Of a DNA stretch of 64,000 nt, positions 1 to 64,000 are shown piece by piece. The DNA lies in the NCBI RefSeq assembly GCF_036556685.1, contig NZ_CP140614.1:620001-684000 (forward strand). The letters run 5' to 3'. A model generated the notes under the pieces. It did not search any database. It was not told the DNA's origin and worked only from the letters and a program-made list of their open reading frames with translations. Made by a program: the position numbers and the translations under genes. The first letter of the stretch is position 1. The number at the start of each line of letters is the position of its first letter. Source of the stretch: Sulfurospirillum sp. 1612. GTDB taxonomy: Bacteria; Campylobacterota; Campylobacteria; Campylobacterales; Sulfurospirillaceae.

Positions 1-1974
1 GAGGGTGAGTATTTGTGATTCAAACAAAGATTGCAACATATTGTTATACAATACCATGAGACTAGTCAGTCTAAATTTGATCTCTTTGTTATCGATGACT
101 TTTGGGAGCTCTTTTTGTAATTTTTTCAAAAATGCATCGCGACGTAAGTCAGGATTTGAGTCAATGACTCGCATCGCAAAGCGCACTTCATTGTCTTGGA
201 TATTGACAAACGGATTGAGGATGATATCACGAAATTTTTGAGGAATTTGTTTGTAAAGTACCGCCAATTCAAAGGTATCAAGATTTTTGTTATCGTTGAG
301 TTTTTTAGCGACTTCTAAAACAGTACCAAATGATTGCACACTACCGATTTCTTTCAATGATTCCAAATAGTGTTGTATGTTGCGAATGGTTTCCATTTTA
401 TTGGGGGAAAACCAGTATTGATTTTGATTTTCACTCTGTCGAAATTCATTTTCAAATTCATCAAATGAATCCGCAGAAGGTGCAGGCTTTTTCTCGGTTT
501 TGAATTTGACAATCAAATCAAGTGGAGTGGTACCTCCTAATTTTTGATCGATGACTTTCATGCTTTGGTAAATTTGGGTGCTTTGTTTGAAATAGTTGAT
601 GAAACTATTCTCAACTTTTAATTTCGTCGCACCATAGAGGGACAAGAGTGTCATCACCACAGCGGATATCAAGATGGCGTTGCCGTGATTTTTAACCAAA
701 GCAGCGCAAAAATGTGTGATACCAGAGCCTATACTATTTTGGCCTGCTGCGTTTGCATCTCTTTTGAAAAGCATCATCGCAGCAGGAAATAATATAAAGG
801 CAATAAAGAGTGACGTTGCCACGCCAATACTCATCATATAACCGAGATTAATAACTGGCTTAAGGTCAGCTAAGATTAAAGAGCCAAATCCTGCAATGGT
901 TGTGATGATAGCATAAAAAGAGGGCTTTGCTTTGGAGGTGACGGTCTCTAGGAGCAACTCTTTTTGAGACCAATCATAGGCATTGGCAAGCTCACGATAG
1001 CGTACGATTAAATGCAAGATGATGGAAATCGTGATGATGAGTTGCAGTGAGATGTAGTTGGAAGATATCACCGTGACATCCCAGCCAAAGAGTCCAAGGA
1101 ATCCTGTTGTAAATACCACAGAAACGATGGAGACAAACACGGGAATGAGGACGAATTTGATTTCTTTAAAGATAATAAATAGCGTGGTGATTAAGAGCAA
1201 TAATAAAACGCTACCATAAATCATCAAATCATTTTTAATAAAATGAATCATATCATTGGCAATCATATTGACCCCGCCTAGAAAAATCTTGGCATGATTT
1301 TGATATTTTGCGATGATGTGACGAATGTTGACAATAGTATCATGATCGATATTCCGGCGGAGATCTTTGTATTTTTTAAAGTTTTTATTGAGCTCTTCAA
1401 GTGCGGTACTATCGCCTTTTGCACGCAAAATATTACGCTTTTTTATAAAATCCTCATATTTGATATCGGGCTTGAGATTGATGAGGAGTGCGGTCGTTTT
1501 AAAATCCTTGCTGAGGAGATTATTCTTGTAAATAGGACTGGTTAAAAACTCTTTTTTTGCTAAGGTTTTGTTGACGTCTTTATCACTCAAGGTGGGTATC
1601 TTTTCGAGTAACTCTTTGAGTGGGCGGGGTGGACTTTGTAGGAGCGGCACATTGAGCATGGAAATAACACTAGTAATCTCAGGTAATTTTTTCAAATCTT
1701 CACTCATTTGCTTCAACGTATCTAAAGAGCGCTTTGAGAGTAGGGGGGAATTAGGTGTGTAGGTGATGACTAAAAAATTTGGCATATAATAGCGTTCACT
1801 TACAGCACGATAAAAAGCGAGATCTTTATCATTGTCCAACAAAAGACTGTCAGCGGAAGCATCGATACTCAGTTTGGTCGAAAAATATCCAAAGACTACT
1901 GTAAAAATCGCCAATAAAAACAGGACGATTTTCGGGAATTTTAGTATGACATTACTATAAAAAGAGCGAATCAT
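1..1974 (-). CDS. MMPL/RND-family inner-membrane transporter (C-terminus beyond window)
   Basis: An open frame of 658 codons runs from an ATG at 1974 to the left edge, so the C-terminus is missing. After a short cytoplasmic N-terminus there is one membrane segment (about residues 10-30), a large periplasmic domain, a cluster of membrane helices (about 235-400), another helix (about 425-445) and the start of a second periplasmic domain. This is the MMPL/HpnN-like RND layout. It starts 6 bases after the mlaC stop and is the third gene of mlaA-mlaC-MMPL. The same trio occurs in Campylobacter (Cj1371-Cj1373 region), where no MlaFEDB ABC transporter accompanies it. By inference it is the energised inner-membrane partner moving phospholipid or another lipid across the envelope. 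Confidence 0.85.
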   Translation of the reverse strand, partial: MIRSFYSNVILKFPKIVLFLLAIFTVVFGYFSTKLSIDASADSLLLDNDKDLAFYRAVSERYYMPNFLVITYTPNSPLLSKRSLDTLKQMSEDLKKLPEITSVISMLNVPLLQSPPRPLKELLEKIPTLSDKDVNKTLAKKEFLTSPIYKNNLLSKDFKTTALLINLKPDIKYEDFIKKRNILRAKGDSTALEELNKNFKKYKDLRRNIDHDTIVNIRHIIAKYQNHAKIFLGGVNMIANDMIHFIKNDLMIYGSVLLLLLITTLFIIFKEIKFVLIPVFVSIVSVVFTTGFLGLFGWDVTVISSNYISLQLIITISIILHLIVRYRELANAYDWSQKELLLETVTSKAKPSFYAIITTIAGFGSLILADLKPVINLGYMMSIGVATSLFIAFILFPAAMMLFKRDANAAGQNSIGSGITHFCAALVKNHGNAILISAVVMTLLSLYGATKLKVENSFINYFKQSTQIYQSMKVIDQKLGGTTPLDLIVKFKTEKKPAPSADSFDEFENEFRQSENQNQYWFSPNKMETIRNIQHYLESLKEIGSVQSFGTVLEVAKKLNDNKNLDTFELAVLYKQIPQKFRDIILNPFVNIQDNEVRFAMRVIDSNPDLRRDAFLKKLQKELPKVIDNKEIKFRLTSLMVLYNNMLQSLFESQILTL

Positions 1975-1980
1975 AAAAAT

Positions 1981-2562
1981 CTAATTTTTAATATCTGCGA
2001 GTTTGGCTAATAGTTCATTAAAACTCTGTTTTTTTAATTCATCTGAAAACTGAGAGCGATAAGTCTGTATGATGCTGACACCGAGAACATCGACATCATA
2101 GATATACCATTGATCATGAGCGGCTTTGTAAAATTTATAGATTACATCAAACTTCTCTTTGTCTCCTTTGATCTGTGTGAGGAGGTGGATTCTATTTGGT
2201 TTGATTTTATCAATTGCATCGACGATGATCTTTTGGTTGTCATATTTGTCAAGTTTGGATTTGTAAGAGGCTTTGAGGCGGGTTGTAAATTTTGTGGTGA
2301 ATTCTTCTTGTTGTGCGCTATTGAGATTTCTCCACGTTCCACTGCCAAGTGAGAGTCGTGCCATCAATTTGTAATCAAAAATTTTGTCAAAAAGGCGGAA
2401 AATCTTCTCTGAGATGACTTCTCTGCTCGTATTGTTATCTTTACCACTTTTGATAATCTGAATGGCTTCATTGATATTACTCTTCATAAAAGGCTCAATT
2501 TGATTCTCCTCTAATGCAAAGAGATTGGCAACTATTAATAAACATAAAATAAATATTTTCAA
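1981..2562 (-). CDS. mlaC: MlaC/Ttg2D-family periplasmic phospholipid-binding protein
   Basis: This 193-residue protein has a cleavable signal peptide (hydrophobic residues 2-16, likely cleavage after LFA). The body reads as MlaC/Ttg2D (Tol_Tol_Ttg2), including the FDYKLMARLSLG segment and a run of positively charged helices. Family members carry lipids between the outer-membrane MlaA complex and the inner-membrane transporter. Translation starts at a TTG, with AGGAG at 2569-2573 six bases upstream and overlapping the mlaA stop codon, so the genes are probably translationally coupled. Neighbours are mlaA upstream and an MMPL transporter downstream. Confidence 0.88.
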   Translation of the reverse strand: MKIFILCLLIVANLFALEENQIEPFMKSNINEAIQIIKSGKDNNTSREVISEKIFRLFDKIFDYKLMARLSLGSGTWRNLNSAQQEEFTTKFTTRLKASYKSKLDKYDNQKIIVDAIDKIKPNRIHLLTQIKGDKEKFDVIYKFYKAAHDQWYIYDVDVLGVSIIQTYRSQFSDELKKQSFNELLAKLADIKN

Positions 2563-2571
2563 ATGAAACTC

Positions 2572-3309
2572 CTATTCTTCTATCAGTTTTTTGCGTCTTT
2601 GTTCATAGATGTTTTTCAAAAAAGGATACAACTCAATAGCATCATTTTTTAATTTTTTGTACTCTCCAACATGAAAAGAGCTATAGTTTATCATCTCCAA
2701 TGCACCGCTTGCATAAGCCTGCGTGCTATTGTCAAAGATATTATATCCACGATTTTCAAAATAATTCAAGGGATTGATGAGAACATCGGTGACCAATCCA
2801 AACGTATCACGTAAGTTTGATGGGCCCAATATCGGTAATACCAGATAAAAGCCACTGCCTGCGCCATAGTATCCAAGGGTTTGTCCAAAATCTTCATCAT
2901 GCGCTTTGATATGAAAATTATTGGTCGCTACATCGCTCAATCCGGCGACTCCTAACGTGGAGTTGATGAGAAAACGTCGGGTTTCATCAAAAGCGTTATG
3001 AAATTTCAATTGTAATGTATTGTTTAAAAATCGCAAAGGAAAGAGTAAATTGTTAAAAACATTATAAATCCCTGTCCTCAGTGGTGTTGGCACGACTGTT
3101 TTATAACCTTTTGCCACAGGGTCTAAAATATTAAGGTAGAAAAAATCATTGAAATTTGTCATGATCTTATTGTATCCGCTGAGAGGATCTGCTACTTGAT
3201 TCTGTTGTGGGGTTTGAAACTCTGCATCAAAGTCATCAAGCGACTGGGTATTGGGATTAGCTGCATACAAAAATGATATGCAGTACAATGTTAATATTAA
3301 AAAACGCAA
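2572..3309 (-). CDS. mlaA: MlaA/VacJ-family outer-membrane lipid-asymmetry protein
   Basis: The 245-residue sequence matches MlaA/VacJ: a DPLSGYNKIMTNFND opening, an LNSTLG-like segment (INSTLGVAGLSD) and the GFYLVLPILGPSNLRDTFG region. MlaA removes misplaced phospholipid from the outer leaflet of the outer membrane. The signal peptide ends in LYAANP and lacks a lipobox Cys at the cleavage point, so this copy may be a soluble or peripherally bound protein rather than a lipoprotein. The start is a TTG with AGGA at 3317-3320, seven bases upstream. Only 19 bases separate it from the tmRNA 3' end, leaving no room for a separate promoter or terminator. Confidence 0.88.
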   Translation of the reverse strand: MRFLILTLYCISFLYAANPNTQSLDDFDAEFQTPQQNQVADPLSGYNKIMTNFNDFFYLNILDPVAKGYKTVVPTPLRTGIYNVFNNLLFPLRFLNNTLQLKFHNAFDETRRFLINSTLGVAGLSDVATNNFHIKAHDEDFGQTLGYYGAGSGFYLVLPILGPSNLRDTFGLVTDVLINPLNYFENRGYNIFDNSTQAYASGALEMINYSSFHVGEYKKLKNDAIELYPFLKNIYEQRRKKLIEE

Positions 3310-3328
3310 TTATTTATCCTATTGTTTA

Positions 3329-3700
3329 TGGTGGAGTTGTCCGGAATCGAACCGGAGTCCAAAAATAGCCACTCTCAGCGTCTACATGCTTAAAATAGTT
3401 GTTAAAATTTCATTTTGCTTCATACAACTAACAAAACTACGCAAAACTAACCTCTAATTTCATCTTAAGCCGAGGTAAACTTAAAATATATCTATCAAGC
3501 TATGATACTTCCAAATTCCCTTTAGATAGAATCAAAGGAGGAAGCAGTCCTTAGTTTTACTAAACTTACGCTACAGCGTAAGCAGGACGATAGTTACTGT
3601 TATTAGCAGTTATTGTTTTGAAGGTTTGGTAACGCAAGACCCTCACTTGCGACATGCAGCCAAAAGATGACACTATTCCTGTCGAAGCCTTGTCAACCCC
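3329..3700 (-). ncRNA. ssrA: transfer-messenger RNA (tmRNA)
   Basis: Reading the minus strand, the RNA starts GGGGTTGACAAGGCTTCGAC at 3700 and ends with a tRNA-like T-arm (GGTTCGATTCC), an acceptor strand and an encoded CCA at 3329. The two ends pair as the alanyl acceptor stem. The tag reading frame at 3607-3566 encodes ANNSNYRPAYAVA followed by TAA, a tag typical of Campylobacterota. tmRNA with SmpB rescues stalled ribosomes and marks the peptide for proteolysis. The total length, about 372 nt, is normal for a one-piece tmRNA. Confidence 0.97.
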
Positions 3701-3723
3701 ATAAAGTCTCTTTTAGAATCAAG

Positions 3724-3752
3724 ATTATACCATAAAAATCAAAATTTAGATA
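3724..3752 (-). promoter_or_regulatory. ssrA promoter (extended -10)
   Basis: On the minus strand TATAAT lies at 3729-3724, preceded by TGG to give an extended -10 (TGnTATAAT). The hexamer 17 bases upstream (TTATCT, 3752-3747) is a weak -35. Predicted initiation is near 3717, about 17 bases before the mature tmRNA 5' end, which fits 5' processing. It probably also drives the mla genes. Confidence 0.7.
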
Positions 3753-3785
3753 AAATACGCCAAAAAGAACAAAGCAAAGGCAGAT

Positions 3786-4313
3786 ATGAAAACGATTAAG
3801 ATAGGGATTGCCATCAGTATATTATTTTTATTTCAAGGTTGTTTGACGCAACAGTACCAGACGATTAACATCCATAAAGGGGACCAGCGAAAACTCTCAA
3901 AACCGATTTCAAAAACATATCGAGATTATAATCATCATGAGGTCAGAACCTATCAGTTTGAAAAACCTGCACAGAACAATATTTATAATGGGAGTATCAA
4001 AGGACGCGTTACGATTATCCAATACGATCAACCTAAAAAATCGTGGTTTTATGAGATCAAAGGTACCGATACAAAAAACTATAAATTGCCCTATGCACGG
4101 TTTTATAATAAGAAAAAATTAGTCAATCGCGGTGATCGGGTTTATGTGATTTTGAAAAATTCACACTTGCAAAAGTTGTACTTTATCGACAAAAGCAATA
4201 AAATGCATCATGATGCCCCTGCGCATAAGACAAAACGCGTGATTTACAAGGGAGAAAGAAAAGTAAGGTCCACAGATATTGCATTGCCACAAGAAGAGCG
4301 TATTAATTTCTAA
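3786..4313 (+). CDS. Hypothetical lipoprotein
   Basis: This 175-residue protein has a type II signal peptide with lipobox FQGC (Cys19). It is basic, rich in Lys, Tyr and His, and contains no domain I can name. The central part (about residues 60-130) alternates short hydrophobic strands with Tyr/Lys turns, suggesting a small beta-rich domain. The start ATG follows AAAGGCAG. It stands alone between the divergent tmRNA gene and a rho-independent terminator at 4402. Lipid anchoring in the periplasm is inferred; the function is unknown. Confidence 0.75.
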   Translation: MKTIKIGIAISILFLFQGCLTQQYQTINIHKGDQRKLSKPISKTYRDYNHHEVRTYQFEKPAQNNIYNGSIKGRVTIIQYDQPKKSWFYEIKGTDTKNYKLPYARFYNKKKLVNRGDRVYVILKNSHLQKLYFIDKSNKMHHDAPAHKTKRVIYKGERKVRSTDIALPQEERINF

Positions 4314-4401
4314 TCCTACGGGATGTTAACCGCTCGTTTACTTTCGTTTCATACAATTTCATTAAGCGAATTTCAAAATACTCCGAAAATATATAATATT
4401 T

Positions 4402-4437
4402 GGAGGCGGTATCAGCCAAGCGCCTCCTCCATTTTTT
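4402..4437 (+). terminator. Rho-independent terminator
   Basis: GGAGGCG (4402-4408) pairs with CGCCTCC (4421-4427), followed by a T run at 4432-4437. It lies about 90 bases after the lipoprotein gene and insulates it from the DctP-like gene downstream. Confidence 0.75.
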
Positions 4438-4527
4438 ATATGCATCATCAGCTACTTCACTTTTTTAATACGATGTTTAAAAAGATTATACTATGATTTG
4501 AAATCAAATTTTTTTCTAGGATACATC

Positions 4528-5520
4528 ATGATGTTTAAAATAGCGCTACTTATCTCTTTTGTTTGTTCTTTCTTGTCTGCGGCTCCTGAGTATACAATAC
4601 GTTTTTCTCACGTCGTCTCACCTAAGACACCCAAAGGAAAAGCAGCACTTTTTTTTAAAGACAAACTCGAATCCCTAACGCATGGCAAGATTGCGGTCAA
4701 AGTCTATCCTAACTCCAAACTCTTTAATGATTCACAAGTCTTACAGGCGATGAAAAAAGGGCAGTTAGAAATGGCGGTGCCGAGTCTCTCAAAACTCTCT
4801 ACTTTAGTACCTCAAGTTGAAATTTTTGATTTGCCTTTTTTGTTTGACAATATGGAACACATCCATAGGGTGATGCGGGGTACAGTAGGAAATACTCTCA
4901 AACAATTGATTACCAACAAAGGTTTTATTGCGCTTGATTATTGGGACAATGGATTCAAACAGCTCTCCTCTTCTAAGACTCCGCTTTTTTCTCCTCGGGA
5001 TGCGCAACACCAAAAATTTAGGATTATGAATTCTGAAGTACTAAAAGAACAATTTAATGCTGTCGGTGCCCAAGCAGAGGTCTTGCCATTTTCAAAAGTC
5101 TATGAAGCACTCAAATCGCATCAAGTAGATGCAGCTGAAAATCCTCTTTCAAATTTTTATACCAAAAAGTTTTATGAAGTTCAAAACAGTTTGGTTTTGA
5201 GTTCGCATGGATATTTGGGATATATTATGCTCATGAGCAAAAGTTTTTGGGATAAATTGCCAAAAAATTTGCAAAAAGATGTAAAACAAGCCAGTGATAT
5301 GGCAACGCAGTATGAGAGAAAATTGGCAAAAGAGATGGAGAGTTCTTACCTAGATAAACTTCAAGAGTATGCAAAAACACATCCAAACTTTCATATTTTA
5401 CGTTTAAATAAAAATGAACGTGATGCGTGGAAACGTGATATTAGTATCATCTACCCAAAATTTTATCCTAATATCGGATTAAAATTGATTGATGAGGTCG
5501 AAAAGGCTAGATATCAATAG
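4528..5520 (+). CDS. DctP-family TRAP solute-binding protein, orphan paralogue
   Basis: This 331-residue periplasmic binding protein has a signal peptide (residues 1-19, cleavage near LSAAP). The DctP fold is recognisable throughout: YTIRFSHVV, the PKGKAA segment, the LDYWDNGFK block, the QKFRIM Arg that normally contacts the substrate carboxylate, and DAAENPLSNF. It is closely similar to the dctP product at 8014-9006 along the whole length. I chose ATG 4528 because TAGGA lies six bases upstream; an in-frame TTG at 4498 would add ten unlikely residues. There are no DctQ or DctM genes beside it. It converges on, and overlaps by 14 bases, the sensor kinase gene. A role as ligand-presenting co-sensor for that kinase is an inference; an alternative is a second receptor sharing DctQM. 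Confidence 0.9.
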   Translation: MMFKIALLISFVCSFLSAAPEYTIRFSHVVSPKTPKGKAALFFKDKLESLTHGKIAVKVYPNSKLFNDSQVLQAMKKGQLEMAVPSLSKLSTLVPQVEIFDLPFLFDNMEHIHRVMRGTVGNTLKQLITNKGFIALDYWDNGFKQLSSSKTPLFSPRDAQHQKFRIMNSEVLKEQFNAVGAQAEVLPFSKVYEALKSHQVDAAENPLSNFYTKKFYEVQNSLVLSSHGYLGYIMLMSKSFWDKLPKNLQKDVKQASDMATQYERKLAKEMESSYLDKLQEYAKTHPNFHILRLNKNERDAWKRDISIIYPKFYPNIGLKLIDEVEKARYQ

Positions 5521-7069
5521 GGATGACGATTGTAAATCGTGCTCCCATATCGCGGTTGGTGGCTAGTAGTTTGCCGCGCATATTCTTTTCAATAATCATT
5601 TTAGACATGTAAAGCCCAATGCCTGTGCCATTGGCATTCCATTTGGTGCTGAAGTAGGGTTCGAATATTTTTTCAATCGGTCTGGTTTTGATGCCAGGCC
5701 CATTATCATCTATATTGATAGTGGCTTGGTCTTCCATTTTATTAATCGTAATTTCAACTGCTTTATTCTCGACATCAGATTCGCTCAGCGCATCTTTGGC
5801 ATTGGAGAGGATATTTAAAAGCACTTGCTCAAATTCGTTTTGATATCCTAATATTTGGGCGTCTTCTTTGATAGTGATAGCGAGTTCAATCTTCTGATTT
5901 TGGATGGTTTTACCGATAATTTTGAGGACATTTTCTAGCGAATTTTTAATACTAAAGTGTTTTTTATCTCTTTGTGGATTAAAGAAATTTCTAAAATCAT
6001 CAATCGTATTGGACATATAATCCAACAATACTTCAGCATCTTTGCTCTTTTCATCCATGATTTTTGAATCCAGTTTCCCCATAACATAGCGAAATTTGAT
6101 GTTCATGATAATCGCAGAGAGTTCAGACAGCGGTTGCCTCCATTGATGCGCAATATTGCTAATCATCTCTCCCAGTGCGATAAATTTGGACTTTTCGATT
6201 AAGAGTCGCTCTTGTTCCCCTCTTTTGGCGACTTCTTTTGCTACTCGTAGTTCTAGTGTTTTATTAAGCTGTTCTAATTCGACGGTTTTTTCTTTGATTT
6301 CTTGATTGTATTGTTTGAAAAATCGATCGATTTGTTTTCCTAGTATAATCGCCAAAATATTAGCAATGAGTGAGAAAAACAAGAAGATGGCGATTGATGA
6401 GGTGATATCTAAACTCATCTTGCGTTTTAGATTGGCCTTTTTTTGTGCTATTTTGGTGTCGATATTGTCCAGATATGTTCCTGCTGCTACGACCCAATTC
6501 CACTTTTTGTAGAGTTTAAAATACGATACTTTCGGACGTATTTCATGGGTGTCTGGTTTTTTATAGAGGTACTGGACAAAAGAATAGCCTTGTTTTTTTA
6601 TGTCTTGGAGAAAAATCTTGCGAAACGTTTTGCCATTGGCATCTTGGTAGTTGGCTGAGATAAATTTACGAATTAAATCTTGGCGATTTGGATTGACGAG
6701 CATTCTGGCAAATTGGTCTCCCCCTTTGTAATCTAAGACTTCATACACAAAAATATAGTTGCTTTGATCTTCACCAAATTTTATATGTTTGATGAGTTCA
6801 AGGGTGTCTTGCTTGAGTGCTTTTTCACTGAGTCCGTGAGAAGATGATCTTCGGTATTTTATGTATTCGATGACGGAGTCTACTTCTCTTTGAATTTCAT
6901 TTTTTTTGACATTGACAAAGGCTGTTTTCATATCTTTGATTTCTCGATCCAAAATCGCATATTGTTTCGAGATAAAAAAGTAGCTAATCACAATAACCAA
7001 AGAGCTGATGATAAACATCGAACTTAAGATAATGACAGTGGAAATGTTGTCTTCTTTGAGTATTTTCAA
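5507..7069 (-). CDS. Cache-domain sensor histidine kinase (probable C4-dicarboxylate sensor)
   Basis: The 520-residue protein has membrane segments at about 12-33 and 222-246 enclosing a periplasmic single-Cache domain (about 40-215, ending WVVAAGTYLDNID). A coiled coil follows (about 250-295), then the phospho-acceptor His308 in IAHQWRQPL, an N box NILSNAKDAL and G boxes DNGPGI and GTGIGL. Translation begins at a TTG with GGAT upstream. Its likely partner is the OmpR-type regulator divergently encoded at 7189, and the dctPQM genes follow that regulator. Cache sensors of this type detect small carboxylates, so control of C4-dicarboxylate or related acid uptake is the most economical reading. 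The ligand is not shown by sequence. Confidence 0.88.
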   Translation of the reverse strand: MKILKEDNISTVIILSSMFIISSLVIVISYFFISKQYAILDREIKDMKTAFVNVKKNEIQREVDSVIEYIKYRRSSSHGLSEKALKQDTLELIKHIKFGEDQSNYIFVYEVLDYKGGDQFARMLVNPNRQDLIRKFISANYQDANGKTFRKIFLQDIKKQGYSFVQYLYKKPDTHEIRPKVSYFKLYKKWNWVVAAGTYLDNIDTKIAQKKANLKRKMSLDITSSIAIFLFFSLIANILAIILGKQIDRFFKQYNQEIKEKTVELEQLNKTLELRVAKEVAKRGEQERLLIEKSKFIALGEMISNIAHQWRQPLSELSAIIMNIKFRYVMGKLDSKIMDEKSKDAEVLLDYMSNTIDDFRNFFNPQRDKKHFSIKNSLENVLKIIGKTIQNQKIELAITIKEDAQILGYQNEFEQVLLNILSNAKDALSESDVENKAVEITINKMEDQATINIDDNGPGIKTRPIEKIFEPYFSTKWNANGTGIGLYMSKMIIEKNMRGKLLATNRDMGARFTIVIPIDI

Positions 7070-7102
7070 GGCAAATCCATTTTTTATTGAATATAATTAT
7101 AA

Positions 7103-7148
7103 AATTAAGCTAAATTATATTATCATAACACAAATTTTAGGCTTAATT
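7103..7148. promoter_or_regulatory. Inverted repeat in the kinase/regulator divergent promoter region
   Basis: AATTAAGC-TAAATT (7103-7116) is mirrored by AATTTTAG-GCTTAATT (7133-7148), an imperfect inverted repeat with perfect 8-base outer arms. It lies between the divergent sensor kinase and response regulator genes, next to TATAAT-like sequences, so it could be an operator or a leader hairpin. Confidence 0.5.
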
Positions 7149-7188
7149 TATAAATGAACCAATGGACTATATGTTAAGGGGAAGCGAT

Positions 7189-7863
7189 ATGGATGAAAAA
7201 ATGCTTGAGAAACTCTCAAAATATTCTGTACTTTATGCAGAAGATGAAGCCGGTATTAGACAAAACGTTGCAGAGATGTTATCACTATTTTTCAAAGAGG
7301 TTTATCTTGCAAAAGATGGTATGGAAGCGTATGAACTTTTTGTAGAAAAATCTCCAGATTTAGTGATTACAGATATTAAAATGCCCATACTTGATGGGAT
7401 TGAACTCACGAAAAAAATACGAGAACAAGACTCCAAAGCACAGATTTTAATCCTCTCTGCCTACACTGAGGTTGATTATATGTTGGCCGCAGTCGAACTC
7501 TCTTTAGTGCGTTATATTGTGAAGCCGATTACCGAGACAAAACTAGTAGATGCATTAAATAAATTTCTAGAATCAAAAGAGAGCAGTGGTATGATTGAGT
7601 TTCATGATGGTTGGTTTTATGATACGCATAAGAAGCAGATTATTCATGAAGACCAAGTATTTGAATTGACGAAAAAAGAAGTCAAGTTTCTCGAGCTCAT
7701 TTTTGAACGTGATAGTGTGATTACTTACGAAGAAATTGAACGTGAACTGTGGGAAGATGAATACATGAGCCTCAATGCTTTGCGTTTGATGATGAAAAAC
7801 TTAAGAAAGAAGCTACCAAAAGGGAGTTTAAGAAATATACAAAGTGTTGGTTACAAGTTGTAA
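7189..7863 (+). CDS. OmpR/PhoB-type response regulator
   Basis: This 224-residue protein has a receiver domain (about 10-125; acidic pocket Glu18-Asp19, phospho-acceptor Asp62 in VITDIKMP, Lys in the YIVKPI motif) and a C-terminal winged helix (about 140-224, ending VGYKL). ATG 7189 is preferred because AAGGGG at 7176-7181 precedes it; an upstream in-frame ATG at 7162 lacks a ribosome site. It is divergent from the Cache kinase and immediately upstream of dctPQM, so it is the natural regulator of that transporter. Paired TGTWAC-like boxes near dctP, the porins and livK are candidate targets. The last bases of the gene lie inside a 15-bp palindrome containing the same box. Confidence 0.92.
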   Translation: MDEKMLEKLSKYSVLYAEDEAGIRQNVAEMLSLFFKEVYLAKDGMEAYELFVEKSPDLVITDIKMPILDGIELTKKIREQDSKAQILILSAYTEVDYMLAAVELSLVRYIVKPITETKLVDALNKFLESKESSGMIEFHDGWFYDTHKKQIIHEDQVFELTKKEVKFLELIFERDSVITYEEIERELWEDEYMSLNALRLMMKNLRKKLPKGSLRNIQSVGYKL

Positions 7864-7980
7864 CAAGAATTTTTTGATTTTTTCTATTTGTTACTAATTG
7901 TAATAAAATTTTCACAATAACTGCTTTGTTTCTCAATTTTTATTCACCTACATAATATAGACACATCTTTTTATTATAAT
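7850..7980 (+). promoter_or_regulatory. dctP upstream region: TGTWAC boxes and -10 element
   Basis: A perfect 15-bp palindrome GTTACAAGTTGTAAC spans 7850-7864 across the regulator's stop codon. A second box pair, TGTTAC (7889-7894) and TGTAAT (7899-7904), has a 10-bp period. A TATAAT -10 lies at 7975-7980 with no recognisable -35, as expected for an activator-dependent promoter. The box pair starts 86 bp upstream of the -10. Confidence 0.6.
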
Positions 7981-8013
7981 CAATTTGAATACAAAATTTT
8001 CAAGGAGATTGTT

Positions 8014-9006
8014 ATGACAAAATTTGTTAAAATTGCTGCTGTTGCAGCACTTTTAGTTTCTTCAACTTTTGCGGCGGATTATACTATTAAATTCTCGCAT
8101 GTTGTAAGTCCAAATACACCAAAAGGTAAGGCAGCTGACTTTTTTGCTAAGCGTGTCAAAGAGTTGACCAACGGCAAAGTGAAAGTGATTGTTTTCCCAA
8201 ATTCACAACTTTATACTGATAAAGCGGTTATGAAAGCATTGAAAATCGGTAATGTTCAAATGGCATGCCCAAGTTTTTCAAAATTTACTTCTTTAGTGCC
8301 TCAACTACAACTTTTTGATCTACCATTTTTATTTAAAGGCAATGACGGCCTTCACAAAGTTATGGATGGTAAAGTGGGACAAAAATTGAAAGATTTAGTG
8401 ACAGCAAAAGGTTTTGTCGCACTTAACTATTGGGATAATGGTTTCAAAGATATGTCATCAAACAAAAAACCGATTCTTTGGCCAAAAGATGCAGATGGAC
8501 AAAAATTTAGAATCATGAGCTCAAAAGTACTCGAAGCACAATTTAAAGCAATCGGTGGTAATCCACAAGTACTTCCATTCTCAGAAGTTTACTCAGCCCT
8601 TCAACAAGGTGTTGTGGATGCAGCAGAAAATCCACTCTCAAATTTTTGGACTAAGAAATTTTATGAAGTACAAACTTCTTTGACTTTGACACAACACGGT
8701 TATCTTGGTTATCTTGTTGTTATGAGCAAGAAATTTTGGAACAAATTGCCAGCTGATTTAAAACCTAAAATCATTCAAGCGATGAATGAAGCAACAATCT
8801 ATGAGAGAAAAGAAGCGCAAGCACTTGAAGATTCATTCTTGAAAAAGATTGAAGGCTATGCCAAAAAAACAGGCAAATTGAAAGTCTATACTTTGACACC
8901 AGAACAAAGAGCAGCTTGGGTCAAAGCACTTGAAGTTATTTATCCAAAATTCTATGGAACGATTGGAAAAGATTTGATCGAAGAAGCGAAAGCAGAACAA
9001 AAATAG
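8014..9006 (+). CDS. dctP: TRAP transporter solute-binding protein DctP
   Basis: A 330-residue periplasmic receptor with signal peptide (1-20, cleavage after TFA) and full DctP-family sequence, including YTIKFSHVV, the carboxylate-binding Arg in QKFRIM and DAAENPLSNF. It captures a small carboxylate, probably a C4-dicarboxylate, and delivers it to the DctQM permease. AAGGAGATTG provides a strong ribosome site. It heads dctP-dctQ-dctM with only 27 bases before dctQ. It is the closest relative in the window of the orphan binding protein at 4528-5520. Substrate assignment comes from family and context. Confidence 0.93.
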   Translation: MTKFVKIAAVAALLVSSTFAADYTIKFSHVVSPNTPKGKAADFFAKRVKELTNGKVKVIVFPNSQLYTDKAVMKALKIGNVQMACPSFSKFTSLVPQLQLFDLPFLFKGNDGLHKVMDGKVGQKLKDLVTAKGFVALNYWDNGFKDMSSNKKPILWPKDADGQKFRIMSSKVLEAQFKAIGGNPQVLPFSEVYSALQQGVVDAAENPLSNFWTKKFYEVQTSLTLTQHGYLGYLVVMSKKFWNKLPADLKPKIIQAMNEATIYERKEAQALEDSFLKKIEGYAKKTGKLKVYTLTPEQRAAWVKALEVIYPKFYGTIGKDLIEEAKAEQK

Positions 9007-9033
9007 TCACAACAAAAAATAGGGGTAGTTAAA

Positions 9034-9612
9034 ATGGGAAAATTCTTTTCTTTGCTTGATTTGGGAGTTGCCACACTCAATAGAAACTTAGCAGTACTCG
9101 GCATGCTTTTAGGCGTGACGCTTGCTTTTGTCAATGTTGTATTGCGGTATGCTTTTGATGAGAGTTTAACGTGGGCTGGGGAGCTTACCAATTACTTATT
9201 TATGTGGGGGGCACTCTTTGGTGCCGCCTACGGGTTTAAAAGAGGCATTCATATACAAGTTACTATTTTATTAGCAAAACTTCCGGCATCTCTTGCAAAG
9301 GCATTTATGATATTTGCCCATACGCTATCATTCATATATTTATGTGTCATGGCATATCTTGGCTATCAATCTGTCGTGGTACTGATTGAGCTCAATGAGA
9401 TGAGCGTGGATCTGAATATCCCAATGTGGGTTCCGACATTAGTCTTGCCTTTGGCTTTTGGAGGTGCTGCCTATAGAGCGGCTGAAAAAGTATATGAAGT
9501 AACTAAAGAAGATGCAGATCAAGTACTCTCAAATTCTGAGTCAGAGTTGATTCATGATACTTCTGAGCGAACGGGAGTCGATGTCAAAGTAGAGAAAGGA
9601 GAACAATTATGA
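9034..9612 (+). CDS. dctQ: TRAP transporter small permease subunit DctQ
   Basis: The 192-residue protein has four membrane segments (about 18-38, 53-72, 90-112, 130-150) and the DctQ motif around FDESLTWAGELTNYLFMWGALFGAA. A charged tail of about 35 residues follows the last helix. DctQ forms the membrane scaffold that couples DctP and DctM. The gene overlaps dctM by four bases (ATGA), so the two are translationally coupled. Confidence 0.92.
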   Translation: MGKFFSLLDLGVATLNRNLAVLGMLLGVTLAFVNVVLRYAFDESLTWAGELTNYLFMWGALFGAAYGFKRGIHIQVTILLAKLPASLAKAFMIFAHTLSFIYLCVMAYLGYQSVVVLIELNEMSVDLNIPMWVPTLVLPLAFGGAAYRAAEKVYEVTKEDADQVLSNSESELIHDTSERTGVDVKVEKGEQL

Positions 9613-10889
9613 TTGCTACTCTTTTTATATTACTTTTTGTACTGATGTTAATTGGAGTACCCGTCGCGGTGAGTTTGGGTGCGAGTACGATGATCACAGC
9701 ACTCTTGTTTACCGATATGGATTTGATGGGGATTCCAGATAGTGTTTTTAATGGACTCGATCAATACTCTCTCATGGCGATTCCAATGTTTATCTTAGCG
9801 GGGGCACTGCTATCAAAAGGGAGCGCTTCGGGTCGAATTATCGAATTTGCCAAATCCATCGTCGGACATCTCCCGGGTGGTTTACCTATCGCTGCGATTT
9901 TTGCTAGTGTCATCTTTGCCGCTGTTTCAGGGAGTTCTCCTGCTACGGTTGTGGCGATTGGCTCGGTGATGTATGGTGCGATTAAAGAAGCCGGCTATCC
10001 TACTAAATATGCCATTGGAACAATTGCAACAGCAGGGAGCCTGGGTATCTTGATTCCCCCTTCTATCGTCTTTATCGTTTATGGTGTGACTGCAGACCAA
10101 TCAATCGGTAGATTATTTATGGCCGGTGTTGTACCGGGGTTGTTGATTGGTTTTATGTTGATGGCCGTAACCTATATAGGTGCAGTAAGATTGGGCTTTA
10201 AGCGAACCAAAATGGCACCGTTTAAAGAGCGCTTGATTGCGTTTAAGCGAGCTTTTTGGGCTTTGATGTTGATCGTCTTGGTTATCGGTGGAATTTACGG
10301 TGGTCTCTTTACCCCGACAGAAGCGGGAGCTGCGAGTGCTTTTTATGCATTTTTTGTCTCTTATTTTGTATATCGAGATATCAAGATTAAAGACTTGTAC
10401 AAAATCTTGCTTGATTCTGCGATGACCAGCTCGATGATTTTCTTCATTATTGCCAATGCGATGATTTTCTCACATTTCTTGACATTGGAAAGTATTCCTC
10501 AACAAATCACGCAATTGATAGTTGAGGCGCATGTGGGGCCGATTATGTTTTTGGTCATTGTCAATATTCTGCTTTTCCTTATGGGGCAGTTTATGGAACC
10601 AAGCTCAGTGGTCATGATTACCGTGCCTTTGTTGTTGCCAATCGCGACGACTTTGGGAATTGATCCGATACACTTAGGGGTTATCATGGTTATCAATATG
10701 GAAATCGGTATGATTACACCACCAGTGGGGCTCAATCTGTTTGTCGCTAGCGGCATCACAGGGCTCAGTCTCAAAGATGTCGTGGTCGCATCATTGCCAT
10801 GGGCGATGACGATATTGCTAGGATTGTTGTTGATTACCTACATTCCTATCATCTCGCTATGGCTTCCAAATATCATGTACGGATATTAA
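9609..10889 (+). CDS. dctM: TRAP transporter large permease subunit DctM
   Basis: A 426-residue, highly hydrophobic protein of the DctM family with about 11-12 helices. Signatures include GVPVAVSLG, the AAVSGSSPATVVAIG loop, GILIPPSI and a C-terminal ITPPVGLNLFV hairpin. It is the Na+- or H+-coupled transport subunit of the TRAP system. It overlaps dctQ by four bases and is followed by a strong hairpin at 10903, ending the operon. Confidence 0.95.
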   Translation: MIATLFILLFVLMLIGVPVAVSLGASTMITALLFTDMDLMGIPDSVFNGLDQYSLMAIPMFILAGALLSKGSASGRIIEFAKSIVGHLPGGLPIAAIFASVIFAAVSGSSPATVVAIGSVMYGAIKEAGYPTKYAIGTIATAGSLGILIPPSIVFIVYGVTADQSIGRLFMAGVVPGLLIGFMLMAVTYIGAVRLGFKRTKMAPFKERLIAFKRAFWALMLIVLVIGGIYGGLFTPTEAGAASAFYAFFVSYFVYRDIKIKDLYKILLDSAMTSSMIFFIIANAMIFSHFLTLESIPQQITQLIVEAHVGPIMFLVIVNILLFLMGQFMEPSSVVMITVPLLLPIATTLGIDPIHLGVIMVINMEIGMITPPVGLNLFVASGITGLSLKDVVVASLPWAMTILLGLLLITYIPIISLWLPNIMYGY

Positions 10890-10902
10890 AAGTAACATAT
10901 AC

Positions 10903-10937
10903 CAGCAGGCTACCGATTTTTTGGTGGTCTGCTGTTT
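10903..10937 (+). terminator. Terminator hairpin of dctPQM
   Basis: A 12-bp stem (10903-10914 with 10923-10934, two G-U pairs) encloses an eight-base loop and is followed by a short T tract. It closes the dctPQM operon before the porin promoter. Confidence 0.65.
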
Positions 10938-10975
10938 GATTTGTCCGACGCATTTACCGTTGGTTTACTCTTTTT

Positions 10976-11046
10976 TGTAACAATTTTGTAATATTACTCT
11001 CATTTCTGCTTTTTTTATTGATTTCTTCTAAACTTTTTGCTACAAT
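10976..11046 (+). promoter_or_regulatory. Porin 1 promoter with upstream TGTWAC boxes
   Basis: TTGATT (11018-11023), a 17-base spacer and TACAAT (11041-11046) form a good sigma-70 promoter. Upstream, TGTAAC (10976-10981) and TGTAAT (10987-10992) lie 11 bp apart and run into a GTAATATTAC palindrome. The boxes start 65 bp before the -10, 20 bp (two helical turns) closer than in the porin 2 and livK promoters. Confidence 0.65.
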
Positions 11047-11079
11047 GCTTGCGTAAATAAAATTTTTCAAGGAGATTAT

Positions 11080-12285
11080 ATGAAATTAGCTAAACTTAGC
11101 TTGGCAGCTATTACAGTAGCAAGTCTTTCTGCGAGTGCATTCGCAGCAGATTCACTTGCAAGCATGTTCAAAGACGGAACCGTAAATGGTACACTATCTG
11201 CGTATTATTTTAATAGAGATAGAGGTAATGGTGGTACTCCAGATAGTGCTAACATCCTAGACTTTGGTCTTGATTTGACTTATAAAACTGCAACTTTCAA
11301 TGGCTTTAGTGCTGGCGCTACAGTTCAAAGTACACACTCTCCATTTGCAAATGATGATGCAGCTGTAATGTTCAATGGTGACATGAATGGTGGTGGTGAA
11401 GTTTTCTCTGAAGCGTATGTTCAATATACAAATTCAGGCGTATTCTTCAAAGCAGGTCGCCAATACATCTCTACTCCAATCGTTGCGGGTTCTGGTTCTA
11501 GAATGACAAAAGAATCTTTTGAAGGTTACTTATTAGGTTATACTGGCCTTCCTAACACTACTTTAGTAGCAGGTTATGTTGCCCAATTCCAATCAAGAAC
11601 TGATGGAAATGGTAATATCGGTAAATTCACTAAAAACTTTGTTGTTCCTGGTGCAGGTTCAGTAGCATTAGATAAAGGTGCTTATACATTATATGCAGTT
11701 AACACTTCAGTTCCTGGCTTGAAACTTCAAGCACAATGGGGTGATGCTGTTGATGTTGTAAATATTTATTATGTACAAGCTGATTATGCTAGCAAAACTG
11801 ATAGTTTCAGCTACAACTTGGGTGGACAATACAGTGTATCTGATTATGATAGCAGTATAAGCAATGACAATGGTGGTTACTATGGTCTTAAAGCCGGTGT
11901 TGCTATGAATGGTATCAGTGCTGCTGTTGCTTACTCTAAAGTAGACAGTGATATAGGTGCTGTTTCAGGTTTAGGTAATGGTTCTGATAATATCTTTACT
12001 GCTCCAGCTATTGCAGGTGGTGATTATACAGCAGATAACAAAGCATGGAAAATTGATTTAGGCTATGCTATCAATAAAAATGCAAATGTTAATGCATACT
12101 ACAACACAACTGATATGCAAGCAGCAAATTCAGATTACGATGTTTATGGAGCGGGCGCTGGTTACAAATTCGAAGGCACTCTAAAAGGTCTTGGTGTTGT
12201 AGCTCAATATGAAATTAAAAGCTTTGATGATAGTTCAAAAGACGATGACAAAAGATTTAGATTTAAAGCAACTTACGCTTTCTAG
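11080..12285 (+). CDS. Outer-membrane porin 1 (Campylobacterota Opr-type)
   Basis: The 401-residue beta-barrel has a signal peptide (1-22, cleavage after AFA), alternating aromatic/polar strands, many Gly/Asp/Asn turns and a C-terminal Phe preceded by FRFKATYAF, the insertion signal recognised by the BAM complex. It starts with AAGGAG eight bases upstream. It is the first of two tandem paralogues whose first 22 residues are identical. It sits between a TRAP and an amino-acid ABC transporter and shares promoter boxes with both, which suggests it admits organic or amino acids. That substrate range is inferred. Confidence 0.9.
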   Translation: MKLAKLSLAAITVASLSASAFAADSLASMFKDGTVNGTLSAYYFNRDRGNGGTPDSANILDFGLDLTYKTATFNGFSAGATVQSTHSPFANDDAAVMFNGDMNGGGEVFSEAYVQYTNSGVFFKAGRQYISTPIVAGSGSRMTKESFEGYLLGYTGLPNTTLVAGYVAQFQSRTDGNGNIGKFTKNFVVPGAGSVALDKGAYTLYAVNTSVPGLKLQAQWGDAVDVVNIYYVQADYASKTDSFSYNLGGQYSVSDYDSSISNDNGGYYGLKAGVAMNGISAAVAYSKVDSDIGAVSGLGNGSDNIFTAPAIAGGDYTADNKAWKIDLGYAINKNANVNAYYNTTDMQAANSDYDVYGAGAGYKFEGTLKGLGVVAQYEIKSFDDSSKDDDKRFRFKATYAF

Positions 12286-12305
12286 TCTTTGTTAAATCTT
12301 TTTTA

Positions 12306-12341
12306 AAGCCGGGTCCCACCTTTGTGGGCTCGGCTTTTTTT
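12306..12341 (+). terminator. Rho-independent terminator of porin 1
   Basis: AAGCCG pairs with CGGCTT, and an inner CCCAC pairs with GTGGG, followed by seven T residues. A homologous terminator follows porin 2. Confidence 0.9.
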
Positions 12342-12380
12342 ATGCCCAAAATTCTACTTTTTTGTCAAAACCTTTTGATG

Positions 12381-12471
12381 TGTTACTTTTTCTTACATAA
12401 TTCTTCTAAATTTTTCATTGTTCAAAATTTAATCACATTTTTTTAGAATCTGAAAAAAAAGCTGGTAAAAT
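12381..12471 (+). promoter_or_regulatory. Porin 2 promoter with TGTTAC box
   Basis: TGTTAC (12381-12386) and TCTTAC (12391-12396) form the upstream box pair. The core is an extended -10, TGGTAAAAT (-10 at 12466-12471), with a weak -35 (TTAGAA, 12443-12448). The block from 12447 to 12471 differs from the livK promoter at one base only. Confidence 0.65.
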
Positions 12472-12500
12472 TATCTCGTTCTTAAATTAAAGGAGATTAT

Positions 12501-13733
12501 ATGAAATTAGCTAAACTTAGCTTGGCGGCCATCACAGTTGCAAGTCTTTCTGCGAGTGCATTCGCAGCAGATTCACTTGCTGGAATGTTCAAAGAAGGTA
12601 CTGTAAATGGTACACTATCTGCGTATTATTTTTCTAAATCAGGTCAAACACCTACGAGCAATGCCTTATATGGTGGTGCTACATATGATAGTGCAAGTAT
12701 TCTAGACTTTGGTCTTGACTTGACTTATAAAACGGCATCTTTCAATGGTTTCAGTGCAGGAGCTACTGTTCAAAGTACACATTCTCCATTTGCAAATGAC
12801 GAAGCAAAAACGATGTACAATGGTGATATGTATGGTTCTGGCGAAGTTTTCTCTGAAGCGTATATCCAATATGATAACTCTGGATTTATGTTCAAAGCGG
12901 GTCGTATGTACTTAGGTACTCCATTGGTCGCTAGTTCTGGTTCTAGAATCACAAAAGATTCTTTTGAAGGTTACTTACTCGGCTACACCGGTCTTCCTGA
13001 CACTACTTTAGTAGCAGGTTACATTACAAAATGGCAAGATAGAACCGATGGTGCAGGAAATATGGGTACATTTGTAAATGTTAATACAGCACTTTCCACT
13101 GGAAGTGATAGTAATGGTGCTTACACATTGTATGCGGTAAATAAATCAGTTCCAGGTTTAACACTACAAGCACAATGGGCTCAAGTTGTTGATGCTGTAG
13201 ATTTATACTATGTACAAGCAGATTATGCTGGTAAGACAGATAGCTTTACTTATGCTTTAGCGGGTCAATTCCAAATTACTGATTATGATGCATCAGGTGT
13301 GAAAGATAGTGGATATTATGGCTTGAAAGCTAATGTTGGTATGGATGCATTTGGCTTAACTGTTGCCTATTCTAAAATAGACAGTGACAATGATGCCGGA
13401 ATCGGACTTGGTAATGGTCCTGACCCAATCTTTACAGCAGGTACTATAAATTGTGGCGATGACTATACAGCTGATGAAAAAGCTTATTTAGTACAATTAG
13501 ATTATGCATTTAATAAAGCTACAAATTTTAATGTTTATTATGTCAAAGCAGAGACACCAGATTCTACTAGTACTACAGATGACTATGATGCATATGGTGC
13601 AGGGGCAGATTATCAATTTGATGGTGCTTTAAAAGGCTTAGGCTTAGTTGCTCAATATGAAGTTAAAAGTTTTTCAGAAGGCACAAATGCTGATGACAAA
13701 AGATTTAGATTTAAAGCAACTTACGCTTTCTAA
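12501..13733 (+). CDS. Outer-membrane porin 2 (paralogue of porin 1)
   Basis: A 410-residue outer-membrane barrel with the same 22-residue signal peptide as porin 1, strong similarity along the whole length, and the same C-terminal FRFKATYAF ending in Phe. Differences cluster in predicted surface loops (for example an insertion near residues 30-42), as expected when two porins diverge in pore selectivity. The ribosome site and first codons are copied from porin 1, but the promoter resembles that of livK rather than that of porin 1. A terminator follows at 13754. Confidence 0.9.
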   Translation: MKLAKLSLAAITVASLSASAFAADSLAGMFKEGTVNGTLSAYYFSKSGQTPTSNALYGGATYDSASILDFGLDLTYKTASFNGFSAGATVQSTHSPFANDEAKTMYNGDMYGSGEVFSEAYIQYDNSGFMFKAGRMYLGTPLVASSGSRITKDSFEGYLLGYTGLPDTTLVAGYITKWQDRTDGAGNMGTFVNVNTALSTGSDSNGAYTLYAVNKSVPGLTLQAQWAQVVDAVDLYYVQADYAGKTDSFTYALAGQFQITDYDASGVKDSGYYGLKANVGMDAFGLTVAYSKIDSDNDAGIGLGNGPDPIFTAGTINCGDDYTADEKAYLVQLDYAFNKATNFNVYYVKAETPDSTSTTDDYDAYGAGADYQFDGALKGLGLVAQYEVKSFSEGTNADDKRFRFKATYAF

Positions 13734-13753
13734 TCACTGCTAAATCTTATTTC

Positions 13754-13789
13754 AAGCCGGGTTCACATTGTGTGGGCTCGGCTTTTTTT
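13754..13789 (+). terminator. Rho-independent terminator of porin 2
   Basis: AAGCCG pairs with CGGCTT around an inner stem, followed by seven T residues. It is a diverged copy of the porin 1 terminator. Confidence 0.9.
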
Positions 13790-13843
13790 ATGCTCAAATT
13801 TTCTTCTTTAATTATTAATTTTTATTATTCAAAATCCTTAATT

Positions 13844-13934
13844 TGTTACCATTTTGTACAGAATGAAACTCTATTTTCAATTGTTTAAAAATTAGGCATA
13901 TTTTCTTGCAATCTGAAAAAAAAGCTGATAAAAT
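13844..13934 (+). promoter_or_regulatory. livK promoter with TGTWAC boxes
   Basis: TGTTAC (13844-13849) and TGTACA (13855-13860) lie 11 bp apart. The core promoter is TTGCAA (13906-13911), a 17-base spacer, then TAAAAT (13929-13934) with an upstream TG (extended -10). The box-to--10 distance is 85 bp. Confidence 0.7.
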
Positions 13935-13963
13935 AATTTCTGTTATAAACTTAAGGAGAGTAA

Positions 13964-15076
13964 ATGAAAAAGATTTCTACTATTGCAGCAAGTGTTGCAT
14001 TGATTGCTAGCATGTCGTATGCTAAAGAAGTGAAAATAGGTGTGGTACTTCCTATTACAGGTCCTCTTGCAGCTTTTGGGCAAACCAGTCGAGATGGCTT
14101 GATGATAGCGTATGATCAAAATCATAAACTAAAAAATGGCGATACTGTGAAGCTTGTCATTCTCGATGATCGAGGTGATAAAGTAGAAGCCGCAACGGCT
14201 ACTAAAAGATTGATTGACAAGGATAAAGTCACTGCAATTTTAGGTGAAGTAGCAAGTAGTAATTCTATGGCGATGGCTCCAATAGCAGAAAAATCAAAAA
14301 CTCCGATGATTACTCATGCATCTACCAATCCAAGAGTTACAAAAGGCAAAAAATTTGTCACTCGTGCATGTTTTATTGATCCATTCCAAGGAGCTGTTGA
14401 AGCAAAATATGCATTACAAAATGGTTATAAGACAGCCTTTATGGTAACCGATGCAAAACAAGACTATTCAGTAGGGCTTTCAAAAGCATTTAAAAAAGCT
14501 TATTTAGCCGGTGGTGGTAAAATCTTGGGACGCGCGCTTATCAACTCAGGTGACAAAGACTTTAATGCGCAAGTTTCTGCGATTAAAGCAAAAAATCCAA
14601 GCATTGTATCTTTTACTGGTTATTATCCAGAAGGTGCTTTGATGGTAAGACAAGCCAGAGCTGTTGGTGTTAAAGCACCATTTATCGGCGGTGATGGTGT
14701 TGGTTTTCCAGAACTTATCAAAATTGGTGGTAAAGCATCAGAAGGATTCTTGTACAGTGATCACTACAATGAAGCAGCCGCAACATCTGATGTTGCAAAA
14801 GCATATGTTGCAGCATTTCACAAGAAATACAACAAAACATCAGATTCAATGGGTGCTCTAGCCGCCGATGCTTATAATATGATTTTGGCAGCTATGAACA
14901 AATGTGATGACCCAACCAACAAAATTTGTGTCAATACAAATCTTAGAAATACCAAAAACTTCCAAGGTGTTACAGGTATTATCAATATAGACAAACGCGG
15001 TGACGCTGTGAAATCAGCTGTCGTCAATGTGGTTAAAGATGGCAAACTCGCCTATTCAGCAACTGTAAATCCATAA
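13964..15076 (+). CDS. livK: Branched-chain amino acid ABC transporter substrate-binding protein
   Basis: The 370-residue periplasmic protein has a signal peptide (1-20, cleavage after SYA) and reads as a LivK/LivJ-type receptor (Peripla_BP_6): VKIGVVLPITGPLAAFG at the N-terminus, the ILGEVASSNS ligand loop and GDGVGFPEL in the second lobe. It binds leucine, isoleucine, valine or a related amino acid and feeds LivHMGF. It heads a five-gene operon and is separated from livH by a strong stem-loop, a common arrangement for over-producing the receptor. Confidence 0.92.
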   Translation: MKKISTIAASVALIASMSYAKEVKIGVVLPITGPLAAFGQTSRDGLMIAYDQNHKLKNGDTVKLVILDDRGDKVEAATATKRLIDKDKVTAILGEVASSNSMAMAPIAEKSKTPMITHASTNPRVTKGKKFVTRACFIDPFQGAVEAKYALQNGYKTAFMVTDAKQDYSVGLSKAFKKAYLAGGGKILGRALINSGDKDFNAQVSAIKAKNPSIVSFTGYYPEGALMVRQARAVGVKAPFIGGDGVGFPELIKIGGKASEGFLYSDHYNEAAATSDVAKAYVAAFHKKYNKTSDSMGALAADAYNMILAAMNKCDDPTNKICVNTNLRNTKNFQGVTGIINIDKRGDAVKSAVVNVVKDGKLAYSATVNP

Positions 15077-15081
15077 AATTT

Positions 15082-15107
15082 TAGATAGAGGTGAGAGCCT
15101 CTATCTA
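15082..15107 (+). promoter_or_regulatory. Stem-loop between livK and livH
   Basis: TAGATAGAGG and CCTCTATCTA form a perfect 10-bp stem with a six-base loop, just after the livK stop. There is no following U tract, so it is more likely an mRNA-stabilising or processing hairpin than a full terminator. It would raise receptor output relative to the permease. Confidence 0.7.
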
Positions 15108-15142
15108 CTTCTACAAAACTACAAATAACTAAAGGTACTTAA

Positions 15143-16036
15143 ATGGATTTATTAACTTTCACACAACAGATGATAAATGGAATAAGCTTAGGTAGTATGT
15201 ACGCGCTCATCGCCATAGGTTATACATTGGTATATGGTGTATTGCGATTGATTAACTTTGCTCATGGTGATATCATGATGGTGGGTGCTTTTGTTGCATA
15301 CGTGGCACAATCTCATGGCGTCCCTTTTGAATTAGCTGTTATATTAGCCATTATTGCTGCTATGGTAACAGGTATTTTAACAGATAAGATCGCCTATAAA
15401 CCACTGCGAAATGCACCAAAAATCTCACTACTCATCACGGCAATTGGTATCAGTTTCTTTTTAGAGAATCTTTTCAACGTTCTTTTTGGTGGTGTTCCTC
15501 GAGCATTTGATGCACCAAATTACTTGACAAAGGTGATACATGTAGATGGTATCATTATTCCTGTTACCGTGATTATCATCCCTATTGTCACTATTGCGCT
15601 ACTTTTTGTATTGCTTTGGATATTGGGACGCACAAAATACGGTATGGCCATTCGCTCACTTGCTTTTGATATTCCGACGGTCAAGCTCATGGGAATTAAT
15701 GCTGATGTCATCATCATGTTGGTTTTTGCTATGGGTTCTGCACTCGCGGCAGTCGGGGGTGTTTTTTATGCGGTGAGTTATCCATCTATTGATCCTCTGA
15801 TGGGGGTTATTGTGGGACTGAAAGCTTTTGCAGCTGCGGTACTTGGTGGAATCGGAAGCGTGACCGGAGCGGTATTAGGAGGATTTATCCTCGGATTTAC
15901 AGAGATAGTTGTTGTGGCATTTATGCCAGAACTTGGTGGATATAAAGATGCTTTTGCATTTGTTTTCTTGATTTTAGTCTTATTGTTTAAGCCAACAGGC
16001 ATCATGGGACAAGATTTAGAACGAAGTCGATTTTAG
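15143..16036 (+). CDS. livH: Branched-chain amino acid ABC transporter permease LivH
   Basis: This 297-residue membrane protein has about eight helices and the LivH signature NGISLGSMYALIAIGYTLVYG, followed by INFAHGD. The EAA-type coupling loop lies near residues 168-190 (AIRSLAFDIPTVKLMGIN). It forms half of the translocation pore with LivM. Nine bases separate it from livM. Confidence 0.93.
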   Translation: MDLLTFTQQMINGISLGSMYALIAIGYTLVYGVLRLINFAHGDIMMVGAFVAYVAQSHGVPFELAVILAIIAAMVTGILTDKIAYKPLRNAPKISLLITAIGISFFLENLFNVLFGGVPRAFDAPNYLTKVIHVDGIIIPVTVIIIPIVTIALLFVLLWILGRTKYGMAIRSLAFDIPTVKLMGINADVIIMLVFAMGSALAAVGGVFYAVSYPSIDPLMGVIVGLKAFAAAVLGGIGSVTGAVLGGFILGFTEIVVVAFMPELGGYKDAFAFVFLILVLLFKPTGIMGQDLERSRF

Positions 16037-16044
16037 GAGCAAAT

Positions 16045-17052
16045 ATGAAAATAATAAAATTATCATTTTTAGTCATTGCGATATTATTTGTGTTGTTTGC
16101 TCAAAACAATTTAGACCCTTATACTGTTAGCATACTCAATAATATAGCAATTTTTGCAATTTTAGGTTTGAGTTACAACCTAATCAATGGGGTTACGGGG
16201 CAATTTTCACTTGAGCCCAATGGCTTTGTTGCCATCGGTGCGTATGTGACATCACTTTTGTTGTTACCTGCTGCTACAAAAATAGATATGTTTGCACTCG
16301 AAGACCCAGCACCCATTATTTTGGCACTTAATAGTAACTTTTTTGTAGCATTGCTAGCCAGTGGCGTGGTCGCGGCCATTTTAGCTTTTATTCTCTCAAT
16401 CCCGGTTTTTAGGGTTCGAGGTGATTATCTTGCGATTGTCACTTTAGGATTTGGTTTTATCATTCGAATTGTAGCAATGAACTCTCCTGAATACACCAAT
16501 GGTGCGATGGGACTCAATGATATACCAAGTGTTGCCAATCTATATTGGACAGGCTTTATTGCAATTGTTACTTTTGTCATCATGCTCAATATTATTTATT
16601 CAAAATATGGAAGAGCGATGAAGGCAGTAAGAGATGATGAAGATGCTGCTACAGCGATGGGAATTAATACATTTTGGATTAAGACTTACGCATTTATGAC
16701 CAGTGCATTTTTTGAAGGTGTTGGTGGTGGATTGATGGCCTCACTCTTGACAACCATTGCCCCAGATCAATTTACATTCTTACTGACATTCCAACTTTTG
16801 ATTATCATCGTTTTGGGTGGACTTGGATCGATGAGTGGCACAATAATCGGTGCAATATTAGTCATGGGAGGTACTGAATGGTTGAGATTCTTGGATCAAA
16901 ATATGGATATATTCGGCTATAACACAGGAGCACATCCGGGGCTTCGTATGGTAGTATTCTCCATCTTATTGATTATCTTGATGCTTTTTGCTCGAAGAGG
17001 ACTTTTTGGCAATAAAGAATTAACGGATTTTTTTAGAAGGAGAAATCGATGA
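16045..17052 (+). CDS. livM: Branched-chain amino acid ABC transporter permease LivM
   Basis: A 335-residue LivM-family permease with about nine to ten helices, the GVTGQFSLEPNGFVAIGAYV block near residue 50 and the coupling loop GRAMKAVRDDEDAATAMGIN. It partners LivH. Its stop overlaps the livG start by four bases. Confidence 0.93.
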   Translation: MKIIKLSFLVIAILFVLFAQNNLDPYTVSILNNIAIFAILGLSYNLINGVTGQFSLEPNGFVAIGAYVTSLLLLPAATKIDMFALEDPAPIILALNSNFFVALLASGVVAAILAFILSIPVFRVRGDYLAIVTLGFGFIIRIVAMNSPEYTNGAMGLNDIPSVANLYWTGFIAIVTFVIMLNIIYSKYGRAMKAVRDDEDAATAMGINTFWIKTYAFMTSAFFEGVGGGLMASLLTTIAPDQFTFLLTFQLLIIIVLGGLGSMSGTIIGAILVMGGTEWLRFLDQNMDIFGYNTGAHPGLRMVVFSILLIILMLFARRGLFGNKELTDFFRRRNR

Positions 17053-17816
17053 TCCTTCAATTACAAAACATTACCATGAAATTTGGTGGAGTAACAGCGA
17101 TAGATGATTTGTCCTTTAACGTCAAAACCGGTGAAATCTTTGGTTTGATTGGTCCAAATGGTGCTGGAAAAACGACACTGTTTAATATCGTGACGGGGAA
17201 TTACACGCAGACGAGTGGAAAAGTAATCTTTAATGGCAATGAACTCTCCGGTATCAAGCCCAATATGATTGTGAAAAAAGGGATTGCGAGAACTTTTCAA
17301 AATATTCGATTATTTAAAAGTATGAATGTTTTAGAAAATGTTCTGATAGGATATCACAATCAGGCAACGTATAATTATTTTGAATCGATTTTGAGATTAC
17401 CTCGACACTTTTCTTATGAAAAAATGATCAAAAAATCAGCGATGGAAATGCTAGAAAAATTTGGAATTGCAGATTTAGCTATGGCAAATGCTTCAGCGCT
17501 CAGTTATGGAAATCAAAGAAAAGTTGAAATCGCTAGAGCGTTGGCTACTAACCCTCGATTATTATTGCTCGATGAACCAGCAGCAGGGATGAATCCAAGT
17601 GAAACTGAGGATTTGTCAAATATTATCAAAAAAGTTAAAGATGAGTATGCTTTGAGTATTTTATTGATTGAACATGATATGAAGTTTGTCAATAACATGT
17701 GTGACAAAGTACTGGTACTTGATTATGGAGAAGAGATTTTTGAGGGAAAACCAAGCGACGCTATTGTAGATGAAAAAGTTGTTGCAGCGTATTTGGGGGA
17801 TTTTAAACATGCTTAA
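17049..17816 (+). CDS. livG: Branched-chain amino acid ABC transporter ATPase LivG
   Basis: This 255-residue ATPase has Walker A GPNGAGKTT (about 35-43), signature LSYGNQRKVEIARAL, Walker B LLLLDEP and a switch His in LLIEHDMKF. The long insert between Walker A and the signature (NQATYNYFESILRLPR region) is characteristic of LivG. It energises the liv permease with LivF and overlaps the livF start by eight bases. Confidence 0.94.
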   Translation: MILQLQNITMKFGGVTAIDDLSFNVKTGEIFGLIGPNGAGKTTLFNIVTGNYTQTSGKVIFNGNELSGIKPNMIVKKGIARTFQNIRLFKSMNVLENVLIGYHNQATYNYFESILRLPRHFSYEKMIKKSAMEMLEKFGIADLAMANASALSYGNQRKVEIARALATNPRLLLLDEPAAGMNPSETEDLSNIIKKVKDEYALSILLIEHDMKFVNNMCDKVLVLDYGEEIFEGKPSDAIVDEKVVAAYLGDFKHA

Positions 17817-18504
17817 AGTCGAAAATTTAGAAGTTTATTATGGCGTTATTGCTGCAGTACGGGGCATTAGTTTTGAAGTGACAGAAGGAGAAATTGTCTC
17901 ATTGATCGGCTCAAATGGAGCGGGTAAAACCTCTACGCTTGAGGCGATTTTAAACAGTACTAAAAGAAAAGGTACGGTCTCTTTTGGTGGTTATGATACC
18001 AAACATCATAAGACTCATACGATGGTGCAAAGAGGACTCTCTCTGGTACCTGAGGGACGTCGGGTATTTATTAATCTTACGGTAGAAGAGAATTTACGTA
18101 TGGGTGCTTTCAATAATGATGAAAATTACGAACACCTTAGAAAGCAGATGTACAAACTTTTTCCTAGAATTGAACAAAAAAAACGACAACTTGCAGGCAC
18201 GCTAAGCGGTGGTGAGCAACAGATGCTAGCGATAGCTAGAGCCTTGATGTGTGAGCCAAAACTATTGATGTTAGATGAACCAAGTTTGGGTCTCGCGCCG
18301 AAAATTGTCGGGGAAGTATTCGATACGATTGTGAGACTAAGAGATGAGGGAATCACCATCTTGCTAGTAGAACAAAATGCCTTTGCTGCATTGAATATTT
18401 CAGATCGAGCTTATGTTCTGGAAAATGGACAAATCGTTATGGATGGCAAGGCTAGTGATATGATTGGTGATGACTCTATCAGACAAAAATATCTCGGTGG
18501 ATAA
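17809..18504 (+). CDS. livF: Branched-chain amino acid ABC transporter ATPase LivF
   Basis: A 231-residue ATPase with Walker A GSNGAGKTS, the LSGGEQQMLAIARAL signature, Walker B LLMLDEPSLGL and switch His-equivalent region LLVEQNAFAAL (Gln where LivG has His, as usual for LivF). ATG 17809 is chosen because GGGGGA lies eight bases upstream and the product starts MLKVENLEVYYG, as other LivF proteins do. It is the last liv gene. Confidence 0.93.
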   Translation: MLKVENLEVYYGVIAAVRGISFEVTEGEIVSLIGSNGAGKTSTLEAILNSTKRKGTVSFGGYDTKHHKTHTMVQRGLSLVPEGRRVFINLTVEENLRMGAFNNDENYEHLRKQMYKLFPRIEQKKRQLAGTLSGGEQQMLAIARALMCEPKLLMLDEPSLGLAPKIVGEVFDTIVRLRDEGITILLVEQNAFAALNISDRAYVLENGQIVMDGKASDMIGDDSIRQKYLGG

Positions 18505-18575
18505 GCATTACTAATATTTAAACAATATTTACTTTATTGCGTTAAAATCCCTTATATTATAACATAGGGGATTTT

Positions 18576-21500
18576 ATGAATAAGCTTTTTAAATCATTAA
18601 TGTCTATGAGGACAGTGATTTTACTTCTTTTTATTTTTGGTGTCGTAAGTGGTGTTGCCACTTTTGTAGAGAACGATTTCGGTACGGAAGCTGCATGGTC
18701 GATTATCTACACAAGCTGGTGGTTTGCTGCGATACAAGTCGCTCTTGCAATTTTACTGATTTATAATATTTTTAAATATAAAATGTATAAATTTGAAAAG
18801 TTGCCGGCCTTTTTATTTCATCTTGGCTTTATTGTCATTTTGATTGGAGCAGGGGTAACGCGCTATTTTGGATACGAAGGTATCTTGCATATCAGAAATG
18901 GCATGAGCGCAGATCGTATGCTCTCCAATACGCCTTATGTCACCGTCAGCGCTATCAAAGGTGACAAAAAATACGAAACCAGTCTCAAAAAACTTTTATC
19001 TACGATTAGTAACAATCAGTTTGATATGAAGTTAGATGTCGCCGGTGATGTGGCCAATATCAGTTTTAAAAAATACATCCCTAATGCGGTCACAAAGTTG
19101 GTTTCTGATCCAAAGGGAGTCGCGACAGTTACCATGTTGGTCAGTGTCAATGGACGACCTGATAATGTGACATTGCGAAAAGGACAAGTCTACGAAGCGG
19201 GAAATAATCTCATTGCTTTTGATGCCCCTGTGGGACAAACGACTAAAAATGTCATTCAAATTTATGTAAAGAATAATAAATTTTATATTGATTCTGCGAA
19301 AGCTATCGGTTGGTTTAGGATGGCAGATCGTGCGCGGGGAGGTTTTGCGGCCAATCAAGAAAATGAATGGACAACAGGCAAACTTTATACCGTCGGTGCG
19401 ATCAATATTGCACCACGTCAGATGTTAGTGCATGCCAAAGAAAAAATTGTGAGTGAAACCAATCCGATGTTTAATCGTCCTGGCATGAAACTCTCAGCGC
19501 TCACCATGAACGTCACATACAAAGGAAAATCTGAAGATGTGACCGTATTTGGCCGGGGCAAAGGTGCCAAAGGAATTGCCAAAAAAGTGGTGATTGCCGG
19601 AACACCATTTGAATTTGAATGGGGCAGTCGCACCATTAAACTACCTTTTAAAATCAAATTATTAGAATTTCAACTAGAACGCTATCCTGGTTCTATGTCG
19701 CCGATGTCTTATGCCAGTGAAGTAGAAGTATTAGACAAAGCGAATAATGTTCATATGCCATATCGGATTTATATGAATCATGTGTTAAATTATGGTGGTT
19801 ACCGATTTTTTCAATCATCATATGACCAAGATGAGATGGGAACCATCCTTTCTGTCAACAAAGACCCAGGTAAATGGCCAACCTATTTGGGGTATTTCTT
19901 GTTGGGACTTGGATTGTTTTTCAATCTCTTAAATCCAAAAAGTAGATTTAGAAAGTTGGCAAATATGGTACAAAGGGATGCAAACAAAATGAAATCGCTT
20001 CTTATGGCATTTTTTATCGCCTTGAGTTTTTTTGGTGCGAATCAAGCCAAAGCAGATGATCAAATCTGGAAAAGTCTAACACAATTTCAAAAACAGAGTG
20101 CCGATAATTTTGGTACGATATTAGTACAAAGTGCCGATGGTCGAATCAAGCCTATTGATACGCTCTCTACCGATATTCTCAACAAAGTTTATCGTGGTAC
20201 CAATTACAAAGGTTTAGATTCAAATCAAGTGATTTTGGGGATGATTGCCAGCCCACAAGAGTGGCAAACTCAAAAAATGATTTATGTATTTCATCCAACA
20301 ATCAAAAAAATATTAGGAATGAAAGCAGACGAAAAATATGCAACATTTAATCAATTTTTTGTGACTAATAACGATGGAGGCTCTTATAAACTTGCCAAAT
20401 ATGCAGAAGAGGCGAGCAGAAAAAAACCAAGTGCACGAAATAAATTTGACAAAGATGTCTTGAAAGTCGATGAACGTCTGAATATTTGTTACATGGTTTA
20501 TACGGGAGATTTACTGAAAATTATTCCAAAGATTAATGACCAATCAAATAAATGGTTTAGCCCAAAGCAAGCATTAACGACGTTTCCAAAATCTGAAGCG
20601 AATGATGTTCGAAAATTATTATCAGAATATTTCAATGGCATCGCTATTGGTTTAAAAAGTGGCAATTGGAGTGATGCTGATGATGCGATTGGCGCGATTA
20701 AAAAGTATCAAGTCATGTATGCCTCTGAAATCATACCAAGCAAAAGCAAAATAGCCGCCGAGATGTTTTTTAACAAGGCGCGAATTTTTCAACGATTGAC
20801 ACCGGTATATTTGTTGAGTGGATTAATTTTGTTGATGTTCGTGTTTGCAAAAATGCTCAAACCAAAACTTAACATTAAAATTGTGACAAAAATTATGTTT
20901 TGGATTATCCTTTTGGGTTTTGCAGCACATACAATCGGCTTAATTTTGAGAGGATATATCGATGGACACGCCCCATGGAGCAATGGGTATGAGTCGATGA
21001 TCTACATCGCTTGGGCGATTACGCTCTCTGGGATATTTTTCTCACGCCAAGCCGTCATTGCACTCTCGTTGACCTCCATACTCGCCGGTGTGACACTCTT
21101 TGTGGCACATCTTAGTTGGATGGACCCACAGATTACAACCTTGGTTCCGGTGCTAAATTCTTATTGGCTAGATATTCATGTCTCGGTCATTACGGCAAGT
21201 TATGGTTTCTTGGGATTGTGTGCACTTTTGGGATTCTTTACTTTGATTTTGTTTATTTTCAGACAACCAAAAGCCGATACCATACGAGCAAAAGAGATCG
21301 ATAGAAGTATCATAGAAGCGACAAGGATTAACGAAATGGCGATGATACTTGGTCTTAGTTTACTGACTATCGGAAACTTTCTTGGTGGTGTTTGGGCCAA
21401 TGAATCGTGGGGACGATATTGGGGTTGGGATCCAAAAGAGACTTGGGCTCTTGTCTCGATTTTGATTTTTGCCTCAGTGGTGCATTTTAGATTTGTTCCA

Positions 21501-21719
21501 AAACTCAGTAATCCATTTGCCTTTGCTGTGGCTTCTACCTTGGCATACGCTTCAATCATCATGACCTACTTCGGGGTGAATTTTTACCTCTCTGGTATGC
21601 ACTCTTATGCCACCGGGGATCCCGTTCCGATTCCGACATTTGTCTATTATACTGTCGCGACAGTATTTGCTGTGATTGTGTTAGCTTTTAGAAACCGACA
21701 CATGGACAAAAAACTCTAA
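18576..21719 (+). CDS. ccsBA: Fused ResB-CcsA (CcsBA) cytochrome c synthase
   Basis: At 1,047 residues this is the fused system II haem lyase typical of Campylobacterota. The N-terminal ResB/CcsB part has membrane segments near 10-28, 45-63 and 75-95, a long periplasmic domain (about 110-440) and a helix near 445-465. The C-terminal CcsA part has several helices and the haem-handling WWD region ANESWGRYWGWDPKETWAL near residues 938-957, with flanking conserved His residues. It exports haem and attaches it to CxxCH motifs, and so serves the cytochromes c encoded at 55983 and 60799. It has its own AT-rich upstream region and a good AGGGGA ribosome site. Confidence 0.95.
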   Translation: MNKLFKSLMSMRTVILLLFIFGVVSGVATFVENDFGTEAAWSIIYTSWWFAAIQVALAILLIYNIFKYKMYKFEKLPAFLFHLGFIVILIGAGVTRYFGYEGILHIRNGMSADRMLSNTPYVTVSAIKGDKKYETSLKKLLSTISNNQFDMKLDVAGDVANISFKKYIPNAVTKLVSDPKGVATVTMLVSVNGRPDNVTLRKGQVYEAGNNLIAFDAPVGQTTKNVIQIYVKNNKFYIDSAKAIGWFRMADRARGGFAANQENEWTTGKLYTVGAINIAPRQMLVHAKEKIVSETNPMFNRPGMKLSALTMNVTYKGKSEDVTVFGRGKGAKGIAKKVVIAGTPFEFEWGSRTIKLPFKIKLLEFQLERYPGSMSPMSYASEVEVLDKANNVHMPYRIYMNHVLNYGGYRFFQSSYDQDEMGTILSVNKDPGKWPTYLGYFLLGLGLFFNLLNPKSRFRKLANMVQRDANKMKSLLMAFFIALSFFGANQAKADDQIWKSLTQFQKQSADNFGTILVQSADGRIKPIDTLSTDILNKVYRGTNYKGLDSNQVILGMIASPQEWQTQKMIYVFHPTIKKILGMKADEKYATFNQFFVTNNDGGSYKLAKYAEEASRKKPSARNKFDKDVLKVDERLNICYMVYTGDLLKIIPKINDQSNKWFSPKQALTTFPKSEANDVRKLLSEYFNGIAIGLKSGNWSDADDAIGAIKKYQVMYASEIIPSKSKIAAEMFFNKARIFQRLTPVYLLSGLILLMFVFAKMLKPKLNIKIVTKIMFWIILLGFAAHTIGLILRGYIDGHAPWSNGYESMIYIAWAITLSGIFFSRQAVIALSLTSILAGVTLFVAHLSWMDPQITTLVPVLNSYWLDIHVSVITASYGFLGLCALLGFFTLILFIFRQPKADTIRAKEIDRSIIEATRINEMAMILGLSLLTIGNFLGGVWANESWGRYWGWDPKETWALVSILIFASVVHFRFVPKLSNPFAFAVASTLAYASIIMTYFGVNFYLSGMHSYATGDPVPIPTFVYYTVATVFAVIVLAFRNRHMDKKL

Positions 21720-21726
21720 TACATAC

Positions 21727-21753
21727 TGCCGCTAAGCATAAAGCTTGGCGGCA
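21727..21753 (+). terminator. Stem-loop after ccsBA
   Basis: TGCCGCTAAGC and GCTTGGCGGCA form an 11-bp stem with a five-base loop directly after ccsBA. The following T tract is poor, so it may be a weak terminator or a 3'-end stabiliser. Confidence 0.55.
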
Positions 21754-21795
21754 TTTGCTATAATAATACTTATCTTATCTTGTAAAGGGTTGAGG

Positions 21796-22239
21796 TTGCA
21801 AGAAAAATATTTGATTATTGGTGTTATTATCTTTATTGTTGTCTGCATTTTTATTGCGATTGTATTTATTACCATCCGAAATAACAATTTGGTTGTCGAG
21901 ACTAAAGTTGTAAAAACTCCGCATGAGGATACCCCTCAGTTTACGATTAAAGACATGAATGAGATTGCTGCTAGCCGAAAGAGTACCCGAGAGGATCTCC
22001 AAAAAGCGGTTGATATGGTGATATCAGATTTTCCTTTTCCCAAAAAAGTAAAGTACAAGCTGCCAAAAGGAATTAAAGTCTATCTTAATTTTATACTCTT
22101 AGTGGCCAGTCATAAAAATGCTGATGCTAAGTTGATTGCCTATATGGATGAAAATTTGAAAGAAAAAAATCCACAATACATCACAGAAATTGATATTTAT
22201 GAAAACCAAGGGTTAAAAGAAAGAAGTAATAGAATTTAA
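21796..22239 (+). CDS. Small single-pass membrane protein of unknown function
   Basis: Starting at TTG 21796 (AAAGGG at 21784-21789, six bases upstream) the product has 147 residues: one N-terminal membrane helix (about 5-27) and a charged helical cytoplasmic or periplasmic domain rich in Lys and Asp. A TATAAT at 21759-21764 lies upstream, which argues against a longer reading from 21745. I recognise no domain. It is monocistronic, followed by the oppositely oriented tRNA cluster. Confidence 0.7.
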   Translation: MQEKYLIIGVIIFIVVCIFIAIVFITIRNNNLVVETKVVKTPHEDTPQFTIKDMNEIAASRKSTREDLQKAVDMVISDFPFPKKVKYKLPKGIKVYLNFILLVASHKNADAKLIAYMDENLKEKNPQYITEIDIYENQGLKERSNRI

Positions 22240-22254
22240 TATGATAAAATGAAG

Positions 22255-22331
22255 TGGCGCGGCGGACGAGACTCGAACTCGCGACCCTCGGCGTGACAGG
22301 CCGATATTCTAACCAACTGAACTACCGCCGC
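22255..22331 (-). tRNA. tRNA-Asp (GTC)
   Basis: The minus strand folds as a cloverleaf beginning GCGGCGGTAGTTCAG, with anticodon loop CTGTCAC (anticodon GTC), T-arm GTTCGAGTC and encoded CCA at 22257-22255. It is the last gene of a four-tRNA unit. Confidence 0.95.
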
Positions 22332-22376
22332 ACATAAATAATTTGCTACAAAGTTTAGAGACTAAACTTTTAGAAA

Positions 22377-22452
22377 TGGTGGTCGTTAGAAGACTCGAAC
22401 TTCTGACATCCACCTTGTAAGGGTGGCGCTCTACCAACTGAGCTAAACGACC
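22377..22452 (-). tRNA. tRNA-Val (TAC)
   Basis: The cloverleaf begins GGTCGTTTAGCTCAG. The anticodon loop CTTACAA gives TAC (Val), the T-arm is GTTCGAGTC and CCA is encoded. It is third in the Lys-Glu-Val-Asp tRNA unit. Confidence 0.95.
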
Positions 22453-22483
22453 GATACTGTCCAGGAACGATTCAAACAAAAAA

Positions 22484-22559
22484 TGGCGACCCCAAGGGGA
22501 TTTGAACCCCTGTTACCGCCGTGAAAGGGCGGGGTCCTGGACCACTAGACGATGGGGTC
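22484..22559 (-). tRNA. tRNA-Glu (TTC)
   Basis: The cloverleaf begins GACCCCATCGTCTAG. The anticodon loop CTTTCAC gives TTC (Glu), discriminator G, CCA encoded. It is second in the tRNA unit. Free glutamyl-tRNA is also the substrate side of the GatCAB route whose gatA lies at 26825. Confidence 0.95.
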
Positions 22560-22569
22560 GCATTATTAA

Positions 22570-22645
22570 TGGTGACCCGTGTTGGATTCGAACCAACGGC
22601 CACCTCCTTAAAAGGGAGATGCTCTACCAGCTGAGCTAACGGGTC
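22570..22645 (-). tRNA. tRNA-Lys (TTT)
   Basis: The cloverleaf begins GACCCGTTAGCTCAG. The anticodon loop CTTTTAA gives TTT (Lys), discriminator A, CCA encoded. It is the first gene of the unit, 16 bases after the predicted transcription start. Confidence 0.95.
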
Positions 22646-22668
22646 GTTCATTTTGTAATGAGGTTGAA

Positions 22669-22697
22669 ATTATAGAGAAAAAAGATTTATTTGTCAA
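22669..22697 (-). promoter_or_regulatory. Consensus sigma-70 promoter of the tRNA operon
   Basis: On the minus strand TTGACA (22697-22692), a 17-base spacer and TATAAT (22674-22669) match the full consensus. Initiation is predicted near 22661, just before tRNA-Lys. Confidence 0.93.
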
Positions 22698-22700
22698 GAG

Positions 22701-22730
22701 AAAAATTAAAAAAATTGAAATATTTTTCAA
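22701..22730 (-). terminator. Intrinsic terminator of cinA
   Basis: On the minus strand TTGAAA pairs with TTTCAA around a short loop (22730-22715) and is followed by a long T-rich run (to 22701). The hairpin overlaps the cinA stop codon, with the tRNA promoter immediately downstream. Confidence 0.65.
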
Positions 22731-23815
22731 AAGAGTGTTTTTTCAATCTGTAATAGCAATTTAAATGCATGATAAGCGCTCTGTTTTTGGATGTATATTC
22801 GGTCTCCATGAAGCAACAATCTTTCAATGCGCGTGAGACCACCCGCAATTTTGGCGCCAACAAAAACCGTGCCGACTGGTTTTTGTGCACTGCCGCCACT
22901 AGGACCAGCGATGCCACTTGTCGCAAGTGCATAATCTGCATGACTGGCTTGTAGGGCGCCATCTAACATCTCTTGCACACAAGCCTCACTGACCGCCCCG
23001 TATTTTTCTAAAGTTTGTGCGCTGACTCCGAGCCATGATTCTTTAATCGTATTGGCATATGTGACCAATCCACCATCAAAAACAGAAGAAACACCCGCTT
23101 GCTTGGTGAGCATAGAACTAATCAATCCACCAGTGCAACTTTCTACGGCGGTGATTTTTTTCTCGTTTTTCTCTAAACGCTCCGTAATATGTTGAATTAC
23201 ATTATCGGTTTCAATGTATTTGTGAGCAAAAAGAGATTTGACAGCTTTCAAGAAATTTTCTAAATTTCCATATTTATTGGCTTTGGCATTCACACAAGTC
23301 CATCCGGCGATAATCGCCGTCGCGTTGATTTTGATTTCATAAGTTTCACAAAGAGGCTCAAGTAATACATTGATAGAATCCATATCAATATCAACAATAG
23401 TAAAGGTTCTTGATGTAAAGGCCGTATTGATGAGAACTTGAGGGAGTGTTTCATTTTCATTGACACACATGACATTAATAAGATGCTCATCTTTCTTCAT
23501 GATATAAGAATGCGCCTCATAAACGAGCGTTTTTGACGGAATCAACATATTGTCTTTCAACACTAAGTTATCATTGTCAAGAGTCGAGAATATTTTGTTG
23601 ACAAAATTAAAAGAGTCCTCTTGTGCAATGACGATGGTTTGTTCATATTTGTGAATCATCTCTTCTAATTCTATGAAAAAATTACTATCATTTTTGTCAA
23701 TCAGTTTAATGGAATTAAAGAACGAAACGTGCTGTTTTAAAGTCCGCATTATATAATCCATAAATGAGGGATTGTAGAGGATGGATTCTCCGACAATAAT
23801 CAGTGAACTGCTCAT
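22727..23815 (-). CDS. CinA-family protein (nicotinamide-nucleotide amidohydrolase domain)
   Basis: The 362-residue protein has a clear C-terminal CinA domain (about 205-360), with AVESCTGGLISSMLT, VFDGGLVTYAN, ATSGIAGPSGG and KPVGTVFVGA. That domain deamidates nicotinamide mononucleotide in NAD salvage. The N-terminal 200 residues take the place of the MoCF-like domain but are divergent: I do not see the usual GDE motif near the start (GESILYN is all that remains). Enzymatic activity of that half, such as ADP-ribose pyrophosphatase, is therefore doubtful. The ATG start has AGGAGC upstream. Confidence 0.88.
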   Translation of the reverse strand: MSSSLIIVGESILYNPSFMDYIMRTLKQHVSFFNSIKLIDKNDSNFFIELEEMIHKYEQTIVIAQEDSFNFVNKIFSTLDNDNLVLKDNMLIPSKTLVYEAHSYIMKKDEHLINVMCVNENETLPQVLINTAFTSRTFTIVDIDMDSINVLLEPLCETYEIKINATAIIAGWTCVNAKANKYGNLENFLKAVKSLFAHKYIETDNVIQHITERLEKNEKKITAVESCTGGLISSMLTKQAGVSSVFDGGLVTYANTIKESWLGVSAQTLEKYGAVSEACVQEMLDGALQASHADYALATSGIAGPSGGSAQKPVGTVFVGAKIAGGLTRIERLLLHGDRIYIQKQSAYHAFKLLLQIEKTLF

Positions 23816-23852
23816 GTGATGCTCCTAAAATAATTGATACACTATGCTTGTA

Positions 23853-23861
23853 ATTATACCA
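23853..23861 (-). promoter_or_regulatory. cinA promoter (extended -10)
   Basis: TGGTATAAT on the minus strand (TATAAT 23858-23853) is an extended -10 about 40 bases upstream of the cinA start. The same TGGTATAAT occurs at ssrA. A facing TAAAAT (23890-23895) may serve ileS. Confidence 0.6.
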
Positions 23862-23951
23862 GATAAGTGCTTCTTAAATAGATTTTAGATAAAATCTTCT
23901 AATTTTTAAGATTGCAAGAATTTTTTGTGATTATTCAAGGAGTATTCGATT

Positions 23952-26711
23952 ATGGATTATAAAGATTCATTGCTATTGCCACAAACAGATTACCCAATGC
24001 GAGGGAATCTCCCTAATAAAGAGCCGTTGCGGTATAAAGCGTGGTTTGGCGAAGAAAATAGTGCTTACAACAAAATGATAAACAACAGAAAAAATGCTAC
24101 GAAAAGCTTTTTCCTACATGATGGACCTCCGTATGCGAATGGACACATTCACATCGGACATGCTCTCAATAAAATTTTAAAAGACATGATTGTCAAAACA
24201 CACTATTTTTTCGGTGAAAATGTGCGATACGTTCCCGGTTGGGATTGTCATGGACTTCCGATAGAACAACAAGTTGAAAAAAAGATAGGCAAGCCTAAAA
24301 AAGATGCCATGCCTAAAAGTAAATTTAGAGAGCTGTGTCGTGAACATGCGCGAAAATTCATCGATATCCAAAGAGAAGAGTTCAAATCGCTAGGCGTGAT
24401 TGGGGATTGGGTTAATCCTTATATGACGATGAAGTTTGAATTTGAAGCTGAAATTTATAGTGCTTTGTGTGAAGTGGCCAAAAAAGGCTTATTGGTTGAG
24501 CGAAGTAAACCAGTGTATTGGTCATGGGCAGCACGAAGTGCGTTGGCAGAAGCAGAAATCGAATACCAAGATAAAGAAGATTATTCTATATTTGTAGCAT
24601 TTCCACTCCAAGAAGCGGCTAAAAAAGTCTTAGATGTAGAAGAAGCGAGTGTCGTGATTTGGACCACGACACCATGGACTTTGCCCGCTAATATGGCAAT
24701 TTCCTTTAATCCAGAAGAAGATTATGTTCTCACTGATGATCATTATATCGTGGCTAAGGCATTGTATGATGATCTTATCGCGCAAGAGATTATTCGTGGT
24801 AAAATCGTCAAAACGTTTAAAGCAGATATTTTAGAAAATCTTTATGCAACATCTCCTTTGAATGATCGAGATTCCAAATTGATTTTAGGCGATCATGTCA
24901 CCATGGATGGTGGTAGTGGTTGTGTTCATACAGCACCTGGACACGGAGAGGATGATTATAAAGTCGGTCTAAAATATAATCTAGAAGTCATGATGCCTGT
25001 GGATGATCGTGGTTGTTATGATGAAACGGTAGTACGAGAGGGCTTATTGCCAGATGCGCAAAGTTTTGTGGGTGAGCATATCTTTAAATCAAACGAACGC
25101 ATCCTTGAACTCTTAGGAGATTCTCTGTTAAAATGTTCAAAATTTGTTCACTCCTACCCTTATTGTTGGAGAACGCATAAACCGGTTATTTATAGAGCGA
25201 CCAAACAATGGTTTGTCGCGATGGATGAGGCGACTCATTATCCACAAACACTACGCCAAATGGCAACACAAGAGTTGCAAAAGGTACGTTTTTATCCATC
25301 AACAGGGATTAACAGACTCGGAACGATGATTGAAAATAGACCCGATTGGTGTATTTCAAGACAGAGAGATTGGGGAGTTCCTATCGCCTTTTTTAGAGAT
25401 AAAAGTACTGGAAAACCGATCTTTGATGACAATGTCTTAGCTTATATTACTGCTATTTTTAAAGAGCGTGGTGCAGATGCTTGGTGGGATTTAGAGATCA
25501 AAGATTTACTAGATCCGCAAAGTGGGTATGATCCTGAAAATCTTGAAAAAGTCATGGATATTTTGGATGTGTGGTTTGATAGTGGTAGTACGTGGAAAGC
25601 CGTACTTGAATCAGGGGCTTATGATGCGGGAAGTTATCCTGCGAGTATGTATCTAGAAGGCAGTGATCAACATCGAGGTTGGTTCCAAAGTTCTCTTCTC
25701 GTTTCCACAGCCGCACGTGCTCATGCCCCATATCAATCCATCCTCACTCATGGTTTCACTATGGATGCCAAAGGTGAGAAGATGAGCAAATCCAAAGGCA
25801 ACGTGGTAGCCCCTCTTGAGATTGCCAAAAAATACGGAGTTGAAATCTTACGATTGTGGGTTGGTTTGAGTGATTATATGAATGACCAAAAGATTAGTGA
25901 TGGTATTTTGAAGCAAGTCAGTGAACAATATCGAAAAATTAGAAATACATGTCGGTTCTTGTTGTCCAATGTTTATGATTTAGAAACTCTGCTCCCTGCT
26001 GAAGAGATGGGTACGCTAGATCGTTGGATTCTTTCTCATGCTAAAGAGGTTTTTGACGAAGTGGAGGTCAAATTTAGAGAATATGATTTTTCTAAAGGAT
26101 TTGGACTTCTGTCACACTTTATCACTGTAGAGTTGAGCGGTATTTATCTTGATATCTCCAAAGATCGTCTCTATTGTAATGACAAAGATGACCGATTAAG
26201 ACGCTCAGCACAAACAGCGATGGCGTTGATAGCGCGTCGTTTGATTGCCCTGCTAGCACCGACTTTGACTTATTCGATGGATGAATTATTAGAATATGCA
26301 CCTAAAATCATCAAAGAAGAAGCACATGATGTTTTTGATTTGGTCTATAAACCGCTTGATGATATTAGTGTAGACTTTGATGAGGCGTACATGGTCAGTG
26401 CGAGAGAAAAATTCTTTGAAATCGTTGATACATTGAAAAAAGAGAAAAAAATCAAATCTACCTTAGAAGTTGTCATTTCGACAACATCCGCTAAAATCGA
26501 AGCACTTGAAAAAGTCGATGCAGAAGATTGGTTTACCGTAAGTCGTATATTTGCGCATAAAGAAGAGCAAGCCCTTGGGACATTTGAGGTTGATGGTGAT
26601 ACTTTTACAATCTACAACACTTCAAAACATAAATGCCCTAGATGTTGGAAATATAGAGCACAGAATGAGGATGAGTTGTGCCACAGATGTGCTGAGGTTG
26701 TCAATGTTTGA
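23952..26711 (+). CDS. ileS: Isoleucyl-tRNA synthetase
   Basis: This 919-residue class I synthetase has HIGH at residues 67-70, the editing (CP1) domain with [11 protein letters not shown] and [25 protein letters not shown]-like [16 protein letters not shown] near 609-613, and a C-terminal zinc motif CPRCW...CHRC. It charges tRNA-Ile. It starts with AAGGAG, and its 3' end overlaps a small membrane ORF by eight bases. Confidence 0.98.
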
Positions 26712-26823
26712 TATGACGCAACACACACATCTTGGTATGATCTTTGGGACTATTGGCGTCATATTTGTTATGATTGCAATAGGCATATTTTTGGTAAAAA
26801 ATAGAAAATTTGAGGAGAAATAA
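26704..26823 (+). CDS. Small single-helix membrane protein (39 aa)
   Basis: The frame starts at an ATG inside the last codons of ileS and ends one base before the TTG of gatA. GAGG at 26694-26697 lies six bases upstream. The product has a hydrophobic helix (about residues 11-31) and a basic tail. The tight packing between ileS and gatA, the ribosome site and the clean transmembrane profile support expression. The family is not recognised. Confidence 0.55.
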
Positions 26824-26824
26824 G

Positions 26825-28186
26825 TTGATAACTTTAAAAGAATCACTGAAACTTCCACAAGAAGAGATTGCGGAGATCAGAAGAGAATTATTGCGAGAAA
26901 TCGAAGAGAGAAGAGAGATCGGGGCTTATGTTGAACAATTAACCGACCAGGAGATATCTCAATATATGGATGGAATTCCTATCGCCATTAAAGATAATAT
27001 TCAAGTCAATGGATGGGAAGTAACCGGTGGTTCTAATATTTTACAAGGATACATCGCTCCTTATAATGCAACGGTTATCAATAAAATGCTCAATAACGGA
27101 TTGGCTCCTATGGGTAGAACCAATATGGATGAATTTGCTATGGGAAGTTCTACAGAGAGTTCGTTTTATGGCGTGACGAAAAATCCTCATGATTTTTCAA
27201 GAGTCCCTGGTGGCAGTAGTGGCGGAAGTGCCGCTGCGGTAGCCGCTGGTTTGGCGATTGCCGCACTAGGAAGTGATACGGGTGGTAGTATTAGACAACC
27301 GGCATCATTTTGTGGATGTGTGGGAATGAAACCGACTTACGGAAAGGTGAGTCGATATGGTTTGGGAGCATATTCTAGCTCACTTGATCAGATCGGACCC
27401 ATCACGCAAAACGTAGAAGATGCTGCGATTCTTTATGATATTTTAGCCGGTCATGATCCAAAAGATTCCACAAGCGCCAATATCGAACATGCTAAAGTCT
27501 CTGATTGCCTAAACCCTGATAAAAAACTCACCATTGCGGTGATTGAAAATTATCTTGCTGAGGCGAGTGATGATGTTCGTGAAAAGATGCAAGAAGGTAT
27601 CAAAGCATTAGAAAAAGCCGGACATAAGATTATCTATAAAAATTTTATCAATTCCAAATACGATATTGCGACGTATTACGTCATCGCAACGGCAGAAGCA
27701 AGTGCCAATTTGAGCCGTTATGATGGCGTGCGATATGGCAATAGAACGTCTAATGAGAGCTTAAAAGAGATGTACCTCTCTAGCCGAAGTCAAGGCTTTG
27801 GAGAAGAGGTCAAAAGGCGAATTTTATTGGGGACATTTGTCTTAAGCAGTGGGTATTATGATGCCTATTATATCAAAGCTCAAAAAGCCAGACATTTTAT
27901 CAAACACCAATATGAAGCGATATTTGAAGAAGCAGATTTGATTTTCACACCCGTAGCCCCAACAGCAGCCTTTGAGTTTGGCAGTAAAAAAGACCCTCTT
28001 GAGATGTATTTGAGTGATATTTATACGATTTCACTCAATCTAGCGGGTTTGCCAGGAATCTCCGTGCCTTTGGGCAAAAACAATCAAGGATTGCCAATCG
28101 GCGGTCAATTGATTGCAAAAGCATTCTATGAGCAAGATTTGTTTGATGGAGCGATGAGTTTAGAGAGAGAATTGGCTTTAAAATAG
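26825..28186 (+). CDS. gatA: Glutamyl/aspartyl-tRNA amidotransferase subunit A
   Basis: A 453-residue amidase with the Ser-cisSer-Lys triad at Lys56, Ser131 and Ser155 ([26 protein letters not shown]), spaced as in known GatA proteins. With GatB and GatC it releases ammonia from Gln and amidates Glu-tRNA(Gln) and Asp-tRNA(Asn). The TTG at 26825 is chosen because GAGGAG lies seven bases upstream and the product begins [10 protein letters not shown], as its relatives do. gatB and gatC are not in the window. Confidence 0.96.
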
Positions 28187-28303
28187 GCACAAGAGTACGC
28201 GTTGCAATGATATTGCCTATACAGTTATACCGATACTATTGACAAGAATGAAATCGGATTTTGAGAGAGTGTCTTACTTCTCTTAAATTAAAGGAGACAT
28301 TGA

Positions 28304-29752
<1,449 letters not shown>

Positions 29753-29766
29753 AAGAGGAATATTCT

Positions 29767-30870
29767 TTGAAAATCGTAACGGCGGTTGAGCATTTTGATA
29801 ATCAACTCTATCTCGAGAGTGGTCGTATCCTAGAAGGGTATGATCTCGCTTATGAGACTTATGGGACATTAAATCATGATAAATCCAATGCGATTGTTGT
29901 ATTTCATGCTTTGACAGGCAGTCATCATGCAGCCGGAAGATATGAGGGCGATTCCAAACCGGGTTGGTGGGATCCTTTGATTGGTGATGGTAAAGTCATC
30001 GATACACAAAAATATTTTGTTATCTGTGTGAATATTTTGGGTAGTTGTTTTGGCTCTAGTGGACCAACTTCTATGGATAAAAAATCAGGTAAAATGTTTC
30101 GTCTCAATTTTCCTGTTATCACCATTAGCGATATGGTGAGTGCGCAAATGTCTCTTTTTAAGCGCTTGGGCATAGAAAAAGCGTATGCGGTTATTGGGGG
30201 CTCACTAGGTGGCATGCAAGCGTTATGCGTGGGAGTTGAGTATCCTGAATTCACAGACAAAGTTGTCATGCTAGCCTCAACATACGCCACCTCTGCTTGG
30301 GCCATTTCTTTTAATAAAATCGCGATTGAAGGTATTGTTAATGACCCGCGTTTCCAAAATGGTAATTATGAAAAAGAAGAATTTGCAGAATTGCCACTAA
30401 ATAGTTTTGCTATCGCCCGTATGGCAGGGCATATTAGCTTTTTAAGTCCGCGTTCTATGGCCAAAAAATTTGGAAGAAATTATGTAGAAACGGATGGTTT
30501 GTATGAACTGTTCGGACGTTTTCAGGTGGAGCGTTATTTAGAGTATAATGCGTATAACTTTGCCAAGAGATTTGATCCGATGAGTTATATCTACATTGTC
30601 AAGGCCATGAATATTTTCGATGCCGCTCGCAATTATGATTCTCTAAAAGCATCGCTGGCGAATATCAAAGCCAAGATGACGCTTATATCCTTTCAAGGTG
30701 ATTTACTTTTTATGCCAGAAGAGATGAAGACCATCCAAAATACGATGATTGATATGGGACGTGGGGATCGGGTTGAGTATTTTTGTGTGGATAGTAGTTA
30801 TGGGCATGATGCCTTTTTGGTGGAGTATGATAAATTTGATTTTTATATAAGGAAAGCACTCAATGGCTAA
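29767..30870 (+). CDS. metX: Homoserine O-acetyltransferase
   Basis: This 367-residue alpha/beta hydrolase starts at a TTG with AGAGGA upstream. Ser146 in GGSLGGMQA is the nucleophile; the oxyanion region GSCFGSSGPTS and the C-terminal catalytic His in YGHDAFLVE are present. It acetylates homoserine in methionine synthesis. O-succinyltransferase activity cannot be excluded from sequence alone. It overlaps xseB by eight bases. Confidence 0.93.
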   Translation: MKIVTAVEHFDNQLYLESGRILEGYDLAYETYGTLNHDKSNAIVVFHALTGSHHAAGRYEGDSKPGWWDPLIGDGKVIDTQKYFVICVNILGSCFGSSGPTSMDKKSGKMFRLNFPVITISDMVSAQMSLFKRLGIEKAYAVIGGSLGGMQALCVGVEYPEFTDKVVMLASTYATSAWAISFNKIAIEGIVNDPRFQNGNYEKEEFAELPLNSFAIARMAGHISFLSPRSMAKKFGRNYVETDGLYELFGRFQVERYLEYNAYNFAKRFDPMSYIYIVKAMNIFDAARNYDSLKASLANIKAKMTLISFQGDLLFMPEEMKTIQNTMIDMGRGDRVEYFCVDSSYGHDAFLVEYDKFDFYIRKALNG

Positions 30871-31093
30871 AGAATTAATCAATGAAACAACGGATAATCA
30901 AGAAAATGAAGGTTTTGAAGAGAAGCTTGTCAAAGCAAAAAAGATATTAGAAACATTAGGAAATCCCGAGATTCCTTTAAAAGATGCGATGTTGGGATAC
31001 AAACAAGGTATTGCCATATTAAATGAAGCATCCGAAATCATTGAAAATGCAAAATTAGAATATGAACAACTCCAACCGAGTAACGAAGACTAA
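30863..31093 (+). CDS. xseB: Exodeoxyribonuclease VII small subunit
   Basis: A 76-residue acidic helical protein matching XseB: FEEKLVKAKKILETL then IPLKDAMLGYKQGIAIL and an acidic tail. With XseA it degrades single-stranded DNA. It overlaps metX and is followed by the nitrilase-like gene with 24 bases between. Confidence 0.92.
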   Translation: MAKELINETTDNQENEGFEEKLVKAKKILETLGNPEIPLKDAMLGYKQGIAILNEASEIIENAKLEYEQLQPSNED

Positions 31094-31117
31094 TTGCGTG
31101 ATACAAGGAGCACTATA

Positions 31118-31912
31118 ATGAAATTGGCGGCATTACAACTCTCAACACTACCGATGAGTCATGCGAAACTTGATTATTATTTTAGAATCTGCCAACAAAA
31201 AGAGGTGTCACTGGTTCTGATTTGTGAATATGCACTCAATAGTTTTTTTAAAGAGCTTGAAACCATGCCACCGCTCATGATAAAAGAACAATCGCTCCAT
31301 AAAATCAAGGTGCTCAAAGAACTCTCCAAAAAATATAATCTCAATATTGTGGCTCCGATTGTACATCTTAAAGGGGGGAAATTGTTGAAATCTGTTGCGA
31401 GATTTTCACCCCTAAGCGTACATTATTATCAACAACAATTATTGATAAATTATAAACATTGGAATGAAGCAGCATTTTTTGACAATGATGCAGGTGATAT
31501 TTCAATACCGACATTTTTAGTAAATAAAATTCGTTTTGGAATTATCAACGGATTTGAAGCACATTTTGATGTCGCTTGGATGGATGCCATGCGAAAGAAT
31601 GTGGATGTGGTCTTGATGCCCTCATCCTCGACGTTTGATTCTGCACTTAGATGGCAAGAGATGATCAAGACCAGAGCCTTTTTAAATTCGATGTTTATTT
31701 TGAGGGCAAATCGTGTCGGAAGTTATACTGATGAGACGACTTCTTGGAAGTTTTATGGACACAGCGCACTGGTGAATCCTTATGGAGAGGTGGAGGTCTC
31801 TTTGGGGCATAAAGAAGAGATTTTGTTATGTGATATTAATAAATCTGATGTCACTGAGGCCAAAAAACTGTGGGGTTGGAAGAGGACACTGGATAAAAAG
31901 GGTCTCTTATGA
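31118..31912 (+). CDS. Nitrilase-superfamily protein lacking the catalytic cysteine
   Basis: The 264-residue product has the nitrilase (carbon-nitrogen hydrolase) fold signatures, including the Glu in ICEYALNSFF and the Lys in INYKHWNEAAFF. At the position of the nucleophilic Cys the sequence reads FGIINGFEAHFD, with Gly145 where Cys is expected. By eye it is a pseudo-enzyme, or it uses another residue. ATG 31118 has AAGGAG upstream; earlier in-frame starts lack a ribosome site. It overlaps the ThiF-like gene (ATGA), so the two are probably made together. A similar gene follows xseB in relatives, to my knowledge. Confidence 0.82.
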   Translation: MKLAALQLSTLPMSHAKLDYYFRICQQKEVSLVLICEYALNSFFKELETMPPLMIKEQSLHKIKVLKELSKKYNLNIVAPIVHLKGGKLLKSVARFSPLSVHYYQQQLLINYKHWNEAAFFDNDAGDISIPTFLVNKIRFGIINGFEAHFDVAWMDAMRKNVDVVLMPSSSTFDSALRWQEMIKTRAFLNSMFILRANRVGSYTDETTSWKFYGHSALVNPYGEVEVSLGHKEEILLCDINKSDVTEAKKLWGWKRTLDKKGLL

Positions 31913-32583
31913 TGGAATATTTTCATAGGCAATTAAAACTATGGGGTGAAGAGAAACAGAACAGTTTACAAAATAAATCGATTGCTATAATCGGAGCCGG
32001 TGGCCTTGGGAGTTCTTTGGCAATCGGTCTTGGAAGTAGTGGGATTGGGACCGTGCATTTGGTCGATTTTGATACTGTTAGTGTTCACAATATTCATCGT
32101 CAAATTGCATTTAAAACGGGAGATGATGGTCAATATAAAGCCCAAATTGTCGGGGATTTATTGCAGCGACGTTGTCCTTTTGTGAAAACAATCGTCCATA
32201 TTTGCAATGTTCAGGAGTTTGCTGAGAAAAACATCAAAGTTGATTTAATTTTGGATGCTACAGATAATCTCTTTGCACGTGCTAATATCGACTCTTATGC
32301 TAGAAAATCACGGACTCCTTGGATTTATGGTTCTGTTGAAGAGTTCAACGGACAAGTTTGCTTTTTTGAAAAGAGTGATTTTAAATCCTTTAAAGTTTTT
32401 AAGAAAGAACCCGCAGGAATCGCGGCGCCCATTGTCATGTTTGTTGCGTCATTGCAAGCTAATTTGGCGTTGAGATTTTTGGTGGGAATGGCAGTGAAAA
32501 AAGATTTATTATATTATTTGTATATTGACAAAGAAGGCGAATTAATGACGCAAAAATTAAAAATGCCACAGAAGGAGAATTGA
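31909..32583 (+). CDS. ThiF/MoeB/HesA-family adenylyltransferase (E1-like)
   Basis: A 224-residue protein with the E1 nucleotide motif GAGGLGSSLAIGLGSSGIG (about 26-44), the Arg finger region NIHRQIAF, DATDN (about 117-121) and a C-terminal crossover GIAAPIVMFVASLQANLALR. The zinc-binding CxxC pairs of MoeB and ThiF are absent. Family members adenylate the C-terminus of a small sulfur-carrier or ubiquitin-like protein; no such partner is encoded nearby. It overlaps the nitrilase-like gene and is followed directly by the aminotransferase. Confidence 0.85.
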   Translation: MMEYFHRQLKLWGEEKQNSLQNKSIAIIGAGGLGSSLAIGLGSSGIGTVHLVDFDTVSVHNIHRQIAFKTGDDGQYKAQIVGDLLQRRCPFVKTIVHICNVQEFAEKNIKVDLILDATDNLFARANIDSYARKSRTPWIYGSVEEFNGQVCFFEKSDFKSFKVFKKEPAGIAAPIVMFVASLQANLALRFLVGMAVKKDLLYYLYIDKEGELMTQKLKMPQKEN

Positions 32584-33720
32584 TTGAGATTTGAACCTTA
32601 TCCGTTTGAAAAACTTACGGATTTATTAAAAGACACGATACCAAATCCTGCGTTAGAGCCGATTGCTTTGACGATAGGAGAACCGCAATTTGAAACACCT
32701 ATTTTCATTCAAGAGGCGCTTCAAAACAGTGCAAATTTGCTAAAAAAATATCCAAAAACAGCAGGAGAGACATATCTCAAACAAGCGTTGCATGATTTTT
32801 GTAAAAAAAGATTTGATGTGACACTCAAGCCCGGTGAACTTATCCCTACTTTTGGTACCCGCGAAGTGCTGTTTAATTTTCCTCAATTCTTTCTTTTTGA
32901 TAAGCCCAATCCTCTGATTGCTTATACTAATCCTTTCTATCAAATTTACGAAGGAGCTGCCATTGCGTCAAGAGCGCGTCGTTTGCATATCAATCTTGAG
33001 GCGTCCAATCATTTTGCTCCGTATCTGAGTGATGCAGAACTTAAAGATGTGGATTTGGTCATTTTAAATTTTCCGAACAATCCAACAACCGCAACATTAA
33101 ATATAGAGGAGTTGGGTTGGTGGGTCAAAAAAGCTTTAGAATTTGACTTTGTTGTCATGAATGATGAGTGTTATAGTGAAATCTATCATGATGAGCCGAC
33201 ACGCTCTTTGTTGGAGGCCAGTATTCATGTGGGCAACGAGTCGTTCAAAAATGTCCTTGTGATCAATTCGATTTCCAAAAGAAGCAGTGCACCCGGTTTG
33301 CGATCTGGCTTTATTGCAGGGGATGCAACGATCCTAAAACAATATGCAAAATATCGAACCTATACCGGCACGGCCAGTCCTTTGCCGCTTCAAGTAGCAG
33401 CAGCTGCGGCATGGAGTGATGAAGAACATGTCGAAAAAAATAGAGAAAAATATAGAAAAAACTTTGAAATTGCCAAAGAAATATTGGGGATTGAACCGCC
33501 AAAAGCTACGTTTTATGTGTGGTTGCCTGTCGATGATGATTTAGAATTTACTAAAAGTTTGTATGAAAAAGAGCATGTGAGTGTATTGCCAGGAAGTTTT
33601 CTCGGTCGAGATGGAATGGGAGATGCTTATGTTAGGATAGCCTTAGTAGAAGAAGCCAAAAAAACGAGAGCTGCATTATTGCGATTAAGGGATTTTATGA
33701 AAAATAGGAAGCCAATATGA
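32584..33720 (+). CDS. dapC: PLP aminotransferase, probable N-succinyldiaminopimelate transaminase
   Basis: The 378-residue fold-type I aminotransferase starts at a TTG with AAGGAG upstream. The PLP Lys lies in NSISKRSSAPGLRSG, the Asn/Tyr cofactor contacts in NFPNNPT and the C-terminal substrate Arg near YVRIALV. Its position before murC matches the Helicobacter arrangement in which this protein is assigned to lysine/peptidoglycan synthesis. dapE lies 5.4 kb downstream. Specificity is inferred from context. It overlaps murC by four bases. Confidence 0.8.
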   Translation: MRFEPYPFEKLTDLLKDTIPNPALEPIALTIGEPQFETPIFIQEALQNSANLLKKYPKTAGETYLKQALHDFCKKRFDVTLKPGELIPTFGTREVLFNFPQFFLFDKPNPLIAYTNPFYQIYEGAAIASRARRLHINLEASNHFAPYLSDAELKDVDLVILNFPNNPTTATLNIEELGWWVKKALEFDFVVMNDECYSEIYHDEPTRSLLEASIHVGNESFKNVLVINSISKRSSAPGLRSGFIAGDATILKQYAKYRTYTGTASPLPLQVAAAAAWSDEEHVEKNREKYRKNFEIAKEILGIEPPKATFYVWLPVDDDLEFTKSLYEKEHVSVLPGSFLGRDGMGDAYVRIALVEEAKKTRAALLRLRDFMKNRKPI

Positions 33721-35027
33721 AAAAAATTCATTTTGTAGGAATCGGGGGCATTGGATTATCCGCATTGGCGAGATATTTGAAACAAGAAGGTTTTGAAGTG
33801 AGCGGTTCTGATGTCAAAGCGACCAAAATCACAGCCAAATTGGAAGCTGAAGGTATTGGTGTTCATTTACCTCATGATCGCCATAATATCACAGATCAAG
33901 ATTTAGTCATCTACTCTGCGGTTATCAAAGATGACAATGTCGAACTTCAAGAATCAAGACGCAAAGGTATCATGACACTCTCTCGCAAAGATGCGCTTCC
34001 TTTGATACTCAAAGACCGACGTGTGTTTTCTGTGTGCGGTGCTCACGGCAAAAGTACGACCAGTGCGATGCTTGCCTCATTGGTCGAGGGGACGGTTATT
34101 ATTGGTGCTGAGAGCAAACAGTTTGATACGAATATGTTCTATCGTGCTGGTAATAATATTATTTTTGAAGCCGATGAGAGTGATGAGAGCTTTTTGAATT
34201 CCAATCCTTATATTGCCGTGGTAACCAATGCGGAGCCTGAGCATATGGAACATTATAATTATGATTTGGTACGATTTCACAAAGCATATGAGCAATTTTT
34301 ACGAAGTGCGACGATTCGCGTCATCAATGCAGAAGATGAATTTCTCGCCTCCTTAAATGATTTAGATGCGATTCGATTATATCCTAGTGTTGATATCAAA
34401 GAAGTCAAAACGGTGATTCGAGATGCGGAACCTTTCACCTCTTTTATCCTCAAAGATTTGGGCAGATTTGAAGTCTGGGGGATGGGTGACCATATCGTGG
34501 TAGATGCTTCGTTGGCAATTTTAGCGAGTTTGAATGAAATCGATTTGGAAAGTGCCCGAAAAAAGATAAAAAATTATCGAGGTATCAAAAAACGATTTGA
34601 TATTATAGAAAAACAGAATAATTTTACTTTGATTGATGATTATGGACATCATCCCACAGAGATTAAAGCGACCATTACATCTGCTAAAAAATACGCCAAG
34701 ATGATGGGTCTGAAAACAATCACGGCGATTTGGCAACCGCATAAATACTCTCGAACGCATGACAATTTGGAGAGTTTTGTAGAGTGTTTTGAATCGGTTG
34801 ATCGATTGATTATCTTGCCGGTTTGGAGTGTCGGAGAGCCTTATGTGGAGATAAATTTTGAAAAAGAATTTCAAAAATACCATCCCACGTTTGTTCAATC
34901 TCTCAAAAAGAATCTGAATTCTTTGGAACTCATTGATAATGATAAAATTGTCGGTGCACTTGATGATGGATTGGTCATCGGTTTTGGTGCTGGCGATATC
35001 ACTTATCAATTACGAGGTATATCATGA
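33717..35027 (+). CDS. murC: UDP-N-acetylmuramate-L-alanine ligase
   Basis: A 436-residue Mur ligase with the N-terminal UDP-MurNAc domain (HFVGIGGIGLSALARYL), the P-loop CGAHGKSTTSAM near 107-118, the central ATPase motif EADESDESF and C-terminal DDYGHHPTEIKAT. It adds L-Ala to UDP-MurNAc, the first amino acid of the peptidoglycan stem. Confidence 0.96.
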   Translation: MKKIHFVGIGGIGLSALARYLKQEGFEVSGSDVKATKITAKLEAEGIGVHLPHDRHNITDQDLVIYSAVIKDDNVELQESRRKGIMTLSRKDALPLILKDRRVFSVCGAHGKSTTSAMLASLVEGTVIIGAESKQFDTNMFYRAGNNIIFEADESDESFLNSNPYIAVVTNAEPEHMEHYNYDLVRFHKAYEQFLRSATIRVINAEDEFLASLNDLDAIRLYPSVDIKEVKTVIRDAEPFTSFILKDLGRFEVWGMGDHIVVDASLAILASLNEIDLESARKKIKNYRGIKKRFDIIEKQNNFTLIDDYGHHPTEIKATITSAKKYAKMMGLKTITAIWQPHKYSRTHDNLESFVECFESVDRLIILPVWSVGEPYVEINFEKEFQKYHPTFVQSLKKNLNSLELIDNDKIVGALDDGLVIGFGAGDITYQLRGIS

Positions 35028-35040
35028 TAGGAAAAAACAG

Positions 35041-35385
35041 ATGCAAATAGTGTTACTTTTATTATTTATTTTGGCCATTTTGATTGCTTTTGTATCCAAA
35101 AAAGATACACTCTCTACGAGTATCAAGATTTATATTATTGTCTCAATTGCCTTGATAATGGCGCTTGGCTGGGGTTTTAACTTTTACAATACCCAACAAG
35201 CAGACAAACAGCGTGAATTAATCAAGATATTTGAACAAGGAAATGATTTGAAATGTGGCGATTATATTGTGAATGCAAAAGATTTTACATTTGTGACCGG
35301 TACCCTCTCGTTTGTCTCAAAGGGCAACATTCAAAGTTTAAAAGGTGTGGTCGTCGATATTTCAACATGTAAAAAAGCTCCATGA
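35041..35385 (+). CDS. Two-helix membrane protein conserved between murC and mutS2
   Basis: This 114-residue protein has two membrane segments (about 3-19 and 28-46) and a soluble C-terminal domain with two Cys residues (KCGDYIVNAK and ISTCKKA). ATG 35041 is chosen after AGGAAAA; an upstream reading overlapping murC is unlikely. It overlaps mutS2 by four bases. Campylobacter jejuni has a membrane protein at the same place (Cj1053c). The function is unknown. Confidence 0.8.
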   Translation: MQIVLLLLFILAILIAFVSKKDTLSTSIKIYIIVSIALIMALGWGFNFYNTQQADKQRELIKIFEQGNDLKCGDYIVNAKDFTFVTGTLSFVSKGNIQSLKGVVVDISTCKKAP

Positions 35386-37580
35386 ACGCACTCTCATCAA
35401 AACTTGATTTAGAAGAGTACCTTCACGTACTCTCAGGATATTTTGCCCGCAAAAAACCCCTGTTTATAGAGGGGGATTCTAAAATACATTATAAATTTAT
35501 CAAGGAATTAATGCACATCACCGATATCAAAGCCTCGCCTGAAGTGGCAAATTTGGATGTTCCTTTGGCGCATTTAAGCAAGCAAGGGGTTTTGAAAATT
35601 TATGAAATTTATACTTTTGTGCAAATTATTAACTATTTTACGTATCTCAAAAAAATCCTAGTAGAAGATCGTCTAGGCGAATGGATGCGCAAAATTGAAA
35701 TTCCTGATGAGATTGCTGAAATCTGCCAATACTTTAATGAAAAAGGGGAGTTAAAAAGTACCATAGATGATACCTTTCTCTCTATAGAACAAGCCCTTTC
35801 TAGAATCAAAGAAGAGACCGCACAAGCGCTTAGAAGGATTATGTCAAATACCAAACTCTCACTTTATCTTGTCGATAGACAAGTGCATTATATCAACAAT
35901 CAAGAAGCCCTTTTACTGCGCGGTGGCTTTAATCATGTGATTAAAGGGAGTGTTTTGGGACGAAGTAGTAGTGGGTTTTTTTATATTTTCCCTGATGCCA
36001 TAGCCTCATTGAAATCCAAAGAGAGTGCCTTGATTGACCGAAAAGAGGAGTTGATTTACACTTATACAAAGAAAATATCCACTATCTTTTCAAAATATGT
36101 AAAATTTTTATCGTTTGTTAATAGAGAATTTGACCGATTTGATGCTTATTATGCCCGTGTTATGTTGGCAAAAGAGAAAGATTTAGAGTTTGTACTAGCA
36201 AAAAAAACCAACACGATTACATTACATAAATTTTCACATCCCGCACTCAAAGATCCCAAACCTATCAGCATTGATTTTTCAAAACATGTTTTGATGATCA
36301 CCGGAGTCAATGCCGGTGGAAAAACCATGTTCTTAAAATCGATACTGAGTGCAGCGTTTTTGAGTAAATATTTGTTGCCCATGAAAATTGATGCAAATCA
36401 CTCAGAAATAGGTGCATTCAAAGAGATTAATGCTATTTTAGATGACCCTCAAAATGTCAAAAATGACATCTCAACTTTCGCAGGAAGAATGGGTGAATTT
36501 AGCAAATTATTTTCCAAAAAAGATACCTTGGTGGGCATCGATGAGATTGAGTTAGGTACTGATGCTGATGAAGCGGCGAGTTTGTTTAAAGTCATCATTG
36601 AAAATTTAATCAAAAAAGATATTAAAATCATTATTACGACGCATCACAAACGTTTGGCATCCTTGCTAGCTACTCATGAGAGTGTGCAACTTTTAGCCGC
36701 TATTTATGATGAAAAAAATCAAAGGCCGACGTATGAGTTCATCAATGGAACCATTGGAAAATCTTATGCTTTTGAGACCGCACTGCGATATAAAATTCCT
36801 CCTGCGATTATCCAAGAAGCACGCACGATTTATGGAGAAGATAAAGAAAAGCTCAATGAATTGATTCAGAAAAATATTGATTTAGAATTGCAAATGCGAG
36901 CACAATCTCGCGAACTTGATGAAAAGCTCAAAGATGTCCAAAAACTAAAATCAGCGCTTCAAGATGAAAAAGAACGCTCACAAAGAGAGTTTGAAAATTC
37001 AACGCTTAAAATGCAAAAGAGTTTCAACAAAGCAATTCAAGAGGCAAAAGAGGCGATTAAATCAAAAGATGTCAAAGAAGGGCATCGTTTCTTAAATAAA
37101 GCGCATGAATTCAAAAAAGCAGCAAAAAATGTTACTTTAAGTCAAAAAAGTGAAGATTTAAAAATCGGGGATCGTGTCAAATATGGTAATTCCAAAGGGG
37201 TGATTCAATCCATCAAAAAAGATATTGCGATGATTGATTGTGATGGTATTACGATGCGGGTTCCTTTAGTGAGTCTTCGAAGAAGTGGCAATCCTCCTAC
37301 AAAACCCAGTCGCGTGATGATTACTAAGCCTCGTTCAAATAGTGGCGTAACACTTGATTTACACGGCCTTCGTGCCGATGAAGCAATCGAAAAATTAGAC
37401 AAATTTTTATCAGATGCTTTGATTAACGGATTTGATGAGGTGCTTGTTTATCATGGTATTGGCACGGGAAAACTCGCGTATGCTGTCAAAAATTTTCTTT
37501 CCACCTATCCGAGTTTGGTCTCTTTTGGAGATGCTCCGGCTAAGATGGGAGGATATGGTGCTACATTGATACGGTTATGA
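35382..37580 (+). CDS. mutS2: MutS2 family ATPase with C-terminal Smr domain
   Basis: The 732-residue protein has the MutS core without the mismatch-recognition domain: Walker A GVNAGGKTM (about 308-316), Walker B LVGIDEIELGT, and THHKRLASL. A long coiled coil (about 485-590), a KOW-like segment and a C-terminal Smr domain (LDLHGLRADEAIEKL ... YHGIGTGKL) follow. In Helicobacter MutS2 suppresses recombination; in Bacillus it acts on collided ribosomes. Which applies here cannot be told from sequence. Confidence 0.94.
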   Translation: MNALSSKLDLEEYLHVLSGYFARKKPLFIEGDSKIHYKFIKELMHITDIKASPEVANLDVPLAHLSKQGVLKIYEIYTFVQIINYFTYLKKILVEDRLGEWMRKIEIPDEIAEICQYFNEKGELKSTIDDTFLSIEQALSRIKEETAQALRRIMSNTKLSLYLVDRQVHYINNQEALLLRGGFNHVIKGSVLGRSSSGFFYIFPDAIASLKSKESALIDRKEELIYTYTKKISTIFSKYVKFLSFVNREFDRFDAYYARVMLAKEKDLEFVLAKKTNTITLHKFSHPALKDPKPISIDFSKHVLMITGVNAGGKTMFLKSILSAAFLSKYLLPMKIDANHSEIGAFKEINAILDDPQNVKNDISTFAGRMGEFSKLFSKKDTLVGIDEIELGTDADEAASLFKVIIENLIKKDIKIIITTHHKRLASLLATHESVQLLAAIYDEKNQRPTYEFINGTIGKSYAFETALRYKIPPAIIQEARTIYGEDKEKLNELIQKNIDLELQMRAQSRELDEKLKDVQKLKSALQDEKERSQREFENSTLKMQKSFNKAIQEAKEAIKSKDVKEGHRFLNKAHEFKKAAKNVTLSQKSEDLKIGDRVKYGNSKGVIQSIKKDIAMIDCDGITMRVPLVSLRRSGNPPTKPSRVMITKPRSNSGVTLDLHGLRADEAIEKLDKFLSDALINGFDEVLVYHGIGTGKLAYAVKNFLSTYPSLVSFGDAPAKMGGYGATLIRL

Positions 37581-37637
37581 TTCTTTTAATATAAGAAATA
37601 TTATAATAGAAAATTGGCAAATATAACAAGGAAGGGC

Positions 37638-39122
37638 ATGGATTATAATAGAAAAATTATTGATATTTTATTCGTCACCTTGTTTTTTAGTATTGTCTTA
37701 TCTGTGGTTCTAATCCAACAAAATATTGCACTTTTTACACTAGAGATTGATCGTAAATATTTTGATACTATCGTTTTAATCATGATGCTACTTTTTGTTT
37801 GGTTTTTTTATCGAAAGACCAATAAAGCAGTGGCGCTACTGTTGCAAAAACAACGCATTGTATTTCTTCGCAAGGAAAATGAGTTGGTTCATATGAATCA
37901 AGAACTTGAAATCCAACTCTATACCGATTCACTCACACAGCTTAAAAATAGAACGGCCTTTGTACGAGATGCTGCTAAGATGGAATCCCCAAAACTCATT
38001 CTTTTAGACATTGATGCTTTTAAAAGTATTAATGAATATTACAGCAATGCAAGTGGTGATTTTTTGCTTTGTGAGATAGCCTCTATGTTGGAGGTTTTTG
38101 CTCGTGATTATCATTTAGAAGTGTATCGTGTGGGAGGAGATGAATTTGCGCTCTTAGAAGACAATATGTTAGACTTAGAACGCTATGAAGAGATAGCAGA
38201 TGCTCTTGTTGAATTATTTGCTACTAAAGTTTTTGTCCTCTCTGGAACACATCAAGAAGTAGAAATCAATGTGACATTAGGGATTTGTCTGGAAAAAGAA
38301 GCGATTATCGAAAAAGCCAGTACGGCCTTGAAAGAAGCGAAAAGAAAACAGATAAACTATTTATGTTATTTTAAAAATATCGATAACTCAAAGGCATATG
38401 TAAATCAAGTACATTGGTCAAATGTCATCAAAGATGCCATTGCTGAAGACCGTGTGATTCCTTACTATCAGCCCATTTTTGATGGCAACAAAAAGATTAT
38501 CAAATATGAATGTTTGGCTCGGATTGTGAGTCATGATAAGGAGAGTATTGCACCCATTAATTTTTTAGATATATCAAAAAAAATAAAAAGATATATTGAT
38601 ATTGAGAAGATTATAATCCAAAAAAGTTTTGCGGCGATTGAAGAGAGTGATAAAATTATCTCTGTGAATCTTTTGGCTCGTGATATGAGTGATGGGGATG
38701 TGAGTAATTTTCTGATTGCCATGTTAAACAAATACAAAGTAGCCAAACGAGTGATTTTTGAGATACTAGAAGAAGAAAATATCATCCATTTTGATCGAGT
38801 CATTAACTTTGTGTCAAGGCTCAAAAAGATGGGATGTAAAATTGCTATTGATGATTTTGGGTCAGGCTATAGTAATTTTGGATATTTGTTATTGTTGAAA
38901 CCTGATTATCTTAAAATTGACGGTACCTTGGTGAGAAATGTAGGCCGGGATAAAAGTTCCTTGGCTATCATGAGTGCTATTGCTGTTTTTGCGAAAAAAT
39001 CTGGCATCAAAACCATTGCTGAGTATATTCATGATGAAAAAGTTTTTCAGATATGTAAAGATCTCGGTATCGATGAATTTCAAGGTTTTTATTTGGGTAA
39101 GCCATCTCAAAATTTAACATAA
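37638..39122 (+). CDS. Membrane-bound GGDEF-EAL cyclic-di-GMP protein
   Basis: The 494-residue protein (ATG with AAGGAAGGG upstream) has two membrane helices (about 10-30 and 37-57) with no sensor domain. An intact GGDEF motif lies at about 166-170 (VYRVGGDEFAL). The EAL domain (about 265-494) has ECL in place of EAL but keeps FEILEEE, IDDFGSGYSNF, LKIDGTLV and the late EFQGFYLG. Both synthesis and breakdown of cyclic-di-GMP are possible. No I-site RxxD is evident before GGDEF. Confidence 0.88.
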   Translation: MDYNRKIIDILFVTLFFSIVLSVVLIQQNIALFTLEIDRKYFDTIVLIMMLLFVWFFYRKTNKAVALLLQKQRIVFLRKENELVHMNQELEIQLYTDSLTQLKNRTAFVRDAAKMESPKLILLDIDAFKSINEYYSNASGDFLLCEIASMLEVFARDYHLEVYRVGGDEFALLEDNMLDLERYEEIADALVELFATKVFVLSGTHQEVEINVTLGICLEKEAIIEKASTALKEAKRKQINYLCYFKNIDNSKAYVNQVHWSNVIKDAIAEDRVIPYYQPIFDGNKKIIKYECLARIVSHDKESIAPINFLDISKKIKRYIDIEKIIIQKSFAAIEESDKIISVNLLARDMSDGDVSNFLIAMLNKYKVAKRVIFEILEEENIIHFDRVINFVSRLKKMGCKIAIDDFGSGYSNFGYLLLLKPDYLKIDGTLVRNVGRDKSSLAIMSAIAVFAKKSGIKTIAEYIHDEKVFQICKDLGIDEFQGFYLGKPSQNLT

Positions 39123-39133
39123 AGAAAAAGATA

Positions 39134-40228
39134 ATGAAATTAGAAGAATTATTAGTAAGATTGTTGCAGTGCCAATCGATTACCCCCGAAGATGATGGGG
39201 CGATGGATTTGATTCGCGAGCATTTAAGTGATTTTGACGTCATCAGAATCGACAAAAATGGCGTCAAAAATATGTTTTTGTACAAAAAGTTTTCTGAGGG
39301 AAAACACCTCTGTTTTGCGGGACATGTTGATGTCGTGCCTCCTGGAGAGGGCTGGGAATATGACCCTTTTTCTGCCACGATTAAAGATGGGTTTGTTTAT
39401 GCAAGAGGCGCCCAAGATATGAAAAGTGGCGTGGCTGCATTTGTACAAGCCTGCAAAGACGCCAAAGACTTTCAAGGAACGCTCTCTCTTCTTTTAACCA
39501 GTGATGAAGAAGGCGAGGGACGTTATGGTACGATTGAAGTGTTGAAATATCTCAAAGCGCATGCTTTTTTACCAGATTATGCCATCGTAGCAGAACCAAC
39601 ATGCGAGCGCACGTTTGGAGATAGTATCAAGATAGGACGGCGAGGGTCGATTAACGGCGTGGTGGAATTATTCGGACAACAAGGACACGCAGCATATCCT
39701 GAAAAATCACGCAATACCATTAATCTCATCGCCCCGATACTGCCATTATTGAGTGGTTACTTTTTTGATGAAGGGGATGAAAATTTTGCACCCAGTCAGC
39801 TGGTGATTACCGATATTCGAAGCGGTATGGAAGTGACCAATGTGACACCAGGATACCTCAAATTAATGTTCAATGTGAGAAACTCTACAAAAACAACCAA
39901 AGAGGATATTGAAAGGTATATCAAAAAAGTGTTTGAGGGACTTGAATATCAGTTGAAGCTATCTCAAACAGCGAAACCTTTTGTCACAGAAAGAGAGTCT
40001 AAAATTGTCAAACTTGTCACAGAAGCTACAAAAGAGAGTGTGCATATCAAGCCTAAGTTGACAACAACAGGGGGAACGAGTGATGCTAGGTTTTTATCTG
40101 AGTATGGCGTCAAAAGTATCGAATTGGGTGTGATCAACGATAGAATTCATGGATTAAATGAACGTTGTGCTTTGAGTGAAGTAGAAAACTTAAAGAAAAT
40201 ATTTGATAAAGTTATAAAAAATTTTTAA
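39134..40228 (+). CDS. dapE: Succinyl-diaminopimelate desuccinylase
   Basis: A 364-residue M20-type metallohydrolase with the metal and catalytic motifs CFAGHVDVVPPG, ARGAQDMKSG and TSDEEGEG, the dimerisation His in GQQGHAAYPEKS, and the late TTGGTSDARF. It removes succinate to release LL-diaminopimelate for lysine and peptidoglycan. Confidence 0.95.
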   Translation: MKLEELLVRLLQCQSITPEDDGAMDLIREHLSDFDVIRIDKNGVKNMFLYKKFSEGKHLCFAGHVDVVPPGEGWEYDPFSATIKDGFVYARGAQDMKSGVAAFVQACKDAKDFQGTLSLLLTSDEEGEGRYGTIEVLKYLKAHAFLPDYAIVAEPTCERTFGDSIKIGRRGSINGVVELFGQQGHAAYPEKSRNTINLIAPILPLLSGYFFDEGDENFAPSQLVITDIRSGMEVTNVTPGYLKLMFNVRNSTKTTKEDIERYIKKVFEGLEYQLKLSQTAKPFVTERESKIVKLVTEATKESVHIKPKLTTTGGTSDARFLSEYGVKSIELGVINDRIHGLNERCALSEVENLKKIFDKVIKNF

Positions 40229-40237
40229 GGAGATATG

Positions 40238-40615
40238 ATGGAATATATTGCAAGTAGCAAAGCCCCATCTGCATTGGGCCCTTATTCTCAGGCTATCAAA
40301 GTCGGAGATTTTATCTATACATCAGGACAAATTGGACTCGATACACAAGGAGTATTAGCGGAGGGTTTAGAAGCCCAAGCAAAGCAAGTATTAAACAACC
40401 TTAGCGCGGTATTGCAAGAGGGTGGCAGTGATCTTGGGCATGTTGTAAAAACAACGATTTTTTTAGCAAATATGGAAGATTTTGCCAAAGTTAATGCTAT
40501 CTATGCAGATTTCTTTGGGGAACACAAACCGGCACGTTCGACTGTGGCTGTCAAAACATTACCACTCAATGCTTTAATCGAAATTGAAGTAGTTGCAATT
40601 CAAACTAAAGTTTAA
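40238..40615 (+). CDS. ridA: RidA/YjgF-family enamine/imine deaminase
   Basis: A 125-residue RidA protein with SSKAPSALGPYSQAIKVG, YTSGQIGLD and the catalytic Arg in PARSTVAVKTLPLNALIEIE. RidA hydrolyses reactive enamines released by PLP enzymes. ATG 40238 sits five bases after AAGGAG; ATG 40235, one codon earlier, is nearly as good. Confidence 0.92.
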   Translation: MEYIASSKAPSALGPYSQAIKVGDFIYTSGQIGLDTQGVLAEGLEAQAKQVLNNLSAVLQEGGSDLGHVVKTTIFLANMEDFAKVNAIYADFFGEHKPARSTVAVKTLPLNALIEIEVVAIQTKV

Positions 40616-40705
40616 ATTTAATTTTAGATACTAGTTCTATTATTTTATGATATTTTTTCAAGTTATATAATAATATTTAAAATAATTTAATATAAGGAAT
40701 TTTCA

Positions 40706-42046
40706 ATGATGAGAAATCATTATGAAGTGTTGGTCATTGGTGGCGGCATATCAGGAGCGGCTCTTTTTTATGAATTGGCAAAATATACAGATGTTAAGAA
40801 AATTGCATTATTCGAAAAGTATGATTGTTTGGCGAAATTAAACTCAAAGGGCACGAGTAATTCGCAAACAATACACTGTGGGGATATTGAAACAAACTAT
40901 ACGGTTGATAAGGCGAAACTTGTCAAAAGAACGGCGAAAATGGTCGAAAAGTATTGTTTGCAACATGGGTATGAGGACAAGTTTATGTTCGCTAATCAAA
41001 AAATGGCGATTGGTGTTGGCGAAAAAGAAGTAGAATACATGCGCAAACGCTATGAAGACTTTAAAGAACTGTTCCCTTATTTGGAAGTATTTGAAAAAGA
41101 TAAATTGGCGGAGATTGAACCCAATTTGATTTTTGATGAAAATGGTAAAGAGCGAAAAGATGATATTGTGGGTGTCGGTGTCGAAGGCGGACAATACAGC
41201 ACGGTCGATTTTGGTATGATGACGGAGAGTTTGGTAGAAAATGCGATTAGAAACGATGATAAAGAGACCGATATCTACTTAAATGCTCAAGTCAAAAATA
41301 TCAAGCGATTGGGTAGTATGCATATCGTACAAACGGCCACACATACCTATACCGCAGATTTTGTTGTTGTCGATGCGGGAGCACACTCATTGTTCTTAGC
41401 ACATCAAATGGGCGAAGGTTTAGATTTTAGCTGTCTTCCGGTAGCAGGAAGCTTTTATTTGAGTACCAAAAAGATTTTGAGTGGTAAAGTTTATATGGTA
41501 CAAAATCCTAAATTGCCATTTGCCGCACTCCACGGAGATCCTGATATTTTAGCCAATGGTTACACAAGATTTGGTCCGACTGCTTTGGTGCTTCCAAAAC
41601 TTGAGCGCTATACAGGCGGTACTTATATGGACTTCTTTAAAACATTGCGATTTGACCATAACATCGCCAAAATTGGCGCTGATTTGCTTGGCGATCGTGA
41701 TATCCGAAATTATATATTTAGAAACTTCTTGTTTGAAATTCCTTATCTGAATAAAAAGTTTTTCTTAAAAGACGCACGAAAAATTATTCCTTCTTTGCAA
41801 TTATCTGATATTGAGTATGCTCATGGTTTTGGTGGTGTGCGACCTCAAGTATTGGACAAAAAAAATCAAAAGCTTATGCTAGGAGAGGCGAGTATCAATT
41901 CTGGCAATGGTATTATTTTCAACATGACTCCAAGCCCAGGAGCGACAAGTTGTCTCGGTAATGCAGAACGTGATGTTAAAATCGTATGTGATTATTTAGG
42001 AAAACGATTTGACCAAGAGGCATTTGAACACGATTTGGTAGATTAG
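40706..42046 (+). CDS. mqo: Malate:quinone oxidoreductase (Campylobacterota type)
   Basis: The 446-residue FAD protein has the N-terminal Rossmann motif VLVIGGGISGAALFYEL, the substrate-loop segment NSKGTSNSQTIHCGD and a C-terminal FAD-binding HGFGGVRPQVLD. It resembles the Helicobacter Mqo (HP0086 type). It oxidises malate to oxaloacetate with electrons to the quinone pool. In an organism running the reductive TCA cycle, oxaloacetate must flow towards malate, so this enzyme probably serves heterotrophic or mixotrophic growth. The AAGGAA ribosome site fits ATG 40706. Confidence 0.85.
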   Translation: MMRNHYEVLVIGGGISGAALFYELAKYTDVKKIALFEKYDCLAKLNSKGTSNSQTIHCGDIETNYTVDKAKLVKRTAKMVEKYCLQHGYEDKFMFANQKMAIGVGEKEVEYMRKRYEDFKELFPYLEVFEKDKLAEIEPNLIFDENGKERKDDIVGVGVEGGQYSTVDFGMMTESLVENAIRNDDKETDIYLNAQVKNIKRLGSMHIVQTATHTYTADFVVVDAGAHSLFLAHQMGEGLDFSCLPVAGSFYLSTKKILSGKVYMVQNPKLPFAALHGDPDILANGYTRFGPTALVLPKLERYTGGTYMDFFKTLRFDHNIAKIGADLLGDRDIRNYIFRNFLFEIPYLNKKFFLKDARKIIPSLQLSDIEYAHGFGGVRPQVLDKKNQKLMLGEASINSGNGIIFNMTPSPGATSCLGNAERDVKIVCDYLGKRFDQEAFEHDLVD

Positions 42047-42049
42047 ATT

Positions 42050-42739
42050 TTGCTTAATGCGTTAGATTTATATGCCAAAATAGAACCTTTAATCGGTTTT
42101 TATGATGAATACGAGCAATTGTATTCATCATACCTTTATTTGATGCAGCCCTTAGAGATTCAAACCGTCTTAGATGTGGGATGTGGCAATGGAAAATTAG
42201 CAAAACTTTTACTTGAAAATGGGTATGACGTTTTAGGAATTGACCGTAGCGAAGCGATGATTGAAAGAGCCAAATCCTTAGGCATTAATGCTCAAAATAT
42301 TGAACTCTCTAGCCTGCCATCAGAATCTTTTGATTCTCTTTTGTGCGTCGGAGATGTTCTTAATTACATGAAACAAGACGAATTAAAACGCTTCATGATA
42401 GAAGTCTCGCGTGTTTTAAAAAAGGGAGGATACCTACTAGCAGATATCAATACCCTCCATGGTTTTGAAATATCAGATGGTTCTGTTATAAAAGACCAAA
42501 CAGATAAATTTTTGGCGATTGATGCAAGTTTTGAAGATGACATACTTCGGACAGAAATGACATACTTTGAAAAAGAAAATGCACATTACCAAAAATATTC
42601 TAACATTATTTACCAATATTATCATCCTCATGATATTTTTACAAAATGTGCCACACTAACGTTACTTCGCACGGTAAATATCACGATGTTTAGTGATGAA
42701 AGTGACAAAAATCTACTCATTCTTCAAAAAGCAACATAA
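42050..42739 (+). CDS. Class I SAM-dependent methyltransferase
   Basis: A 229-residue protein with SAM-binding motif I VLDVGCGNGKLAKLL, the motif II acidic residue in LGIDRSEAM and a motif IV region SLLCVGDVLNYM. It starts at a TTG three bases after mqo, with no obvious ribosome site, so it is probably coupled to mqo. The substrate is unknown. Confidence 0.8.
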   Translation: MLNALDLYAKIEPLIGFYDEYEQLYSSYLYLMQPLEIQTVLDVGCGNGKLAKLLLENGYDVLGIDRSEAMIERAKSLGINAQNIELSSLPSESFDSLLCVGDVLNYMKQDELKRFMIEVSRVLKKGGYLLADINTLHGFEISDGSVIKDQTDKFLAIDASFEDDILRTEMTYFEKENAHYQKYSNIIYQYYHPHDIFTKCATLTLLRTVNITMFSDESDKNLLILQKAT

Positions 42740-42793
42740 TTTAATCCTTATTTTTTCATAATTATAGATAAAAAAAGAATTTTTTGATACAAT

Positions 42794-42823
42794 TATAATA
42801 AATTTTTAGTACTAAAAATTTAT
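42794..42823 (+). promoter_or_regulatory. aclBA promoter -10 with a 26-bp perfect palindrome
   Basis: TATAAT lies at 42794-42799. A perfect palindrome spans 42798-42823; each half is 13 bases (ATAAATTTTTAGT and its complement). Initiation is predicted near 42806, inside the palindrome, which can act as an operator or as a hairpin at the mRNA 5' end. Confidence 0.75.
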
Positions 42824-42845
42824 AAGGAAAATTAAAGGATTAGCT

Positions 42846-44174
42846 ATGGCTCAAAGAGCGATTCGAGAATATAATGGAAAAACACTTTTTTCAAAACATT
42901 GGGGAAAGTATTTTAGTGGGTTTCACTACAGTTTTAAATCCGTACTAGTTAGTAGCGGAGAGGAGTTGAAACAAATATCAGAGACGCATGGTTTTGAATG
43001 GTTAAAACGTGAACCTTTGGTTGCAAAACCCGATATGCTTTTTGGAAAACGTGGTAAAAATAATCTAGTCTTATTTAAAGATAAAGCACCCGGAGATGTC
43101 ACACTCGATGTCGCCGCGCAATGGATTGATGAAAAAATTTCACATCCTACTACTTTGCTCAGTGGGCAACACGGTACGTTGTCACACTTTATAGTTGAGC
43201 CATTTACCCCGCACACCGAAGAGCAAGAATATTACATTTCAGCGACCACAGTGGGTGAAGATGATGTCTTGTATATGTCCACAGAAGGTGGGGTTGAGAT
43301 TGAAGAAGGATGGGATGCTAAGGTGACAGAAGTCGTGTTGCCTATCAAACTCAGCGATAAGGATATTGAGTATATTATCAGAGCCAATGCTCCAGTAGAT
43401 TTACCGGCTAACCGCAAAGAATCTTTTATATCATTTGCCATTGCATTTTATAAATTTTATAGAGATATGAATTTTGCTTACTTGGAAATTAATCCGCTTG
43501 TTATGTTAGATAATAATGAAATGGGCATCTTAGATCTGGTCTCACGACTTGATGATACGGCAGGATATTTGATGGAAAATTCTTGGGGTGAGATAGAGTA
43601 TCCAACAGCCTTTGGTATGGAAGATCAATCTCCAGAAGAGAAGGCCATCGCAGAAGCGGATGCAAAAAGCGGGGCGTCGCTTAAATTGACTATTTTAAAT
43701 CCGATGGGACGCATTTGGACGATGGTAGCCGGAGGGGGTGCCAGCGTGGTGTATGCCGATACGATTGCAGACCTCAGTGGCAATGTTACTGAATTGGCAA
43801 ATTATGGTGAATACAGCGGTGGTCCAACGACAGGTGAGACGAAATTTTATGCGGATACAATTTTTGATCTCATGACCCGTCATAAAGATACTAAAGGCAG
43901 AGACAAAATACTCATCATCGGAGGAGCCATTGCAAATTTTACCGATGTAGCCAAAACGTTTACGGGGATTATTCAATCATTAGAAGAGTATGCGCAAAAG
44001 CTCAAAGAAGTAGGCGTTAAAATCTACGTCAGACGCGGTGGTCCAAACTATAAAAAAGGATTAAAAGATATAAAAGAAGCAGCAGATAGACTGGGGCTCT
44101 ATATGGAAGTGTATGGGCCTGATACTCATGTAACGGATATCGTTAGAATGGCTTTAGCAGAGAAAGGAAATTAA
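42846..44174 (+). CDS. aclB: ATP-citrate lyase beta (small) subunit
   Basis: The 442-residue protein matches the ATP-grasp/citrate-binding subunit: FEINPLV-like YLEINPLVML, GRIWTMVAGGGASVVYAD, GEYSGGPTT and the TKGRDKILIIGGAIANFTDV block. With AclA it cleaves citrate to acetyl-CoA and oxaloacetate using ATP and CoA, the defining step of the reductive TCA cycle. AAAGGA lies seven bases before the ATG. One base separates it from aclA. Confidence 0.95.
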   Translation: MAQRAIREYNGKTLFSKHWGKYFSGFHYSFKSVLVSSGEELKQISETHGFEWLKREPLVAKPDMLFGKRGKNNLVLFKDKAPGDVTLDVAAQWIDEKISHPTTLLSGQHGTLSHFIVEPFTPHTEEQEYYISATTVGEDDVLYMSTEGGVEIEEGWDAKVTEVVLPIKLSDKDIEYIIRANAPVDLPANRKESFISFAIAFYKFYRDMNFAYLEINPLVMLDNNEMGILDLVSRLDDTAGYLMENSWGEIEYPTAFGMEDQSPEEKAIAEADAKSGASLKLTILNPMGRIWTMVAGGGASVVYADTIADLSGNVTELANYGEYSGGPTTGETKFYADTIFDLMTRHKDTKGRDKILIIGGAIANFTDVAKTFTGIIQSLEEYAQKLKEVGVKIYVRRGGPNYKKGLKDIKEAADRLGLYMEVYGPDTHVTDIVRMALAEKGN

Positions 44175-44175
44175 G

Positions 44176-45990
44176 ATGAGATTATTTACAAAAGATACAC
44201 AAGCCATATTTTGGAACAATAATAGAAGTGCAATTCAAAGAATGCTAGATTATGATTATACTATCAAAAGAGAGAAACCTTCTGTTGCCGCCATTGTAGC
44301 ACCAACAAGTACGGCGACCTTTGATAAATATTTTTATGGTGGCGAAGAGATCATGATACCCCTTTATCGTAGTACTCCTGAGGCCGCACAGAATCATCCT
44401 AATGCTGATGTTTTACTCAACTTTGGTTCTTTTAGAACTGCCTATGATGTGGTGATGGAAGCCATAGAATTAGAAGGACAATTTCGTACGATTATGGTGA
44501 CGGCTGAGGGAATTCCCGAGCGACGTGCACGCTTTATGAATGCCATGGCACGGGAGAAAGGGGTCACGATTATTGGACCAGCAACGGTGGGTGGTATTGC
44601 ACCGGGTGCCTTTAAGATAGCAAATATTGGGGGAACACTTGAAAATATCATCAACTCAAGATTGCACCGATGTGGGAGTTGTGGTCTTGTGACACGAAGT
44701 GGTGGTTTGTTCAATGAGATGGCCAATATTATCTCCATCAATGCTGATGGTATTGCAGAAGGTCTTGCTATTGGGGGTGACCGATTTGTCGGGTCGGTGT
44801 TTATTGATAATCTTCTTAGAATGCAAAATAATCCTGATGTAAAATATATGATTTTATTGGGTGAAGTAGGTGGAGTTGAAGAGTACAAAGTCATTGAAGC
44901 GGTAAAAAGCGGTAAAATCACCAAGCCAATCATCGGTTGGTGTATCGGTACCATCGCCAAACATTTTGAAAGTGGTGTACAATTTGGTCATGCCGGTGCC
45001 AGCGCCAATGCTGACCGAGAGACCGCAGAGGCTAAAAATATTGCAATGCGAGAAGCAGGATTTTATGTCCCTGCCTCTTTCAATGAAATGCCATTAGTGA
45101 TTAATGAAGTCTATCAAGAACTGCTTGCAAAGGGTGTGATTAAAGTCATCGAAGAGCCGGAGGTTTCTCCTATTCCAGCAGAGAGAAAGGCGCGAAATTT
45201 TATCTGTACGATTAGTGATGACCGAGGAGAAGAGGCCACGTATTGCGGTATTCCGATATCCAATGTTGCGACCCCGGATACGGGATATACATTAGGCGAT
45301 GTCATGAGTATTTTGTGGTTTAAAAAACGTTATCCAAGATGGGCAGTTGATTTCATCGAAACCGTCCTTAAGACAGTGGCCGATCACGGTCCTGCTGTGA
45401 GTGGTGCACATAATGCCAAAGTCACAGCACGTGCTGGCAAGGATGTGGTCAGCTCACTGATATCAGGTCTGTTGACAATTGGACCACGATTTGGTGGTGC
45501 TATTGATGGTGCAGCCAAATACTTTAAATATGGTTATGACAACAATCTCTCACCTAAAGAGTTTCTAAAATATATGAAAAAAGAGGGGATACCGATACCG
45601 GGTATCGGGCATCGTATTAAGTCAGTGAGAAATCCAGATTTGAGGATTACAGGCTTGAAAAAGTTTGTAGCAGAAAATTTTCCATCGAGTCCTATTCTTG
45701 ATTATGCTTTAGAGATTGAGAAAGAGACCACGTCGAAAAAAGATAATTTGATTTTAAATGTGGATGGCACCATTGGTGTCTTGATGGTCGACATGTGGAG
45801 AGAATTAGGCTATGATGATGATGAAATCAATACTTTTATTGATGCCGGGGCATTAAACGCGTTCTTTATTTTGGGACGTTGTATTGGATTTATTGGACAT
45901 ATCTTAGATGAAAAGAGACTCAATATGCCGATGTATCGACATCCGTGGGATGATATTTTATATGATATTGACCCTATAAAAGAATCTTAA
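44176..45990 (+). CDS. aclA: ATP-citrate lyase alpha (large) subunit
   Basis: A 604-residue subunit with a CoA-binding/succinyl-CoA-synthetase-like N-terminal part (GPATVGGIAPGAFKI), the phosphorylated His272 in QFGHAGASANADRETA and a citrate-synthase-like C-terminal domain (GPAVSGAHN, GIPGIGHRIKSVRNPD, RHPWDDILYD). It forms the active lyase with AclB. A hairpin follows at 45998. Confidence 0.97.
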   Translation: MRLFTKDTQAIFWNNNRSAIQRMLDYDYTIKREKPSVAAIVAPTSTATFDKYFYGGEEIMIPLYRSTPEAAQNHPNADVLLNFGSFRTAYDVVMEAIELEGQFRTIMVTAEGIPERRARFMNAMAREKGVTIIGPATVGGIAPGAFKIANIGGTLENIINSRLHRCGSCGLVTRSGGLFNEMANIISINADGIAEGLAIGGDRFVGSVFIDNLLRMQNNPDVKYMILLGEVGGVEEYKVIEAVKSGKITKPIIGWCIGTIAKHFESGVQFGHAGASANADRETAEAKNIAMREAGFYVPASFNEMPLVINEVYQELLAKGVIKVIEEPEVSPIPAERKARNFICTISDDRGEEATYCGIPISNVATPDTGYTLGDVMSILWFKKRYPRWAVDFIETVLKTVADHGPAVSGAHNAKVTARAGKDVVSSLISGLLTIGPRFGGAIDGAAKYFKYGYDNNLSPKEFLKYMKKEGIPIPGIGHRIKSVRNPDLRITGLKKFVAENFPSSPILDYALEIEKETTSKKDNLILNVDGTIGVLMVDMWRELGYDDDEINTFIDAGALNAFFILGRCIGFIGHILDEKRLNMPMYRHPWDDILYDIDPIKES

Positions 45991-45997
45991 AACATGG

Positions 45998-46023
45998 CCA
46001 AGGCGAGGATATTCTCGCCTTGG
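45998..46023 (+). terminator. Stem-loop after aclBA
   Basis: CCAAGGCGAG and CTCGCCTTGG form a perfect 10-bp stem with a six-base loop, eight bases after aclA. There is no strong T run, so it may stabilise the mRNA end as well as terminate. Confidence 0.65.
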
Positions 46024-46044
46024 TATCTCACTTATTAACCACTT

Positions 46045-46078
46045 TGTAATAAGATTGTTACCTTCAAAATGTTATAAT
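46045..46078 (+). promoter_or_regulatory. pyk promoter with TGTWAC-like boxes
   Basis: An extended -10 (TGTTATAAT, -10 at 46073-46078) is preceded by TGTAAT (46045-46050) and TGTTAC (46056-46061), 11 bp apart. Here the boxes overlap the -35 position rather than lying far upstream. The leader to the pyk ATG is about 85 bases. Confidence 0.5.
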
Positions 46079-46167
46079 ACCTCTTTATACTAGTTACCAG
46101 ATTCTATCATGATAATAACATTGTCCATATTTTTTAAAATCATGATTGACTATAAGAGGAAATAGAA

Positions 46168-47616
46168 ATGAATAAAAAAACAAAAATTTTAGCAACCGTA
46201 GGTCCTGCTAGCGATAGCGTAGAAGTTTTAGAAGGTTTAATCAATGCTGGTGTCAATGCCTTTCGACTTAATTTTAGCCATGGTACGCATGACTATCACT
46301 TGAATATTCTGAAAAATATCAAAATTGCAGAGAAAAATACCAAAAAAAGAGTGGGTGTTTTGCAAGATATTTGTGGTCCAAAAGTGCGAATTGGCACATT
46401 AAATGACAATTTTTACTTAAAAGCCAATGATAGACTTATCTTTGTCAAAGAAGAGATTATCGGCTCACAAATTGACACTCATGTGTATCAACTTTGCATC
46501 AATCAACCCGAAATTCTGGATATGTTGCAAGTGGGGGAATATATCTACTTGTATGATGGCAATATCAAAGCCAAAGTGATTGAAGTAGGAGATACCATCG
46601 TCACGCTAGTAGAAAACAATGGGACACTCTCCTCAAACAAAGGGGTCAATTTTCCTAATACGCGTATTAATGTCGATGTGATTACTCCAAAAGATGAGCA
46701 AGATTTGCTTTGGGGTGCTCAAAATGGTGTTGATTTTGTCGCGGTTTCATTTGTCCAAAGTGCCAAAGATATCCTACGTGTTCGGAAAATACTCAAAAGT
46801 TTCGAGTCAAAGACTAGTATCATCGCAAAAATAGAAAAATTTGATGCTGTTGAGAATATTGACGAAATTTTAGAGGTGAGCGATGGCGTGATGGTAGCGC
46901 GGGGTGATTTAGGGATTGAAGTGCCTTATTATAAAGTACCGAGCATCCAAAAGAGAATCATTCGCAAGGCAAATGCCGCCTCTAAACCCGTCATTACAGC
47001 CACACAAATGTTGCTCTCTATGGCAGAAAAAGAGACAGCAACACGGGCAGAAATTAGTGATGTTGCCAATGCGGTTTTAGACGGTACGGACGCGGTCATG
47101 CTCTCAGAAGAGAGTGCTGTGGGGAAAAATCCTATCAATGTGGTCGAAGTCATGTCTAATACGATTATTGCAACAGAGGAGGTATATCCTTATAATAAAT
47201 TTGACCGATATGAATTTTTAGATGAGACTGATATTATCTCTTCTTCTGTGGCCAAATTGGCATTTCAGCTTGGGGTTGATTCGATTCTCTCGATTACAAA
47301 TTCAGGAAAATCAGCAAAAAAATTAGCACGTTACCGCATACGCAACAATATTCTAGCCGTGACGCTTGATGAGCGTGTCGCCCGATCGTTGACATTGGTA
47401 TGGGGTGTGAAACCGGTGATGCGGATGCAAGAGGCAAACCTCAATCTTCTCTTGGCCAATATGTTGAAAAATGCCTTAGATGAGAAGATTATCAACAAAA
47501 ATGGTACCTATATTGTCACCGCAGGATTTCCAACTGGATTGCTTGAGGGAAGTACTAACTTTATACGAATACTCAAACGTGAGCAAATGGAATATTATGC
47601 TAATATTGCAATATAA
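46168..47616 (+). CDS. pyk: Pyruvate kinase
   Basis: This 482-residue enzyme has the barrel motifs TKILATVGPASDS, RLNFSHGTHDYH, the catalytic Lys in IIAKIEKFDAVENIDEI and the metal site VMVARGDLGIE, plus a small C-terminal domain. It makes pyruvate and ATP from phosphoenolpyruvate, against the gluconeogenic direction usual in an autotroph, so it should be tightly controlled. Confidence 0.96.
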   Translation: MNKKTKILATVGPASDSVEVLEGLINAGVNAFRLNFSHGTHDYHLNILKNIKIAEKNTKKRVGVLQDICGPKVRIGTLNDNFYLKANDRLIFVKEEIIGSQIDTHVYQLCINQPEILDMLQVGEYIYLYDGNIKAKVIEVGDTIVTLVENNGTLSSNKGVNFPNTRINVDVITPKDEQDLLWGAQNGVDFVAVSFVQSAKDILRVRKILKSFESKTSIIAKIEKFDAVENIDEILEVSDGVMVARGDLGIEVPYYKVPSIQKRIIRKANAASKPVITATQMLLSMAEKETATRAEISDVANAVLDGTDAVMLSEESAVGKNPINVVEVMSNTIIATEEVYPYNKFDRYEFLDETDIISSSVAKLAFQLGVDSILSITNSGKSAKKLARYRIRNNILAVTLDERVARSLTLVWGVKPVMRMQEANLNLLLANMLKNALDEKIINKNGTYIVTAGFPTGLLEGSTNFIRILKREQMEYYANIAI

Positions 47617-47640
47617 AATAAGACAAAGAGGAGCGTGTAC

Positions 47641-48390
47641 GTGAAGTTTATTTTATTTGTTATTGTTGCGGGGATATTTTATCTCTTGACCCGTAATTAC
47701 AAGAGTGATGGCTACAATATTCATGTCAATACCAAGCAGAAATTTGAGGGAAATTTACAAGATCATGAGGCCGGTCTAATCGTCGCGATGATGGCAAAAG
47801 TCGCCAAAGCAGATGGACGTGTTTGTGAACTTGAAGCCGAACTTTTGAGCAATACGTTCACCCAGCTCTCATCTGTTTTTGAAAATCAAAGTGAAATACG
47901 AGAAAAACTCAAAGATATTTACAAAGAAGAGTTGAAGAGTTTTGCGAATACTTTAGAAATCTCCCAAAAGTATTTTAAACTCACCAAAAACGACTATAAT
48001 AAGCGCTATGCGACCCTGGAATATCTTCTCAATCTTGCCTTTATTGATAATGAATTTACCAATGAAGAGTACATGATATGTGAGGATATTGCCCAGACGC
48101 TAGAGATTAATAAGGCCGATTTTGAAAAACTCGTGGCAAAATTCCGAGAGTTTTATGCGAGTCGATACAATCAGCAAGTCGATTCGTTGAAACAAGCTTA
48201 TGCTATCATTGGCGCGAATGAAAATGATGATATGCCTACGATTAAAACAAAATATAAAAAATTAGTGCGTGCCAATCATCCCGATCTTTTGATGGGCAAG
48301 GGTGCGGAGCAATCGATAATCGACCAAGCGACACAAAAACTACAAGAGATCAATGAAGCGTATGAAATCATCAAGAAAGCACGTGCGTGA
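47641..48390 (+). CDS. DjlA-like membrane-anchored TerB/DnaJ-domain protein
   Basis: Starting at GTG 47641 (GAGGAG seven bases upstream) the 249-residue product has an N-terminal membrane helix (about 2-17), a TerB-like helical acidic domain (about 45-165) and a C-terminal J domain with HPD (RANHPDLLMG). This is the DjlA co-chaperone architecture; it would recruit DnaK to the inner membrane. It overlaps the M23 peptidase gene by four bases. Confidence 0.88.
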   Translation: MKFILFVIVAGIFYLLTRNYKSDGYNIHVNTKQKFEGNLQDHEAGLIVAMMAKVAKADGRVCELEAELLSNTFTQLSSVFENQSEIREKLKDIYKEELKSFANTLEISQKYFKLTKNDYNKRYATLEYLLNLAFIDNEFTNEEYMICEDIAQTLEINKADFEKLVAKFREFYASRYNQQVDSLKQAYAIIGANENDDMPTIKTKYKKLVRANHPDLLMGKGAEQSIIDQATQKLQEINEAYEIIKKARA

Positions 48391-49178
48391 AATCACTCCT
48401 ACTGATTTTTGTACTCGCGCTTTACGTGCATGCGATGAGCATCTTCAACGGTGATGTTGCACTTTTGCAGTTTGATAACAATGTTACGGTACAATTTGAA
48501 GGAAAGAGACTGCCTGTTTTGAGACATCCTCGTGAAAAAGGGAAATTTTATGCCCTCGTTCCGATTGCCTATTGCACCAAAAAGGCAGAGACTTATCTTT
48601 TAATTGATCAGAAAAAAGTACCTTTACAGATTAAAAAAGGCGCGTATAAAACCGAAAAAATCCATGTCAGTCAATCCAAAGTGACACCGAGTAAAAAAGC
48701 TCTGGCACAAATCCACAAAGAGTATCAAGAAGCCTATAAAATCTATAATACCATAACACCCAAACGATATTGGAATAAGCCTTTTATCTTGCCATTGCAT
48801 TCTCATATCACCAGTGCGTATGGCAATGCCCGGATGTTTAATAATACATTACAGAGTTTTCACTCCGGCACAGATTTTAGAGCAAAAATCGGTACCAAAG
48901 TACATGCGGCTAATGATGGTGTGGTCGTGATTGCTAAAAAGCGCTATTATGCCGGTGGTTCTGTCGTAATTGACCACGGTCAGGGAGTGTATAGTTGCTA
49001 TTATCATTTGAGCCGTATCACTGTTCATGTGGGGGAGAAGATTACCCAAAATGAAGTGCTCGGATTAAGTGGGCAAAGCGGCAGAGTCAATGGTCCGCAT
49101 TTGCATTTTACCATCATGGTCTATGCCCATGCTATCAATCCGTTGCAATTTGAGAAGCAAATCAACGCACTATTTTAA
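48387..49178 (+). CDS. Exported M23-family metallopeptidase
   Basis: A 263-residue protein (GTG start) with a signal peptide (1-16) and a C-terminal LytM/M23 domain: the zinc ligands in HSGTDFRAKIG and HLHF, with the catalytic His in YYHLSRI. It cleaves peptidoglycan cross-bridges or stem peptides. Relatives in helical Campylobacterota shape the cell wall. All catalytic residues are present, so it is probably an active enzyme rather than an activator. Confidence 0.92.
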   Translation: MKSLLLIFVLALYVHAMSIFNGDVALLQFDNNVTVQFEGKRLPVLRHPREKGKFYALVPIAYCTKKAETYLLIDQKKVPLQIKKGAYKTEKIHVSQSKVTPSKKALAQIHKEYQEAYKIYNTITPKRYWNKPFILPLHSHITSAYGNARMFNNTLQSFHSGTDFRAKIGTKVHAANDGVVVIAKKRYYAGGSVVIDHGQGVYSCYYHLSRITVHVGEKITQNEVLGLSGQSGRVNGPHLHFTIMVYAHAINPLQFEKQINALF

Positions 49179-49191
49179 ATAAGGCACCACA

Positions 49192-49848
49192 GTGAAACTA
49201 TTATTGTTAGAAGATGATGATATCTTAAATGAGGTCATTTACGCATTTTTAACTTCTAAAGGCTATGATGTAGTGGTGGCTTATGATGGTGAAGAGGCGC
49301 AGGAATTGTTATATAAAGAGCTCTTCGATTTGCTACTTTTGGATGTCAACGTACCCAGTGTCAATGGCTTTGATTTATTGCGAGATTTAAGAGACCATCA
49401 AATATTAACGCCAGTAATTTTTATTACCTCACTCAATGATACCCAAGATTTAAAAGAGGGATTTGACAGCGGATGTGATGATTACATCAAAAAGCCTTTT
49501 GAGTTTGATGAATTAGAGCTGCGTATTAACAATATAAAAAGATTATACAAATTAGACAATAATCAAACGGAAATACTAAAACCCGGAATCTTGTATGATT
49601 TCAAATCTTCTAGTATTCTTATCAATGATTGTCCCACTGTGCTTTCCAAAAAAGAGTCTACAGTGTTTGAATATTTTCTAAAAAATAGAGACAGAATCAT
49701 ATCAATTGAGGAGTTGATCGCAAATGTCTGGACGTATGAAGATGCCCCAACACATTCAACAGTGAGAACGTATATAAAAAATTTCAGGAAAATCCTCGGT
49801 GAAACATGCATCGAAACCATCAAAGGAGTCGGCTATCGTTTTAACTAA
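49192..49848 (+). CDS. OmpR-type response regulator (metal island system 1)
   Basis: The 218-residue protein (GTG start) has a receiver with phospho-acceptor Asp51 (LLLLDVNVPS) and Lys in DYIKKPFEFDE, then a winged helix ending IKGVGYRFN. It overlaps the kinase gene by 50 bases. The adjacent genes downstream (DUF302, SHOCT, multicopper oxidase, P-type ATPase) suggest a CusR/CopR-like role in copper or related metal response. Confidence 0.9.
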   Translation: MKLLLLEDDDILNEVIYAFLTSKGYDVVVAYDGEEAQELLYKELFDLLLLDVNVPSVNGFDLLRDLRDHQILTPVIFITSLNDTQDLKEGFDSGCDDYIKKPFEFDELELRINNIKRLYKLDNNQTEILKPGILYDFKSSSILINDCPTVLSKKESTVFEYFLKNRDRIISIEELIANVWTYEDAPTHSTVRTYIKNFRKILGETCIETIKGVGYRFN

Positions 49849-50989
49849 AGATGAGAAAAGAACATTTTTGGGTTTTTTGGGGTTGTATTTGGGCTCTTCT
49901 TTATTGTTGATTATTGTTATTGGATATTTTTTTTATGACATACAGATGAAACAATACAATGAATTAGCACTTTCTAAAGTCGAAAACAATGCCAACATAA
50001 TTACCCGGCAAATCATTCAATCTCAAATGCAAAATACGTCCTTACATCTTGAAAATATGAAAATTGAGAAGGGGTTTAAATATGGACTTTATAATGACAA
50101 AAAAAAGCCCATATACACACAAATTAAAGGGCAAATTGATTTTGCTAAGAAATTTTACCGAGAGAAAAATAATATATTTTATGTCGACAATGGGGCAGTT
50201 GGACACTTGGGTGTTTATTATGTCGTGGTAAAAGATTCTGATTTTAATATCAGTATTTCAAACCTTTTAAACGATGTTATTGTCGGTATTTTAGTACTTT
50301 ATATTATCATTGCATTGATTGGATTTTTCTTGGCAAAAATCTTTATTCATCCGATTCAAATTCAGAGAGAAAAATTAAATAACTTCATAAAAGATACAAC
50401 ACACGAACTCAACACACCACTCTCTGCCATACTTTTGTGTGTGGATACGAAAAACTTTTTTAGTGAAGAAAATAGAGAAAATATCAAAATTAGTGCCAAA
50501 AAAATCTCAAATATCTATAAAAACCTCACGTATCTCTTCTTAAAGGAGCATCAAGAAAGTCTCATCCATAATACTAATGTGGCCAAGATTTTACAAAGTG
50601 AACTGCCCTATCATGAACAACTTGCAAAGAAAAAAAATATCATGATTAATTCTAGCATTGAGCCAACTTTTTTCACAATAAACGATGAGGATTTTTCAAG
50701 GCTTACGAGTAATCTGATCTTAAATGCCATTAAATATACAAGAAGAAACGGCGCTATTGCCATTACTTTAAAAGATAAAATATTGATGATAGAAGATAAT
50801 GGTATCGGTATCGAAAAATCGCAACAAGATAAGATATATGAACGCTATTATCGTGCGACTCAAAATGAAGGAGGCTTTGGATTAGGCTTAAATATCGTCT
50901 ACACAATCTGCCAAAAATACAAAATCAAAATTGACTTCAATTCAAAAATAAAAAAAGGCACCACCTTCACTCTTGATTTTAACGCTTAA
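49799..50989 (+). CDS. Sensor histidine kinase (metal island system 1)
   Basis: A 396-residue kinase with helices near 23-47 and 162-184, a small periplasmic domain of about 115 residues, phospho-acceptor His202 (TTHELNTPLSA), N box NLILNAIKYT and G boxes EDNGIGI and GGFGLGL. The GTG at 49799 is the only good in-frame start with a nearby AGGA; it makes a 50-base overlap with the regulator gene. The sensor domain shows no Met/His-rich copper motif. It is a paralogue in design of the kinase at 59030. Confidence 0.85.
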   Translation: MKHASKPSKESAIVLTKDEKRTFLGFLGLYLGSSLLLIIVIGYFFYDIQMKQYNELALSKVENNANIITRQIIQSQMQNTSLHLENMKIEKGFKYGLYNDKKKPIYTQIKGQIDFAKKFYREKNNIFYVDNGAVGHLGVYYVVVKDSDFNISISNLLNDVIVGILVLYIIIALIGFFLAKIFIHPIQIQREKLNNFIKDTTHELNTPLSAILLCVDTKNFFSEENRENIKISAKKISNIYKNLTYLFLKEHQESLIHNTNVAKILQSELPYHEQLAKKKNIMINSSIEPTFFTINDEDFSRLTSNLILNAIKYTRRNGAIAITLKDKILMIEDNGIGIEKSQQDKIYERYYRATQNEGGFGLGLNIVYTICQKYKIKIDFNSKIKKGTTFTLDFNA

Positions 50990-51060
50990 ACTGTAAAAGC
51001 CAAAGTGCCATCTCTCCACACTAATTACACACCGTTGTTGTAAAATTCAACCTAGAAACT

Positions 51061-51123
51061 CTAATACTTAACTAATACTTTTATCTTATAGTTTCATTAT
51101 TAAAAAAAGGTGCTCTAAAGAGC
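51061..51123 (+). promoter_or_regulatory. Metal-island promoter 1: 11-bp direct repeat, -10, 5'-UTR hairpin
   Basis: CTAATACTTAA (51061-51071) is repeated as CTAATACTTTT (51072-51082), a PhoB/OmpR-style 11-bp tandem site covering the -35 position. TATAGT (51087-51092) is the -10. In the leader, GCTC-TAAA-GAGC (51112-51123) forms a small hairpin. The same module occurs at 60080. Confidence 0.75.
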
Positions 51124-51158
51124 GTGAAAATATAAAAATATTACACGAAGGATATAAA

Positions 51159-51542
51159 ATGCTTTATACAATTAATACGAAAAGTAGTATTGATAGCATA
51201 AAAGAAGATATGGCAAGTCGAGCTAAAGAACAAGGCTTTGGCGTCTTGAAAGAGTATCATTTTAAAGAAATTCTTAGCTCAAAAGGCTGTCCCATAGAAA
51301 AAGATATCACGGTGTTTGAAGTTTGCAATCCAGGTGCTGCTCAAACAATCTTAGATACTTATCCGGAAGTTTCAGTTTTTCTTCCTTGTCGTATTTCTTT
51401 GTATGAGATAGATGGTGAAACAATACTAAGTACAATAGGTATCGATAATATTATCGATAATTTTGCATTAGATAATGAAATTAAAAATTATATGAATACA
51501 ATATTTGAAAAAGTCAAGAAGATTATGAATACTTGGCAGTAA
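51159..51542 (+). CDS. DUF302-family protein
   Basis: The 127-residue sequence matches DUF302: KSSIDSIKEDMASRAKEQGFGVL near the start, the central FEVCNPGAAQTIL and a VFLPCRISLYE strand. There is no signal peptide, so it is cytoplasmic. Two Cys residues (in EVCNP and LPCR) lie in the conserved core. The family often sits beside copper and redox genes, but its function is unknown. The gene is first behind metal promoter 1. Confidence 0.85.
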   Translation: MLYTINTKSSIDSIKEDMASRAKEQGFGVLKEYHFKEILSSKGCPIEKDITVFEVCNPGAAQTILDTYPEVSVFLPCRISLYEIDGETILSTIGIDNIIDNFALDNEIKNYMNTIFEKVKKIMNTWQ

Positions 51543-51578
51543 GTTTTATTAAACAATATCAACAAGAAAGGATATAAA

Positions 51579-51812
51579 ATGTTTGGACAAGGATATATGG
51601 GGTATATGGGTGGAATGGGATATTTCCCTTGGATGGGATTAATGTTTTTTATAGTTTTTGCTATCGTTATTTTTCTGTTCGTGAGTTATCTTAAGAAAGA
51701 TAATTACAGAGAAACAAAGAGCAATAATGCACTCGAAATTTTAGAAGAAAGATTTGCAAAAGGTGAAATTTCAAAAGAAGAATTTTTGGATATGAAAAAA
51801 ACGATAAGATAG
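51579..51812 (+). CDS. Small SHOCT-domain membrane protein 1
   Basis: A 77-residue protein with a Gly/Met/Tyr-rich N-terminus, one helix (about 18-41) and a C-terminal SHOCT motif (ALEILEERFAKGEISKEEF). The domain is thought to mediate oligomerisation. A similar protein follows the multicopper oxidase (53333-53644). Its place between DUF302 and the oxidase suggests a role in copper handling at the membrane. Confidence 0.85.
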   Translation: MFGQGYMGYMGGMGYFPWMGLMFFIVFAIVIFLFVSYLKKDNYRETKSNNALEILEERFAKGEISKEEFLDMKKTIR

Positions 51813-51831
51813 TTATGATATAGGAATGATT

Positions 51832-53322
51832 ATGCAAAGAAGAAATTTTTTAAAATCGAGTACTCTCGCTACTGCTGGTGTAGCGATCTTTGGTTCCAAA
51901 AGTTTATATTCTGATGATATTTTTGAACAAAAAAGAGAATTTGTAGTCCCACCTTTATATGAAGGCAAAAAAATTGATGGCAAAAGAGTCTTTGATTTGA
52001 ATCTTCAAAAAGGTGAGATGGAATTTTTCCAGGGGCTAAAAACACAAACTATCGGTATAAATGCACCATTTTTAGGACCAACTTTACGAGCTAGCCAAAA
52101 TGATACAATAAAAGTAAATATTAAAAATTCTCTTGGATATGATTCTACTATACATTGGCATGGGTTTGAGCTGCCGGCAAAGATGGATGGAGGACCTCAC
52201 CAAATCATTAGAGACAGCTCTATTTGGAGTCCTGAGTTTGCAATAAAAAACAGAGCTTCTATGCTTTGGTATCATTCCCATCTTCTCCATCAAACAGGCG
52301 CACAAGTATATAAGGGTTTGGCCGGACTATTTATCATAGATGATATTGAGAGCCAAAATTTAAACTTGCCTCATGAGTATGGGATAGATGATATACCTGT
52401 AGTATTGCAAGATAGGAATTACAATAACGATGGCTCTTTTAGATATGTAAGCTCGCAACAAGAGAGCATGATGGGAATCCATGGAAATTATGTCTTGGTA
52501 AACGGTGTAATAGCTCCAACTCTAAGAGCTAAAAAGAAACTAACAAGATTTAGGATATTAAATGGCTCAAATGCCAGATATTATCTTTTAGGTTTTAGCG
52601 ATAATAGAAAATTTCAATTTATCGGTAGCGATGGCGGTCTTTTAGAGCAACCAGTAGCCCTTAGCCAAATCAAGCTAGCTCCTGCTCAGAGAATTGATAT
52701 CGTTGTAGATGTAAGTGATGGTAAAGATGTTGTTCTCAAAAGTTACAGAGGAGCAAATAGCCAAAATATGGGAATGATGGGGATGATGATGCGAAATATG
52801 GGTTTTGATAGGGAATTTGATTTGATGAAAATAAAATCAAAAGATGCAAAAAACAGTACCGCAACAGTACCGCAAAATCTCATAAAACATCCTGTTTGGG
52901 ATCCTAAAGATTCTGTTGGAGTGCGAAATATTGTGCTGCAAATGAGGATGGGAATGGGTATGATGAATAGAGGAAATGGGGATGATAATTTCTTTATAAA
53001 CGGCAAAAGTATGGATATGAACAGAATTGATGCGATTGCCAAGAAGGATACCTTTGAGATTTGGAAAATTATCAATAAATCACCGATGTCGCACCCTTTG
53101 CATATACACAATACTCAGTTCAAAACTTTAGCGATAAATGGAAGAAAACCAAATCCTAGTGAATCTGGCTTTATGGATACTGTAAGCGTAGATCCTATGG
53201 GGATAGTTTATATTATGGTGCCTTTTAGATATTATAGTGACAATAAAGTGCCTTATATGTTTCATTGCCACATACTTGAACACGAAGATGGCGGTATGAT
53301 GGGGCAATTGTTGGTCACATAA
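51832..53322 (+). CDS. Tat-exported multicopper oxidase (CueO/CopA-oxidase type)
   Basis: The 496-residue protein starts at ATG 51832 (TAGGA six bases upstream) with a Tat signal (QRRNFLKSS, then a hydrophobic stretch). Three cupredoxin domains carry the copper motifs HWHG (about residue 108), WYHSHLLH, HPLHIH and HCHILEHEDGGMM (about 477-490). A Met-rich segment lies near residues 310-325 and another near 370-385, as in CueO, where such loops bind Cu(I). It probably oxidises Cu(I) to less toxic Cu(II) in the periplasm. Confidence 0.93.
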   Translation: MQRRNFLKSSTLATAGVAIFGSKSLYSDDIFEQKREFVVPPLYEGKKIDGKRVFDLNLQKGEMEFFQGLKTQTIGINAPFLGPTLRASQNDTIKVNIKNSLGYDSTIHWHGFELPAKMDGGPHQIIRDSSIWSPEFAIKNRASMLWYHSHLLHQTGAQVYKGLAGLFIIDDIESQNLNLPHEYGIDDIPVVLQDRNYNNDGSFRYVSSQQESMMGIHGNYVLVNGVIAPTLRAKKKLTRFRILNGSNARYYLLGFSDNRKFQFIGSDGGLLEQPVALSQIKLAPAQRIDIVVDVSDGKDVVLKSYRGANSQNMGMMGMMMRNMGFDREFDLMKIKSKDAKNSTATVPQNLIKHPVWDPKDSVGVRNIVLQMRMGMGMMNRGNGDDNFFINGKSMDMNRIDAIAKKDTFEIWKIINKSPMSHPLHIHNTQFKTLAINGRKPNPSESGFMDTVSVDPMGIVYIMVPFRYYSDNKVPYMFHCHILEHEDGGMMGQLLVT

Positions 53323-53332
53323 GGAAAATGAG

Positions 53333-53644
53333 ATGAAAAATAAGTTTTTAGTAGGGATATTTTTAGTAGGTTCTATGGCGACAGATATATTTGCACATGG
53401 CGGAGAAACAGATAGCGGATATGGAATGATGGGGTATAACATGATGGGAGGATTTGGCATGGGATTTAGTTGGTTGATATTAATTTTAATAGGTATTTTT
53501 GCATATTATATGGTCAGTAAAAATAATAATCAAAATGAAAACAATGGAGATAAGCCAACGGCTAGAGATATACTCGATCAAAGATTTGCCAATGGTGAAA
53601 TAGATAAAGAAGAGTATCAAGAAAAAAAAGAGATGTTAAAATAG
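53333..53644 (+). CDS. SHOCT-domain protein 2 with signal and membrane helix
   Basis: A 103-residue protein with an N-terminal signal-like helix (residues 3-21), a His/Met/Gly-rich stretch (HGGETDSGYGMMGYNMMGG), a second helix (about 45-62) and a C-terminal SHOCT motif (ARDILDQRFANGEIDKEEY). It resembles SHOCT protein 1 in the tail. The Met/His stretch facing the periplasm could bind copper. Confidence 0.85.
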   Translation: MKNKFLVGIFLVGSMATDIFAHGGETDSGYGMMGYNMMGGFGMGFSWLILILIGIFAYYMVSKNNNQNENNGDKPTARDILDQRFANGEIDKEEYQEKKEMLK

Positions 53645-53653
53645 GAAATTACA

Positions 53654-55972
53654 ATGCAAAAACATAAACATGAGCACAACCATGAAGAGCATAATCATCA
53701 AGAAAATGAATATTGTGCAGATGACTCTTGTGATATTGTAGGGCATGAGTTTTATACTTGTCCCATGCATCCGGAAATTCATCAGGATCATCCGGGAAAT
53801 TGTCCGAAATGTGGCATGGCATTGGAAAAAGAGGTGGAAGCGCTACCAACAGTAACTACTAAATACACCTGTCCTATGCATCCAGAAATCGTAGAAGATG
53901 CCCCGGGTAATTGTCCAAAATGTGGAATGGCACTTGAGCCTGTCACCGTTGAAGCAGAAGAAGGTAATGAAGAACTGGAGTATATGAGTAAAAGATTTTG
54001 GATCAGTGTGGTTTTAGCACTTCCTGTTTTTCTCATCGCCATGATTGCCGATTTGATTCCAGGCTACTTGCCTACAAGTTTCACACATCAAGGCATACAA
54101 TGGTTTGAGTTTATATTTGCAACGCCTGTTGTACTTTGGGCTGGATGGCCATTTTTTGTACGCGGATATAACTCGATTAGAACTTGGAATTTAAATATGT
54201 TTACTCTCATCGCCATTGGGGTAGGGGCAGCTTATACCTATAGTTTGGTGGCACTCTTTTTCCCTGGAATTTTCCCACCATTGATGAGAAATAATAATGG
54301 ATTGGTTGCTGTCTATTTTGAAGCAGCATCTGTCATCACAGCACTGGTTCTTTTAGGCCAGGTTTTAGAACTCAGAGCCAGAAGTAAAACCAATACAGCC
54401 ATAAAAACGCTACTAAATTTAGCACCAAAAACTGCGCATCTCATCATAGATGACTCTGGCAATGAAAAAGAGGTCAATCTGGAGCAAGTCGTAGTAGGCG
54501 ATAGGTTAAGAATCAAACCAGGAGAAAAGATACCGGTTGATGGAGTTGTAATAGAGGGCAATAGTAACATTGACGAATCCATGATCACAGGAGAGCCGCT
54601 GGTAGTTGAAAAAAGAATAGGTGATACGGTTATTGGAGCGACGATAAATAAAAATGGAACCATAATCATAGAAGCTAAAAAAGTTGGAAATGATACGATG
54701 CTTTCTCAAATTGTCCAAATGGTATCACAAGCACAGCGATCTCGCGCACCAATTCAGAAGTTAGCAGATACGGTTTCAAGCTACTTTGTACCGGCCGTTG
54801 TTATATCTTCTGTTTTAGCTTTTGCAGGCTGGTGGTTTTTTGGACCATCACCCCAACTAGCCTATGCTGTTGTTGCAGCGGTTTCTGTGCTTATTATCGC
54901 TTGCCCTTGTGCACTGGGTCTTGCCACACCTATTTCTATCATGGTAGGAACAGGTAGAGCTGCACTTTCTGGTATATTGATAAAAGATGCAAAAACATTA
55001 GAGAGAATGGAGAAAGTTGATACCCTAGTCGTTGATAAGACAGGAACGCTAACAGAAGGAAAACCAAGGGTTACGAGCCTAAATATAGAAAATGGATTTA
55101 ATGAAAAAACTATTTTGGCATATGCCGGAAGTTTGGAGCGAGTAAGCGAGCATCCTTTGGCTGAAGCTGTCATCGAATACGCAAAAGAGAAAAACATCAA
55201 ATTTTTAAATGTAGAGAATTTTCAAGCAATTACAGGCAAAGGAATTATCGGTGATATTGATGGTAAACGCATTGTGATTGGAAGTGAAGATTTCTTACAA
55301 AGCTTGGATATATCTACATCACACATAAAACAAGTTGCCGATGATTTAAGAAGAGAGGGAAAAGGCGTCATATACATGGGTATAGAAGGAAAATTTGGTG
55401 CTATCATAGGTATAGAAGACCCGATCAAATCAACTTCTATAGAAGCTATCAAAAAATTAAGAGCTGAAGGTATAAAAGTTGTAATGCTTAGCGGCGACAA
55501 CCAAATGACTGCAAATGCAGTGGCTAGAAAACTAAATATAGATGAAGTTTTTGCAAATGTCTTGCCTGATGGAAAAGCAGAAGTTATAAAAAAACTTAAA
55601 AACACCGGAGCGATTATTGCTATGGCAGGAGATGGGATAAATGATGCCCCCGCCTTAGCCAGTGCTGATGTCGGGATTGCTATGGGAACAGGAACGGATG
55701 TCGCTATAGAAAGTGCCGGCATTACATTGATAAAAGGCGATTTGCTTGGCATATTAAAAGTATTAAAACTCAGTCGTGCTACCATGAAAAATATAAGACA
55801 AAATCTATTTTTTGCTTTTATCTATAATAGTGTAGGAGTTCCTATAGCTGCTGGAGTCCTTTATCCGATATTTGGGATACTTTTATCGCCCGTGATTGCT
55901 GCTGCCGCTATGAGTTTTAGTTCGGTTTCAGTTATCACAAATGCATTGCGTTTAAAAAATGTAAAAATTTAA
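53654..55972 (+). CDS. copA: Cu-type P1B ATPase with two heavy-metal-binding domains
   Basis: The 772-residue pump starts with a His-rich tail and then two copies of the YTCPMHPE...[10 protein letters not shown] domain (about 34-58 and 72-96) in place of the usual GMTCxxC domains. Eight helices follow, with the TGE loop (MITGEPL), CPC in [10 protein letters not shown] (about 416-418), the phosphorylated Asp in DKTGTLTEG (about 460), SEHPLAEA and [11 protein letters not shown]. The last helices end in Asn/Met/Ser residues typical of Cu(I) transport ([15 protein letters not shown]). It exports Cu(I), and perhaps Ag(I), from the cytoplasm to the periplasm for the oxidase. The symbol is by function; HMBD-containing pumps are also called SilP or CopB-like. 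Confidence 0.92.
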
Positions 55973-55982
55973 AAGGAGAAAG

Positions 55983-56405
55983 ATGAAGTGGTTAATTTTA
56001 GGTACTGTGGTAATTTTGTTTGCTATGGGGTATTACTTTGAGAACGCAAAGGGTAGCAATGAGAGGTGGTATACGAAAACTCAAGTAGCAAAAGGTGAGA
56101 AATTGTTTGCGGCAAATTGTGCCGTTTGCCATGGTTTAAAAGCTCAAAAAACTATCAATTGGAGGCAAAAACTTCCAAATGGACATTATCCACCACCACC
56201 TTTAAATGGTAGTGCACATGCCTGGCATCATACTTTTGCACAATTTATCAATCAGATTGATAATGGCGGAGTTCAATATGGAGGTACAATGCCTGCTTTC
56301 AAAGGTGTTTTTACTGATGAAGAAAAAAAAGATATCATCAGTTATTTTCAATCATTTTGGAATGATAAAATTTATAAAGACTGGTATGGCCGTAGTGGAC
56401 TGTAA
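55983..56405 (+). CDS. Membrane-anchored monohaem cytochrome c
   Basis: A 140-residue protein with an N-terminal anchor helix (about 3-20), the haem site CAVCH at 46-50 and axial Met103 in GTMPAFKG. It is a class I cytochrome c. Lying between the copper pump and dsbD, it may take electrons from a periplasmic oxidase. Haem attachment needs CcsBA (18576). Confidence 0.9.
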   Translation: MKWLILGTVVILFAMGYYFENAKGSNERWYTKTQVAKGEKLFAANCAVCHGLKAQKTINWRQKLPNGHYPPPPLNGSAHAWHHTFAQFINQIDNGGVQYGGTMPAFKGVFTDEEKKDIISYFQSFWNDKIYKDWYGRSGL

Positions 56406-56432
56406 CAAAAGTTATTGAGAAAGGTATAGTGT

Positions 56433-58370
56433 ATGAGAATGTCCCATTTTGATATGAAAAATTTAATAAAAATATTTCTGATAACAATTTTTTTCAATAT
56501 TTCGCTTTTTGCTGCATTTACGCAGCAAAAAGTACTGAGTCCTGATGAGGCTTTTCAGGTGAGTTCATCAAAGACTGGTAAAGGCATTATATTAAAAATT
56601 AAACTTGGCGAGAAGATGTATGTTTATGATAACAAACTGCATGTAGAGTTGATCTCACCCAAAAAAGCTTTATTGGACAAAGAGACAGAACGTCCAAAGC
56701 CTGTCTCTTTTCATGGATTTATAGTTCATAGAAAAGATATCAAAATTCTCATTCCAAATCGCGTTATAAAAAAATATATCAATAGCGGTAAATTTAAGAT
56801 AAAACTTTCATATCAAGGGTGTTCAGAAATGGGTCTTTGTTATCAACCAATGAGTAAAGATTTTATATTTACATCTGCAAAAGTGTTGAATACTGCATCC
56901 AGCGATAAGAAGGATATTGTTTTGCCATTTGCTTCTTCCAAAGTATTTAATAACACAACTAATGCTCAAAACAATATTGCAGCACCTCTCGTGTCAAAAA
57001 AGTCATTAAACAAGACGACAAAAGTTCAAAACCATTCAACTTTATCATTATCTGAAGAAGATAAAATTTCTAATACTATAAAAAGTAACAGTATTTTCAT
57101 GGTACTACTTATGTTTTTTGGGTTTGGTCTTTTACTTGCATTAACGCCTTGTGTTCTTCCTATGATACCAATACTTTCTTCAATCATAGTGGCTCAATCA
57201 AATAAAGGTATCAATACTAAAAGAGCTTTTTTACTCTCTTTGGTTTATGTTCTAGCTATGTCTTTGACTTATGCTGTTGCTGGTATTATTGCAGGATTAT
57301 TTGGAGCAAACATCCAAACAGCAGTTCAAAATCCATGGGTAATTTCTACTTTTAGTCTGATCTTCGTGCTCTTGTCTCTTTCAATGTTTGGTCTTTATGA
57401 GTTGCAGATGCCAAGCTTTATCCAGTCAAAATTATCAAAAAGCTCTCAAAGCTCAAAAGGTGGATTTGTTGGTGTTGCTATTATGGGATTTTTATCTGCT
57501 ATTATTGTTGGGCCTTGTGTTTCAGCACCGTTAACCGGAGCATTGATCTATATAGGACAAAGTGGAAATGCCTTGCTCGGTGGATCTGCTCTTTTTGTTA
57601 TGAGTTTGGGTATGGGAGTCCCACTTCTGATGATCGGTGCGGGAGCTGGGAAATATTTGCCAAAACCGGGCAAATGGATGGATAATATAAAAGCAATATT
57701 TGGCGTTTTGATGCTCAGTGTTGCCGCTTGGGAAATGTCTCTTATCATATCTCCATTCGCTTCAATGTTGTTGTGGATGGTATTGATACTTATTTCTTCG
57801 ATTTATATGGGAGCGCTGGAGCCTTTAGGAAAAAATGTAACAGGCTGGAAAAAACTTTTGAAGGGCATCGCTGTTATCTTTTTTATTTACTCCGTTATGC
57901 TTTTTATCGGTGCCATGCAAGGAGCCACAAATCCTTTAAATCCGTTGGCATCAAATAACAGCAATGTCACAAAAATTACTAGCCAAACAAAGCAACAGAC
58001 AGTCGAGAAAAAATCCGAATTTAAGATAGTCAAAACACTAAATGAGCTCAACAAAGAGATTAAAAACTCAAAAAAGCCGGTTATGGTTGATTTTTGGGCC
58101 CAATGGTGTGTGAGTTGTAAAGAGTTTGATGAATATACACTTAAAAACCCTTCTGTGGAAAAAAGATTGGCAAAGTTTCGCTTGATTCGAATTGATGTTA
58201 CTAAAAATGATGCTAAAGACAAAGTCCTATTAAGAAGGTTTCATGTTTTTGGCCCACCAGTAATTATATTTTTTAAACAAAAGAAGGAATTAAGAACATT
58301 TCGAGTTGTAGGTCTCAAAGATGCCACATTTTTTGCAAAACAATTAGATAAGGTGCTTGCTTATCAATGA
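56433..58370 (+). CDS. dsbD: Thiol:disulfide interchange protein DsbD
   Basis: The 645-residue protein has a signal, an N-terminal DsbD-alpha domain with Cys pair in YQGCSEMGLCYQP, eight helices including the two transmembrane Cys (LTPCVLPM and VGPCVSAPL), and a C-terminal thioredoxin-like domain with WCVSC at 558-562. It carries electrons from cytoplasmic thioredoxin to periplasmic thiols, keeping haem-binding and copper-damaged Cys reduced. Its place in the metal region fits repair of copper-induced disulfides. Confidence 0.94.
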   Translation: MRMSHFDMKNLIKIFLITIFFNISLFAAFTQQKVLSPDEAFQVSSSKTGKGIILKIKLGEKMYVYDNKLHVELISPKKALLDKETERPKPVSFHGFIVHRKDIKILIPNRVIKKYINSGKFKIKLSYQGCSEMGLCYQPMSKDFIFTSAKVLNTASSDKKDIVLPFASSKVFNNTTNAQNNIAAPLVSKKSLNKTTKVQNHSTLSLSEEDKISNTIKSNSIFMVLLMFFGFGLLLALTPCVLPMIPILSSIIVAQSNKGINTKRAFLLSLVYVLAMSLTYAVAGIIAGLFGANIQTAVQNPWVISTFSLIFVLLSLSMFGLYELQMPSFIQSKLSKSSQSSKGGFVGVAIMGFLSAIIVGPCVSAPLTGALIYIGQSGNALLGGSALFVMSLGMGVPLLMIGAGAGKYLPKPGKWMDNIKAIFGVLMLSVAAWEMSLIISPFASMLLWMVLILISSIYMGALEPLGKNVTGWKKLLKGIAVIFFIYSVMLFIGAMQGATNPLNPLASNNSNVTKITSQTKQQTVEKKSEFKIVKTLNELNKEIKNSKKPVMVDFWAQWCVSCKEFDEYTLKNPSVEKRLAKFRLIRIDVTKNDAKDKVLLRRFHVFGPPVIIFFKQKKELRTFRVVGLKDATFFAKQLDKVLAYQ

Positions 58371-58422
58371 AAGTAACTTTAGTTTTATTAGTTTTTTGTT
58401 TTAAAAATAGTATTCTACGTGT

Positions 58423-59055
58423 ATGAAAATTTTATTACTTGAAGATGACATCGCTTTAGGCGAAACCATACAGGATTTATTAGAAGAGAACAATTACAAA
58501 GTCGATTATGTCATAACGGGCAATGAAGCCATAGACTCTAGTTATGACAACAAATATGATTTATATATTTTTGACATCAATGTGCCTGATATTGATGGGC
58601 TTGATATACTCAAAGCCCTAAGAGAGGCAGACGATAAAACTCCTGCTATATTTATCAGTGCGATGACTGATTTAAAAACAGTTTTAAAGGGTTTTGAAGT
58701 GGGAGGTGATGATTTCATTAAAAAGCCATTTTATCCTGAAGAGCTGTTGGCTAAGGTCAATCTCAAACTTGCTAAAGAAGATAAAACTATCATCTTCGGT
58801 AATATAACATTCTTCACAAAAGATGAAAAAATGGAAAAAAATGGAAAAAGTATCTACCTTGGTGGCATACAACTCAAACTCTTCAAACTCTTTATCAACA
58901 ATACGAACCGCATCATCACCAAAGATGAGCTATATGAGTGTTTGGAAAAACCTAGCGAAAGTGCTTTGCGTTTTCACATAAATAGACTCAAGAATTCTAC
59001 CGGATTTGATATTAAAAACATAAGAGCAAGTGGGTATATCCTTGAGAAGAGTTGA
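58423..59055 (+). CDS. OmpR-type response regulator (metal island system 2)
   Basis: A 210-residue regulator with phospho-acceptor Asp51 (IFDINVPDIDG), Lys in DFIKKPFYPEE and a C-terminal winged helix ending IRASGYILEKS. It is similar to the regulator at 49192. No good ribosome site is visible before the ATG. It overlaps its kinase gene. Confidence 0.9.
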   Translation: MKILLLEDDIALGETIQDLLEENNYKVDYVITGNEAIDSSYDNKYDLYIFDINVPDIDGLDILKALREADDKTPAIFISAMTDLKTVLKGFEVGGDDFIKKPFYPEELLAKVNLKLAKEDKTIIFGNITFFTKDEKMEKNGKSIYLGGIQLKLFKLFINNTNRIITKDELYECLEKPSESALRFHINRLKNSTGFDIKNIRASGYILEKS

Positions 59056-60094
59056 GATTGAATCTTTTATCAAAAGCTTTCTTTTGTTTTTCATATCTAT
59101 CTCTAGTGTCATAGGATTTATGTATTATCAAGCATATCAAACAAAACTTCAAGAATTAAAAACTACTATATTTTCACAGATGCAGCTTACAAATCTAGGC
59201 GGAAAGACATTAGGTTTTACCAAACAGATCGTTCAAAAAGAGGGTGGCATCGCTCTTGATACTTTCTATTCTGATAGTAAAGACATATTTGTATTTTTTA
59301 AAAACAGAGATTCAAATAACTCTCTTGTAAAGATATCTTATCCATTAAAAAATCTTGATAATGATGATAAAATCATTTTTCATAGAAATCTTAAAATATT
59401 TTTGCAGAGCCTTGTTATCATCGCCTTTCTTTCAATTCTTTTTTCTTTGTACACACTCTATCCGTTTAAAAAATATCTCAAATTAACAGATGAATTTATA
59501 AAAGATATTTTGCATGATTTTAATACTCCGATTGCCACCATAAGATTAAATGCGAGCATACTCAAAAACAAACAAAACAATAAAAATATACAACGCATCG
59601 AAGGTGGTATTGAGACGATACTCAATCTACAAAACAATCTCAAAGAATATCTTGAAAATGATATAAAACAGAGTCAAGATTTTAGTCTTAAAGAAGTAGC
59701 GATGCAACGAATCCTTTATATGCAAGGAGCGTTTCCTCATATCCACTTTCACTCTGACATAAAAGATAAAACATTGCACTGTTACAAAGATGGTTTTATA
59801 AGAATCATCGACAACATCTTATCAAACGCTTGCAAATACAATAAAAAAAATGGAAGTGTTACAGTGAGCCTCAAAGAAAATATGATTTTGGAGATACAAG
59901 ACACAGGAAGTGGCATAAAAAACCCTAAAAAAATCTTCAATAGATTTTACAAAGAAACCTCCAGAGGTCTAGGCATTGGTCTTCATTTAGTCAAAAAACT
60001 CTCAAAAAAGATGCATATACCTTTACATGTGGACTCCGAGGTTGGCATCGGAACAACTTTTAAGCTGGATCTAGAAAATCTAATACTTAACTAA
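59030..60094 (+). CDS. Sensor histidine kinase (metal island system 2)
   Basis: A 354-residue kinase with helices near 14-34 and 121-142, a short periplasmic loop, phospho-acceptor His162 (ILHDFNTPIAT), N box NILSNACKYN and G boxes QDTGSGI and GLGIGLHL. The start is uncertain: GTG 59030 (AAGAG upstream) or TTG 59042, both inside the regulator gene. The final bases of the gene overlap the box of metal promoter 2. Confidence 0.85.
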   Translation: MGISLRRVEIESFIKSFLLFFISISSVIGFMYYQAYQTKLQELKTTIFSQMQLTNLGGKTLGFTKQIVQKEGGIALDTFYSDSKDIFVFFKNRDSNNSLVKISYPLKNLDNDDKIIFHRNLKIFLQSLVIIAFLSILFSLYTLYPFKKYLKLTDEFIKDILHDFNTPIATIRLNASILKNKQNNKNIQRIEGGIETILNLQNNLKEYLENDIKQSQDFSLKEVAMQRILYMQGAFPHIHFHSDIKDKTLHCYKDGFIRIIDNILSNACKYNKKNGSVTVSLKENMILEIQDTGSGIKNPKKIFNRFYKETSRGLGIGLHLVKKLSKKMHIPLHVDSEVGIGTTFKLDLENLILN

Positions 60095-60142
60095 CACTCT
60101 TATCTTATAATTTCATTATAAAAAAAAGGTGCTCGAAAGAGC
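60080..60142 (+). promoter_or_regulatory. Metal-island promoter 2: direct repeat, -10, 5'-UTR hairpin
   Basis: CTAATACTTAA (60080-60090) is followed by CTAACACTCTT (60091-60101), then TATAAT (60106-60111). The leader contains GCTC-GAAA-GAGC (60131-60142), a hairpin with a GNRA-type tetraloop. Spacing from repeat to -10 (26 bp) equals that in promoter 1. Confidence 0.78.
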
Positions 60143-60177
60143 GAGAAAATATAAAAATAATCTATAAGGAAAATCAA

Positions 60178-60753
60178 ATGAAAAAGACAACTTTACTAGC
60201 AGTAGTATTAAGTGGAGCATTAGCAGTAGGAGCTTTTGCTCATGGTGATAATAATCAACAAGGTATGATGAACGGACAATATCAGCAAAACATGCAAAGA
60301 GGTCAAGGTATGGGTATGATGGGTGGTCAACAAGGTATGATAAATAGACAATATGATGGTGATTATGGCTGTAGCGGTAATGGCATAATGGGTGGCGCTA
60401 TGATGGGTGGTCAAAGTAGAATGGGTATGATGGGTGGTCAAAGTAGAATGGGTATGATGGGTGGTGGCATGCAGATGTTCTCACAATTAAACCTTACTAA
60501 TGAACAACAGTACCAACTTTCTATTCTCAGAGATGAAATGCGTTTGAAGATGAAAAAACAAATACACAATGGACAACCAATGAGACAAATGGGAGCCTTT
60601 TTAAAAGGGGATAATTTTGATAAAAACGCTTTCAAAAAACAGATGAAAAAACAATTTGAAAGGATGTTAAATATCATGGCAGACAATATGGAAAAATCTT
60701 TTAAGATACTAACTAAAGAACAAAAAAATCAACTTGAAGCAAACATGAAATAA
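60178..60753 (+). CDS. Met-rich Spy/CpxP-like periplasmic protein
   Basis: The 191-residue protein has a signal peptide (1-21, cleavage near AFAHG), a Met/Gly/Gln-rich region with GMMGGQ repeats (about 28-98) and a C-terminal helical region beginning LNLTNEQQYQLSILRDEM, like the LTxxQ repeats of Spy/CpxP/CnrX-type proteins. The Met-rich part probably binds Cu(I) or Ag(I); the helical part may act as a periplasmic chaperone or metal sensor. It is the first gene behind metal promoter 2. Confidence 0.85.
   Translation: MKKTTLLAVVLSGALAVGAFAHGDNNQQGMMNGQYQQNMQRGQGMGMMGGQQGMINRQYDGDYGCSGNGIMGGAMMGGQSRMGMMGGQSRMGMMGGGMQMFSQLNLTNEQQYQLSILRDEMRLKMKKQIHNGQPMRQMGAFLKGDNFDKNAFKKQMKKQFERMLNIMADNMEKSFKILTKEQKNQLEANMK
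60400..60453 (+). repeat. 27-bp in-frame tandem repeat in the Met-rich gene
   Basis: Two perfect 27-bp units (60400-60426 and 60427-60453), plus a partial third, encode MMGGQSRMG repeats. Such repeats can change copy number by slippage and so alter the number of Met ligands. Confidence 0.9.
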
Positions 60754-60798
60754 GGATAAAAAATGTACAATAAAGTAAAATTTTAAAAGGATAATGTG

Positions 60799-61179
60799 AT
60801 GAGAAGAGCAACTTTAGCACTCGTACTAATCGGGCTGATAAACTCTTCTCTTTTTGCCGAAAGCGCGCAAGAGATTCTAGCTAAAAATGGATGTATGAAG
60901 TGTCATAGCATAAATGGTATGAAATATGCACCACCATTTTCTATGATAATCGGGATGAATGAGGGTTGGTTTGGATTAAATGAAAACGATATCAAAAATA
61001 GCATAAAATATGGCAGCCAAGGTAAATATCCAATGTTTTCAAACACTAAAATGCCTGCTTATAAAAACTTGACAAATAAAGAAATAAATACTCTTGTAGC
61101 TTGGCTAAAGTCACTAAAAGGGATGAGAGATAATATGATGAACCGCCACATGATGCAACATAATATGATGAAATTCTAG
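60799..61179 (+). CDS. Periplasmic cytochrome c with Met/His-rich tail
   Basis: A 127-residue protein with a signal peptide (1-20), the haem site CMKCH at 32-36 and axial Met85 in TKMPAYKN. The last 14 residues (MMNRHMMQHNMMKF) contain seven Met and two His, an unusual possible copper-binding tail. ATG 60799 is preferred because AAAAGGA lies seven bases upstream. It probably shares the transcript of the Met-rich gene. Confidence 0.88.
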   Translation: MRRATLALVLIGLINSSLFAESAQEILAKNGCMKCHSINGMKYAPPFSMIIGMNEGWFGLNENDIKNSIKYGSQGKYPMFSNTKMPAYKNLTNKEINTLVAWLKSLKGMRDNMMNRHMMQHNMMKF

Positions 61180-61234
61180 CTTGTTTCTTATCTGCGCGAG
61201 GCAACGAAGCATACTTTAAGAGTATTTGTATTAT

Positions 61235-61253
61235 GATACTGATTATCATTATA
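61235..61253 (+). promoter_or_regulatory. Fur box upstream of the FTR1 permease
   Basis: GATACTGATTATCATTATA matches the 19-bp Fur consensus at 16 positions. It lies 14 bases before the FTR1 start and overlaps a possible -10 (TATGAT, 61232-61237). This indicates iron-dependent repression. Confidence 0.75.
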
Positions 61254-61266
61254 AAGGTTAACAAAA

Positions 61267-62079
61267 ATGGAAGAGTTTATCATAACATTTAGAGAATCAT
61301 TAGAGGCGGCACTGATCGTAGGTATTGTATATAGTTATCTAAAAAAAATAGATAAAAGTGAATACAATAAGTTTGTCAATTTTGGACTGTTTTTGGGAGT
61401 TTTTGGGAGCATCCTCGGTGCCATTGGCTTTGAGATGCTCTTAGGCGGGTTTACAGGGATTAGTGAGCAAATCTTTGAAGGTATCACGATGAGCGTAGGC
61501 GCTATTTTGATCGTATATCTGATTGTTTGGATGTCTGACAAAAAAGATACTTCACATCAGATCAAAAAACAAGTCGCCGATGCGATGAACTCCGACAGAG
61601 GAATGGGATTAGTTTTTTTAGTTTTTATTCTAATATTGCGAGAGGGCATTGAGACGACACTCTTTTTAAGCTCCGTCGCATCAAGTCAAAATGGAATCTC
61701 TCAAATATCATCCATACTAGGTATTTTAGCCGGGATTTTAGTAGGATATGGCGTTTATTCTGGTTTAAAAGTTATGAATTTAAAGTATTTATTTAATATC
61801 AGCAGCACCCTCTTAGTTGTGTTTGCAGCAGGCCTATTTGCGCAAGGAGTTCATGAATTTCAAGAAGCAGGCATTATCCCGACCTTAATCGAACATATAT
61901 GGAACACCAACAATATACTAAACGAGAACGGCATAATGGGCATTTTTATGAAGTCTTTATTCGGTTATAACGCAAATCCCTCTTTACTTGAAATATTGAC
62001 ATATATTACTTCTATCATGATTATGATTTTGCTATATAATAGAAAAAGTATCGAAACGCATAAAACATTAAACCCATAA
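61267..62079 (+). CDS. FTR1-family high-affinity iron permease
   Basis: The 270-residue protein has seven predicted helices and the two ferric-binding REXXE motifs, RESLE (9-13) and REGIE (125-129). It imports iron oxidised at the periplasmic face, usually working with an oxidase or P19-type partner. The multicopper oxidase of this region could supply that step, as in fungal Fet3-Ftr1, but that is inference. A Fur box lies directly upstream. Confidence 0.9.
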   Translation: MEEFIITFRESLEAALIVGIVYSYLKKIDKSEYNKFVNFGLFLGVFGSILGAIGFEMLLGGFTGISEQIFEGITMSVGAILIVYLIVWMSDKKDTSHQIKKQVADAMNSDRGMGLVFLVFILILREGIETTLFLSSVASSQNGISQISSILGILAGILVGYGVYSGLKVMNLKYLFNISSTLLVVFAAGLFAQGVHEFQEAGIIPTLIEHIWNTNNILNENGIMGIFMKSLFGYNANPSLLEILTYITSIMIMILLYNRKSIETHKTLNP

Positions 62080-62523
62080 ACATCATAATTTAAGGCTATT
62101 AATTGATTAAGTGACCTTGCACACTATAACGGCTAAAGCCCATAAAAGCGGCAGGGTCTAAAGTCCCTACAACCCCATAAAGCCGCGATTTGTAGGACTT
62201 TTCGAGAAAAAAGTGCGTAAGGTTAGTGATTAATTTGCAACACTCTTTTTCTTCCCTTTTGAGAAGATTTGTCGAGTTTAATATTAGAGGTATCCTTATC
62301 TTTCAATTATTTGCTCGTAGAGGCAAGAATTAGGAATTTTATTGTAAAAGTAGCCTCTCCCTATTTGTGGACAATTTTATCACATTCACTATAGCCTTAA
62401 CAATCCAGTGGGTTTGCTAATTTATTACTAATATCCGGAGGATTTTTAGAAAATGTAATTTATTAATAAATTATTTAATATCTCAATATATAATTACATT
62501 AGAACATACTAATATACTAATTA
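62080..62523 (+). other. Gene-free, structured 444-bp region before arsR
   Basis: I see no convincing gene. From about 62130 to 62220 there are several nested inverted repeats: GGCT-AA-AGCC; GCGGC with GCCGC; CTACAA with TTGTAG; ACTTTT with AAAAGT. There are also two imperfect direct repeats (AAAGCCCATAAAAGCGGC and CAACCCCATAAAGCCGCG). Another pair, AGAGGC and GCCTCT, lies at about 62319-62358. This could be a small structured RNA or the degraded end of a mobile element. Confidence 0.4.
62456..62521 (+). promoter_or_regulatory. arsR-merA operator candidates
   Basis: A perfect 18-bp palindrome (TAATTTATT and its complement, 62456-62473) lies about 60 bases upstream of arsR. ATACTAAT is repeated exactly in tandem at 62506-62521, next to the start codon. 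ArsR/SmtB repressors bind AT-rich inverted repeats of this kind. Confidence 0.5.
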
Positions 62524-62535
62524 ATGGTGAAAGTA

Positions 62536-62889
62536 ATGACAAATACAACACAATGCCTCAGGCAAAATGTAGATATAGAGTTGATAAACAACGCAAAAGA
62601 AGCGTTGTGTCATATGGGGGAAAGATTGGAAAAAGATGCAAATACTTTTTCTCTTTTAGGTAGTGCCGTAAGGTTAAAGATATTGTATCTATTTTTGAAG
62701 TTTGATAGGATGTGCGTTTGTGATCTAAGTGATGTATTAGAGATGAAACAGTCGCCAATATCTCAGCATCTGCGAAAATTAAAAGATGCGGGATTGTTAG
62801 AAAACAGACGAGAGGGATTGACTATATTTTATTCTATTCCATCAGATAAAAAAGAACAATTAAAAGAGATAATTGAGAATAACATATAA
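62536..62889 (+). CDS. ArsR/SmtB-family metal-responsive repressor
   Basis: The 117-residue winged-helix protein has the alpha-3 metal site MCVCDLSDVLEM (Cys60 and Cys62), like the ELCVCDL of ArsR/CadC, and the recognition helix SPISQHLRKLKDAGLL. Two more Cys (7 and 25) could complete a thiolate site. Metal binding would release it from DNA. ATG 62536 follows GGTGA; ATG 62524 has no ribosome site. It lies 88 bases before merA, the position usually held by a MerR activator. Confidence 0.9.
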   Translation: MTNTTQCLRQNVDIELINNAKEALCHMGERLEKDANTFSLLGSAVRLKILYLFLKFDRMCVCDLSDVLEMKQSPISQHLRKLKDAGLLENRREGLTIFYSIPSDKKEQLKEIIENNI

Positions 62890-62977
62890 GCCCAGTGTTA
62901 CGAATAAGTTTGATAATAAAAACAATAAGCAATTAAGTGATTTTGAAGATGAGCTAAAATTACATGAGGATAATAAA

Positions 62978-64000
62978 ATGAAAAAATTAAATATAACAGG
63001 TATGACTTGCAAACATTGTGCCATCACTGTTGAAAAGGCATTAAACAAAGTGGATGGCATTCAAAAAGCAACGGTCTCTTTTACAAACAATAGAGCATCT
63101 ATAATTACCAATAAAGATATCGCAGACAAAGATATTTTGGATGCGGTTAAAAAAGTTGGATATGGGGCATCTGTGATAGAAAACCAAGAGAGTGATAAAG
63201 AGGTGCATATTGCCATCATAGGCAGTGGAGCGGCAGCTTTTGCAGCAGCGATTAAAGCCAGCGAAGGTGGAGCAAAGGTAACGATGATAGAGCGTGGAGT
63301 CACCGGTGGCACTTGTGTTAATATCGGCTGTGTTCCTTCAAAAATCATGATTCGCTCAGCCCATATCGCACATTTAAGACGAAACTCTCCTTTTGATGAT
63401 GGCATCTCACCTTGTAATCTTGAGATAGATCGTGAAATGCTTTTGGAGCAACAACAACAAAGAGTCGATGATCTTCGTCATGCCAAATATGAAAATATAC
63501 TTGAAATCAACCCTTCTATAAATCTCGTGCATGGATTTGCAACTTTTAAGGATGCGCATACTCTGCAAGTAAAATTAACTGGCGGTGGAACACAGGAGAT
63601 AACATTTGATAAAGCTTTGATTGCAACAGGTGCTTCGCCTTTTATACCGGATATTGAAGGTTTAGACAAGACGCCTTTTTGGACATCAACGGAAGCTTTA
63701 GTTGCACGAAAGATACCACAAAGACTCGTAGTATATGGAAGCTCTTCCGTGGCGCTCGAGTTGGCTCAAGCCTATCAAAGATTGGGCTCAAGTGTTACTT
63801 TGATTGCAAGAAGCAGACTTCTCTCTCGCGAAGATGATTTGATAGGAGAAGAACTTGAAAAGATTTTAAAAGAAGAAGGGATGCAAATCATAAAAAATGC
63901 AAATTTTCAAAGCGTCTCTTATGAAAATCACCATTTTCATTTCAACATCAATGATAAACAAATTCTAAGTGACGCGCTACTCATAGCAACAGGCAGGAAG
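62978..64000 (+). CDS. merA: Mercuric reductase (C-terminus beyond window)
   Basis: The frame is open for 341 codons to the right edge. It starts with a heavy-metal-associated domain (GMTCKHC, Cys11 and Cys14), then the FAD motif IAIIGSGAAAFAAAIKA, the redox pair GGTCVNIGCVPSK (Cys113 and Cys118) and the second dinucleotide motif VVYGSSSVALELAQ. Together these are diagnostic of MerA, which reduces Hg(II) to Hg(0) with NADPH. The C-terminal Cys pair cannot be checked. GAGGA lies seven bases before the ATG. No merT or merP is visible upstream. Confidence 0.94.
   Translation, partial: MKKLNITGMTCKHCAITVEKALNKVDGIQKATVSFTNNRASIITNKDIADKDILDAVKKVGYGASVIENQESDKEVHIAIIGSGAAAFAAAIKASEGGAKVTMIERGVTGGTCVNIGCVPSKIMIRSAHIAHLRRNSPFDDGISPCNLEIDREMLLEQQQQRVDDLRHAKYENILEINPSINLVHGFATFKDAHTLQVKLTGGGTQEITFDKALIATGASPFIPDIEGLDKTPFWTSTEALVARKIPQRLVVYGSSSVALELAQAYQRLGSSVTLIARSRLLSREDDLIGEELEKILKEEGMQIIKNANFQSVSYENHHFHFNINDKQILSDALLIATGRK

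Follow-up and report, generated by a model that had tools for sequence, protein, structure and literature searches.

The window (the whole 64,000-nucleotide stretch of Sulfurospirillum sp. 1612 DNA that was analysed, to which all coordinates refer) contains a sensor kinase gene and a response regulator gene next to a TRAP transporter operon, followed by two porin genes and the liv genes. The genes and promoter elements considered here are the following.

5507–7069, minus strand: sensor histidine kinase with a periplasmic sCache_2 domain, divergent from the regulator gene (Pfam sCache_2, 1.8e-23; HATPase_c, 1.5e-18)
7189–7863, plus strand: OmpR-family response regulator (Pfam Response_reg, 3.4e-24; Trans_reg_C, 5.3e-10)
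7850–7864, no strand assigned: box 1, the dyad GTTACAAGTTGTAAC, overlapping the last codons and the stop codon of the regulator gene
7890–7904, plus strand: box 2, GTTACTAATTGTAAT, of the dyad type, 85 bp upstream of the dctP −10 hexamer
7950–7966, plus strand: ACATAATATAGACACAT, the tandem repeat ACAYAA-N5-ACAYAW (11-bp period) within the dctP −35 region, candidate operator of the 7189 regulator
7975–7980, plus strand: TATAAT, the dctP −10 hexamer, matching the consensus
8014–9006, plus strand: dctP, TRAP solute-binding protein (TIGR00787, 2e-100)
9034–10889, plus strand: dctQ (9034–9612) and dctM (9609–10889), TRAP membrane subunits, named from their position after dctP and in the same order in the orthologues of relatives
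10977–10992, plus strand: pair upstream of porin 1, GTAAC-N6-GTAAT, of the 11-bp type, without an ACAYAA repeat
12382–12396, plus strand: GTTACTTTTTCTTAC upstream of porin 2, weak, 84 bp from the −10 and failing the consensus
13845–13860, plus strand: GTTACCATTTTGTACA upstream of livK, weak, 84 bp from the −10

The protein encoded at 7189–7863 combines a receiver with a winged-helix Trans_reg_C domain, both exceeding the curated Pfam cut-offs, and is thus a member of the OmpR/PhoB family. Its orthologues are 62–78% identical within the family and 46–58% identical in two other families. The kinase gene adjoins the regulator gene in all orthologous loci examined, and the order kinase-regulator-dctPQM-porins-livKHMGF is widely kept across the family; in the Arcobacter-type family f9, regulator and kinase are arranged differently. 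Inspection of the divergent region between kinase and regulator for boxes revealed none. Comparisons were made with a set of about 40 related genomes and pattern scans were run in 44 genomes of the family; these genomes share ancestry, and counts across them are not independent. The −10 hexamers were picked by consensus, which leaves some freedom in a few promoters. For dctP, relatives carry TATAAT, TATACT or TACAAT at the same offset.

The original prediction placed dctP, both porins and livK under the regulator encoded at 7189, acting through tandem pairs of TGTWAC boxes. The boxes are indeed found at 7889 (dctP), 10976 (porin 1), 12381 (porin 2) and 13844 (livK), that is, 86, 65, 85 and 85 bp from −10 hexamers at 7975 (TATAAT), 11041 (TACAAT), 12466 (TAAAAT) and 13929 (TAAAAT), respectively, so that the four share a single helical phase, and the perfect palindrome described at the 3' end of the regulator gene, box 1, is present and covers the stop codon. 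The proposed consensus TGTWAC-N4/5-TGTWAY holds for dctP, porin 1 and the palindrome but fails at porin 2 (TGTTAC/TCTTAC) and livK (TGTTAC/TGTACA). Genome-wide enrichment of this strict pair did not materialize: the 2.38-Mb genome holds nine matches, two of them within coding DNA, against four for the reversed pattern, which is no numerical excess. For GTTAC-N5-GWWAY there is no excess either: its 24 rows, which represent 21 distinct places, compare with 46 for the control. A preference for uptake genes is nevertheless borne out by where these 21 places in 2.38 Mb lie, as three of nine TRAP binding-protein loci have GTTAC-N5-GWWAY no more than 300 bp away and plausibly placed for a promoter, where 0.024 were expected (P ~2e-6; ~2e-4 without the dctP locus); at a fourth such locus the motif lies inside the preceding gene. 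Conservation at orthologous promoters separates the four sites: it is found at dctP, extends to only three genus members at porin 1 and is lacking at porin 2 and livK. The paired boxes at dctP are real and are conserved across a bacterial family.

An element that went unremarked in the original prediction is the tandem repeat at 7950–7966, whose start is exactly 25 bp away from the dctP −10. Of 29 non-redundant dctP promoters from three families, among them f10 and the Arcobacter-type f9, 27 have ACAYAH-N5-ACAYAH at precisely this distance from the −10; in the f10 and L118/L120 promoters, the −10 was placed by a repeat-anchored pattern. Pairs of this kind number 29 at dctP promoters, against 0.08 in shuffled sequence, and are found in none of four promoters lacking dctQM. 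On sequence criteria, this is a conserved 11-bp tandem repeat at exactly the place near the −35 that is expected of an OmpR-type tandem operator. The first half of the repeat could partly be a −35 substitute.

The composite pattern ACAYAA-N5-ACAYAW-N8-TATAMT is present in 37 of the 44 family genomes, with zero matches for the reversed-pattern control, and its single match in this genome is at dctP. The second place where it recurs is dctA, encoding a transporter of the SDF family; in single genomes it is also found at a DASS symporter gene and at the gene of an Mqo-like enzyme, and in three g3 genomes (G020, G037, G039) it lies near another response regulator. Some of these matches (the response-regulator locus of G020, G037 and G039; the Mqo-like gene of G017) lack a dyad or stand at a non-transporter gene. 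In G037 and G041, dctPQM has been relocated away from the regulator, yet both the tandem repeat and box 2 are retained. Recurrent matches at dctPQM and dctA are what a regulon of a C4-dicarboxylate two-component system would be predicted to contain. Judged by these sequence patterns, the operator of the 7189 regulator is most likely ACAYAA-N5-ACAYAW rather than the paired boxes, and its predicted targets are C4-dicarboxylate transporters, not porins or amino acid uptake genes.

The paired boxes themselves are better described as dyads, GTTWC-N5-GWAAC, than as the tandem sites that had been proposed, since 31 of 37 boxes fit better as inverted than as direct repeats. In most of the related genomes, the distance from the start of box 2 to the −10 is 85/86 bp, and in the rest it is 75 or 95 bp (75/76 bp in f10). 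At dctA promoters, a dyad is found at 85/86 bp in 11 of 12 cases, in the orientation opposite to that at dctP; the twelfth is cut by a contig end. Such boxes had been assigned to the regulator at 7189, but they are also found where the response regulator is a different one (L234/L249) or where the −35 is normal (L236/L246). The dctP belonging to another kinase-regulator pair has a dyad at 84 bp; that pair's regulator shares 25% identity with the one at 7189, and the −35 region of its dctP contains a different tandem repeat, TGTCATACACTTGTCAT. Further dyads are found at 74/75 bp upstream of a TRAP operon whose −35 is a normal TTGACA, and at 84 bp upstream of an SBP_bac_8 gene; two genus members have the latter, and the distance was measured in one of them. 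The dyad thus recurs in the same helical phase before dctA, other TRAP operons and ABC binding-protein genes. Over eight unrelated promoters, phase coherence reaches R=0.83, a value equalled by 37 of 20,000 random sets. In short, the paired boxes at dctP are a mirror-image element common to uptake promoters, and their reading as tandem sites of the 7189 regulator is not supported. Because the dyad also stands at uptake promoters without the 7189 regulator, a shared second factor is likely, and such a factor would be the simplest reading of its distribution.

Box 1 lies over the end of the regulator gene. Family genomes in which dctPQM follows directly all keep 9–10 of the 10 bases of its core, GTTAC-N5-GTAAC, whereas the score is at most 7 of 10 in family genomes where dctQM or dctP is missing from that place. 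The sequence demands uncommon choices: TAC makes up 23% of tyrosine codons and TTG 30% of leucine codons, and a C follows the stop codon in only 2 of 30 genes sampled. Decay is visible between close relatives, with GCTACAAACTGTAGT in L063, which lacks dctQM, against GTTACAAATTGTAAC in its near sister L065. The association between box 1 and the TRAP operon corresponds to about four changes on the tree, too few for an independent-pairs test, which was not significant. In f10, box 1 is mostly absent despite dctPQM downstream, and the rule is therefore restricted to this one family.

A single regulator could in principle account for both elements if the protein encoded at 7189 bound the tandem repeat at the −35 as well as the upstream GTTWC dyads, cooperating on one helix face in the manner of OmpR at its distal and proximal sites. 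Co-occurrence of both elements at fixed spacing at dctP and dctA, and the loss of box 1 together with the TRAP operon, would fit such an arrangement. We nevertheless consider it unlikely: the tandem repeat and the dyad have no half-site in common, dyads stand at promoters that have a different regulator or none, and Arcobacter-type relatives keep the tandem repeat while showing no clear dyad.

The pairs upstream of the porins and livK are of another kind. Among non-redundant upstream regions, those of dctP contain 37 GWWAC-N5-GWWAY pairs with a 10-bp period, against 0.35 in shuffled sequence, and none at 11 bp, whereas the porin and livK regions contain 11-bp pairs only (12 against 0.26 and 5 against 0.16 shuffled, respectively). 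Relatives either lack the porin and livK pairs or have them close to the start codon, largely elsewhere relative to the promoter, and in Sulfurospirillum-type porins the 11-bp pair lies downstream of the apparent −10. This genome and G003 have the porin 1 pair at 64/65 bp from the −10, and G004 (L257) has it in the same aligned promoter. The sites of porin 2 and livK are weaker than that of porin 1, and livK promoters of the same genus show only ATTAC-N6-ACAC, at 75 bp. Another sequence recurrent in the genus, GTTACAATTAGTAAC, sits inside a conserved gene and was dropped.

The 11-bp form GTAAC-N6-GTAAY also precedes PstS-like genes (in this genome, G006 and G032), a BPD_transp_1 permease gene, a phosphonate-binding protein gene and PPK2, which argues for Pho-like sites among the 11-bp class. 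In the 44 genomes the pattern shows no excess over the control, and many matches are in coding DNA or at phosphate genes. The pairs at porin 1 and at the porin and livK genes of relatives might accordingly belong to a PhoB-type regulator, as Pho-box-like sites that have no relation to dctP. This seems rather improbable to us, as the repeat spacing of porin 1 fits a Pho box but its distance to the −10 is 64 bp, against 26 bp at pstS and about as much expected, and the porin sites of the Sulfurospirillum type stand on the wrong side of the apparent −10.

Still less can be said for a regulon of dctP, both porins and livK under the 7189 regulator, which we now regard as very unlikely. Its strengths are the common helical phase of the four sites, the conserved gene cluster and the retention of the porin 1 site in three genus members. 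Against it, two of the four sites fail the consensus, pairs with a 10-bp period at dctP face pairs with an 11-bp period at the porins and livK, the latter are displaced or missing in relatives, and the ACAYAA-N5-ACAYAW repeat is absent from porin 1, porin 2 and livK, each of which matches it at 5 of 12 positions; moreover, the promoters of porin 2 and livK are related and count as one case. Chance matches in AT-rich DNA, finally, would agree with the lack of a genome-wide excess of the pair and are plausible for porin 2 and livK, but conservation and geometry exclude them at dctP, and as a general explanation they can practically be discarded. Neither regulon demonstrably includes porin 1, porin 2 or livK.

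We therefore return to two separate elements at dctP and favour, with a probability of roughly 0.7, a C4-dicarboxylate two-component system with a two-part promoter over a porin/livK regulon. This model is built from sequence, namely from conservation, fixed geometry, co-loss with dctQM and co-occurrence at dctA. The Cache-domain kinase (5507–7069) would sense a periplasmic acid, probably a C4-dicarboxylate, and phosphorylate the OmpR-family regulator (7189–7863), which would then bind ACAYAA-N5-ACAYAW in place of the −35 at dctPQM and activate the operon much as PhoB does at its box. The GTTWC-N5-GWAAC dyads, boxes 1 and 2, would serve as a second operator, bound by a common and probably dimeric factor acting on many uptake promoters from one helix face, be it by activation or by repression.

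Sensor kinases and regulators encoded beside C4-dicarboxylate transporters are familiar from DctB/DctD, DcuS/DcuR and Rhodobacter DctS/DctR, in which DctD, DcuR and DctR are of the NtrC, CitB and NarL/FixJ type, respectively; the 7189 regulator differs from all three in being of the OmpR type. Its candidate operator resembles the Pho box of PhoB-type regulators in having 11-bp tandem half-sites that replace the −35, at an offset of 25 bp (dctP) compared with 26 bp (the pstS-like site of this genome), but its half-sites have another sequence and its target genes are others. In Campylobacter jejuni, a member of the same phylum, C4-dicarboxylate genes are likewise under the control of a two-component system, RacR/RacS; RacR, however, responds to oxygen and nitrate, acts on dcuA, dcuB and aspA, and shows no binding to dctA (PMC5293742), whereas the targets predicted here are dctPQM and dctA. 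Within the same bacterial family, the OmpR-family regulator PceP (RR2) of Sulfurospirillum multivorans uses direct repeats as operators, which either overlie the −35 or are situated about 50 bp upstream of that position (85 bp from the start site), demonstrating that OmpR-type regulators of this group employ both −35-overlapping and upstream sites (PMC7755780). Its operator CTATW-N17-CTATW and its target genes, for tetrachloroethene respiration (PMC7755780), set it apart from ACAYAA-N5-ACAYAW and C4-dicarboxylate transport.

For the dyad factor, the atypical response regulators CemR/HP1021 may offer a lead. The HP1021 box, KGTWDCD (PMC8266642), resembles the GTTWC half of the dyad: the core fits, with the first base often being A. 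Inverted pairs, on the other hand, are not described in these two CemR/HP1021 studies (PMC11334517, PMC8266642). CemR is conserved across most Campylobacteria, and deletion of Cj1608 (CemR) alters many nutrient importers and raises DctA (PMC11334517). This genome has 28 matches to OmpR-type regulators, none of which could be named CemR. Tentatively, and at somewhat less than even odds, we propose an undescribed global nutrient-uptake regulator, which might be the CemR/HP1021 orthologue and would operate via GTTWC-N5-GWAAC dyads in constant helical phase, at 75, 85 and 95 bp before the −10 of dicarboxylate and other binding-protein promoters. Several of these promoters would have their own response-regulator site at the −35, and the dctPQM operator at the end of the regulator gene, in its last codons and stop, would decay once the operon has moved away.

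Textbook C4-dicarboxylate systems use regulator classes other than OmpR; for an OmpR-type regulator of this kind, the analysis provides a concrete candidate operator, ACAYAA-N5-ACAYAW 25 bp before the −10, together with dctPQM and dctA as predicted targets. Box 1 is a clear case of DNA apparently serving both coding and regulation. Separating the candidate operator from a second, phase-locked dyad common to unrelated uptake promoters points to a common regulator of carbon or energy status and makes the CemR hypothesis directly testable.

In the Sulfurospirillum-type genomes with loci L057 and L059-L063, dctP is retained 3' of the regulator gene and dctQM is absent there. Both box 1, the dyad over the regulator stop codon, and the tandem repeat at the dctP -35 (the proposed operator) are gone from these loci; a remnant of box 2, the dyad upstream of the dctP -10, persists, as GTTACNAAAAGAAGC at 75 bp in most. 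In several of these genomes it is dctA that bears the operator instead.

Further arrangements and sites were found at the following positions:

Genome 1530000-1541000 (L234), and likewise locus L249, further kinase-regulator-dctP locus, architecture as at the window dctP locus
Genome 1414620 (L272), promoter of a PstS-like gene with Pho-box-like TGTAACCGTTTTGTTAT 26 bp upstream of the -10
Window 46045-46061, 11-bp pair TGTAATAAGATTGTTAC, intergenic, upstream of a pyruvate kinase gene (46168)

At L234/L249, a dyad overlaps the stop codon of that locus's own regulator, 84 bp before the -10, and the -35 tandem repeat is present, differing from that of the window dctP. The site at the PstS-like gene marks a candidate Pho regulon of Sulfurospirillum sp. 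1612. Another response regulator in the window (58423-59055) has a winged-helix match below threshold (22 bits against a cut-off of 26).

A conserved Pho-like GTAACCAAATGGTAAT is found in Sulfurospirillum-type porin genes (L057, L058, L059, L060, L061, L064, L065 and L262), after the apparent -10 and before the start codon, a placement resembling that of a repressor site. GAAAAAAAAGCTGRTAAAAT and equal spacing are common to the promoters of porin 2 (around window position 12466) and livK (around 13929), which bears out the original prediction that they are related by duplication and form one independent case.

Beside the kinase lies a further binding protein:

Window 4498-5520, second TRAP binding protein (DctP), convergent with the kinase gene

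It has no QM genes of its own and, among the relatives examined, is confined to Sulfurospirillum sp. 1612 and the related genome G003. This second DctP could be a co-sensor.
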